Shown one piece after another: positions 1 to 37,562 of a DNA stretch of 37,562 nt (position 1 is the first letter of the stretch; each line of letters opens with the position of its first letter). The notes under the pieces were generated by a model, which was given only the letters and a program-made list of their open reading frames with translations, was not told where the DNA came from and did no database searches. The position numbers and the translations under genes were made by a program. The stretch comes from Bacteroidaceae bacterium (GTDB lineage Bacteria; Bacteroidota; Bacteroidia; Bacteroidales; Bacteroidaceae): contig JAGCGS010000059.1 in assembly GCA_017649485.1 (NCBI GenBank), forward strand, positions 1 through 37,562, given 5' to 3'.

Positions 1-2
1 TG

Positions 3-143
3 CACTATTTTGTCGATGCTATTCGCACAGTCTTCATCCGAGGTGGCGACTTTCGTAGCATCTACCACCAGGTCTTTGCCCTTGCCGCTATCGCCCTGTT
101 TATGAGTGCTTGGGCTGTGCAGAGCTATCGGAAGAATAGTTGA
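3..143 (+). CDS. ABC-2 type transporter permease, C-terminal fragment
   Basis: Only the last 46 codons are in the window; the reading frame is open from the left edge to a TGA. The fragment has the pattern HYFVDAIRTVFIRGG followed by a hydrophobic stretch (VFALAAIALFMSAWAV) and a short basic tail (QSYRKNS). This matches the C-terminus of ABC-2 type permeases (YhhJ/YbhR type), where a conserved loop is followed by the final transmembrane helix. The partner ATPase and the rest of the permease would lie to the left. The function of the exporter cannot be judged from this piece. Confidence 0.65.
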   Translation, partial: HYFVDAIRTVFIRGGDFRSIYHQVFALAAIALFMSAWAVQSYRKNS

Positions 144-187
144 GAGTTTATCTGAATCAGGCTTTAATGCAACATCTGCAACTATAC

Positions 188-215
188 AACTTTTTCCATA
201 AAATGGAAAAAAGTT
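188..215 (+). terminator. Possible intrinsic terminator after the ABC permease
   Basis: A hairpin with arms AACTTTTTCCAT (188-199) and ATGGAAAAAAGTT (203-215), loop AAA, lies 45 bases after the permease stop. The stem is AT-rich and no strong T-tract follows, so terminator activity is uncertain. Confidence 0.35.
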
Positions 216-302
216 TAATGGTTAGCCTTAATAATAGTAGGGCTTTCCACAAATCACCGAACAAAATCGTCTCAAATCATCGAAAAGTGTTCTAATCTAT
301 CT

Positions 303-972
303 TGATATACAACGAGTGGATATAGTAAAGAGAAGTGCAGGCCATAAAGGTTGCAGATGCGATCGTATGCAAGGAATATCTCTCAGCAAGTGTCTTATAC
401 TACCATTCGTAAGGATATGCTTTCCAATGACGCTAATACGTTAGATGAAGATACCGTTGCAGATTATATCAAGGCATTGAAGAAGCTGTTTGTTATTGAA
501 GATCTAGCTGCATGGAATCCTAACTTGCGTAGTAAAGCAGCGATAAGAACTAGAGATACACGCCTTTTGTCGATCCAAGTATAGGGACTGCTGTTTTAGG
601 CCTTGGTCCAAACGACCTGGTTAATGATTTAGAATCGTTTGGTCTATTCTTTGAAGATTTGGTAGTACGCGACCTACGAGTTTATGCAGAAGTATTAGAT
701 GTCGAACTCTTCCATTATCGATATAGCAGTGGTCTTGAATGTGATACCGTTCTTCATAGGAGTAATGGTAGTTATGCTCTTTTGGAAGTAAATTAGGAGG
801 GGAAGAGCATATAAACGATGGAGCTGCAAGTATGATTGAACTAGCCAATAGTATTGATACAGATAAAATTCATGCACCATCATTTATGGCTGTTATCGTG
901 GCAGTTGGGCAGTATGCTTACCAACGTAAGGATGGTGTTTAAGTTATTCCAATAGGATGCCTGAAGGATTAA
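303..972 (+). pseudogene. Decayed ATP-binding protein, DUF4143 C-terminal part
   Basis: Stitching three frames gives recognisable pieces of the DUF4143 half of the common Bacteroidota AAA ATPases. The pieces are DIQRVDIVKRSAG near 303-340, RSYARNISQQVSYTTI, DYIKALKKLFVIEDLAAWNP, then after a frameshift FVDPSIGTAVLGLGPNDL and LFFEDLVVRDLRVYAE, and finally DGAASMIELANSIDTDKIHA and a C-terminal VIPIGCLKD before TAA. Single-base losses are inferred near 345, 557 and 799, and an in-frame TAA interrupts the end near 941. The N-terminal P-loop domain is absent. This is a dead remnant; these ATPases are highly multicopy in the order, and their role is unknown. Confidence 0.7.
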
Positions 973-1027
973 TATCTACAACGTTTATTTACAGCTACAT
1001 ACAATTATCTATTTCCAGGTAGAGAGA

Positions 1028-2872
1028 TTAATCAACCTCCCATATAATCTTTACCAACTGGTATAACAATCTAGAGCGTTCTTCAAGAGCCTCTTTATCG
1101 AAAACATTATAAGCTCTAAAAGATACGCCATATTCCTTTTTGAACTTGTCATTAAAATTCGTAAAACTAAGGTTAGAATGATAGAAATCTTCACATAAAG
1201 AATGACCCCACATAAGTCCATTGCTATATGTTTTCAATTTATCTTCATATTCCTCATTTCCTGAACTAATGTTATCAGCACCCCTTAACAGCAACAGACC
1301 ACCAAGTTGATTTCTTTTCTCTTCAAATTCTTCATCACTCTGGAAATAAGAACGGTTAGTTTCATTGTGGGAAAGGATATGTTCTATATGATATCCTGTA
1401 ATTCTACCAGTTTTTCTAGAAATTTCCATCACATTATCCTGCATAGAAATAGATGTCTCATTTGAAATATATTTTTCTATTCGTGCCAAGAAATAACGTA
1501 GCATTCTTGTATTCATATTGGTATAGTTCTTTTTAGCAAAACTATTGTAATCCAATAAATTCACATCGCCCTCTATCCCTCTCTTTTGTCGGATAGTTTC
1601 TCTTAATTTAGCATCAAAGATAGTACGATAAGATTCTAATTCAACATCTTTCAGTTGCTGAGTGATTCTATAGCACTTGTCTTGAAATTCATTACTATCA
1701 TAAACGCCATTGAGATTCAAAAGCATCCAAAATCTATCCATTTCTACTGCTAACGTATGAATCTTTTCATCTTCCTTCGGATCATCGATAGAGCATGCAG
1801 CCAGTATACTTTGGTATTGCATAGACAAATCGTTTATCTCATTATCATATTTTAGATACTCGTCTTTGTTACTACGAATCTTAGCATACAAAGAAGTATA
1901 ATAGGTTAATTCATTATCTATAAAATTCTTGATATTTTTAATATGATTGGTATCTGTCCTTCTAAAAGATAATTGTTGAGCAATATCGTTTACATCAAAA
2001 ATATAGCGATGATAAAGATTACTCAAAGATGCCTCCAGCTTCGTGTTTGACGACGTCACAAATCGTGACTTCAGATAGTCACCAAAAAATGCATCTTGCA
2101 TATCTTGCACTTGTAGCATCGCTTTGTCCCATTTCTCGGAAAATGACTGAGTATCATTCTTGCTAAGCAGACCTACCATTTTACCTTTCAAAATCTCGAA
2201 TGGTTTCAACGCTTCTCCTCTATCGTTGATTACTTCAAACACCATTGGCGTATCATCTTTCTCCACCGATAGTTCTACCATAACCAGTTTTCTTAGGAAA
2301 TACATACAGAAAGCTCTCAGTTTATTATCATCCATTTGTTTCTCATCGATAAAGTGGCTAATGTCCTTAAATCGAGCTATCAGTGTTTCCTCTGTTTTGT
2401 TCTTAAAAGTATCCTCATAATTCTTATTATCAAGAATACTCTCCATAACATTTTTTCGCTTCTCGTTATCTATACAAAAGACATTTCCCTTGAACATATC
2501 TTTAGTAAAGATGCAGTCTTTAAGCAGATCCCTTAACGTATCATCAGTAATTAGGTGATAAAGCTTTGTTGCTATTAAAGTGAGAGTTGTCAAACGTTGT
2601 TGACCATCAACTATATAAACTTTTGAATTAACTTTGTTGGTAATAAACACATTCATGTAATACCAATTATATTGTTCCAAAACTTCTTCTGTCAAATCTT
2701 CATCTTTGTGGTCTTCATATGAGATTTCAAAAGCATAAAAGATATCACGAAGCAAGACCTCAACTGTATTCTTATTCCAGATGTACTCACGCTGATAAAA
2801 ATCAACATAATAAGTTTTCTTACTAAGGCAAGACTGTATAGATTGCCTTTCTGGTATTATCTCCTGTGTCAT
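1028..2872 (-). CDS. DUF262 and DUF1524 protein, GmrSD-like type IV nuclease
   Basis: 614 residues from the ATG at 2872; this start leaves a 16-base gap after the upstream stop, whereas a longer reading would overlap it. The N-terminal DUF262 domain shows YQREYIWNKNTVEVLLRDI and the ParB-like signature YIVDGQQRLTTLTLI, then NDRGEALKPFEILKG. The C-terminus is a DUF1524 HNH-like nuclease: GYHIEHILSHNETN, then NQLGGLLLLRGADN and a downstream N/K/Y cluster (NEEYEDKLKTY). In GmrSD the first domain binds and hydrolyses nucleotides and the second cuts DNA carrying sugar-modified cytosines; single-chain fusions are common and act in phage defence. The catalytic histidines appear intact, so it is probably functional. 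It is the last gene of an operon with DUF3791 and DUF3990. Confidence 0.85.
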   Translation of the reverse strand: MTQEIIPERQSIQSCLSKKTYYVDFYQREYIWNKNTVEVLLRDIFYAFEISYEDHKDEDLTEEVLEQYNWYYMNVFITNKVNSKVYIVDGQQRLTTLTLIATKLYHLITDDTLRDLLKDCIFTKDMFKGNVFCIDNEKRKNVMESILDNKNYEDTFKNKTEETLIARFKDISHFIDEKQMDDNKLRAFCMYFLRKLVMVELSVEKDDTPMVFEVINDRGEALKPFEILKGKMVGLLSKNDTQSFSEKWDKAMLQVQDMQDAFFGDYLKSRFVTSSNTKLEASLSNLYHRYIFDVNDIAQQLSFRRTDTNHIKNIKNFIDNELTYYTSLYAKIRSNKDEYLKYDNEINDLSMQYQSILAACSIDDPKEDEKIHTLAVEMDRFWMLLNLNGVYDSNEFQDKCYRITQQLKDVELESYRTIFDAKLRETIRQKRGIEGDVNLLDYNSFAKKNYTNMNTRMLRYFLARIEKYISNETSISMQDNVMEISRKTGRITGYHIEHILSHNETNRSYFQSDEEFEEKRNQLGGLLLLRGADNISSGNEEYEDKLKTYSNGLMWGHSLCEDFYHSNLSFTNFNDKFKKEYGVSFRAYNVFDKEALEERSRLLYQLVKIIWEVD

Positions 2873-2888
2873 AATAGTATATATTGTA

Positions 2889-3191
2889 TTAACTTGCCAT
2901 TTTTGAGAAACAAAAAGAGTTCTCATTTACAATAAACTCAGCCCATTCTTCATCATAACAATCAAACTGCTTAACTTTCAAAAGGTCTGAGTGTAGGAGC
3001 TGCTCGTCAAATACATAAGTTGTGACATTTGGCATGCCAAATGAAAGTCTGAAGGTTGTCAGTTCTGCCATACGAAGAGCTTGCTGAGGATCAGCACTGA
3101 GATAGAAGCCTCTGCCAAAGTCTTTTCCTTTCCTGCCTTTGCTGAGGTCAATTGTTTCTATGGCCATATTCGATCCATGATAAAGCTTCAT
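2889..3191 (-). CDS. DUF3990 family protein, C-terminally short
   Basis: 100 residues from ATG 3191, overlapping the stop of the upstream DUF3791 gene in an ATGA, so translation is probably coupled. MKLYHGSNMAIETIDLSKGR followed by KDFGRGFYLSADPQQALRMA is the DUF3990 signature, a fold thought to resemble ADP-ribosyltransferases. The family usually continues about 50-60 residues past the EWAEFIVNEN-type motif, but here the chain ends 11 residues later and the GmrSD-like gene begins. This suggests a 3'-truncated gene, perhaps cut by the arrival of its neighbour. DUF3791/DUF3990 pairs are frequent in Bacteroidales and look like toxin-antitoxin units, but that role is inferred. Confidence 0.75.
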   Translation of the reverse strand: MKLYHGSNMAIETIDLSKGRKGKDFGRGFYLSADPQQALRMAELTTFRLSFGMPNVTTYVFDEQLLHSDLLKVKQFDCYDEEWAEFIVNENSFCFSKMAS

Positions 3192-3415
3192 GCTAATTTC
3201 CCTCCATTTCTTTGGCAAACAGTGATTAGGTCGTCTATGGCATCATCTATGGATTGTGTATGTTCCACATCATAAAATTCGTTGAGAAAGTCGAGCCCCA
3301 TGAAATTACGTAAATAGCGATATGCCTCTGCTCCTGAAAGGTTGAACTTTTCAGCGAAGGCAAGTATGCAGCAATTGAAGTATGCTATTCGGTTATGTAA
3401 CTCACGATCTATCAT
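3188..3415 (-). CDS. DUF3791 family protein
   Basis: 75 residues, ATG at 3415. The sequence matches DUF3791: an N-terminal helix (IAYFNCCILAFAEKFNLSG), then AYRYLRNFMGLDFLNEFYDV and a TQSIDDAIDDLITVCQRNGG tail. It is the first gene of the operon and overlaps the next by 4 bases. The family regularly precedes DUF3990 and is the likely small partner or antitoxin of that protein; no experimental role is known to me. Confidence 0.8.
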   Translation of the reverse strand: MIDRELHNRIAYFNCCILAFAEKFNLSGAEAYRYLRNFMGLDFLNEFYDVEHTQSIDDAIDDLITVCQRNGGKLA

Positions 3416-3436
3416 TGATGTTCTTATTCTTCATTG

Positions 3437-3468
3437 CAAATATAAGGCATTTAGAGGAATAATTCAAA
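3437..3468 (-). promoter_or_regulatory. Bacteroidota promoter of the DUF3791 operon
   Basis: Read on the minus strand, TTTG (3468-3465) is followed by 20 bases and TATATTTG (3444-3437). This is a full match to the -33/-7 pattern of Bacteroidota. The ATG of DUF3791 lies 21 bases downstream of the -7 box. Confidence 0.7.
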
Positions 3469-3512
3469 TCTGAACAGATTTTTTTCTTGGTTGTTGCAAA
3501 CACTCGGTTTGA

Positions 3513-3622
3513 TTACTTCAAGCAAAAGGTTTTATTACTTCAAGTAAATGGACCTATTAGTCGGAGCAAATGAGCCTTTTGCTCGGAGCGGATGGGTTGC
3601 CTGCTCGGAGCGGAGCTGAGAC
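3513..3622. repeat. Five degenerate 22-bp tandem repeats
   Basis: Five units start exactly 22 bases apart at 3513, 3535, 3557, 3579 and 3601. The first two begin TTACTTCAAG; units 3-5 share TCGGAGC at the same offset. The two classes differ mainly in the TTCAAG/TCGGAG core. The region is non-coding between the DUF3791 promoter and the REP-like palindromes. The exact two-helical-turn period suggests a protein-binding array, but no binding protein is known. Confidence 0.7.
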
Positions 3623-3634
3623 AAGTGGAAAAGG

Positions 3635-3790
3635 GGATTACAAATCCCCATCTCCTTCCTGTCAGATTACAAATCTGACAGAACAAGAGGAGAGATTCTG
3701 CCTGGTTACAAATCAGACAGAACAATAGCAGAGATCTGCCTGATTACAAATCAGAAAGAACATGGTTATTCTGCCTGAATAAAAATCTTA
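3635..3790. repeat. Cluster of GATTACAAATC-type palindromes (REP-like)
   Basis: Successive imperfect palindromes are built on AT-TACAAAT: GGGGATTACAAATCCCC at 3633-3649, TGTCAGATTACAAATCTGACA at 3660-3680, then related units starting at 3698, 3736 and 3771 with CTGCCTG at their left edge. Spacing between unit starts is 39, 38 and 35 bases. They resemble the elements at 30013 and 37227. Nothing codes here. Confidence 0.7.
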
Positions 3791-3916
3791 AAGTTCAGAA
3801 GTTGGCCTTTTCATTGGTTTCAAAATGTCAAACTACCATTTTTAGGCTTATTGCTGTCTTTACTTAAACAACATAATATTGAATACCAATTAGTTAGCTT
3901 TCAATTAAATCAATGT

Positions 3917-4264
3917 AAAAGAATTTTCGCAAAACATGCCGACACTTCACTTTTGCTCTCTAACGTAAAGACATACAAATAGATAAGTTAGTGAAGTGTT
4001 TCGCAAACACTTCACTAACACTTCACTTTTGAAACCCTTGAAATTGGTGGTAATAATTGACGTTATGTCATTATAAAAGGCAATATAAATAGCAAAAAGA
4101 AATCAAAACACAGAGTATTCGTGCTAAACAGTCATAATTTAACACTTCCTGAAGAGTGAAGTGTTGGTGAAGTGTTTGCAAAACACTTCACTCTCGAACC
4201 ACTTGATTAGCAACGGCTTATATGGCAAAAGTGAAGTATTGGCATGTTTTTGCAAAATTCTTTT
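3917..4264. repeat. Symmetric palindrome array, candidate replication origin
   Basis: The block is bounded by 40-bp inverted repeats (3917-3956 and 4225-4264) that match at 35 of 40 positions by eye. Inside are two large palindromes: 15-bp perfect arms 3987-4001/4005-4019 around CGC, and 11-bp arms 4167-4177/4181-4191 around GCA. Both are built on GTGAAGTGTTT/AAACACTTCAC. Further single copies of the AACACTTC/GAAGTGTT word occur at 4018-4027 and 4141-4165. The centre (about 4040-4135) is AT-rich. The VapE-type helicase gene starts 208 bases further on. Paired iteron clusters around an AT-rich centre recall the origins of phage satellites, but origin function is an inference. Confidence 0.65.
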
Positions 4265-4353
4265 CAGTTAAATATGATGAGGGGCTTTTTTAACCGTTGA
4301 AAAATAATTTGAAAATAAATCAGGTACAATGGAAAAGGTATTGCATTTTTCAC

Positions 4354-4361
4354 TACCTTTG
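4354..4361 (+). promoter_or_regulatory. Probable -7 box (TACCTTTG) of the vapE gene
   Basis: TACCTTTG fits the Bacteroidota -7 consensus. The -33 element is poor. It lies 110 bases upstream of the helicase ATG, giving an untranslated leader of roughly 100 bases. Confidence 0.5.
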
Positions 4362-4471
4362 TAACCGCATAGCTCAAAAGGAGGCTTGTGACATCGACTG
4401 CTACTCTTTCTCCCATCCCCTTGCTTTTCTGAAATGCAAACAATTACTCATTAACCCCTTTTTACACCTTT

Positions 4472-5659
4472 ATGGTAAAAACTCAATCAAAGGTGCAGAA
4501 TGCAGTGTATCTGATAGAAAGCTTTCTGCACGAGAATTATGAGTTCCGTCACAATGTGCTCAGTGGCAAGACGGAATTCAGGAAGAAACACGAAGACGAC
4601 AAAACGGAAGAATGGCGTGTCGTGACACCCGAAGTGGTGAACTCCATTGTGCGTAAAGCCAAGATGGAGAATTTGTGCAAGAACTCCCCACGCGCTGACA
4701 TTGAGGAGTTTATCAATTCTGATGCGGTGACCGATTTCGATCCTATCCGTAGTTATCTGGAGCAATTGCCTGCATGGGATGACAAAAACCATGTGGCAGA
4801 ACTGTTTAACCGTATTCCCGGGCTTACCAGTGAGCAACTTGCATGGTATAGTATCTGGCTCCGCTCGGCTGTGGCTCATTGGCTGAGTCTTGACAAGGTT
4901 CATGGCAATGAGGTAACCCCTGTGCTGATAGGTAGGCAAGGTTGTGGCAAGACCACCTTTGCTTTCCGTTTACTCCCTCCCGAACTGAGGATGTATTTCC
5001 TGGATCACATCAACTTCGCCAATAAGTTTGATATGGAGATGGCGCTGACTCACAATCTCTTGGTGAACATTGATGAGTTTGCCAACATGAAGGAGAGTCA
5101 GCAAGGCAAACTGAAATACACCCTCTCAAAAGCAAAGGTGAACGGGCGTCCCATCTTTGGCAAAGCCCAAGCCGACCGCAGGCGATATGCCTCATTCCTG
5201 GCTACCACCAATGATGAGCATCCCCTGTGCGACCCAACGGGAAGTCGCAGGTTCCTTTGCCTCAAGGTGGCAGACAAGAAGCTGATTGACAATGAGTCAC
5301 CCATCAACTACGAGCAGCTTTTCGCACAAGTGATGTATGAGCTCAAGGAGATGCAAGCACCTTATTGGTTTAACAAAGAGGAGGAGGAGCGCATCCAGCA
5401 ATTGAATCAGCCTTTTATGAAAGAGGAAAGCTTGGAGACCATGATTGGCTATTTCTATCGTGTCCCAGGAGAGCATGAAACGGGTAAGTGGCTGATGCTG
5501 AATCAGGTGATTGAGAACATGCAAAGGACTTATCCTTTGCTGAAGAACAACCAATCCACCCGAATCAAGATGGGACAGGCTCTAAGACAAATGGGGTGTG
5601 TGCCACAGGAAACGAATCGTGGCAGGAGGTATCAGCTGATTGAGAATGATGCTGCCTGA
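4472..5659 (+). CDS. VapE/VirE-type P-loop helicase with DUF3874-like C-terminus
   Basis: 395 residues. After an N-terminal helical region the virulence-associated E (VapE) domain shows LPAWDDKNHV, a Walker A GRQGCGKTTFAFRLLP near residue 153, Walker B LLVNIDEFANM near 195, and sensor-like FLATTNDEHPLCDPTGSRRF near 245. The last 90 residues fit DUF3874. VapE proteins are superfamily-3-like helicases of phage satellites, integrative elements and prophages, where they start element replication. No primase domain is present in this chain and no integrase lies nearby. The gene stands alone between a symmetric palindrome block and an intrinsic terminator, consistent with a replication module left from a mobile element. 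In-frame ATG 4472 is chosen because the leader before it is non-coding. Confidence 0.8.
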   Translation: MVKTQSKVQNAVYLIESFLHENYEFRHNVLSGKTEFRKKHEDDKTEEWRVVTPEVVNSIVRKAKMENLCKNSPRADIEEFINSDAVTDFDPIRSYLEQLPAWDDKNHVAELFNRIPGLTSEQLAWYSIWLRSAVAHWLSLDKVHGNEVTPVLIGRQGCGKTTFAFRLLPPELRMYFLDHINFANKFDMEMALTHNLLVNIDEFANMKESQQGKLKYTLSKAKVNGRPIFGKAQADRRRYASFLATTNDEHPLCDPTGSRRFLCLKVADKKLIDNESPINYEQLFAQVMYELKEMQAPYWFNKEEEERIQQLNQPFMKEESLETMIGYFYRVPGEHETGKWLMLNQVIENMQRTYPLLKNNQSTRIKMGQALRQMGCVPQETNRGRRYQLIENDAA

Positions 5660-5664
5660 AGTAA

Positions 5665-5700
5665 ATGCCCCCCGTTCTTTTACGGGGGGCATACTTTTTT
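5665..5700 (+). terminator. Intrinsic terminator of the vapE gene
   Basis: Ten-base arms ATGCCCCCCG (5665-5674) and CGGGGGGCAT (5683-5692) with an 8-base loop are followed by six T's (5695-5700), starting 6 bases after the vapE stop. It also faces the end of the convergent AmpG-like gene. Confidence 0.9.
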
Positions 5701-5714
5701 GGGGGGTACAACTC

Positions 5715-7013
5715 TCACTTTACATGCTTCTTCACCAAAGCACAAGCCAACAGGGTGGCGAAGCAGCAAACCATAATCCAGATGAAGAAGCCAGTATAAC
5801 CCATCTGCTCCTGCAACCAACCGGCTATCATGCCTGGCAACATCATGCCCAAAGCCATGAATGCTGTACAAATGGCATAGTGAGCAGTGGCTTGCGAGCC
5901 GCGGGAATATTGAATCAGGTAGAGCATATAGGCGGTGAAGCCAAATCCATAGCCAAACTGCTCAATACAAACAGCCAATGAAACCAGGAAAATGCTTTGA
6001 GGCTGGTAGTAACTGAGCAAAACATATACGAGGTTGGGCAACACCAAACTGAGTGCCATAGGCCACAACCAGCGTTTCAAGCCACCTTTCGAGGCACAGA
6101 TTCCTCCGACAATGCCACCAATGGTAAGCCCAATGATGCCTATGGTGCCATAGACAACACCTACTTGAGAGGTTGTTAAGCCAAGTCCTCCCTTATCCAA
6201 TGGGTCGAGCAGGAAAGGATTGATAATCTTCACCAACTGAGCCTCGGGCAGGCGATAGAGCAACATAAAGAGGATGGCCATCCAGGCATGTTCCTTCTTA
6301 AAGAATGAGATGAAGGTACCGAAAAACTCTTGAGCGATATTCTTGGCGTTGGTATCAGCCGATGCTTTGTCTGACAATGGACGAGGGAGGATGAAGCGAT
6401 GGTAGATGAAGAAGCCAAGGAACAGAGCCGCCATCACATAGAAGGTGATGCTCCAAGCCATGTTGATAGCCATGCGGTTTTCCAACTCGCCCGCCAGGAT
6501 AACCAACAATCCCTGTCCGGCTATGGTGGCAATGCGGTAGAATGTGCTTCGGATGCCCACGAAGAAAGCCTGGTCTTCTTCATTCAGAGCGAGCATGTAG
6601 AACCCATCAGCGGCAATGTCGTGGGTGGCAGAGCTGAAAGCCACCAACCAGAACATGGCGAGCGACCAGGCGAAGAACGAACTGACTGGCAGGGTGAAAG
6701 CTACTCCCGCAAAGCCTGCGCCAATGAGCAATTGCATGGCGGTAATCCACCAGCGTTTAGTCTTGAAGAGATCTACGAAGGGACTCCAAAACGGCTTGAT
6801 AACCCAAGGCAGGTAGAGCCATGAGGTATAAAGGGCAATGTCTGTATTGGAGATGCCCAACTTTTTATACATGATGACTGAGATGGTCATTACTGCCACA
6901 TAGGGCAAACCCTCTGCTAAATACAAGGTTGGTATCCATGACCAGCCTTTCGACCGACCATTGACCGTTGATGATTGACCATTGACCATTGACTGTTGAC
7001 CATTATTTCCCAT
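5715..7013 (-). CDS. AmpG-like MFS transporter
   Basis: 432 residues with about 12 hydrophobic segments. Motifs typical of the AmpG/PAT branch of the major facilitator superfamily are visible: TLYLAEGLPYVAVMTISVIM after a polar N-terminus, WVIKPFWSPFVDLFKTKRWW, and SATHDIAADGFYMLAL. AmpG imports anhydro-muropeptides from the periplasm during peptidoglycan recycling; substrate here is inferred from family and neighbours. It is the last gene of the minus-strand operon, 46 bases after the SpoIID gene. The first 20 codons are made of heptanucleotide repeats (AATGGTC type), giving an unusual polar N-terminus. ATG codons occur in more than one frame in this stretch, so the exact start (7013 or the in-frame ATG at 6989) is uncertain. 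Confidence 0.8.
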   Translation of the reverse strand: MGNNGQQSMVNGQSSTVNGRSKGWSWIPTLYLAEGLPYVAVMTISVIMYKKLGISNTDIALYTSWLYLPWVIKPFWSPFVDLFKTKRWWITAMQLLIGAGFAGVAFTLPVSSFFAWSLAMFWLVAFSSATHDIAADGFYMLALNEEDQAFFVGIRSTFYRIATIAGQGLLVILAGELENRMAINMAWSITFYVMAALFLGFFIYHRFILPRPLSDKASADTNAKNIAQEFFGTFISFFKKEHAWMAILFMLLYRLPEAQLVKIINPFLLDPLDKGGLGLTTSQVGVVYGTIGIIGLTIGGIVGGICASKGGLKRWLWPMALSLVLPNLVYVLLSYYQPQSIFLVSLAVCIEQFGYGFGFTAYMLYLIQYSRGSQATAHYAICTAFMALGMMLPGMIAGWLQEQMGYTGFFIWIMVCCFATLLACALVKKHVK

Positions 7014-7055
7014 TTCTCTTTAAACTTTAAACTTTGAACTTTGAACTTTAAACTA
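6961..7055 (-). repeat. Two heptanucleotide repeat tracts at the AmpG start
   Basis: On the plus strand 6961-7002 is six 7-mers of the TTGACCA type, lying inside the coding start of the AmpG-like gene. Positions 7020-7055 hold about five 7-mers of the AACTTTA/AACTTTG type in the spacer directly before its ATG. Seven is not a multiple of three, so copy-number change would shift frame or ribosome-binding spacing. Confidence 0.8.
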
Positions 7056-7059
7056 ATTG

Positions 7060-8313
7060 CTAGTACATTCTTTCCACCTTTGCGCCTTTGTAATAGTGCA
7101 AAAGTATTTCCTTATATTTATAACCCTGCTCACCCATTACAGCAGCTCCAATCTGGCAGAGGCCAACACCATGACCCCAACCAGAGCCATGAAGTACAAA
7201 CTGTTGGGGCACATCGCCTTGACCTTGTTTCTCAACCGTGAATGCCGAGCTGAACAGGTGGGATTTCGACAAAGTCTTGCGAATCTCCAGTTCTTTGCCG
7301 ATAATCAGGCTGCGCAGGCTCCCCACAATCTTCAGTCGATAGATGCGCCCACTTGTTCCTCGAGCCAATGGCTCTAAGTCGATGATATCACCCAAGTCAA
7401 TACCTGTGTTGGCAAGAATTAAATCATGCAACTCCTGCTGGGTATAGGTTACTGTCCAACGATAGAAATCGGTGGTTTGCTGATCGTAGTTCACCATCAC
7501 TTGGTTCACAATGTTTTGGTCGGCCATACCACAGAAAGGATCAGCAACGCTGGTGAGGTAAGGATAGTTTTTATCCTCCCAACAGGTGCTGAACAACTCT
7601 GTCTGTCCTCCACAACACTTGGAGAAGCGAGTGTCGCAGATCTCGCCATTATAGATAAGAATTTCTCCGCGAGTTTGTTCCACAGCTATTTGAGCGTTAG
7701 GAGAGGTAACTTTGCTAAGACCTTGATAACGCTGACAATGGTCGTCGGCACACACATCATAATGCTGATGGGCAGAACGGTTGTACCACCTCACAATCTC
7801 ATCGTCAGTTACTGAGCCACAAGGCTGGTTGTCGTTGAATTGTTGAGAGGTGAGCTGAGCCAGGAGCCAGCTTCGAGAGATAACAGCATGAGCCTTCAGC
7901 AATTCCAAAGAAGCTGTGGCACTCATCTCACTGGCAATAACACTGGTGAGGTAACGCTCTGTGCTGATGCGATTGATGGCGGTGATGTTCTCTCCTTCCA
8001 CAATGAATCGCAAGGCACCTTGAAAACTCTGGTTCTCATGTTGTTGCCAATGGAAGTGCTTGCCAATCATCACATTGTGCAACTCAAAGAGATTCTTTTC
8101 TGGAGCATCGGTGGGGATGAACAGCAATTCTTTGAAATGGTTACCTTTCCATAGCACCATACCATTGTCCCAACAAACTTGCTGCTCACCTTCTACTATT
8201 TTCTGGGTTGGTACAGGGTTGCCTTTGGGAGTTACCACATGATAGATACCATTCAGTATGAACGATATCTCATGGCTCGACAATAATCCTACTTGAATCT
8301 CAGGTTCTACCAT
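7060..8313 (-). CDS. SpoIID/LytB domain protein
   Basis: 417 residues. The SpoIID core is clear: NRISTERYLTSVIASEMSAT contains the conserved glutamate, followed by LLKAHAVISRSWLLAQ. The C-terminus carries GSGWGHGVGLCQIGAAVMGE and ILLHYYKGAKV. Bacterial SpoIID is a lytic transglycosylase that cuts glycan strands stripped of peptides. No signal peptide or membrane segment precedes the domain (it begins MVEPEIQVGLL), so a cytoplasmic location is possible, which would be unusual for a wall hydrolase. The N-terminal 120 residues are family-specific. The gene overlaps DUF4922 by 14 bases and precedes the AmpG-like importer, suggesting action on imported glycan fragments (inference). Confidence 0.85.
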   Translation of the reverse strand: MVEPEIQVGLLSSHEISFILNGIYHVVTPKGNPVPTQKIVEGEQQVCWDNGMVLWKGNHFKELLFIPTDAPEKNLFELHNVMIGKHFHWQQHENQSFQGALRFIVEGENITAINRISTERYLTSVIASEMSATASLELLKAHAVISRSWLLAQLTSQQFNDNQPCGSVTDDEIVRWYNRSAHQHYDVCADDHCQRYQGLSKVTSPNAQIAVEQTRGEILIYNGEICDTRFSKCCGGQTELFSTCWEDKNYPYLTSVADPFCGMADQNIVNQVMVNYDQQTTDFYRWTVTYTQQELHDLILANTGIDLGDIIDLEPLARGTSGRIYRLKIVGSLRSLIIGKELEIRKTLSKSHLFSSAFTVEKQGQGDVPQQFVLHGSGWGHGVGLCQIGAAVMGEQGYKYKEILLHYYKGAKVERMY

Positions 8314-9157
8314 GTATATTGTTTTTAAAAGTTTCTATTTCGGGTTCTTGCCAGCAAACCTCACGAATGATACCCTCTAATAGGGTACTGTCAATCCGTT
8401 CAAAATCTTGCTCTCTGGCAGTAATGAATACCCCACCTATGTCAACAGAAGCAGGGCTTACAAGCATCTGCTCATCACCTGTGGCGAAATAGCAGGCAGG
8501 GCGATGTTTGGTGCGTGTGAAGATAAAGGTAAACCATTGCTGGTTCTCAAAGTAGCACAAAACATTGACCATGGGTTTGGGCAATGCTTGAAGTATCAGA
8601 TTAAACAACGAAACCGCATCATGCTCATCCTCAGCAATCATCAATAAGGTATTGCGAGGGTCGGCAGACATCAGATGAAGACGAGCTTGGCCAACCACTG
8701 CCAGGTGTTCTCCTATACGATCTTGCCATTCTTCCTCAATGGGCATAAATCGACGCGATCCGGCTTGGAAGTGCATGTGGTCAGGCGCTGAGGCTCCACA
8801 TTGCGGTCCATTATAAAATAAGGTGTAGGCAGGCAAGTCTTTTGCCAAAGCCAACATATCGGCAAACCTGCCTTTGATGGTTTGAGGTATATGTTCGTAA
8901 GTAGGGATGGTGAGATGCTGGGGGAAAATGGGGAAAGGGTTCTCCAGCAACTCGTACTTGCCTCGCCAATCGATGCTTTCCTGCTCAGGAGGTCTGTTCT
9001 CCTTGCATAGAAAACAAGGTCGCTTGGCGATGCTGGTAGCATCTACTTTCGCGGCAGAAGAGCGAATGCGAGCCTTATTGAATTGGACATGAAATGTGGA
9101 ACATGGCTTATCGCCTATGCTCAGTGTCTTAGTCTTTATGTCATTATCTGTCTTCAT
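8300..9157 (-). CDS. DUF4922 protein, HIT/GalT-like
   Basis: 285 residues from ATG 9157; a TTG 18 bases earlier would overlap the preceding stop, so ATG is preferred. Two features point to the HIT/GalT superfamily: a CxxC pair in RPCFLCKENRPP near residue 47, as in zinc-binding GalT-like enzymes, and PQCGASAPDHMHFQAGSRRF near residue 118, resembling the GCSNPHPHGQ-type active site with a His-x-His pair. Such enzymes transfer nucleotides to sugar phosphates or phosphorolyse nucleotide sugars. DUF4922 has no established reaction that I know of. Its position between a glycosyltransferase and SpoIID suggests a sugar-nucleotide step in wall-fragment metabolism (inference). Confidence 0.75.
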   Translation of the reverse strand: MKTDNDIKTKTLSIGDKPCSTFHVQFNKARIRSSAAKVDATSIAKRPCFLCKENRPPEQESIDWRGKYELLENPFPIFPQHLTIPTYEHIPQTIKGRFADMLALAKDLPAYTLFYNGPQCGASAPDHMHFQAGSRRFMPIEEEWQDRIGEHLAVVGQARLHLMSADPRNTLLMIAEDEHDAVSLFNLILQALPKPMVNVLCYFENQQWFTFIFTRTKHRPACYFATGDEQMLVSPASVDIGGVFITAREQDFERIDSTLLEGIIREVCWQEPEIETFKNNIHGRT

Positions 9158-9166
9158 CAAATGCCT

Positions 9167-9194
9167 AATCTTCAATCTTCAATGGTCAATCTTG
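9167..9194 (-). repeat. Heptanucleotide repeats spanning the GT2 stop codon
   Basis: Four 7-mers (AATCTTC, AATCTTC, AATGGTC, AATCTTG on the plus strand) encode the last codons of the glycosyltransferase (LTIED-stop) and run towards the DUF4922 start. Confidence 0.75.
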
Positions 9195-10488
9195 CCTGTA
9201 ATTCCCAAGTTCTGATTCGGTCTTTGTAAAGGTTGTTGGCATTTACTTGGAAAGGATTGAGGGCGGCATCGGAGTTGCCACTCCAACGACGGCACAAATA
9301 CACCACATCATAGACGCGTCCTATCTGATAATGCCTACTGATAGCCAATCCTACTGCATAATCCTCACCATAGCTTGTGTTAGGGAAACCTATCTGTCTG
9401 ATGACAGGCGTAAAGAAAGCTCGTGGAGCACCTAAACCGTTGATGCGTAAGGCATTGTTCCGTCCATTCTCTGGTGTCCATTCGCGATGGTCGATGATGC
9501 CTGGTGGCAAGGTGTTCAGGTCGAAATCCGTCATGCGATAGGTTCCTACCACCATTGCACATTGCTGTTCATAGAAGGCGTTCACCATCTTGCTAAGCGT
9601 ATGGGCATCGCTATAGAGGTCGTCGCTATCCAACTGAATTGCAAACTTGCCACACATAGGATGATAGATACCTATGTTCCAACATCCGCCAATACCCAAG
9701 TCGTTGCGTTCAGGCTTCACATGTATCACTCGCTTATCCTTTGCCAGGCTTTCAATCAGCTCTGTAGTACCATCTGTAGAGTGGTTATCCACCACAATCA
9801 CATTGAATGGGAAAGTGGTTTCCTGCTGCAACACCGATTGAATAGCATCGGCGATGGTCTTTACTCGGTTTTTTACAGGGATAATCACAGATGCCTCAAA
9901 AGCAAATGCTTCTGCACTGAAATCCACTGACTTAAAATCAGTAGGCAGATATCCACCTATTTCTTTCAGATGTTCAGTACAAGCCTGTTCCATTTCAATC
10001 TGACGCTCCCTGTTGCGAGGATCCACATAGTCAAACTGTTTCTGACCACTCAATCGCAAGTCGCGTTCCTGCTCTGTATAGAGATATTCATTGATGTGTA
10101 CAAACTCGTATTTTTGCGAGAGCTTCAACCGCAAGTCATAAAAACCAGCATAACGATAGTTGGCTTTCATGCGACTTACCGCCTCTTTCAAGGCAGAAGT
10201 ACGAAACATCACTACAGCTCCAAAATCAAAATCGTCACGTAAAGAGCCTGGTTGATAATCGATAACAGGCGATTGCTCAATGCGACCTTCTTTGCAGACA
10301 TACCTGTCGGCATAAACCATAGCGGCACCTGTGCTATCCATCACCTGCCTCATGCGTTCTTCTGCCAGATAGCCCCACACCACTTCTGTATCCTTGATGT
10401 AGAGTAGGGTATAGTTGCCTGTAGCTTCCTCAGCTATCTTTTTTATCTCTGCAGAAGATGAAGCGTTAAATAAAATCTTTCTCATCAT
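9172..10488 (-). CDS. GT2-family glycosyltransferase with extra N-terminal domain
   Basis: 438 residues from ATG 10488, which overlaps the symporter stop as ATGA. A GT-A domain begins near residue 205: [38 protein letters not shown], then the DxD-type [16 protein letters not shown] near 290, and a later [16 protein letters not shown] acceptor-side motif. The first 200 residues form a separate domain that itself looks GT-A-like but degenerate ([43 protein letters not shown]). No membrane segment is seen, so it is probably cytosolic. Its acceptor is unknown; operon context with SSS symporter, DUF4922, SpoIID and AmpG suggests cell-wall or envelope sugars. Confidence 0.85.
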
Positions 10489-11924
10489 TTTTTCTTTATC
10501 AAACATAAACCAATGAACGTAAACAACGCGTTCATTATCAGTATCTCATAGCTGAATTGATAGCCGTTGAACCAAGCTACCGAATTCTTATCGAGCACAA
10601 AGCACAATAGCGGCGCCAAGATAGCTACAAACGGAATTAGCTTGTCGCGAACCTTCCACTTGGTGAGGATACCAAAGGCGAACATACCCAAGATAGGACC
10701 ATAGGTATAGCTCGCCAAGATATATACGGCATCAATCACACTGGTGTTATTCAATAAGTTAAACACTACGATACTGATGCCCATCACTATCGCCATACCA
10801 ATGTGTACTCGCTGTCTGGTTTGCTTTACCTCATCCTCAGCCTTGCCTTTAATGCCTAAGATATCGACAGTAAATGAGGTGGTTAGTGCCGTCAAGGCAG
10901 AGCCAGCGGCAGAGTAGGCCGATGAAGTGAGTCCAATGATAAAGAGGATGCCTACGATGATAGGCAGATAGCCTCCTGTTGCCACAATAGTAAATAAGGT
11001 GTCGCTCTTCTCTACCACAATGCCTTGACGTTCTACAAAGATATAAAGCAGGGCACCCAGCATCAGGAAGATGGATATCACCACAAACTGTAACAACATG
11101 CTCACCACCATGTTCATCTGGCTCTCTTTCGAGTTGCGGCAACTCAGGTTGCGTTGCATCATGTCCTGATCAAGCCCATTCATGGCGATTTGGGTAAACA
11201 CACCAGCCAAGAACTGTTTCCAGAAAAATTGGCGACTGTTCACATCATCGAAGAAAAAAACACGACTCAGACGGTCATCACCAATAGCTGCCATCATCGA
11301 ACCCCAATCCATATTCAAGCTCTTTGCGATGAACCAAATACATAACACCACAGAAACAATCAGGCAAAACGTCTTCAATGAGTCTGTCCAGATGAGGCTT
11401 TTCACACCTCCTTTGTAGGTATAGAGCCACACTATCAATATAGATGTGATTACGTTCAGTATGAAAGGCAGATGTAAAGGCTCAAAGATGAGTAATTGGA
11501 AGGTGAGGCACACCAAGTATAGTCGTACAGCAGATCCCAACATCTTGGAAATGAAGAAGAACCAGGCTCCTGTATGGTAAGAGCTGATACCCAAGCGTTG
11601 CTCCAGGAACTGATAGACACTCACCAGTTGCATGCGGTAAAAAAGGGGTGTCAGCACGAGAGCTATCACCAACTGGCCAGCCATAAAGCCCATGACGAGT
11701 TGCAGGTAACCAAACTGGGAAGCTCCCACCATACCTGGCACAGATACATAGGTTACACCAGAGATGCTGGCGCCTATCATGGCAAATGCCACCATATACC
11801 ATTTAGATTGCTTGCCTCCTTGGAAAAAGCCAGCATTGTCAGCTTTGTGCCCAGCCCAGTAGGATACGCCGAATAAAACGGCAAAGTAGGCTGCTACCGT
11901 GATAATTACTATGAAAGGTGTCAT
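10485..11924 (-). CDS. Sodium:solute symporter (SSS family)
   Basis: 479 residues, ATG 11924 (the TTG further upstream falls within the promoter leader). About 13 hydrophobic segments span the length. Family signatures include [39 protein letters not shown], a central [20 protein letters not shown], and [23 protein letters not shown] proteins import sugars, amino acids or sialic acid with sodium. As the first gene of the wall-salvage-like operon it may import an amino sugar such as MurNAc; that substrate is a guess from context. The gene has its own Bacteroidota promoter and is translationally coupled to the glycosyltransferase. Confidence 0.88.
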
Positions 11925-11945
11925 ACAAAATCTATAGTTTGATGA

Positions 11946-11977
11946 CAAAGATAGTGTTTTTTCTGCTTTTTAAGCAA
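11946..11977 (-). promoter_or_regulatory. Promoter of the symporter-AmpG operon
   Basis: On the minus strand TTG (11977-11975) is followed by 21 bases and TATCTTTG (11953-11946). The first ATG is 21 bases downstream. It would drive the five genes down to 5715. Confidence 0.7.
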
Positions 11978-12005
11978 GTAGCCCGCTTTTTTTTCGAACG
12001 AAATG

Positions 12006-13544
12006 TTATCCCGCCCAGTCTTCCCTATCCAAGTTGCGGTAGCTGATGGCTTCAGAGATGTGATAAGGACGGATTTCGGCACTACCCTCTAAGTCGGCTA
12101 TGGTGCGAGATACCTTTAAAATGCGGTCATAGGCTCGGGCGCTGAGGTTCAGTCGGAGCATAGCTGAACGAAGCAAGGCAAGTCCTTCGTCATCAAGATG
12201 AGCATAGAGCTGTAGCAGTTTGGGAGTCATCTGTGCATTACAGTGTATCCCAGGTGTATGCCTGTAACGCTCCTCCTGAATCTTGCGGGCTTTAATGACT
12301 CGTTCACGAATCACTTGGCTTGGCTCACCAGTACGCTTTGACGAGAGCTCATCGAAGGGTACAGGAGCCACCTCGATTTGGAGGTCTATCCTGTCCATCA
12401 AAGGACCAGAAATGCGACTCAAGTATTTCTGCACTTGCCCAGGTGAGCAGACGCAAGGATGTGTAGGGTGATTGTAGTAACCGCAAGGACAGGGATTCAT
12501 GGCTGTTACGAACATAAAGCTGGCTGGATACTCTACATTTGAACGTACTCGACTGATGCTGATACGCCTGTCTTCCAAAGGTTGACGCAATACTTCCAGC
12601 ACATCTCTTCGAAATTCTGGCAATTCGTCAAGAAAGAGGATACCATTATGGGCAAGACTGATTTCACCTGGTTGGGGAAAGCTTCCTCCTCCAGTCATAG
12701 CAACATTCGAAATGGTGTGGTGTGGATTGCGGAAGGGACGATGATAGATTAAGCCGCTTTCCTTGCCCAACTTGCCTGCTACCGAATGTATCTTGGTGGT
12801 TTCCAAACTTTCTGCCAACGATAATGGAGGCAAAATTGAAGGCAAGCGTTTAGCCAACATCGATTTACCACTGCCAGGGCTACCTATCAGAAGCAAGTTA
12901 TGACTACCTGCAGCAGCTATCTCCATAGCACGTTTTACATGCTCTTGCCCTTTAACATCGGCAAAGTCTGATTCAAATTCCAACTGGTGGCTGAAGAATT
13001 CCTCACGAGTATTAACAATGGTAGGTTCAATGCTCTTTTCGCCCATAAAGAAATCAACCACCTGTTTCAGGTTCTCGGCACCATAAACAATGAGGTTGTT
13101 TACCACTGCTGACTCACGCGCATTCTGTTGAGGTACAATCATACCCTTGAAACCCAGTTCACGGGCTTTGATGGCGATAGGCAAGGCACCTCGGATGGGC
13201 ATCAGTGTACCATCCAAACTGAGCTCTCCCATTAATAAGTAATTGCCTATCTGGTCAGAAGGCAATAACTCAGAAGCTGCCAAGATACCAATGGCAAGTG
13301 GCAGGTCGTAGGCTGAGCCCTCCTTGCGGATGTCGGCTGGTGCCATATTGATTAAGATGTCGGAAGAGGGTACCTTGAGGTTCAATACTCGGAAAGCTGT
13401 TGTCACTCGTTGACGACTCTCACGAACGGCTGAGTCGGGGAGTCCAACCATATTAAAATCACATCCTTTCTGACTGTTCACTTCAATGGTGATCAGCGTA
13501 GCGTCAATGCCTAAAAGGGCTGCAGCGAAAACTTTAGTCAGCAT
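12006..13544 (-). CDS. YifB/ComM family Mg-chelatase-like AAA+ ATPase
   Basis: 512 residues, the usual length. An N-terminal ChlI/Lon-protease-like domain (residues 1-170, with VGLPDSAVRESRQRV and INMAPADIRKEGSAYDLPLA) is followed by the AAA+ Mg-chelatase domain. Walker A GSPGSGKSMLAKR is near residue 218, Walker B ILFLDELPEF near 298, and the zinc-like cysteine group MNPCPCGYYNHPTHPCVCSP near 345. A Mg_chelatase_C domain closes the protein. ComM homologues are hexameric DNA helicases that help branch migration during natural transformation. The gene starts 27 bases after the thioredoxin-like gene, so the two are probably cotranscribed. Confidence 0.93.
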   Translation of the reverse strand: MLTKVFAAALLGIDATLITIEVNSQKGCDFNMVGLPDSAVRESRQRVTTAFRVLNLKVPSSDILINMAPADIRKEGSAYDLPLAIGILAASELLPSDQIGNYLLMGELSLDGTLMPIRGALPIAIKARELGFKGMIVPQQNARESAVVNNLIVYGAENLKQVVDFFMGEKSIEPTIVNTREEFFSHQLEFESDFADVKGQEHVKRAMEIAAAGSHNLLLIGSPGSGKSMLAKRLPSILPPLSLAESLETTKIHSVAGKLGKESGLIYHRPFRNPHHTISNVAMTGGGSFPQPGEISLAHNGILFLDELPEFRRDVLEVLRQPLEDRRISISRVRSNVEYPASFMFVTAMNPCPCGYYNHPTHPCVCSPGQVQKYLSRISGPLMDRIDLQIEVAPVPFDELSSKRTGEPSQVIRERVIKARKIQEERYRHTPGIHCNAQMTPKLLQLYAHLDDEGLALLRSAMLRLNLSARAYDRILKVSRTIADLEGSAEIRPYHISEAISYRNLDREDWAG

Positions 13545-13571
13545 GTTATGAATGTTTTAAATGATTCTTAT

Positions 13572-14618
13572 TTATTTCTTTTTATTTTTCTTTTCTTGCT
13601 CCTGGAGTTCCTTTAGCTCTTTCAGCTTGTCCTCCAGTTGCTCTTTCGTTAAGTTATATGCCGAAATTTTACCTTCTGGCGTAATCAACACATTGGCAGG
13701 TAGATACCTCAAGTTAAAGATGTTGACGGTTTCAGTAAGCCATCCTTTGGCATCGCAAACTTGTTCCCAAGCCAAAGTATCTTTATCTACCGCTTTTTTC
13801 CATTGTTGACGGTCGATGTCTAATGAGATGCCTAACATGCCTATGTTTTCCAACTTTTCTTTCTTGATTTTTTCATACAATGGCTTATAAATGGTGCGGT
13901 TACGTTGATTGCTGGTTTCGTTCCACGAAGCCCAGAAGTTGATAAACAACCACTTCCTATTGAAATCAGTGCGTGACACCCACCTGTTTTGCAGGTTCCT
14001 CACGCGGAAATAAGGTACCTGTAAACCTGTGTCAGCCCTCACCTCTGTCGTTAGTTGCAAATTGAGGTTGATGTATTGCGGATGGCGCTTCAGATCTTCG
14101 TCGAACTTATCCAGCAATGGTCTCATCAGTCTTCTGTCGTTCTCATTAGCTTCAGAGAGATATTGGTTAATCAGGTAGAAACCAACAGGTGAGGTTGGGT
14201 TATGGGTGATGAAGGTATCAATAGCAGCTACTGTAAGTAAAGAATCATTCTCCTTCTTAAATTGCATCAGCAGATGATTCTCAGCCTTGTCATCTATCTG
14301 TAAATCTGCAAGCGAAGCCGTATCGCCCTTGATCTTGATTTGACTTCGTTTGCTCAGAAAGAGAGGTACTCTTAATCCGTCTTTGAACATCATCCAAGCC
14401 TGTGCTACTGTATCAACAGGGATGAATCGTTTGAATTTGTCTTTCTGAACATAGATGGTATCTACCTTGTCGAACATCTGGTCAGCACCATATATAATAA
14501 TAGTATCGTTGCCCAAGCCCTTGATGGTACCAGTCACACGAGCACGATTGCCTTGTTCTTCACCACAGGAGATGAAGAAAAGTGCCATCAGCAGGTATGT
14601 CAACAAGCGTTTCGTCAT
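13572..14618 (-). CDS. Thioredoxin-fold lipoprotein (DUF4369-like) lacking CxxC
   Basis: 348 residues from ATG 14618. A lipoprotein signal ends in LMALFFISC, followed by GEEQ. The first part has beta-rich DUF4369 features (RVTGTIKGLGNDTIIIYGAD). A TlpA/AhpC-like thioredoxin fold follows from about residue 215: KWLFINFWASWNETSNQRN, then NIGMLGISLDIDRQQWKKAV and the cis-proline region YLPANVLITPEG. The active-site position that normally reads WCxxC is WNETS here, so it cannot catalyse dithiol exchange and may be a binding or structural protein. The C-terminus is a lysine-rich coiled tail. It is likely anchored in the outer or inner membrane facing the periplasm. Confidence 0.85.
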   Translation of the reverse strand: MTKRLLTYLLMALFFISCGEEQGNRARVTGTIKGLGNDTIIIYGADQMFDKVDTIYVQKDKFKRFIPVDTVAQAWMMFKDGLRVPLFLSKRSQIKIKGDTASLADLQIDDKAENHLLMQFKKENDSLLTVAAIDTFITHNPTSPVGFYLINQYLSEANENDRRLMRPLLDKFDEDLKRHPQYINLNLQLTTEVRADTGLQVPYFRVRNLQNRWVSRTDFNRKWLFINFWASWNETSNQRNRTIYKPLYEKIKKEKLENIGMLGISLDIDRQQWKKAVDKDTLAWEQVCDAKGWLTETVNIFNLRYLPANVLITPEGKISAYNLTKEQLEDKLKELKELQEQEKKNKKK

Positions 14619-14641
14619 AAGGGACTTCAAATATTCGGCTT

Positions 14642-14649
14642 CAAAAGTA
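14642..14649 (-). promoter_or_regulatory. Probable -7 box of the thioredoxin-like gene
   Basis: TACTTTTG on the minus strand lies 24 bases before the ATG at 14618. A TTTG is present further upstream inside the terminator stem, but spacing is longer than usual. Confidence 0.45.
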
Positions 14650-14662
14650 GTGCTTTTTTAGC

Positions 14663-14710
14663 GAACTAAAAAACAAATGCCTGACAAGTTTTTATGTCAA
14701 GCATTTGTTT
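14663..14710 (-). terminator. Intrinsic terminator of the OmpA/TPR gene
   Basis: A long hairpin has arms AAACAAATGC-c-TGACA (14671-14686) and TGTCA-a-GCATTTGTTT (14695-14710). On the minus strand it is followed by a run of T's and lies 23 bases after the stop at 14733. Confidence 0.8.
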
Positions 14711-14732
14711 TCCATCAAAAAGCCTCATTTTT

Positions 14733-16421
14733 CTATCTTACAATACTGGTGAAATCTGCATTGGAGAAGTATTTGCTAAACTCCAAGTCAGCAACAGCCA
14801 ACTGCTTCAGCGAAGGTTCCTTGCTCACCGCATTACGCAAATTAGTAGTTACCATCTCCAAGTTATTCGTACGAGCACCCACAATTGCTTTCAGATAATC
14901 GGTATAAGCATCTGGGCGTTCCACAGCATCGAGCGTGTTACGAGCCTTGTTATAATCCTTTGCTAAAATCTGAGCCAATGCAGCACTGTTAGTTTTGGCA
15001 TCGCCGAAAGCATTTACGGCACGGTCATACTGACCTTGTGCCACATACAGGTTGCCCATCGTCTCGCTCAACTCTTTGGCACCTGATGCCTTACCCAAGT
15101 ATTGCTCAGCAGTTGCCTTATCTCCCTTGGCCAATGCCACCAATGCCAGGTTATTGTTCACTTCGGGGGCATCCTGAATAGTTGCTGCACGCTTGAACAG
15201 CGTTTCTGCTTTATTCAAATCTCCTGCCTCATAAGCTAATTTACCCAAGTTGTTGTAAGCACGGAAATCGTTGGGGTACAACTGTGTAGCCTGAGTATAG
15301 ATGGCTTCTTGCTCACTGAAGTTATTGGTTAATGTTGCGGCATAGAGCAATTCTTCAATTGTCAGTGATCGTGCATTATTCTGAGCCAAAGTAGCAATCT
15401 CCTCATCACTCTTACCTATAATCTCATAATTCAAGGTGAGACGAGAACGGCGCAACTGAGGCAGGATCTCATCTGCCAATGTACGATATACAGATGAGAT
15501 GTTCTTGATTTCTCGTTCACGTTGCTCTGGGTCAGAATACATTGACAGCACACGCAATATCAAATCTTTGTCTTGGATGTTCGACTTTGAAACCAACTCC
15601 TGGAAGCCTTCCCAATCTTGGGCAGTATAGCGAGTGTCGATATCTGCGTCAATGTTATTCTTTTTCAAGTTCTTCTCAATCAACGTAGCTGTATTGTCTT
15701 GGCGTTTTTCTGCCAGTCCTTTGTTCAAGTTCACACCACCATCTGGAGAAGCATAGGCAGAAATCTCGATGTTACTGATACGTTGGTTAGATGTGCCATC
15801 CACATTCTTTACTTCATTAGTAAAGTTATTGGCTGCTCCCATCTGGTTAGAGCGAATGTTAGCCTGCTGAATCAAGAACATAATCTGCTCCTCTCGCTTG
15901 TCCTTGATGATGCGTTGAAAAGCGTCTGCACCCAATGATACATGAGCATTTTCCAAAGTCTGGTTCAACAGCTCGGAGGTGGCAATCACACCATCTGCCA
16001 CCTTCACAGAAGGGATGTTGAATATCTTACTGCCTATTCGCACCAAAAAATCCAGGTACAACTCGCTCTTTGCCATCTCTGGACGATAGTCGAAAGAGGT
16101 GCGGAGAGTATAGTTGCCACCCATCTGGTAAGAGATGGTTTGGTTGTTAGCTTCCACCTTTTCACCTTGGAAGGTAGCAGGCTGCCCTTTCGCTTCTCCT
16201 CCTTGCCAACGCAATACAGGAGTCACTTCCACAATGGCTTTTTTATTGAAGTACTTTTCGGGAAATCTACCATTGATGGTGGCAGGTACCTTGCCACCAA
16301 CAGCTTCTAACACCTGTGGTGTTACATTAAAATATTCGGGAGATAGTTCACCCATTTTGCTGGCGCAAGAAGTCAACATCGCCAGCATCATCATTACAAT
16401 TGGAAAGCAAAATCTTCTCAT
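14733..16421 (-). CDS. Lipoprotein with OmpA-like and TPR domains
   Basis: 562 residues. The signal peptide ends at a lipobox (MMLAMLTSCASK). Residues 20-200 are beta-rich and unassigned. Near residue 220-265, ISNIEISAYASPDGGVNLNK followed by GLAEKRQDNTATLIEKNLKK has the pattern of an OmpA-like domain (xIxGxASPDGxxxxNxxLaxxRa), which binds peptidoglycan. From about residue 355 tetratricopeptide repeats are clear (DFRAYNNLGKLAYEAGDLNK, APEVNNNLALVALAKGDKAT, ETMGNLYVAQGQYDRAVNAF). It is probably a periplasm-facing scaffold that links the envelope to peptidoglycan. It stands alone, with its own promoter and terminator. Exact role unknown. Confidence 0.8.
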   Translation of the reverse strand: MRRFCFPIVMMMLAMLTSCASKMGELSPEYFNVTPQVLEAVGGKVPATINGRFPEKYFNKKAIVEVTPVLRWQGGEAKGQPATFQGEKVEANNQTISYQMGGNYTLRTSFDYRPEMAKSELYLDFLVRIGSKIFNIPSVKVADGVIATSELLNQTLENAHVSLGADAFQRIIKDKREEQIMFLIQQANIRSNQMGAANNFTNEVKNVDGTSNQRISNIEISAYASPDGGVNLNKGLAEKRQDNTATLIEKNLKKNNIDADIDTRYTAQDWEGFQELVSKSNIQDKDLILRVLSMYSDPEQREREIKNISSVYRTLADEILPQLRRSRLTLNYEIIGKSDEEIATLAQNNARSLTIEELLYAATLTNNFSEQEAIYTQATQLYPNDFRAYNNLGKLAYEAGDLNKAETLFKRAATIQDAPEVNNNLALVALAKGDKATAEQYLGKASGAKELSETMGNLYVAQGQYDRAVNAFGDAKTNSAALAQILAKDYNKARNTLDAVERPDAYTDYLKAIVGARTNNLEMVTTNLRNAVSKEPSLKQLAVADLEFSKYFSNADFTSIVR

Positions 16422-16451
16422 AATTATTTTATTTTAGTATTTGCACTTGCA

Positions 16452-16459
16452 CAAAGATA
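16452..16459 (-). promoter_or_regulatory. Probable -7 box of the OmpA/TPR gene
   Basis: TATCTTTG on the minus strand is 30 bases upstream of the ATG. The -33 element is weak. Confidence 0.55.
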
Positions 16460-16512
16460 GTCAACAAAAGTGTAATACGCACACAGATTGCAATATTTTA
16501 TAGCTGATTAAC

Positions 16513-17457
16513 TTATTTTTTCTCACGATAACGGATATTGCGGGGATGATGTTCAATGATTTCAGCACGCAACATAGTCCTGTCGATGTGGGTATAAATC
16601 TCTGTGGTGGCAATGGACTCATGCCCCAACATGGCTTGGATAGCTCGTAGGTTTGCGCCACCCTCCAACAGATGGGTAGCAAACGAATGACGAAAGGTAT
16701 GAGGACTGATGGTTTTTTGGATGCCTGCTTTCTGTGCCAACTCCTTGATAAGGTGGAACACCATGATGCGGGATATGTTCTTCCCCCAACGTGCTAAGAA
16801 CACAAAGTCTTCATAACCAGATTTTATGCGTCCGTTGATTCGGTCTTCCAACCAACTATATATCTCGTTGATGGCTCGTTGGCTGATGGGTACCAGTCTT
16901 TGCTTGCTGCCCTTACCTTCCACCTTGATAAAGCCTTCGTCGAGGTAAAGGTCTGATAGTTTGAGGTTGCAGAGTTCACTTACGCGCAACCCACAACTAT
17001 AGAGCGTTTCCAATATGGCGCGGTTGCGTTGCCCCTCATCCTTGCTCATATCTACCGAAGCGATGATAAGATCGATTTCTTCTACAGTAAGCACTTCAGG
17101 TATCTTAAATCCAATTTTAGGTCCTTCCAACAACTCTGCAGGGTCATCTGTACGATAGTCGGCTATCACCAAGAACTTGAAAAAAGACTTTACGCCACTC
17201 AGTACACGTGCTTGAGAGCGAGGATGGATGCCAATATCGTGCAGACCTGCCATGAAGTGTTGCAGGTCACCCAACTTGACATCCAAGATATCGATGTCTT
17301 CTGTATCGAGATAGTTCAGCAGCTTCTCTAAGTCGGTCAGATAAGCGTCATAAGTATTCGGTGAGAGGTTTTTCTCCAGCTTCAGGTATTGGGTATATTC
17401 CTTAATGATGGCAGCTCTACCACGAATCTTCTCCGGTATTTTTGCTGATTTCTTCAT
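16513..17457 (-). CDS. xerD: Site-specific tyrosine recombinase XerD
   Basis: 314 residues from ATG 17457. The N-terminal SAM-like domain (EYTQYLKLEKNLSPNTYDAY) precedes the catalytic domain with all expected residues: Arg in YSCGLRVSELCNLKL near 157, Lys in KGSKQRLVP, HTFRHSFATHLLEGGANLRA near 250, and LGHESIATTEIYTHID with the tyrosine near 288. Length and sequence fit chromosomal XerD, which with XerC resolves chromosome dimers at dif, rather than an element integrase. It is divergent from aroQ, a common arrangement in the order. Confidence 0.9.
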   Translation of the reverse strand: MKKSAKIPEKIRGRAAIIKEYTQYLKLEKNLSPNTYDAYLTDLEKLLNYLDTEDIDILDVKLGDLQHFMAGLHDIGIHPRSQARVLSGVKSFFKFLVIADYRTDDPAELLEGPKIGFKIPEVLTVEEIDLIIASVDMSKDEGQRNRAILETLYSCGLRVSELCNLKLSDLYLDEGFIKVEGKGSKQRLVPISQRAINEIYSWLEDRINGRIKSGYEDFVFLARWGKNISRIMVFHLIKELAQKAGIQKTISPHTFRHSFATHLLEGGANLRAIQAMLGHESIATTEIYTHIDRTMLRAEIIEHHPRNIRYREKK

Positions 17458-17519
17458 GAAATTATATATCTTTAAATAAGATAAGCTGCGTCTCAACATA
17501 AAAAAATAAACAAGTTTAT

Positions 17520-17550
17520 TTTGTTCTGTTTTCGACTTGCATTATCTTTG
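17520..17550 (+). promoter_or_regulatory. Promoter of the aroQ operon
   Basis: TTTG (17520-17523), 19 bases, then TATCTTTG (17543-17550): a full Bacteroidota promoter 25 bases before the aroQ ATG. Confidence 0.8.
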
Positions 17551-17575
17551 CAGCAAAGTTAATAAAAAATACGCA

Positions 17576-17992
17576 ATGAAGATACAAATTATCAACGGAC
17601 CTAACATTAATTTGTTAGGGAAGCGAGAGCCTGGCATCTATGGAAGCGAGTCATTTGATGACTATCTGCAACAGTTGAAGCTGCGTTATCCGCAAGTAGA
17701 GATCGCTTATTATCAGTCGAATCACGAAGGTGACCTGATAGACAAACTGCATGAGGTAGGCTTCGATTATGATGGTATTATCCTCAACGCTGGTGCCTAC
17801 ACCCATACGTCCATCGCCCTACAAGATGCTATCCGTGCCATCAAGGCTCCAGTGATAGAGGTGCATATTAGTAATGTACATGCACGCGAAGATTTCCGCC
17901 ACAAGTCTATGATTTCTTGTGCCTGCAAGGGCGTTATCCTGGGCTTTGGCCTTGATTCCTACCGATTGGCATTAGAGGCTTTAATTGATTGA
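17576..17992 (+). CDS. aroQ: Type II 3-dehydroquinate dehydratase
   Basis: 138 residues, normal for the type II enzyme. It converts 3-dehydroquinate to 3-dehydroshikimate in the shikimate pathway, in the cytosol. NGPNINLLGKREPGIYG holds the catalytic Arg and Tyr region, SNHEGDLIDKLHEVGF follows, then NAGAYTHTSIALQDAI and EVHISNVHAREDFRHKS with the catalytic histidine. The ATG at 17576 is preferred over an upstream in-frame non-ATG start because it fits the promoter. First gene of a four-gene operon. Confidence 0.95.
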   Translation: MKIQIINGPNINLLGKREPGIYGSESFDDYLQQLKLRYPQVEIAYYQSNHEGDLIDKLHEVGFDYDGIILNAGAYTHTSIALQDAIRAIKAPVIEVHISNVHAREDFRHKSMISCACKGVILGFGLDSYRLALEALID

Positions 17993-18030
17993 CTATTGAC
18001 TATTGACCTTTGACCTTTGGATATTGAGAG
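17989..18030 (+). repeat. Heptanucleotide repeats between aroQ and the methyltransferase
   Basis: Six 7-mers beginning TTG (TTGACTA twice, TTGACCT twice, TTGGATA, TTGAGAG) start inside the aroQ stop codon and end inside the first codons of the methyltransferase. They fill the whole junction and leave no Shine-Dalgarno-like sequence. Confidence 0.8.
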
Positions 18031-18649
18031 TTATATAAAGCAGCATATCGATGCTGAGGGGGAGTATCTGAATAAGTTGTATAGGGCAACGCATTTGCAG
18101 TTGCTCTATCCCCAGATGGCGTCGGGACATCTGCAGGGTCGTATCCTGAAGATGCTCACTCACATGATACGGCCTAAGAACGTTTTGGAGATAGGTACCT
18201 ATAGTGGGTACTCAGCCCTTTGTATGGCAGAGGGTCTGCCAGCTGAGGGAAAGATTTATACCATCGAGATTAACGATGAGCAGGAGGAATTTACTCGTCC
18301 TTGGTTCGAAAACTCACCTTATGCTGACCAAATTGAGTTTATTATCGGTGATGCGATGCTGTTGGTGCCTACTTTGGGTATAGATTTTGACATGGCTTTC
18401 ATCGATGGCGATAAACGTAAGTACATGGAGTTTTATGAACTGGTGCTGGCTTATTTGAATCCCGGGGGATATATTCTGGCAGATAATACGTTGTGGGGTG
18501 GTCATGTAACTGATGAGCAGGTGAGGGAAAGTGACCTGCAGACGCAGGGTATTCTGCATTTCAACGACTTTGTGGCTGCTGATGAACGTGTTGAGAAGGT
18601 AATTCTGCCGCTGCGTGACGGGTTGACGATTATAAGGAAAAAAGACTGA
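18017..18649 (+). CDS. SAM-dependent O-methyltransferase (family 3)
   Basis: 210 residues from TTG 18017; no ATG occurs before residue 34, and homology-like sequence begins at the TTG, so a TTG start is likely. The Rossmann motif is NVLEIGTYSGYSALCMAEGL, followed by KIYTIEINDEQ, then DMAFIDGDKRKYMEFYE with the metal-binding aspartate and GGYILADNTLWGGHV. This is the catechol/caffeoyl-CoA O-methyltransferase family; the substrate is unknown. The stop overlaps the next ATG by one base (TGATG), so translation continues into the phosphoesterase. Confidence 0.88.
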   Translation: MDIESYIKQHIDAEGEYLNKLYRATHLQLLYPQMASGHLQGRILKMLTHMIRPKNVLEIGTYSGYSALCMAEGLPAEGKIYTIEINDEQEEFTRPWFENSPYADQIEFIIGDAMLLVPTLGIDFDMAFIDGDKRKYMEFYELVLAYLNPGGYILADNTLWGGHVTDEQVRESDLQTQGILHFNDFVAADERVEKVILPLRDGLTIIRKKD

Positions 18650-19977
18650 TGAGAAAGATAATCACCGTCATATTGGTTGTGCTTTTTGTGGGACTTGCCA
18701 TTCTCTGCTATCTACGTTGGGACGTTTGGTTTGGCAATCTGCCTGAGGAACCTTACACCACAGCCAATGTGCCTCACCGCATTCTCCTGACCTTCGGTGA
18801 TGATGGTGCTAATAGCCGGAATGTAAGCTGGGTCAGTGGTGAAACCTTGCAATCTTCTTTCCTACAACTGGCAGATGAACAAGATACTTTACAAGTATCA
18901 GCAGATGGTGAAGTCTTTGCATCGAGAGCAGGTCAAGCCGCTTACTATGTGGCACGACTCAACAACCTAAAGCCTCATCAACTTTACAACTATCGTGTCT
19001 GTACAGGTGGGCGATACTCAGATTGGCATCATTTTAGCCTCTCAGACTTACGCCAAACCACCTTTCTCTATGTGGGCGATGTACAAGATACCATTGCTGG
19101 TATAGCCAACCAATTGCTTAAAGCAGCCTTCCGTCACCACCCTGAAGCACAATTCTTGGTTTGCGGAGGTGACCTCACAGAACGTCCTACGGATGCTTAT
19201 TGGCAAGAAACTTTCGATGGATTGGATTCTATCGGACAATCCTTGCCTATCTTGACAGTTACAGGCAATCATGATTACCTCAAGGGCTTGATATATAGTT
19301 TAGAGCGCAGATTTTCTCTCATCCATTCTTATTTCCTCAACTCGATGGTGGGTGAGAACCAAGTTTATACTATGCGGATGAATGATGTGCAGTTATTCCT
19401 CCTTGATAGCAACCGTGAGTTTTTCTATCTGTTTACCCAAAGGCAATGGCTCAAGAAACAGCTGGAGGCGAGTGATGCCAAGTGGAAGATTGTAGTACTG
19501 CATCATCCGCTCTATTCCATCCGTAGCAAGAATAACAACTTGATTCAGCGTTGGATGTTCGATGACCTGATTCGTGAATATGGTGTAGATCTGGTGCTGC
19601 AAGCCCATGAGCATGCCTATGCCCGCATGACAAACCATGATGAAAAGCTGATGATTCCCACAACACCTGTCTATACAGTCAGTCACTTGTCACCCAAGAA
19701 CTACCGTATTGAGTTCAGCAGTTTGTTCGATAAATTTGGTTCTGGCAGTAGGTATTACCAAAAGATAAAAACGTCTGGCGATGACTTGATACTTACAGCC
19801 TATGATGCTATGACGCAGGCACTCTATGACTCTGTTGTTATAAGCAAGTCAAGCGTAATGGATTATGGTCTGAATATCCCCGAGGTTATTGAGTTTACCC
19901 CCGTTCCTGGCAACAAGAAAGATGCTCAATTTGCTGAACGGATTGAAGCTTACAAACAGGCTAAGGGCATTAATTAA
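18649..19977 (+). CDS. Purple-acid-phosphatase-like metallophosphoesterase
   Basis: 442 residues. An N-terminal hydrophobic segment (ITVILVVLFVGLAILCYL) acts as signal anchor. Residues 45-140 look like the fibronectin-type N-terminal domain of purple acid phosphatases (ARLNNLKPHQLYNYRVCTGG). The calcineurin-like domain has the ordered metal motifs FLYVGDVQDT, LVCGGDLTERP, TVTGNHDYLKG, VVLHHPLYS and LQAHEHAYARM. It probably hydrolyses phosphate esters in the periplasm; substrate unknown. It lies between an O-methyltransferase and an LtaS-like enzyme in one operon. Confidence 0.88.
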   Translation: MRKIITVILVVLFVGLAILCYLRWDVWFGNLPEEPYTTANVPHRILLTFGDDGANSRNVSWVSGETLQSSFLQLADEQDTLQVSADGEVFASRAGQAAYYVARLNNLKPHQLYNYRVCTGGRYSDWHHFSLSDLRQTTFLYVGDVQDTIAGIANQLLKAAFRHHPEAQFLVCGGDLTERPTDAYWQETFDGLDSIGQSLPILTVTGNHDYLKGLIYSLERRFSLIHSYFLNSMVGENQVYTMRMNDVQLFLLDSNREFFYLFTQRQWLKKQLEASDAKWKIVVLHHPLYSIRSKNNNLIQRWMFDDLIREYGVDLVLQAHEHAYARMTNHDEKLMIPTTPVYTVSHLSPKNYRIEFSSLFDKFGSGSRYYQKIKTSGDDLILTAYDAMTQALYDSVVISKSSVMDYGLNIPEVIEFTPVPGNKKDAQFAERIEAYKQAKGIN

Positions 19978-19983
19978 CAGATT

Positions 19984-21966
19984 ATGAAACTAAAGAAGAC
20001 AGAAATATCGAGTGTATTTGCTTTCATCTGCAACATGCTGATGGTTTACCTTGCTTACGCAATATGCCGCTTCGCCTATTTATTGGTAAACTGGTCGGCT
20101 TTCTCCGAAGGCTTAGGTGCACTTTCATGGGCCACTGTCCTCAAAGGATGCTGGATGTTCGACACTTCCGCCATCATCTATACCAACCTGCTCTTTGCGT
20201 TGCTCATGCTGCTGCCCTGTCACCTGAAGGAAAAGGATGGGTGGCAAACCTTTGCCAAGTGGGTGTTTGTAGTTGTCAATAGCCTCGCTATAGTGGTTAA
20301 CCTGGCAGATGTTGTCTATTTCCAATACACAGGTCGCCGCACCACTGCTTCCGTTTTTCAAGAGTTCAGTCATGAAGACAATCTCAGTGGCATTCTGGGG
20401 GTAGAGGTCATGAACCATTGGTATCTTGTGGTCTTAGGCATTCTGCTCATTGCCGGTCTTATCTGTTTTTATGTTAAGCCTTACGGCAAATTGCAATTGA
20501 CCACTAAAAAGCAATTCATCAAATATTACCTCATTCACTCTATTTGTTTCCTGGTGTTTATCCCTTTGGCAGTGTTTGGCATGAGAGGAGGAGCGACTCA
20601 TGCAGTGCGTCCTATCACCATTAGCAATGCCAACCAATACGTGAACCGTCCCACCGAGGCTGCTTTGGTACTTAACACACCTTTCTCCATGATACGCACC
20701 ATCGGCAAGCATGTGTTCAAAGACCCTCAATACTTCTCCCGAGAGGAGATGGAGCAAATATACAGTCCTATTATTCTGCCCTCCAATACACTCCCTATGC
20801 AGCAGAAGAATGTAGTGGTGCTGATCCTTGAGAGCTTCAGCCGTGAGTTTATAGCTGCCTACAATGATATTTGGAACGATAAATCCTATAAGGGCTATGC
20901 TCCCTTTATGGATTCACTTGTTACTCGTTCCCTCACCTTTGACTATACCTTTGCCAATGGTCGCAAGAGCATCGATGGTATGCCGTCCATTCTCTCCAGT
21001 ATTCCCCATTTCATCGAACCGTTTTTCCTTACCCCTGCTTCTTTGAACCAAGTTAGCGGATTAGCCGGTGAATTGGGCAAAAAGGGCTATTATTCGGCTT
21101 TCTTCCATGGTGCAGAGAACGGCTCGATGGGTTTTGAAGCTTTTGCCAAGACCACAGGCTACAAGGATTATTTCGGTCGTACGGAATACAACCAAGACAA
21201 GCGTTTTAACGGCGACAAAGATTTCGATGGCATGTGGGCAATCTGGGATGAAGAGTTCCTGCAGTACTATGCCTTGCAGATGAGTGAGATGCCACAGCCT
21301 TTCATTACCTCTGTGTTTACTGCCAGCTCACACCACCCATTTGCTGTACCAGAGAGATATCGGGAAATCTATACCGATGAACCAGGCGACGATAATGTGC
21401 TGCACAAGTGCATACGTTATGTCGATGAGGCTTTGCGTAAGTTCTTTGATACAGCGCAGCAACAGCCGTGGTATGAGAACACGTTATTTGTTATTACAGC
21501 AGACCACACCAACCTGAGTTCTCGTCCCGAATACCAAACTGACTTAGGCGTTTTTGGAGCACCCATCATCTTCTTCGACCCATCGGGAGAGATATCACCC
21601 CAGCGGCGTCATTGTATTGCCCAGCAGATAGACATCATGCCAACAGTCTTGGGTTATCTGCATTACAATGAGCCATACGTGGCTTTTGGTACCGACTTAT
21701 TACATACTTCCGATGCCGATACCTGGGCTGTGAACCATACCAACGGTATCTACCAATATCTGAAGGGCAACTACTTGATGCAGTTCACAGAAGATGGTCA
21801 GGTAAAGGCCCTCTACGACTTTAAGAATGACTGGTTCATGAAGCAGAACCTCCAAGGCCAAATTGGCAATGTTGAGTCATCTATGGAGCGCGAGTTGAAA
21901 GCCATTATCCAACAGTATATGGAGCGCATGACGGAAGATAGGTTGGTTTACCAATCCACTAAATAA
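19984..21966 (+). CDS. LtaS-like membrane sulfatase-superfamily transferase
   Basis: 660 residues. About five N-terminal transmembrane helices (residues 10-210) are followed by an extracytoplasmic sulfatase/alkaline-phosphatase fold. Metal and active-site positions are visible: Glu283 in VVLILESFSREF, the probable nucleophile Ser329 in FANGRKSIDGMPSILSSIP, His450/451 in ASSHHPF and Asp507-His508 in TADHTN. The architecture matches lipoteichoic acid synthase and related phosphoglycerol or phosphoethanolamine transferases. In Gram-negative Bacteroidota the product is not lipoteichoic acid; envelope glycan or lipid A decoration is likelier. Starts 7 bases after the phosphoesterase stop, and its 3' end overlaps the convergent gene by 19 bases. 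Confidence 0.88.
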   Translation: MKLKKTEISSVFAFICNMLMVYLAYAICRFAYLLVNWSAFSEGLGALSWATVLKGCWMFDTSAIIYTNLLFALLMLLPCHLKEKDGWQTFAKWVFVVVNSLAIVVNLADVVYFQYTGRRTTASVFQEFSHEDNLSGILGVEVMNHWYLVVLGILLIAGLICFYVKPYGKLQLTTKKQFIKYYLIHSICFLVFIPLAVFGMRGGATHAVRPITISNANQYVNRPTEAALVLNTPFSMIRTIGKHVFKDPQYFSREEMEQIYSPIILPSNTLPMQQKNVVVLILESFSREFIAAYNDIWNDKSYKGYAPFMDSLVTRSLTFDYTFANGRKSIDGMPSILSSIPHFIEPFFLTPASLNQVSGLAGELGKKGYYSAFFHGAENGSMGFEAFAKTTGYKDYFGRTEYNQDKRFNGDKDFDGMWAIWDEEFLQYYALQMSEMPQPFITSVFTASSHHPFAVPERYREIYTDEPGDDNVLHKCIRYVDEALRKFFDTAQQQPWYENTLFVITADHTNLSSRPEYQTDLGVFGAPIIFFDPSGEISPQRRHCIAQQIDIMPTVLGYLHYNEPYVAFGTDLLHTSDADTWAVNHTNGIYQYLKGNYLMQFTEDGQVKALYDFKNDWFMKQNLQGQIGNVESSMERELKAIIQQYMERMTEDRLVYQSTK

Positions 21967-24452
21967 GTACGGTTATCACGGAAAGTATTGTAAGTACTCT
22001 TTATCCGGTTGTTCACCACAAAGCCGAAGCCCCTATTGGGCGGATCTGATAGCGAGTTGTTGCAGATATGATGCAAGTGGATGTCTGCAGCACCCTCTGG
22101 AACCTCAACCGAACTCTCCACACGAATCTCGTTTACCAACACATCATAAATGCCGAACGCTGTGGCATAGTGATGCTGCACGTGTGGTGCCACTTTGTAG
22201 GCGGCATAACCGTCACGTGTACCGCCCTCACTCAAGTAAGCTTGCTGATTGGGAGCATCGTAAGGTGTCTCGCATTGAAAGAAATACGTGCGTCCATAAT
22301 CCCCGTTCCATAGCGTTTGATATTCTTGGAAATGCTCGTTAAAGAGTCCATAGAGAGTTACATGATCACCATTAACCACCAGTCCATTAGGCGCGCGGTT
22401 GATTGTCCACCCTACGCTGCCTCTCACCCCATGGTCAGCTCTCCAAATCCAGAAGTGGTCACCTATCACATCATGACTGTTGATGACCACCGATTCATCT
22501 ACGCATACTTCACCAGCCCTGAACCCACCGATGCGGAAGAAAAGGTCGGCAAGCAACACAGGATTGGCTTCATGCCTTTGCGCAGGTTTATCACCCACCA
22601 CGAGCAAAGAGTGTGAGGAATAATGTGCATCAAACATCAGTGAGGCAATGGTCACTCCGTCGATATCGTCTATCTTGATGGCAGTATCGCCATTATGCTC
22701 ACCAGGTATCAAGGTTGCATAACCCAGTCCCAGCACAATGGTACCTGGTTTCGTTACATGCAATGGTTCCTCTAATACGTACATACCCGGAGGCACCAAC
22801 AAGTGTTTACCCTCATTCAGGTAATAGTTCACCATCTTAGCCTCATCCTCAGGCTGCATTACATAGAAATCATCCAGAACATCCAGTATCTTCCCTTCAC
22901 CCATGAATGTTTGGGTATATGACAGTCCTTTGCTCTCGTGCTTCAGCACCGGACAGAACACTTTATAGCGACCATCATCGCCCATGAATAAAAATGGCTT
23001 TTCGCGTACAACAGGGGTAGTCTCAATAAACGTAACATTACCGCCTTCAGACCAATTGTCACGATAAGTCGAAAGGTCGGCTTCTGCTCCTAATTCCACA
23101 CCCTGGAAGCAATAATTGTATTTCTCCTCCTTATACTCGCCACGCCCTTTTGCCAGTACGGAGTTGCGATAGTACCATTGTTGCTGGTGGTCACTGCCGG
23201 CAGGGGCATCGAAACGGCAATCGGCTGCGAATCCACCACTCACCCAGCCATGACCCCATTGTGTCCGGAGGGTGCGGCTACTATAGATGCGGCGCAGGGG
23301 AGCGGCTTGCGATACTGCCCACTTGAACGTTTCTTCCTCTTCGTAGGTTTCTGGTCCTATTACTGACAGATTTTCTGCCGATCGCCAGAATGTGCAGGTG
23401 CCATTGTCATCTCTCAGTGGCGCAGGAGTATGGATATTCGACAACTGAACCGAATAGGGCACCTTGCCCAGACCTGCTATGTGCATATAATAAGGTACCT
23501 TCAGCAAGCCTGCTTCCCGATAGTCGCCTGGCATAAACAGCACTGCATAGCGATTTGCGCTGAACTGATCATGAAACATCTGCTCATGGATGGCATTCAC
23601 TTCCTCACCGATGGCGGCCATATCATCGGTCTCGTTATACACCAGTACGTTAGGACCGAACAAGGCTTCGTTCAGCGATGTCGATAACAACACCTGGCCA
23701 TTGCTATCCACCACCTTATAATAGTAGTTATACGGATTACCTATAGCTTCCTTGTCCAGGAATTGTTGTCCGCTGATCTGGCCGATAGGCAGATACTCAC
23801 CCGTCCTTCCATGGGCTCTCAGAACAGTCAGTTGTTCCGATGCAGCCTTGGCTAATAAATTGCCGGCTATAGTCAGTACAGGCAGTCCCTGCTCTATCCT
23901 CATCACCCGATTCTCTTGCCCAGCCTCTAAAATATACTCCTGCATATTGGCTTTCCAGCTACGCAGTCCGTCATCCTCAGCGAAGTCGTCAATCTTCCAT
24001 TCCCCCTGCTCCTTAACCATCATCAGTATCACGGGCGTCTTGTTGCCAGCGTTGTGTAGCAATAGGTTCACCTTGGCGTGGGTGGCATCCACAACCTGCG
24101 CTTTCACATTACTAATGGCTATGCCATGCCAGTCTTGCCCCATGATCCAATAATCGGCATCGAAAAAACCTATGTCATAGGGTGCGGCATTATCAATCAG
24201 CACTACAAGATTCACCAACTTCTTCCACTCCTCAGAGCAGTACTGTCCATCCAAATCAATGTGGGGCTTATCCTCCTCATCCATTTCAAATGAATCATCG
24301 GGATAAGCCCTCGCCACATCGGCATAGATGGCTTTCACACGCTCCTCCACCACGCGCCTCTCGGCCTGTTGGGCATTGGCACCTCCGCTAATGGCTATCA
24401 GTAATCCAACAGCCATCATCACCCTTATCAAAGCATAGTCTTTAATCTTCAT
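21948..24452 (-). CDS. Secreted right-handed beta-helix (pectate-lyase-like) protein
   Basis: 834 residues from ATG 24452. The signal peptide ends near GGANA-QQ. Residues 30-170 look like a DUF3828/NTF2-like domain (QGEWKIDDFAEDDGLRSWKA). From about residue 240 to the end, AVLFMPGDYREAGLLKVPYY, HIAGLGKVPYSVQLS, then GTIVLGLGYATLIPGEHNGD and repeated short strands (VTIASLMFDAHYSS, WTINRAPNGLVVNGDHVTLY) describe a parallel beta-helix. Relatives are variously annotated as coagulation factor 5/8-type or adenylyl cyclase, without support for those names. A role in binding or cleaving an extracellular polysaccharide is plausible. It has its own promoter. Confidence 0.75.
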   Translation of the reverse strand: MKIKDYALIRVMMAVGLLIAISGGANAQQAERRVVEERVKAIYADVARAYPDDSFEMDEEDKPHIDLDGQYCSEEWKKLVNLVVLIDNAAPYDIGFFDADYWIMGQDWHGIAISNVKAQVVDATHAKVNLLLHNAGNKTPVILMMVKEQGEWKIDDFAEDDGLRSWKANMQEYILEAGQENRVMRIEQGLPVLTIAGNLLAKAASEQLTVLRAHGRTGEYLPIGQISGQQFLDKEAIGNPYNYYYKVVDSNGQVLLSTSLNEALFGPNVLVYNETDDMAAIGEEVNAIHEQMFHDQFSANRYAVLFMPGDYREAGLLKVPYYMHIAGLGKVPYSVQLSNIHTPAPLRDDNGTCTFWRSAENLSVIGPETYEEEETFKWAVSQAAPLRRIYSSRTLRTQWGHGWVSGGFAADCRFDAPAGSDHQQQWYYRNSVLAKGRGEYKEEKYNYCFQGVELGAEADLSTYRDNWSEGGNVTFIETTPVVREKPFLFMGDDGRYKVFCPVLKHESKGLSYTQTFMGEGKILDVLDDFYVMQPEDEAKMVNYYLNEGKHLLVPPGMYVLEEPLHVTKPGTIVLGLGYATLIPGEHNGDTAIKIDDIDGVTIASLMFDAHYSSHSLLVVGDKPAQRHEANPVLLADLFFRIGGFRAGEVCVDESVVINSHDVIGDHFWIWRADHGVRGSVGWTINRAPNGLVVNGDHVTLYGLFNEHFQEYQTLWNGDYGRTYFFQCETPYDAPNQQAYLSEGGTRDGYAAYKVAPHVQHHYATAFGIYDVLVNEIRVESSVEVPEGAADIHLHHICNNSLSDPPNRGFGFVVNNRIKSTYNTFRDNRTYLVDW

Positions 24453-24470
24453 ATCCATCCTGTTTTGCCA

Positions 24471-24501
24471 CAAAGTTAAATCATTCCCTGCAATCTTTCA
24501 A
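24471..24501 (-). promoter_or_regulatory. Promoter of the beta-helix gene
   Basis: On the minus strand TTG (24501-24499), 20 bases, then TAACTTTG (24478-24471), 19 bases before the ATG at 24452. Confidence 0.7.
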
Positions 24502-24523
24502 TAGTTTTAAAGATTTTCTTCTT

Positions 24524-25036
24524 TCATCCCAACATATACCTAATCTTTTTTCTGTTGTTCACAGGCCTCACCGCGAAGTGAATCCAGTAATCAAACTCAG
24601 GTGGCTTACCTTCCTCTTTTTTCTTCAAGCGGCGTTCCAGGAACAACTCATCGAAGTCACGGTTGTTGGTTTCCGACATACGTTCCAGGATTTGCATATA
24701 CCTATCTGCTTGCAGCTTATTATCGCAACCGATATCCACGGCACAGCCCCGCAAATGGTTTGAGGTAGGTGAAGGCTTCAATCCTGCCTTCGCCATTTTT
24801 TCAGAAACCTGCACTGAACGAAATCCATGATTGATGATAATGCCCTTCTCTTTAGCACCTTTAACATACAACTTGTTATAGGTTCTTCGCAATTCCTCCA
24901 ACCAAAAGTTGCAAATGCCAGCCAAATTCTCCACAGCTTCCAAAGGAGGCTCATTCCCATCGGGAGTCTTATACTCTGTATAAATCAGCTCTCCCAGCGT
25001 AAAGTGCGGGGAGAGGTGTTCTGTTCTATCTAACAT
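24524..25036 (-). CDS. Peptidase M15 family protein
   Basis: 170 residues. HFTLGELIYTEYKTPDGNEP and IINHGFRSVQVSEKMAKAG precede SNHLRGCAVDIGC, the zinc-ligand motif (H and D) of M15 D-Ala-D-Ala-type carboxypeptidases, and DYWIHFAVRPVNN supplies the third histidine. No signal peptide is seen. Phage endolysins of this type also lack one, and similar genes sit beside VirE-type primases in many Bacteroidales genomes. It may cut peptidoglycan cross-links, perhaps for an element, but no holin is present. Last gene of the primase cluster, 45 bases after it. Confidence 0.85.
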   Translation of the reverse strand: MLDRTEHLSPHFTLGELIYTEYKTPDGNEPPLEAVENLAGICNFWLEELRRTYNKLYVKGAKEKGIIINHGFRSVQVSEKMAKAGLKPSPTSNHLRGCAVDIGCDNKLQADRYMQILERMSETNNRDFDELFLERRLKKKEEGKPPEFDYWIHFAVRPVNNRKKIRYMLG

Positions 25037-25054
25037 AAAAATGCAAATGTCAAA

Positions 25055-25082
25055 AGTGAGTAAGTGAGTAAGTGAGTAAGCT
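25055..25082 (-). repeat. 8-bp tandem repeats (AGTGAGTA)
   Basis: Just over three copies of AGTGAGTA lie between the primase and M15 genes. The reverse complement (TACTCACT) is the same repeat found at 30001 and 37443. Confidence 0.85.
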
Positions 25083-27648
25083 AAGGTAACTCAGCCACCC
25101 TTTTCTTATATATACCATACTTAACCTTCTCTACCACACCATCGGTGATAAAACGGTTGATGGCACGGGAAGCAGCTTGCTGTGAGCACCCGAAGCATTC
25201 TTCAAACTGCTGGGTCTTAAATTCATCAGGCAGCTTGCTGAAGCAGGTCTCATAGCGTGTGGTTCGATGCCTCACCACAAATTCCTTGTTCTGGTCTTCG
25301 TAGTAATTGACTGCCATCTCACCAAAGAAGAACCTCTGACATTGGTACTGTATCTCCATCACCAGGCGGCACAGGCGTTTGTCGATGTCATCCATCGGCA
25401 GGGTCTTGTGTTCCCGCCACTCGTCCCAATGGCGCATCAGGATGAACGGCAGACTGATACCTATTCCATAGTAGGGGATGCGTTTCAGTAGAGAGCGGTC
25501 GGCTCTGTCCTGATTGAACTGAGCTATCTCCAAACGGTTCGACTGCCAGTCGTAGGTCTCATCGTTCAGCGGTTCGATGGGGATTTCACCCTCTACCTTA
25601 TCCAGTCGGAAAGCCCACTCCCTCAACTTGTCATTGGCACTGAGATCCACCTGCTGGTGTCGCGCCGCATTACCAATGTCGGGCAACGGAATCACAGCCA
25701 GTCGGGTACTCATACCCGTACCGAAATTCCGCTGATTCACCCTGCGGTGCAGGGCATAGGGCGTGCCTGTGTAGATAAAGTTCCAGAACACGTTGAACAT
25801 GCCTGTCACACTCTCCTGATTGGCATACATCTGTCCGTCCTGCTCATTGTGGAACGCTTTCAACTCCAGCACCTCACGGTCTTTCCATTCGCCACCCTTG
25901 TTATTCTTGGTGACATTATCCAACTCAGAGTCGAAGCTGAACATGTGCAGGTTCAGCTCCCTGCCTTGCACCGTTTCCTTGGCAGCCAGCATGTGACGGA
26001 TGAACTCACCCGTAGCCGTGCGGGCAGGATGTACACGGATGCCCACTACGGGCTTTTTCAAGGCATCGCCCTTCTGAGCCTTGGTTGAGGTTGTACGTTC
26101 CGTGCGTCCCTCCTTGTAGCGATTCACCGCATCAATCAAGCCTTGATCCGACTGGATGACAGGGTCGAGAATCTTGAAGTAGAACTTCTCAATCACATTC
26201 TTTCCCGAGCCTGGGTCACCGATGATGAAGATACTGTAATTCAATCGTCTGATAATCTCAGGCTCATACCAGAAATGATACCACGCACGAGTCATCAGGG
26301 TGCCGAACATGGCACCGCTGGAGAACAGCACTGCAGGTTTTTTCTGGGGATGCAGGTTGATAAACAGCTCCCTCATACAGGGGAAGTAAGCCGAAAGCTC
26401 CTCCAGGTTCTCAGCCCAGGTGTCTAATGGCAACTGACTATAGATGCTCTCATCCAACTGGCAATTAGCCTTCTGCGGCTGACCATTCTCAACTGCGCCT
26501 GTTTTCTGCAAAGCCTCCTGCAGTTTCTCGGGTTTCCTCTCGTAGTAACGCCAACCCATTACCGAGCTAACCGTACCTTCCACATCTTCGCCCTCAGCAG
26601 ATAAGTCCTGTACCCAGGGCAGTTGCATCACCACCTGTGTAATCACCTTGGCATTCTTGCCTATCAGGTAGCGAAGGTGCGAAGCCAGCTCCACCAGCGT
26701 ATCATGCCGCTTGTTTTGCAGATCCTTGCCATCCAGCCATGCCTCGATGATTTTCAAGTAGGGCACACCATTATAGTTCAGAAGCGCCACTTGCTCAGCA
26801 TCCACCTGCTGGCTTTGCCCATCAGCCTGTGCAGCAGCACCACTGGATTGAGAAGCAGGCCGAGTAGGAGCACTATGACCAGCCCAGTACTCAGCATTAT
26901 ATCTCTTGCCAAATTCTTCATTCTCATAATTAATTAGTTTTTCTTCGTCAATAAAAATCACATCTTCGCGGGTGGTCATGAAAGCCCCCCTGCTCGCGTC
27001 CTTACAAGCCTCGTCGGGGTTCAGACCCAACTTAGCTGAGAAATCTTTCTGATTATCGATGAGGTTACCCACATTGACATCAGCCATGAACACCACTTTC
27101 AAGCCATGTCCAGAAGGTGTTACAAACACAAACAGTATTCTTGCCTTGTCCTCGTCAGACAGCTTGGCATAGGCTGCAGCCCACACTTCACGCGGGTTAC
27201 TCTCCACATGGTCGAAGTCGATGACACACAAGCCATTCAGCTTGCAATACTTCTGATTACGCCATGTGCCTAACCGTTGTGACTGACTGCTTGCCGACTC
27301 AGCGTAAGTGGCGATGAAGATAACGAAAGGCAACGATTTCTTCAGGTGGTCGCAATAGGCCTGCAACTTCTTCCCCAGGGGCAATCCCTTGAAAATGTCG
27401 CCTTTCGCCATGCCATTCTTCAACTTCTTCCGATTTCTCTCCTGAACCTGGCAGAAGTCTTGGTAGCCAGGGTCGTTAGCCCATTGTTCCTGTAGTGCGA
27501 CATCCGCTTGGATGGAGGGCATTGCCTCCCTCCATCTGCGGTGTTCGTTGGTTAAACGGCGCGTCTTCTCACAGTCTAAGAACTGACGGAGCAGTTGCCG
27601 TGTCACTGTTTCTGTTGGCTTAGTAAAGCACTGTTGAAAGCAAAACAT
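25081..27648 (-). CDS. VirE-type primase (BT4734-like) fused to DUF3987-like helicase
   Basis: 855 residues. The VirE N-terminal part ends in TWRNQKYCKLNGLCVIDFDH, whose D-x-D is typical of archaeo-eukaryotic primases; VFVTPSGHGLKVVFMADV supplies the sGhG loop and a later DASRGAFMTTREDVIFID matches the BT4734-like domain. From about residue 430 a DUF3987/VirE-like P-loop domain follows, with Walker A FIIGDPGSGKNVIEKFY near 480 and FSFDSELDNVTKNNKGGEW downstream. The C-terminus has a winged-helix-like segment (CFGCSQQAASRAINRFITDG). The combination suggests priming and unwinding for an integrated element. The start overlaps the upstream gene by 46 bases; ATG 27522 is an alternative, but upstream residues fit the family. 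Confidence 0.85.
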   Translation of the reverse strand: MFCFQQCFTKPTETVTRQLLRQFLDCEKTRRLTNEHRRWREAMPSIQADVALQEQWANDPGYQDFCQVQERNRKKLKNGMAKGDIFKGLPLGKKLQAYCDHLKKSLPFVIFIATYAESASSQSQRLGTWRNQKYCKLNGLCVIDFDHVESNPREVWAAAYAKLSDEDKARILFVFVTPSGHGLKVVFMADVNVGNLIDNQKDFSAKLGLNPDEACKDASRGAFMTTREDVIFIDEEKLINYENEEFGKRYNAEYWAGHSAPTRPASQSSGAAAQADGQSQQVDAEQVALLNYNGVPYLKIIEAWLDGKDLQNKRHDTLVELASHLRYLIGKNAKVITQVVMQLPWVQDLSAEGEDVEGTVSSVMGWRYYERKPEKLQEALQKTGAVENGQPQKANCQLDESIYSQLPLDTWAENLEELSAYFPCMRELFINLHPQKKPAVLFSSGAMFGTLMTRAWYHFWYEPEIIRRLNYSIFIIGDPGSGKNVIEKFYFKILDPVIQSDQGLIDAVNRYKEGRTERTTSTKAQKGDALKKPVVGIRVHPARTATGEFIRHMLAAKETVQGRELNLHMFSFDSELDNVTKNNKGGEWKDREVLELKAFHNEQDGQMYANQESVTGMFNVFWNFIYTGTPYALHRRVNQRNFGTGMSTRLAVIPLPDIGNAARHQQVDLSANDKLREWAFRLDKVEGEIPIEPLNDETYDWQSNRLEIAQFNQDRADRSLLKRIPYYGIGISLPFILMRHWDEWREHKTLPMDDIDKRLCRLVMEIQYQCQRFFFGEMAVNYYEDQNKEFVVRHRTTRYETCFSKLPDEFKTQQFEECFGCSQQAASRAINRFITDGVVEKVKYGIYKKRVAELP

Positions 27649-28070
27649 TTGTCGATTTCACTGGTTAGAGTGTACAGCTCCCTCCTTGTTTCTATCATTC
27701 CCCTTGCCTCGATGGTAAACCAGGCAGAGATCCTGCCCAGCTGAGCCTCAAAGCTCACCTTCACATGCTCCTTGTTCAGCAGGAACTCTCGCTCAGGCAG
27801 CTGTGGCTCCTGGATTTGAATGTCCTTTGTCAGCTTAGCCAGCTCCTGCTGGAAGAAAGCAGCCTTGTCTGCCACCTCCTCGGGGCATTTCAGTTCCACA
27901 CAAGTCAGTGGGTTCTTACCCGTGGTTTCATAGCGTTTGCTACGTCCCACCTTCTTTACATACTTCTGCGAAGGAGCACCCTCTGCCTGAGGGGTCACTT
28001 CAATGGAGTTATCGTCGAACACCCTGGTATTCGACTTGAAACTCTTCACACATTTCTTTTTCTCGCTCAT
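27603..28070 (-). CDS. Conserved-looking hypothetical protein of the primase cluster
   Basis: 155 residues, not recognised. The N-terminal 60 residues are basic and polar (SEKKKCVKSFKSNTRVFDDN, YVKKVGRSKRYETTGKNP). A helical middle (FFQQELAKLTKDIQIQEPQL) and a beta-like C-terminal part (HVKVSFEAQLGRISAWFTIE) follow. The 3' end overlaps the primase start by 46 bases and codon use is like its neighbours, so it is probably real. It may be a DNA-binding or accessory replication factor; no motif proves this. Confidence 0.65.
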   Translation of the reverse strand: MSEKKKCVKSFKSNTRVFDDNSIEVTPQAEGAPSQKYVKKVGRSKRYETTGKNPLTCVELKCPEEVADKAAFFQQELAKLTKDIQIQEPQLPEREFLLNKEHVKVSFEAQLGRISAWFTIEARGMIETRRELYTLTSEIDKCFAFNSALLSQQKQ

Positions 28071-28136
28071 ATTCTGTTTTTATGAAGCGTGTATCCCTTC
28101 CTTTATCTGATATCCTTTCAAAAATTCTCAATCGTC

Positions 28137-28430
28137 TTACTTTACGTTGATTTTATCAACATAAATCGTGGTAGCCTGCATCGCTTCGCCCGTTTGCTGC
28201 GAGTTCCACTCACGCACCACCATCGAGCACTGCACCCGGTATTCGCGGGAGAGGTCAAAACGTGGGCAAGTCACTGCCCTCTCACCGGTGATCTCACCCA
28301 AGAAGGTGTCGATACCGTCTGTCATCTTCAGGGTCACAGCATTGATAACTCTCTGCTCACCTGTCTTCTTGTCAATGTACTGGCGTGTAGCCAATGCACT
28401 CTGATTCAAAATTCTAACTGTATTCTCCAT
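28137..28430 (-). CDS. Small hypothetical protein, OB-fold-like
   Basis: 97 residues, unknown. It has the look of a compact beta-barrel: VRILNQSALATRQYIDKK, VINAVTLKMTDGIDTFLGEI, EYRVQCSMVVREWNSQQT, TTIYVDKINVK. The alternation of hydrophobic residues would suit a single-stranded-DNA-binding OB fold, attractive beside a primase-helicase, but this is a guess from pattern only. It is the first gene after an internal terminator and promoter. Confidence 0.65.
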   Translation of the reverse strand: MENTVRILNQSALATRQYIDKKTGEQRVINAVTLKMTDGIDTFLGEITGERAVTCPRFDLSREYRVQCSMVVREWNSQQTGEAMQATTIYVDKINVK

Positions 28431-28618
28431 AATTTAAAACCAAAATTTATAAATAAAAACATCTTCCTTTTTCCAACAAGTTCAAAATATAGTCCAGACC
28501 CTTTTTTTAGTCCAGACGAGATAGGTCTGCTGCTTTTTCTTGAAAGTAAATCCATCCCATTCCAAATTCTGTAGCAACATGTCAGAGAGCACCGTCGCTT
28601 TTCTCACTTGCGACAATG

Positions 28619-28626
28619 CAAAGGTA
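28619..28626 (-). promoter_or_regulatory. Probable internal promoter of the primase operon
   Basis: TACCTTTG on the minus strand lies directly after a strong terminator and about 190 bases before the 97-residue gene. The -33 element is not obvious. The leader (28431-28610) carries two copies of AGTCCAGAC (28493 and 28512) and nothing else recognisable. Confidence 0.5.
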
Positions 28627-28633
28627 TGGAGAA

Positions 28634-28663
28634 TAAAAAAGAAAAACCCCCCACGTGGGGGGT
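28634..28663 (-). terminator. Intrinsic terminator inside the primase cluster
   Basis: A perfect GC-rich palindrome ACCCCCCACGTGGGGGGT (28646-28663) is followed on the minus strand by a T-rich run (28646 down to 28634). It lies 36 bases after the stop at 28699. A related unit (CGTGGGGGGTACGG) repeats just upstream at 28667-28680. It separates the two small upstream genes from the primase genes. Confidence 0.8.
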
Positions 28664-28698
28664 ACGCGTGGGGGGTACGGGGTAGTGTTAACCTGTTG

Positions 28699-29160
28699 TT
28701 AGTCAGCGAATATTTCTTTCAGTAAATCTTGAAAAGCGAGTGACTGCATCTGGTCAAGTGCACAATTATAGTCTTTCCGCATGTTTTTGCGTTGCCATAA
28801 ATCTTCAAAATAGCTCCATTTGTAAGGGATATTTAGGCATTCTGCCATCTCGTTGGCTATGAGTGCTGCCTTTGTCCTTGAAACCAATGGCAGGCAGTGT
28901 TCATCCACCAAGCCAGCCTTTTGCAATCGCTCCCAGTAAAGCATAGCCTTGTCGGTTGCCAACGCTTCAGGCATTCCGCCTTTGTCTTTCTTAATATCCT
29001 TGGATGGTTCCACCTCCTGCTTTGCCGACAAATTGACGTTGGCACCAGGCATGGCAAAGACGCACCCACTGATGGGACCGGTGAACACCTGGCAGTTTTC
29101 GTTGGTCTGATGCACCGTAGGGTTATGCAACTCCAGTTTCCGTTCTAATTCCTGCTCCAT
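28699..29160 (-). CDS. Hypothetical protein with QVFTG motif (1)
   Basis: 153 residues from ATG 29160, which follows a strong Shine-Dalgarno (GGAGGAGGTAACG). Near residue 25 is NCQVFTGPISGCVFAMPGAN, related to a motif in the gene upstream. The rest is helical (ALATDKAMLYWERLQKAGLV, ALIANEMAECLNIPYKWSYF, CALDQMQSLAFQDLLKEIF). Function unknown. It overlaps the preceding gene's 3' end by 38 bases, which is why the ribosome-binding site falls within that gene. Confidence 0.7.
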   Translation of the reverse strand: MEQELERKLELHNPTVHQTNENCQVFTGPISGCVFAMPGANVNLSAKQEVEPSKDIKKDKGGMPEALATDKAMLYWERLQKAGLVDEHCLPLVSRTKAALIANEMAECLNIPYKWSYFEDLWQRKNMRKDYNCALDQMQSLAFQDLLKEIFAD

Positions 29161-29512
29161 CGTTACCTCCTCCCTGGTTGAATGTGGATTCCTGTATGTC
29201 GCCTGTAAACACCTGACTTTGGGTGTTCTGCATAGTAATATGCCTTGTGGCTTGTAGCCGGGCCACCTCCAGTGCCAACTCTTGTTTCTTCTCCTCCTCC
29301 ATCCTTCGTTGCTCGGCGAAAACGGCATATACCGCCTGTGCCGTTTCTGCCCAGCCTGGTGTAGAGTTCATTATCAGTGCCATGCCTTCGAAATCTGAAG
29401 TTGCTCTCTCCAAGCCAACCGCTTCTATTCTTTCTTTCACTCTGATCACAACCTCCTGTGTAATCCTCAGCTTTCTTCTCCTTACTTTGTTTGTTGTACC
29501 CATGTCTTTCAT
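29123..29512 (-). CDS. Hypothetical protein with QVFTG motif (2)
   Basis: 129 residues from ATG 29512 (ATG 29503 is possible). A basic N-terminus (TTNKVRRRKLRITQEVVIRV) and a central helix-rich part (FAEQRRMEEEKKQELALEVA, coiled-coil-like) are followed near residue 98 by SQVFTGDIQESTFNQGGGN. The shared motif with the next gene suggests the two products adopt a similar local beta structure or interact. Function unknown. Confidence 0.65.
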   Translation of the reverse strand: MKDMGTTNKVRRRKLRITQEVVIRVKERIEAVGLERATSDFEGMALIMNSTPGWAETAQAVYAVFAEQRRMEEEKKQELALEVARLQATRHITMQNTQSQVFTGDIQESTFNQGGGNDGAGIRTETGVA

Positions 29513-29807
29513 AGCTGGTGGGCTGTGGATTACCTAGATAATGTTTAAGATTTAATGGTTTGGGAGATTCTATGCCTCTCGGCTCACTCATCTCTGTGAG
29601 ACTCTCGATTGTAAGATAATCGAGAAGCCTGTATGCCAGACTACCTGTCATCGCACCTACCCCTGCAAATAGAGAAAACGGTGCAATAGTACCGAATGCT
29701 TTGGCTAATGCCGGCTTTCGGGTTTTTACACAGACCATGGCCTTAGCCAGACCATCGTCATAAAACACATTGGACCTAAGGTCGCAAAACCTATATTTTT
29801 TAATCAT
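29163..29807 (-). CDS. Doubtful reading frame; first third may be a real gene
   Basis: The frame is open for 214 codons. Residues 1-110 cover DNA with no other gene and look protein-like, including a hydrophobic span (TIAPFSLFAGVGAMTGSLAY). A promoter-like TACCTTTG lies 37 bases upstream. From about residue 105 the frame runs out of phase over the 129-residue gene and its composition (Arg/Gly-rich) is that of a shadow frame. Either a short gene was frameshifted near 29500, or this is a leader. Treat as low confidence. Confidence 0.3.
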   Translation of the reverse strand: MIKKYRFCDLRSNVFYDDGLAKAMVCVKTRKPALAKAFGTIAPFSLFAGVGAMTGSLAYRLLDYLTIESLTEMSEPRGIESPKPLNLKHYLGNPQPTSYERHGYNKQSKEKKAEDYTGGCDQSERKNRSGWLGESNFRFRRHGTDNELYTRLGRNGTGGICRFRRATKDGGGEETRVGTGGGPATSHKAYYYAEHPKSGVYRRHTGIHIQPGRR

Positions 29808-29843
29808 TCAAAACTCTTCATCCGTTAATGGGTGAATTGGTCG

Positions 29844-29851
29844 CAAAGGTA
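29844..29851 (-). promoter_or_regulatory. Probable promoter -7 box at the head of the primase cluster
   Basis: TACCTTTG on the minus strand, with no good -33 element, is placed where the cluster transcription would start. Confidence 0.5.
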
Positions 29852-29898
29852 ATTATAATTCATCTAATAATCCGCGGAAACCCCAAAAAGTTATTAAC

Positions 29899-30141
29899 AA
29901 GTTACAAACTTGCTGGGGATGCAAAAATGGCGGCAGACAGTATGGAGTTTAAGGATCGAGGCTCGTTCGGACGGACTTAAATAAATCGCTCACACTCGGC
30001 ACTTACTCACTTACTCACTCGTTCGGACGGATTTGTAATCCGTCCGCATCGAATATAAGGATTTTTAATCCGAAAAAATAATTTATCGCATTGCAAATGC
30101 TCATATTCAATACGTTCGGATTGCAAATCCGAACGAACAGG
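29899..30141. repeat. REP-like palindromes and 8-bp repeats between primase and R-M clusters
   Basis: A small palindrome CAAGTTACAAACTTG lies at 29898-29912. About 2.5 copies of ACTTACTC occupy 30001-30019. CGGACGGATT-tgt-AATCCGTCCG (30024-30046) and CGTTCGGATT-gca-AATCCGAACG (30113-30135) are perfect palindromes, and the segment 30018-30139 opens with CGTTCGGACGG and closes with CCGAACGAACAGG. A shorter version of this unit occurs at 37227-37290. No gene is seen in 29852-30276. Confidence 0.75.
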
Positions 30142-30187
30142 GGGCACAAATAAGAGAGAAATGCAGTAGGAAAAAGCTGCATCTATT

Positions 30188-30231
30188 AAACCCACTGACC
30201 TTCTGCATTGGCACTGAAAGTCAATGGGTTT
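30188..30231. terminator. Inverted repeat near the end of the R-M operon
   Basis: Arms AAACCCACTGAC (30188-30199) and GTCAATGGGTTT (30220-30231) pair with one mismatch, with a 20-base loop. It lies about 65 bases after the stop of the last R-M gene and could end its transcript; the T-rich side (ATCTGTTTTTG) is on the plus strand, so direction is unclear. Confidence 0.4.
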
Positions 30232-30276
30232 ATCTGTTTTTGTTTGTTGATATTGAAAAGGTGAATTAATACCTAT

Positions 30277-30294
30277 TTTGATATTATGCCATAT
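30277..30294. repeat. Left copy of the R-M island end repeat
   Basis: TTTGATATTATGCCATAT lies one base from the stop codon of the last R-M gene. The sequence at 36787-36812 is the same with eight extra bases (GCGAAATG) in the middle. Confidence 0.5.
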
Positions 30295-30295
30295 C

Positions 30296-31519
30296 TTATT
30301 TCATTGAAGTACTCAGTTGTACTTTATACTTCACTGGTTTCATCTTGATACCCATACCATCATCGAAAGGATTCTTGATTACCCATATCTTTGGGTGTGG
30401 TGTCAGGATTTCATAGACCACATAGATGTAATAGTCATTGCCATACTTCTTCGCAGTCTCATATTCATTCTCCGTGTAATAAAAGTCCATGTCGCCCACT
30501 TTTCTTTGGGTGGCTTTCACTTCTATATACCTTGGGGTTTTGTCTTTGTTCACAGACTGAATGTCAAAGCCAAAAGCATCGCTTTCGCGAGATACCCATT
30601 TGATAAGTTTCTTTGCTTTCGACTCTGAAATTGAGAGTTCTTTCATTAGTCTGCTCACTTCTGCCTGTATAACCACATATTCGCCTCTATCTCCAAGCTT
30701 CTTATACTTCTTCGCTTCCTTTTCATAATCTGGAGAAGGCTTGCCGGAGTGAGATTGGGTGTGCGGAGTGGACGTTCCATTTTTCAACTGCAAATCAACA
30801 AAGGAGAAAGATTGGAGTGTAGGGAATTCTATTTCTTCTTCGTCAGATACAACTGCCACGTCATCGCTTTTCAGTGGAGCTTTAGGATAATGAGACCACA
30901 AGAATACAGCAAACATATTGACGCTCCACTTTCGCATGTCTTTGTCTTTGTTTTTGAATTCAAGTAGTGCATCACGTTTGTAGAGCACGTCTGACTTCAT
31001 CAAATCAGCAGTATCAAGGTCAAGGGCTTTTAAATAATAGTCCAGATGGTCTTTTGAGAAGATGTTCAGATAATCTTCAGGATAGTAGGTGGACAGTATT
31101 TTGCCCTTCACCAAAGCATTTAGAGGGTTACTGATGATGTCGTCATAATCGTGGCGTTTACCTGCTTCCAACAACTCAATAATGGATGTTTTAATTGTCT
31201 GGAATGCATCTTTGTAGTTATCGCCAAAACGAGGGTCGTATTTGTAATCACCAATTTGAGGTGAGTACCAAATACCAAATTTAGAACTTGGCTGGCCTGT
31301 AATGCGCCCCAGTTTATCTAGTTTGCGTTCCAATTCATAGCAAAAACTTGTTTTACTTTGCCTTCCAATGACATAATCGTCTATCTTCATTGACGCAATT
31401 TTGGCTGGTGTGAACTTCTTGACAAAATCCTCTCTTGCCTTGTAGAGTGGTTTATATTCCTTCTCCAGAGCATGAAGTCTGAAAGTCTGCTTCGCTTCCT
31501 GTAATTCCTGATAGTTCAT
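30296..31519 (-). CDS. DUF3883 nuclease-like protein with restriction-type N-domain
   Basis: 407 residues. The N-terminal 200 residues (FTPAKIASMKIDDYVIGRQS, CYELERKLDKLGRITGQPSS, KFGIWYSP, ILSTYYPEDYLNIFSKDHLD) resemble the N-terminal domain found before McrB-type and other restriction ATPases and probably binds DNA. After a polar linker, GDRGEYVVIQAEVSRL (near 277) and TPRYIEVKATQRKVGDMDFY (near 328) form the DUF3883 domain; the E-V-K triad is a PD-(D/E)XK-type catalytic signature. It is the last gene of the R-M operon, starting 46 bases after the Mrr gene. A second DUF3883 protein lies three genes upstream and shares the RYIEVKAT core. Likely a restriction subunit. Confidence 0.8.
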   Translation of the reverse strand: MNYQELQEAKQTFRLHALEKEYKPLYKAREDFVKKFTPAKIASMKIDDYVIGRQSKTSFCYELERKLDKLGRITGQPSSKFGIWYSPQIGDYKYDPRFGDNYKDAFQTIKTSIIELLEAGKRHDYDDIISNPLNALVKGKILSTYYPEDYLNIFSKDHLDYYLKALDLDTADLMKSDVLYKRDALLEFKNKDKDMRKWSVNMFAVFLWSHYPKAPLKSDDVAVVSDEEEIEFPTLQSFSFVDLQLKNGTSTPHTQSHSGKPSPDYEKEAKKYKKLGDRGEYVVIQAEVSRLMKELSISESKAKKLIKWVSRESDAFGFDIQSVNKDKTPRYIEVKATQRKVGDMDFYYTENEYETAKKYGNDYYIYVVYEILTPHPKIWVIKNPFDDGMGIKMKPVKYKVQLSTSMK

Positions 31520-31565
31520 AGGGCGTTAGTTCTTTTGTTTTCAATTTTGATGAGAGGATTAGCGC

Positions 31566-32453
31566 CTATTCTTCAAAGAAATCCTTGTCAATTCGTTTGA
31601 CTTCATAAATATATTCAGTCGTTACACCAACATTATATTGAATCATCAAATTGGTTAACTGCTTTCCATCTATCTTGGCAATTTTCTTTGATGATTTATA
31701 ATCCAATGCTTCCTTGGTGAAACTAGAGGTGGTGATGAAAACCCCCTTATTGACACCAGCACCATCTAAAGCACCGACAAACCCCTGCATCAATGGCCTT
31801 CCGACCTTGTTATCTGGTTTATATCTTTTAGCCTGGATATGAATAATATCTAATCCAAGTTTATCTTCATTGATGATACCATCTATACCTTCATCACCTG
31901 TTCTTTGGGTTATAACTCCCTTACCATAGCCCATCTTCTCAAGCAACTTTAATACAAGGTTTTCAAAGAATGTCGGTGATTGTTCAAGAATAGTAGCAAG
32001 CAATTCTTCTGCCAAATCATTGTTGATGGCATTATATGCTTTTTCCAAAGATTCTGTTGGGGTTAATTCCTTTTCTGGTTCAGGTGTGCCTTCAATACAA
32101 GGGGGAGTATCCATTCCTGTACTCGTTGCATAAGCTGCAAATTCGGGATATTGCATCAAATCGCTTTTGTATAATGAAGTGTGACTAGCAAGGTAGTCCT
32201 TACCTCTTTGAGTTATAGCATAAGTTCCCCTTTGGGGAATCTCTATGAACAATGCCCTTCTAAAGTACTGCCTACACCATCCAATTCTATCAGAAAGTTG
32301 GTTGGTTTTACCACCTTTAGTCATAGTGGCACAATCATCTGCTGTTAGGTTGAAGTGATCAACCATCTTAGTTCTCATCTCCTTTGTTGTAAGGTTGCCA
32401 TCTTTCAAGAATGAAAGAAATGGATATAAGAATTCTTCAAATTGTGGTATCAT
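31566..32453 (-). CDS. Mrr-family restriction endonuclease
   Basis: 295 residues. The N-terminal winged-helix Mrr_N domain (EEFLYPFLSFLKDGNLTTKE, then WCRQYFRRALFIEIPQRGTY and ITQRGKDYL) is followed by the Mrr_cat domain: FFENLVLKLLEKMGYGKGVI, GDEGIDGIINED near 186 and IIHIQAKRYK near 205, which give the D...QxK active site, then GVFITTSSFTKEALDY. Mrr cuts methylated DNA as a type IV enzyme, but homologues also serve as the nuclease of type II systems paired with a methyltransferase. It starts 4 bases after the upstream methyltransferase stop, so it is probably that enzyme's partner. All active-site residues appear present. Confidence 0.9.
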   Translation of the reverse strand: MIPQFEEFLYPFLSFLKDGNLTTKEMRTKMVDHFNLTADDCATMTKGGKTNQLSDRIGWCRQYFRRALFIEIPQRGTYAITQRGKDYLASHTSLYKSDLMQYPEFAAYATSTGMDTPPCIEGTPEPEKELTPTESLEKAYNAINNDLAEELLATILEQSPTFFENLVLKLLEKMGYGKGVITQRTGDEGIDGIINEDKLGLDIIHIQAKRYKPDNKVGRPLMQGFVGALDGAGVNKGVFITTSSFTKEALDYKSSKKIAKIDGKQLTNLMIQYNVGVTTEYIYEVKRIDKDFFEE

Positions 32454-32456
32454 ATC

Positions 32457-34010
32457 TTAATATTTTTCTGTTAACAATTCTCCCATTGTAGTATCTGTAA
32501 ACGTATGCCATATTTCCAATGAGATTGGCTTGTAATCGTCAAACAACTGACACAAATACTCAATCTCAAATACAAGTCGAAAATCTTTGGGGTCTTCGTC
32601 TGGTTGACCTTCTTTTCGTGTTCCGACTCTGGCTATTTTGATGAAATACAAGTCTTTTATCCCCTTACCTTTAAAATAAGGCATAAAATAATATAACTTG
32701 TTAAGTGCAACCGTAGCAGGGAATTTCTTTCCAGTATAGTATATCTTCGCAGTTTTGTGAAGATATTGTTCGACATTGTCTTTCTTTACAAGAGAAATGA
32801 GTACGTTTCTTTCTCTGTTTAGAGTCTTCAGCTTCGGAGGCATCTTTCCATATTTAAGGCAAAGATCTTCGCGAACAACATTGTTCACGATTTCTCCATC
32901 CTCATACATATCAAAGAGCTCAAGAAAGTTTAATTGTTTATATATTGGTGCTGGTTTCTTCTCTTCGACAGGGCAGAAAGCTCCAGCAGGATGACTCTTC
33001 ATATATGCATTGATTTCATCTTCATTAAGTTGTCCATGGTCAACAATTGCCTTCTCTAATTGTTTGGCAACATACCACATGAAGACAGGTGGAACAGCAT
33101 TTCCTATCTGTTTATATGATTTTGGCTCAGAATCATTCAGCATAAAGTTATCTGGAAATGATTGGATTCGTGCAGCCTCTCTGGGAGTGAATCTTCTATA
33201 TAGTTCAGTCGCTGGGTCTACCAACAAAAGCGGATCACGAGAATTGATACTCGTTTTAGCAAGATGAGCTGTAACCGTAAGACATGGTTTGGACAAATCT
33301 TGCCATAATCCTCGCTTCATGTTTTTTTTGGCATTCTTCATGCCCTCAACTGCTTTTTGCGAAAAATAATACTTTTTCTCTTCAATGTCAAGTTTGTCAA
33401 TAACAGCACCTAATGGAGTTGCAGTTTCTTCTGTGCATATAGGTGTTGGGAATTCATAATTGAAAACCAAATCATTTCGGATGCCAATGATTATAACTCG
33501 TTCTCGTCGTTGAGGAACGCCAAACTCAACAGCTTTAAGTAGTCTAAACTGCACTCTGTAGCCACATTGACAAAATTCGCCAATTATTTTATTCACAATG
33601 CTTCCACCCTTAAGGGTCATAAGACCCTTCACATTTTCGCAAATGAAGTACTTCGGCTGCTTTGTTTGCAGAAATCTTACTATCTGCTTGTAGAGGTTTG
33701 CACGAGCATCATTGGTGTCTTTAGTTGGATTAACTGTGCTAAACGATTGGCAAGGGAATCCGCCAATCATTACATCCACATCTGGGGTCGCATTAAAATC
33801 AACCTCAGTTACGTCAGCACATACTGCCTTATGCTTGAAGTTCTTGTTGTATGTCTCTACAGCCCAGCGATCGAAATCTGCTGCATATACTATTTCAAAA
33901 GGTAGTTCATCATACACTTTTCCCAAGTACTGAAAGCCACCAACCATGCCGAGGTCAGAGCCACCACAGCCACAAAACAAAGAAGCTACTTTTAATTTAT
34001 TACTGGGCAT
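32457..34010 (-). CDS. C5 cytosine-specific DNA methyltransferase with C-terminal extension
   Basis: 517 residues. Motif I VASLFCGCGGSDLGM, motif IV GGFPCQSFSTVNPT with catalytic Cys87, motif VI FICENVKGLM, motif VIII QRRERVIIIG, a short target-recognition region (KPCLTVTAHLAKTSINSRDP), and motifs IX-X (RRFTPREAARIQSFPDNF, IGNAVPP) are all present up to about residue 320. The last 190 residues are an extra domain containing KFPATVALNKLYYFMPYFKG and GIKDLYFIKIARVGTRKEG, which could be a PUA/EVE-like fold. It methylates cytosine at C5 in a sequence not predictable here. Its 5' end overlaps the stop of the upstream DUF3883 gene by 11 bases. Confidence 0.9.
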   Translation of the reverse strand: MPSNKLKVASLFCGCGGSDLGMVGGFQYLGKVYDELPFEIVYAADFDRWAVETYNKNFKHKAVCADVTEVDFNATPDVDVMIGGFPCQSFSTVNPTKDTNDARANLYKQIVRFLQTKQPKYFICENVKGLMTLKGGSIVNKIIGEFCQCGYRVQFRLLKAVEFGVPQRRERVIIIGIRNDLVFNYEFPTPICTEETATPLGAVIDKLDIEEKKYYFSQKAVEGMKNAKKNMKRGLWQDLSKPCLTVTAHLAKTSINSRDPLLLVDPATELYRRFTPREAARIQSFPDNFMLNDSEPKSYKQIGNAVPPVFMWYVAKQLEKAIVDHGQLNEDEINAYMKSHPAGAFCPVEEKKPAPIYKQLNFLELFDMYEDGEIVNNVVREDLCLKYGKMPPKLKTLNRERNVLISLVKKDNVEQYLHKTAKIYYTGKKFPATVALNKLYYFMPYFKGKGIKDLYFIKIARVGTRKEGQPDEDPKDFRLVFEIEYLCQLFDDYKPISLEIWHTFTDTTMGELLTEKY

Positions 34011-35430
34011 ATCTTTTTTCTATTACTGATGCATCAAAATTCATCTGATAGATTGTTGGATAAACCTCTATCTCTCCATTCTCTGCTTTTTTAAATGGAT
34101 TCTGTATTCGTATGATGAAAGTTTTTGTCTTGGTGAAATAAACTCTGTAAATGTTGTAATAATCACCATATTGTTCGGCTGCTACCCATTCTTTTGCTGT
34201 GATGTTTAGTGAATCCATCCATGAGGGACTATCAAAAGAGGGTTCAGTAACTCGTTTTGTAGCCTTCACTTCTATATAACGCGCAAATTCCGGACGTGAA
34301 GGATTCTCGTCTGCTTCAATAGAGGAAATATCATACCCAAGCCCTTTAGTTTTACCAAGTAGTAAGACTTTATTGACAAGCCTTTCTCGGTAATTGCGTA
34401 CTCGTTCTTGTTCTAAACGGAAGACCAGGGCTTCTCCTTCGTCCCCCAAATCTACAGTGGATTTAGTGGCTCCAGAATGAGCTTTTTGTTCATCGCGACC
34501 AAGTATAACGACATTACCACGAAACTTTGTATGAACGTTAATTAGGTCTTGATTAAACTGCCCATATACTTTTTTCCACTCTTCCAAATAAATCGCTTTT
34601 TCTGCCGTTGAGCCAATTTCATACTTGTAAGCATCGAAGATAAAATCTTCTTTGTGTTTGAGGAAGCAAGCGATGGCATTTGTTTCTTCCTTGTTGAGCC
34701 AAATATAAGTTGCGTCAGTTTCAATAATGTTAGCAAGTTCAAGTAAGTTGAATTGCTCTTTAATATGTTGCCAATCGCGCGAACCTGACAATTTTTCCCT
34801 TTTGACTTTATTCTTACGGTCAGACATAATCTGGTCATAAACTATACTGCAAGGAACATTCCCTTGCAAAACATCCAGATTGTTCAAAACATAATATCCT
34901 ACCTCTTGCTTTGTAAGAATCTCTTTCTCTGGTTGACTTTGTGCATAATACAAGAGGTCAACTACATAACAAAATGGTTTCAGATGAATTTTGTTTTTTA
35001 TGTCTTCTTCAATAAACTGAAACCACTTTGCTCCATTGGGGAATTGGAAGTTCAAACAAAGGTTCTTGAAGAAAGTTGGATAATCATCATTTTCTATTAG
35101 ATACTTACATGATTCAGACTCGTTAATGTAAGTTCTATCTGTCTCAAAATCGTAGTATGGATAATATAATCCTAGTAAGGTACCAGCGACTTCTGTAAGA
35201 TGATTCTGGACGGTTTTCTTGTTACTATCAGAAAGTTGATCATATGCTTCTGTCCCAAAAAGAGCTTTGGAAAGTGTTTTGAAACAAGAAGTCTTAAACT
35301 GATCTTCTTCACAAGGACAAAATTTGTGAACCATATTTGCATACAGTGGAAGCAAATCTTCCATATCTGTTTGGCTCTTACCACGAATAATGGTACAGCG
35401 ATACTGATTTGTAGGATTATACATACCCAT
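34000..35430 (-). CDS. DUF3883 domain protein, probable restriction nuclease
   Basis: 476 residues. The first 300 residues are unassigned and largely helical (CTIIRGKSQTDMEDLLPLYA, HKFCPCEEDQFKTSCFKTLS, a winged-helix-like KEILTKQEVGYYVLNNLDVL). The C-terminal DUF3883 region begins STVDLGDEGEALVFRLEQ near 325, with ARYIEVKATKRVTEPSFDSP near 385 as the predicted catalytic strand and QYGDYYNIYRVYF after it. Located between two methyltransferases and overlapping the second by 11 bases, it is most simply the nuclease partner of the first. ATG 35430 lies one base past the upstream stop; ATG 35424 is an alternative. Confidence 0.8.
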   Translation of the reverse strand: MGMYNPTNQYRCTIIRGKSQTDMEDLLPLYANMVHKFCPCEEDQFKTSCFKTLSKALFGTEAYDQLSDSNKKTVQNHLTEVAGTLLGLYYPYYDFETDRTYINESESCKYLIENDDYPTFFKNLCLNFQFPNGAKWFQFIEEDIKNKIHLKPFCYVVDLLYYAQSQPEKEILTKQEVGYYVLNNLDVLQGNVPCSIVYDQIMSDRKNKVKREKLSGSRDWQHIKEQFNLLELANIIETDATYIWLNKEETNAIACFLKHKEDFIFDAYKYEIGSTAEKAIYLEEWKKVYGQFNQDLINVHTKFRGNVVILGRDEQKAHSGATKSTVDLGDEGEALVFRLEQERVRNYRERLVNKVLLLGKTKGLGYDISSIEADENPSRPEFARYIEVKATKRVTEPSFDSPSWMDSLNITAKEWVAAEQYGDYYNIYRVYFTKTKTFIIRIQNPFKKAENGEIEVYPTIYQMNFDASVIEKRYAQ

Positions 35431-35431
35431 A

Positions 35432-36472
35432 TTATTTTAGTTGTTTCTTAATTTCATTAGCAATCACTTCTGCCATCAGCGGTGGAACGGCATTGCCTAT
35501 CTGTTTCAGTTTACTGGTCTTGTTGCCAATAAACACAAATGAATCAGGGAAAGACTGAAATCTTGCGCTTTCACGTGCTGATGGGACTCTATTATATTCA
35601 TAATGGAAATGATGAAAATGCCCCGTATCTATAGTAATACTTGGGCGCTTACTATTTAGTCGCGTCCATGCGATATGCACTTTTCTTGTGTTTTGTAATT
35701 CTACAGGTAAGTCTTTATAGTTTCCTCCATCGGGAACCATTGCAATGATTTCCTTTGTCCTGTCGTTATGAATGGTTATTTCGTGATTATAAAGTTTTTC
35801 ACACCCACGTCTCATAAGCCTCTGATAATCGGTAAGTGGTGGCGAAGGATAATTTCCCCCATCTTCTATGCCTTCTTCTGGTAAATCCGAAATAGCCTCT
35901 TTAGATGTAACAGGATGATTTACTGTTGGTTGTGGAAATGCAAATTCTTTTCCTTCTAACATTCCAACAAATATAGCTCTTCTTCTATTCTGAGGGACGC
36001 CATAATCTGCAGCAAGCAGAACCTTATAAGTTACCTTGTATCCAAGTTCAGAAAAATCCTTTATAATAGCTTCCCTCACTGCACCGTCGCCTATTGACAA
36101 TATGTTTGGCACATTTTCCAAAACAAAGGCTTTCGGTTTAAAAAATGCAACCATGCGAACAAAACTTTTATAAAGATTGTTTCTGTCATCATCAACAATA
36201 CGTTTCCCTGCAATAGAAAAACCTTGACAAGGAGGTCCACCAATGATAACATCTACCTTTTCGTAATTAATCGCTTTATTCACTTCTTCCACGGGCAGAG
36301 TAGCCAAATCTGCACAAAGGGTGTTGTCATTTTTATGATTACGCCGATATGTTTTTAAAGCATCTTCCCACATGTCAATACCAAGCAGAACATTATATCC
36401 TGCATTTTCAAAGCCAAGGGAAAGTCCTCCGCAGCCACAAAATAAATCTATGATATTCAATTTTCTCCCCAT
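35432..36472 (-). CDS. C5 cytosine-specific DNA methyltransferase
   Basis: 346 residues, a standard-length enzyme. Motif I NIIDLFCGCGGLSLGFENAG, motif IV IIGGPPCQGFSIAGKR with catalytic Cys82, motif VI FVLENVPN, motif VIII YGVPQNRRRAIFVGM, and the TRD between about 225 and 290 including RPSITIDTGHFHHFHY. Motif IX SARESARFQSFPDSF and motif X KQIGNAVPPLMA close it. Its TRD differs entirely from that of the other methyltransferase, so the two recognise different sequences or different strands of one asymmetric site. It follows the XRE regulator by 10 bases. Confidence 0.93.
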   Translation of the reverse strand: MGRKLNIIDLFCGCGGLSLGFENAGYNVLLGIDMWEDALKTYRRNHKNDNTLCADLATLPVEEVNKAINYEKVDVIIGGPPCQGFSIAGKRIVDDDRNNLYKSFVRMVAFFKPKAFVLENVPNILSIGDGAVREAIIKDFSELGYKVTYKVLLAADYGVPQNRRRAIFVGMLEGKEFAFPQPTVNHPVTSKEAISDLPEEGIEDGGNYPSPPLTDYQRLMRRGCEKLYNHEITIHNDRTKEIIAMVPDGGNYKDLPVELQNTRKVHIAWTRLNSKRPSITIDTGHFHHFHYEYNRVPSARESARFQSFPDSFVFIGNKTSKLKQIGNAVPPLMAEVIANEIKKQLK

Positions 36473-36482
36473 TTAAATACCA

Positions 36483-36689
36483 TTACAGATTCTCTGTAGA
36501 ATTAAGTAAGTCCTTTACGTCAACTTTTAATGTTCTCGCAATCTGGTCGAGGGTGTTCAAATCTGGTTGAACAACATTGTTGCACCATTTGCTAACAGTA
36601 CAAGCAGACTTGCCTACTTGTCCTGCTAACCACTTGCTGGTTTTCTCTTGCTCTGCAAGAACTGCTTTTATACGATTTAACTTTGCCAT
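36483..36689 (-). CDS. Small XRE-family regulator of the R-M operon
   Basis: 68 residues from ATG 36689. A helix-turn-helix of the XRE/Cro type is clear: KTSKWLAGQVGKSACTVSKW then CNNVVQPDLNTLDQIARTLK and VDVKDLLN. Its position as first gene before a methyltransferase is that of a controller (C) protein, which times methyltransferase and nuclease expression after entry into a new host. No convincing palindromic C-box was found in the 50 bases upstream. Confidence 0.88.
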   Translation of the reverse strand: MAKLNRIKAVLAEQEKTSKWLAGQVGKSACTVSKWCNNVVQPDLNTLDQIARTLKVDVKDLLNSTENL

Positions 36690-36716
36690 GATAGTATATA
36701 AAGATAAAGTTTGGTG

Positions 36717-36724
36717 CAAAGTTA
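36717..36724 (-). promoter_or_regulatory. Probable -7 box of the R-M operon
   Basis: TAACTTTG on the minus strand lies 27 bases before the XRE ATG. The -33 element is poor, which would suit a promoter needing activation by the XRE protein. Confidence 0.5.
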
Positions 36725-36786
36725 ATAAAATTCTGTGGTAATGACGATTTTATTCCCGACTAAATCACAAAACGCTCTATAATTTC

Positions 36787-36812
36787 TTTGATATTATGGC
36801 GAAATGCCATAT
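36787..36812. repeat. Right copy of the R-M island end repeat
   Basis: TTTGATATTATG, then GCGAAATG, then CCATAT: the left-end sequence (30277) with an 8-base insert, which creates the small hairpin TATGGC-gaaat-GCCATA (36795-36811). It lies 98 bases upstream of the XRE start. The stretch 36813-36968 shows nothing recognisable. Confidence 0.45.
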
Positions 36813-36968
36813 AAAGTATCCACTTAATCATTTACATTCTTCGTTTCTTTGAAAACAGCCAACCTATCCCCAGCTTAGCTAACTTCTATTTATTTACCCT
36901 TCACACTAAATACTAAATTCAAAGCCATCCTCAAATGCCCAAAATTGGATAATTGCCGTTGTTTTGTT

Positions 36969-37217
36969 TTAGCGAAACTTGGCGGCACCTCGGTATAGTT
37001 CATGCAAGTATGGCTCTACTCTCGGTTTGCACAAGTTTTCCAAGTTAAGATTTATTGAGCAGATGTTTTCATTGGGGTTTTCTCAAATTTTTGTTTCCAG
37101 TAGCTTCACGGCAAAGGTGATGCCTATGACCTTGGCAAGTTGTTCGCGAGTAGTGAAAGGATGCTTGTGTATTTCGTCAAGAATCATTTCTAGGGCAGCA
37201 GTAGGATCTTCTTCCAT
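36969..37217 (-). pseudogene. Small gene remnant with an in-frame stop
   Basis: ATG 37217 opens 44 codons (MEEDPTAALEMILDEIHKHP, FTTREQLAKVIGITFAVKLL) to a TGA at 37085-37083. The same frame then stays open for 37 more codons (LENLCKPRVEPYLHELYRGA) to a TAA at 36969. The first half is helical and protein-like. Either a 44-residue protein or a longer gene broken by TGA. I do not recognise the family. Confidence 0.35.
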
Positions 37218-37226
37218 GTTTTTTCC

Positions 37227-37290
37227 TCGTTCGGACGGATTTTGTAATCCGAAAAAAATATTTATTGCATTACAAATCCGAACGAACAGG
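37227..37290. repeat. REP-like palindromic element, second copy
   Basis: The unit opens TCGTTCGGACGGATT and closes AATCCGAACGAACAGG, enclosing TGTAATCC and an A/T-rich middle (GAAAAAAATATTTATTGCATTA). It is a condensed version of 30018-30141 in the same orientation. Confidence 0.75.
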
Positions 37291-37442
37291 CATAAAACAG
37301 AATAAGCCCCGTACAACCTACACGAGTGAGCTACGTCAACGTAACCTTTCAGTTGCAAAGGACTCATTTCTGATGCAAAAATAAGAATAAGTTATCAAAC
37401 CACCAAACATTTTCATAAATTTGTTTGATTGGATATGGGGAT

Positions 37443-37472
37443 TCACTTACTCACTTACTCACTTACTCACTT
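37443..37472. repeat. 8-bp tandem repeats (ACTTACTC), third site
   Basis: More than three copies of ACTTACTC, ending ACTTCGGACA. Same orientation as at 30001 and opposite to 25055. The remaining 90 bases to the window edge are A/T-rich with two ATGGTACAGG words (37497 and 37514) and no gene. Confidence 0.85.
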
Positions 37473-37562
37473 CGGACATTGGGGTTTTTGGATTTGATGG
37501 TACAGGGATAGCTATGGTACAGGTATTATTTTATATCTATATATTATATATATTATAAATAA

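Follow-up and report, generated by a model that had tools for sequence, protein, structure and literature searches.

A BpuJI-type restriction-modification unit followed by Mrr and PD-T4-1-like nuclease genes in a Bacteroidaceae bacterium, and an unannotated tail domain on one of its methyltransferases

A row of six genes in the genome of a Bacteroidaceae bacterium is, in the reading that we consider probable, built on a single BpuJI-type restriction-modification (R-M) unit, in which two C5-cytosine DNA methyltransferases (M1 and M2) flank a restriction endonuclease (R) with a small XRE-type regulator gene first, and the two nuclease genes that follow, for an Mrr-family protein and a homologue of PD-T4-1, would probably act as additional, independent lines of defence against phage DNA resistant to R. 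The row lies in a stretch of 37,562 nucleotides (contig JAGCGS010000059.1 of assembly GCA_017649485.1), the whole of which is referred to here as the window. On this reading an apparent puzzle reduces to one known type IIS core with recruited nucleases. The BpuJI-type core is known; here it is combined with these nucleases and with an unannotated C-terminal tail of M2 that is found in 3807 proteins.

The six frames are open, all lie on the minus strand and are separated by 10, 1, -11 (an overlap), 3 and 46 bases (Table 1), which confirms the single-strand row with gaps of at most 46 bases and one 11-base overlap described in the original prediction. One start is amended, in that the XRE gene probably begins at the ATG at 36689, giving 68 aa, and not with the longer TTG frame from 36719. 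From the spacing and the common strand it is likely that the six genes form one operon. There is no same-strand terminator-like site between the genes, those listed falling inside R, inside M1 or beyond the row; promoter-like sites from the same scan also fall inside the row and internal promoters may therefore operate as well. The XRE gene, which might encode a C-protein-type regulator acting through operator repeats, stands ahead of the R-M genes. The element TAACTTTG, read in the promoter region, which we take to resemble the Bacteroidetes -7 promoter element, is a possible candidate for the promoter of the operon. Just behind the row is a palindrome, GTTCGGATTTGCAATCCGAAC (30114-30134, minus strand), which occurs in exact form at 17 places of the genome and in many slightly altered copies, frequently two close together, in the manner of a REP-like repeat. 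Elsewhere in the window there is a GmrSD-type modification-dependent restriction gene (1028-2926, minus strand), and a BT4734-like_N protein with a small partner is encoded within 4 kb of the R-M unit both here (25081-28070, minus strand) and in another locus with the unit (L009, 2320-5102), the two proteins being 59% and 58% identical between the loci.

Table 1. Features of the gene row in the window, and genes near the core or bearing the M2 tail in other loci (L numbers)
Feature	Position or locus	Strand	Basis or remark
TAACTTTG, possible operon promoter element	36717..36724	-	just upstream of the XRE ATG; resembles a Bacteroidetes -7 element
XRE-type small HTH regulator gene	36483..36689	-	HTH_26 38.1 bits; HTH_26/HTH_3 by Pfam
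M1, C5-cytosine DNA methyltransferase, 346 aa	35432..36472	-	Pfam DNA_methylase 256.8 bits
R, BpuJI-family restriction endonuclease, 476 aa	34000..35430	-	BpuJI_N 175.6 bits, NOV_C 43.9 bits
M2, C5-cytosine DNA methyltransferase with C-terminal extension, 517 aa	32457..34010	-	DNA_methylase 247.8 bits
Tail domain of M2 (residues 359-517; core of the model starting near residue 401)	32460..32936	-	predicted PUA-superfamily (EVE/YTH/ASCH-like)
Mrr-family nuclease, 295 aa	31566..32453	-	Mrr_N 80.5 bits, Mrr_cat 109.9 bits
PD-T4-1 homologue (second DUF3883 protein), 407 aa	30296..31519	-	NOV_C 62.9 bits, C-terminal
Vsr near core	L004, L013, L019, L020, L030		3.2 kb away in L020
AbiH near core	L010, L020		
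Metallophosphatase-nSTAND protein near core	L015		
HATPase and further C5 methyltransferase near core	L007		
DUF4917 protein near core	L002		
Tail on Eco57I-type enzyme	L066		
Tail on C5 enzyme	L067		beside EcoO109I-type nuclease
Tail on C5 enzymes	L068, L069		beside MutH-domain nucleases
Tail on McrC-like DUF2357+PDDEXK_7 protein	L070		MrcB_N-AAA gene nearby

The original prediction had seen in R the first of two DUF3883 proteins (the domain that Pfam names NOV_C), a description that has to be amended, as a full-length known relative exists in BpuJI of Bacillus pumilus. The BpuJI_N domain spans residues 4-285 of R (profile positions 1-277 of 278), the PDB search matched the BpuJI recognition domain (5hlt/2vla; 184 bits, E 4e-53) and the PADLOC model REase_II scored 333.9 bits. 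As in BpuJI, the C-terminus is a PD-(D/E)XK nuclease, here of the NOV_C type, with GYDI at residue 365 and IEVKAT at 386; the latter recurs at residue 332 of the second DUF3883 protein, so that the shared core, given as RYIEVKAT in the original prediction, is real as IEVKAT. Alanine mutants of N67 and Q208 of BpuJI lose DNA binding, as described in PMC9240713. The equivalents in the window, N76 and Q221, do not vary in any of 30 aligned sequences, namely BpuJI, the window protein and 28 relatives longer than 400 aa (the shorter L005 and L032 proteins and the duplicate L003 being excluded). BpuJI is specific for CCCGT and, because the two equivalents are invariant, this is probably the specificity of R also. 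Avoidance of CCCGT/ACGGG was not found in the window, in what is a weak test (10 sites seen against 9.8 expected, and 11 against 11.7). The window goes beyond BpuJI, which was compared here as a protein only, in having Mrr, the PD-T4-1 homologue and the M2 tail.

The next consideration is which of the other genes belong with R. Besides the window, 28 loci came from a scan of genome contigs and 4 from 295 genomes of the order; one was dropped as contained in another (L003 in L024) and one, a PD-T4-1 locus matched by its nuclease domain only (L033), was dropped also, leaving 30 R loci. Searches by tblastn with the six window proteins placed C5 methyltransferases around R in the M1-R-M2 order of the window in 25 of these 30, the loci being partly non-independent (the cores of L015 and L016 share 98% identity). 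Two loci, L011 and L032, end at a contig edge with the visible partner kept, M1 and R both being incomplete in L032. In L024 (475-4584) and L027 (9995-14216) a BpuJI-family R is followed by two N4/N6-type methyltransferases and there is no C5 pair, whilst L005 has a shortened R with the C5 match absent. Because the triad recurs so widely, gene order indicates that M1-R-M2 is one unit and more than a chance adjacency. An asymmetric site requires two methyltransferases, and for this reason the two N4/N6-type enzymes of L024 and L027 also count in favour of such a site. Both window methyltransferases have intact motifs, namely I, IV (PCQ), VI (ENV), VIII and X in M1 and likewise the C5 motifs in M2. 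In L022 (4163-5272, plus strand) M1 is split into two frames and R and M2 stay open. The XRE gene is a less regular companion, with homologues 5' of M1 in L012 and L019 only among the 30.

The presence of two methyltransferases and several nucleases in one row had suggested two stacked type II systems, one in which M1 works with R and one in which the partner of M2 is Mrr or the second DUF3883 protein. However, M2 comes after R, and not Mrr, in all 25 full triads and in L011, so that it belongs with R and appears to have no restriction enzyme of its own; its pairing with Mrr or with the second DUF3883 protein does not recur, and the best PADLOC match of Mrr is a type IV model (mREase_IV, 233.7 bits). 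The conserved triad led to the rejection of two interleaved methyltransferase-nuclease pairs, and the stacked arrangement is exceedingly improbable.

What surrounds the core varies from locus to locus, with Vsr, AbiH, Mrr and a metallophosphatase-nSTAND protein among its neighbours, and this can be read as a single type IIS unit next to which the defence genes that settle vary with the genome. Mrr lies beside the core in 1 of the 30 other loci (L010, upstream, 55.6% identity) and PD-T4-1 in none, both figures being lower bounds, as 19 loci extend 2 kb or more beyond the core in both directions and 11 fall short of 2 kb in at least one. None of the 30 BpuJI-family loci, including those 19, shares the six-gene order, which bears out the view that it is unusual. 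The two nucleases also occur apart from the other window genes. Mrr homologues at E<=1e-30 occur in 23 of 393 genomes of the order, that of the window included, and 0 of the other 22 loci gave a match to R, M1, M2, XRE or PD-T4-1 within about 1.5 kb on each side (less in L042, L043 and L052). PD-T4-1 homologues at E<=1e-25 were detected in 3 of 395 genomes of the class, again with its own included, and neither the other two nor L033 had a match to the other five window proteins alongside.

These distributions bear on two further explanations. M1 and M2 might serve a heteromeric nuclease in which R, Mrr and the PD-T4-1 homologue are joined in one complex; the NOV_C nuclease domain is common to R and the PD-T4-1 homologue, and all are encoded in one row. 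However, R seems not to need the other two, Mrr being absent from 29 of the 30 other R loci and PD-T4-1 from all 30 over the flanking DNA covered, and both occur without R elsewhere. The heteromeric nuclease was therefore rejected, a single complex is very improbable, and only half survives of the suggestion that this is one asymmetric-site system with such a nuclease, namely the asymmetric site, which membership of the BpuJI family supports for M1-R-M2. It is also conceivable, if unlikely, that stacking was passive and that the site is a defence hotspot, where the Mrr and PD-T4-1 genes came to lie behind the R-M unit with no functional link to it. Because the six-gene order has been seen once, the two may be passengers; they were not found beside the other window genes elsewhere, the neighbours of the core differ between loci, and the window also holds the GmrSD gene and a VapE-like gene. 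Against this, the genes share a strand with the core at gaps of only 3 and 46 bases, and in L010 an Mrr abuts the core on its other side, so that Mrr is associated with the core in two layouts.

Under the preferred reading, that of one BpuJI-type unit with two added nucleases, the target of R would be an asymmetric site, probably CCCGT, close to which it would cleave DNA that is not methylated, and 5-methylcytosine set by M1 on one strand of the site and by M2 on the other would give protection. DNA bearing foreign methylation would be cut by Mrr, and T-even-like phages would be the target of the PD-T4-1 homologue; we infer that the two likely attack phage DNA left uncut by R. The suggestion that a type II system is reinforced by Mrr fits the anatomy of the row as a proposed function. 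A similar placing of modification-blocked beside modification-dependent restriction is seen with the type IV genes of the enteric immigration control region, e.g. McrBC and GmrSD, as presented in PMC12707154, but the genes described here differ in forming one tight row with a type IIS core.

The Mrr protein has the winged-helix Mrr_N and the Mrr_cat domain of EcoKMrr as this is described in PMC12707154, with the QxK motif present as QAK at residue 207, but unlike EcoKMrr it is encoded in line with two C5 methyltransferases. E. coli Mrr is reported in PMC12707154 to respond to 6mA as well as 5mC, in differing contexts, and the window Mrr must therefore differ in specificity or be silent. To judge from this comparison it must spare the methylation of its own host, a built-in compatibility test that is a strict one, with Mrr having to coexist with two writers of 5mC in a single gene row.

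The last gene of the row is matched over its whole length by the profile of PD-T4-1, from the E. coli pangenome screen reported in PMC9519451 (225.1 bits; residues 19-404, profile positions 23-379 of 383), and ends in a NOV_C nuclease with the motif GFDI...IEVKAT. The same report states that most R-M systems are resisted by T4 and T7, that protection against these two phages came from five single-protein, DNase-only systems of the screen, and that it is unclear how these five sense phage. As they are presented in PMC9519451, all but one of the five are without a methylase, whereas the window gene ends a row of R-M genes.

With its tail, M2 exceeds most of its relatives in length by about 190 residues, and the tail proved to be widespread. 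With M2 residues 325-517 as query, 3807 proteins were found at E<=1e-5, and among the 120 of these that were listed, precomputed Pfam assignments gave 59 C5 enzymes (PF00145), 13 N4/N6 enzymes (PF01555), 47 of Eco57I type (PF07669 and/or PF22837, many of which are close copies of a single 704-aa protein) and 1 with no domain. In 115 of the 120, no more than 15 residues separate the end of the match from the C-terminus. The tail is present in 6 of 295 whole genomes of the order, including that of the window, and, besides the window, on 6 of 26 M2 proteins of BpuJI-type cores (L007, L008, L010, L012, L019 and L020), the L025 protein being incomplete there. In L017 (7725-9227, plus strand) M2 has in its place a different C-terminal extension of about 150 residues with no Pfam match. 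The tail is conserved at the protein level across enzyme classes. Spread by recent DNA recombination was rejected on values from 24 of 55 pairs, L070 being excluded, in which dN was 0.26-0.52, with synonymous sites saturated in 21 and dS of 2.0-4.7 in 3. A fixed operon partner was rejected as well, the neighbours being BpuJI-, EcoO109I- or MutH-domain nucleases, an Eco57I-domain protein or an MrcB_N-AAA protein.

A PUA-like fold (the EVE/YTH/ASCH/DCD superfamily) is tentatively predicted for the tail by modelling, which would make it a putative reader of modified bases. Four tails compared with Pfam matched 0 families at E<=10, NCBIfam gave no match, PHROGs gave 0 at E<=1, and no PUA-type chain was among the 5 PDB matches of the tail profile at E<=10. 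A predicted PUA-superfamily domain on a methyltransferase is also known from the DCD-methyltransferase fusions treated in PMC7641849 together with the EVE-HNH and EVE-McrB readers (see also VcaM4I, 6yex), and the tail of L070, on an McrC-like protein, recalls the EVE-McrB readers given there. The tail differs from the fusions included in that account in that the four examples lack a Pfam match and in that one domain occurs on C5, N4/N6 and Eco57I-type enzymes with unrelated restriction partners. The idea that it reads the mark made by its own enzyme was rejected, and appears unlikely on comparative grounds, because the same domain sits on enzymes making different marks at different sites. That thousands of proteins carry this conserved and unannotated domain, nearly all of the 120 listed being DNA methyltransferases from three families, suggests that something beyond the recognition sequence steers or regulates some of the R-M methyltransferases of bacteria.

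A pentamer resembling QLxLF precedes the tail, QLNFL in the window (M2 residues 359-363) and QLDLF in L019. The tail-less M2 of L006 ends in QLDLF, and QLTLF precedes the other extension of the L017 protein. Among the 277 ORFs of 200 aa or more in the loci, 5 have the strict form QLxLF and 4 of these encode methyltransferases; a looser form is found in 0 of 28 M1 and 7 of 27 M2 C-termini but is missing from 64 of 209 listed tail proteins. The pentamer resembles the sliding-clamp motif and may serve as a lead towards clamp binding. It could then be speculated, as a rather doubtful proposal, that the tail is an undescribed reader of modified bases, carried in Bacteroidales by methyltransferases of any class and by McrC-like nucleases, that it steers its enzyme to a foreign mark or phage base, and that QLxLF ties the enzyme to the replication clamp, so that newly made DNA is protected before it is exposed to R, Mrr and the PD-T4-1 homologue. 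If this were so, the tail would be a bacterial reader-writer module with a logic comparable to that of DNMT1 with UHRF1. One further association was observed near tail-bearing methyltransferases, in that the same pair of genes, for a C5 methyltransferase and a 547-aa HATPase, is present in L007 (6112-8881) and L067 (6375-9109), loci that are otherwise different.
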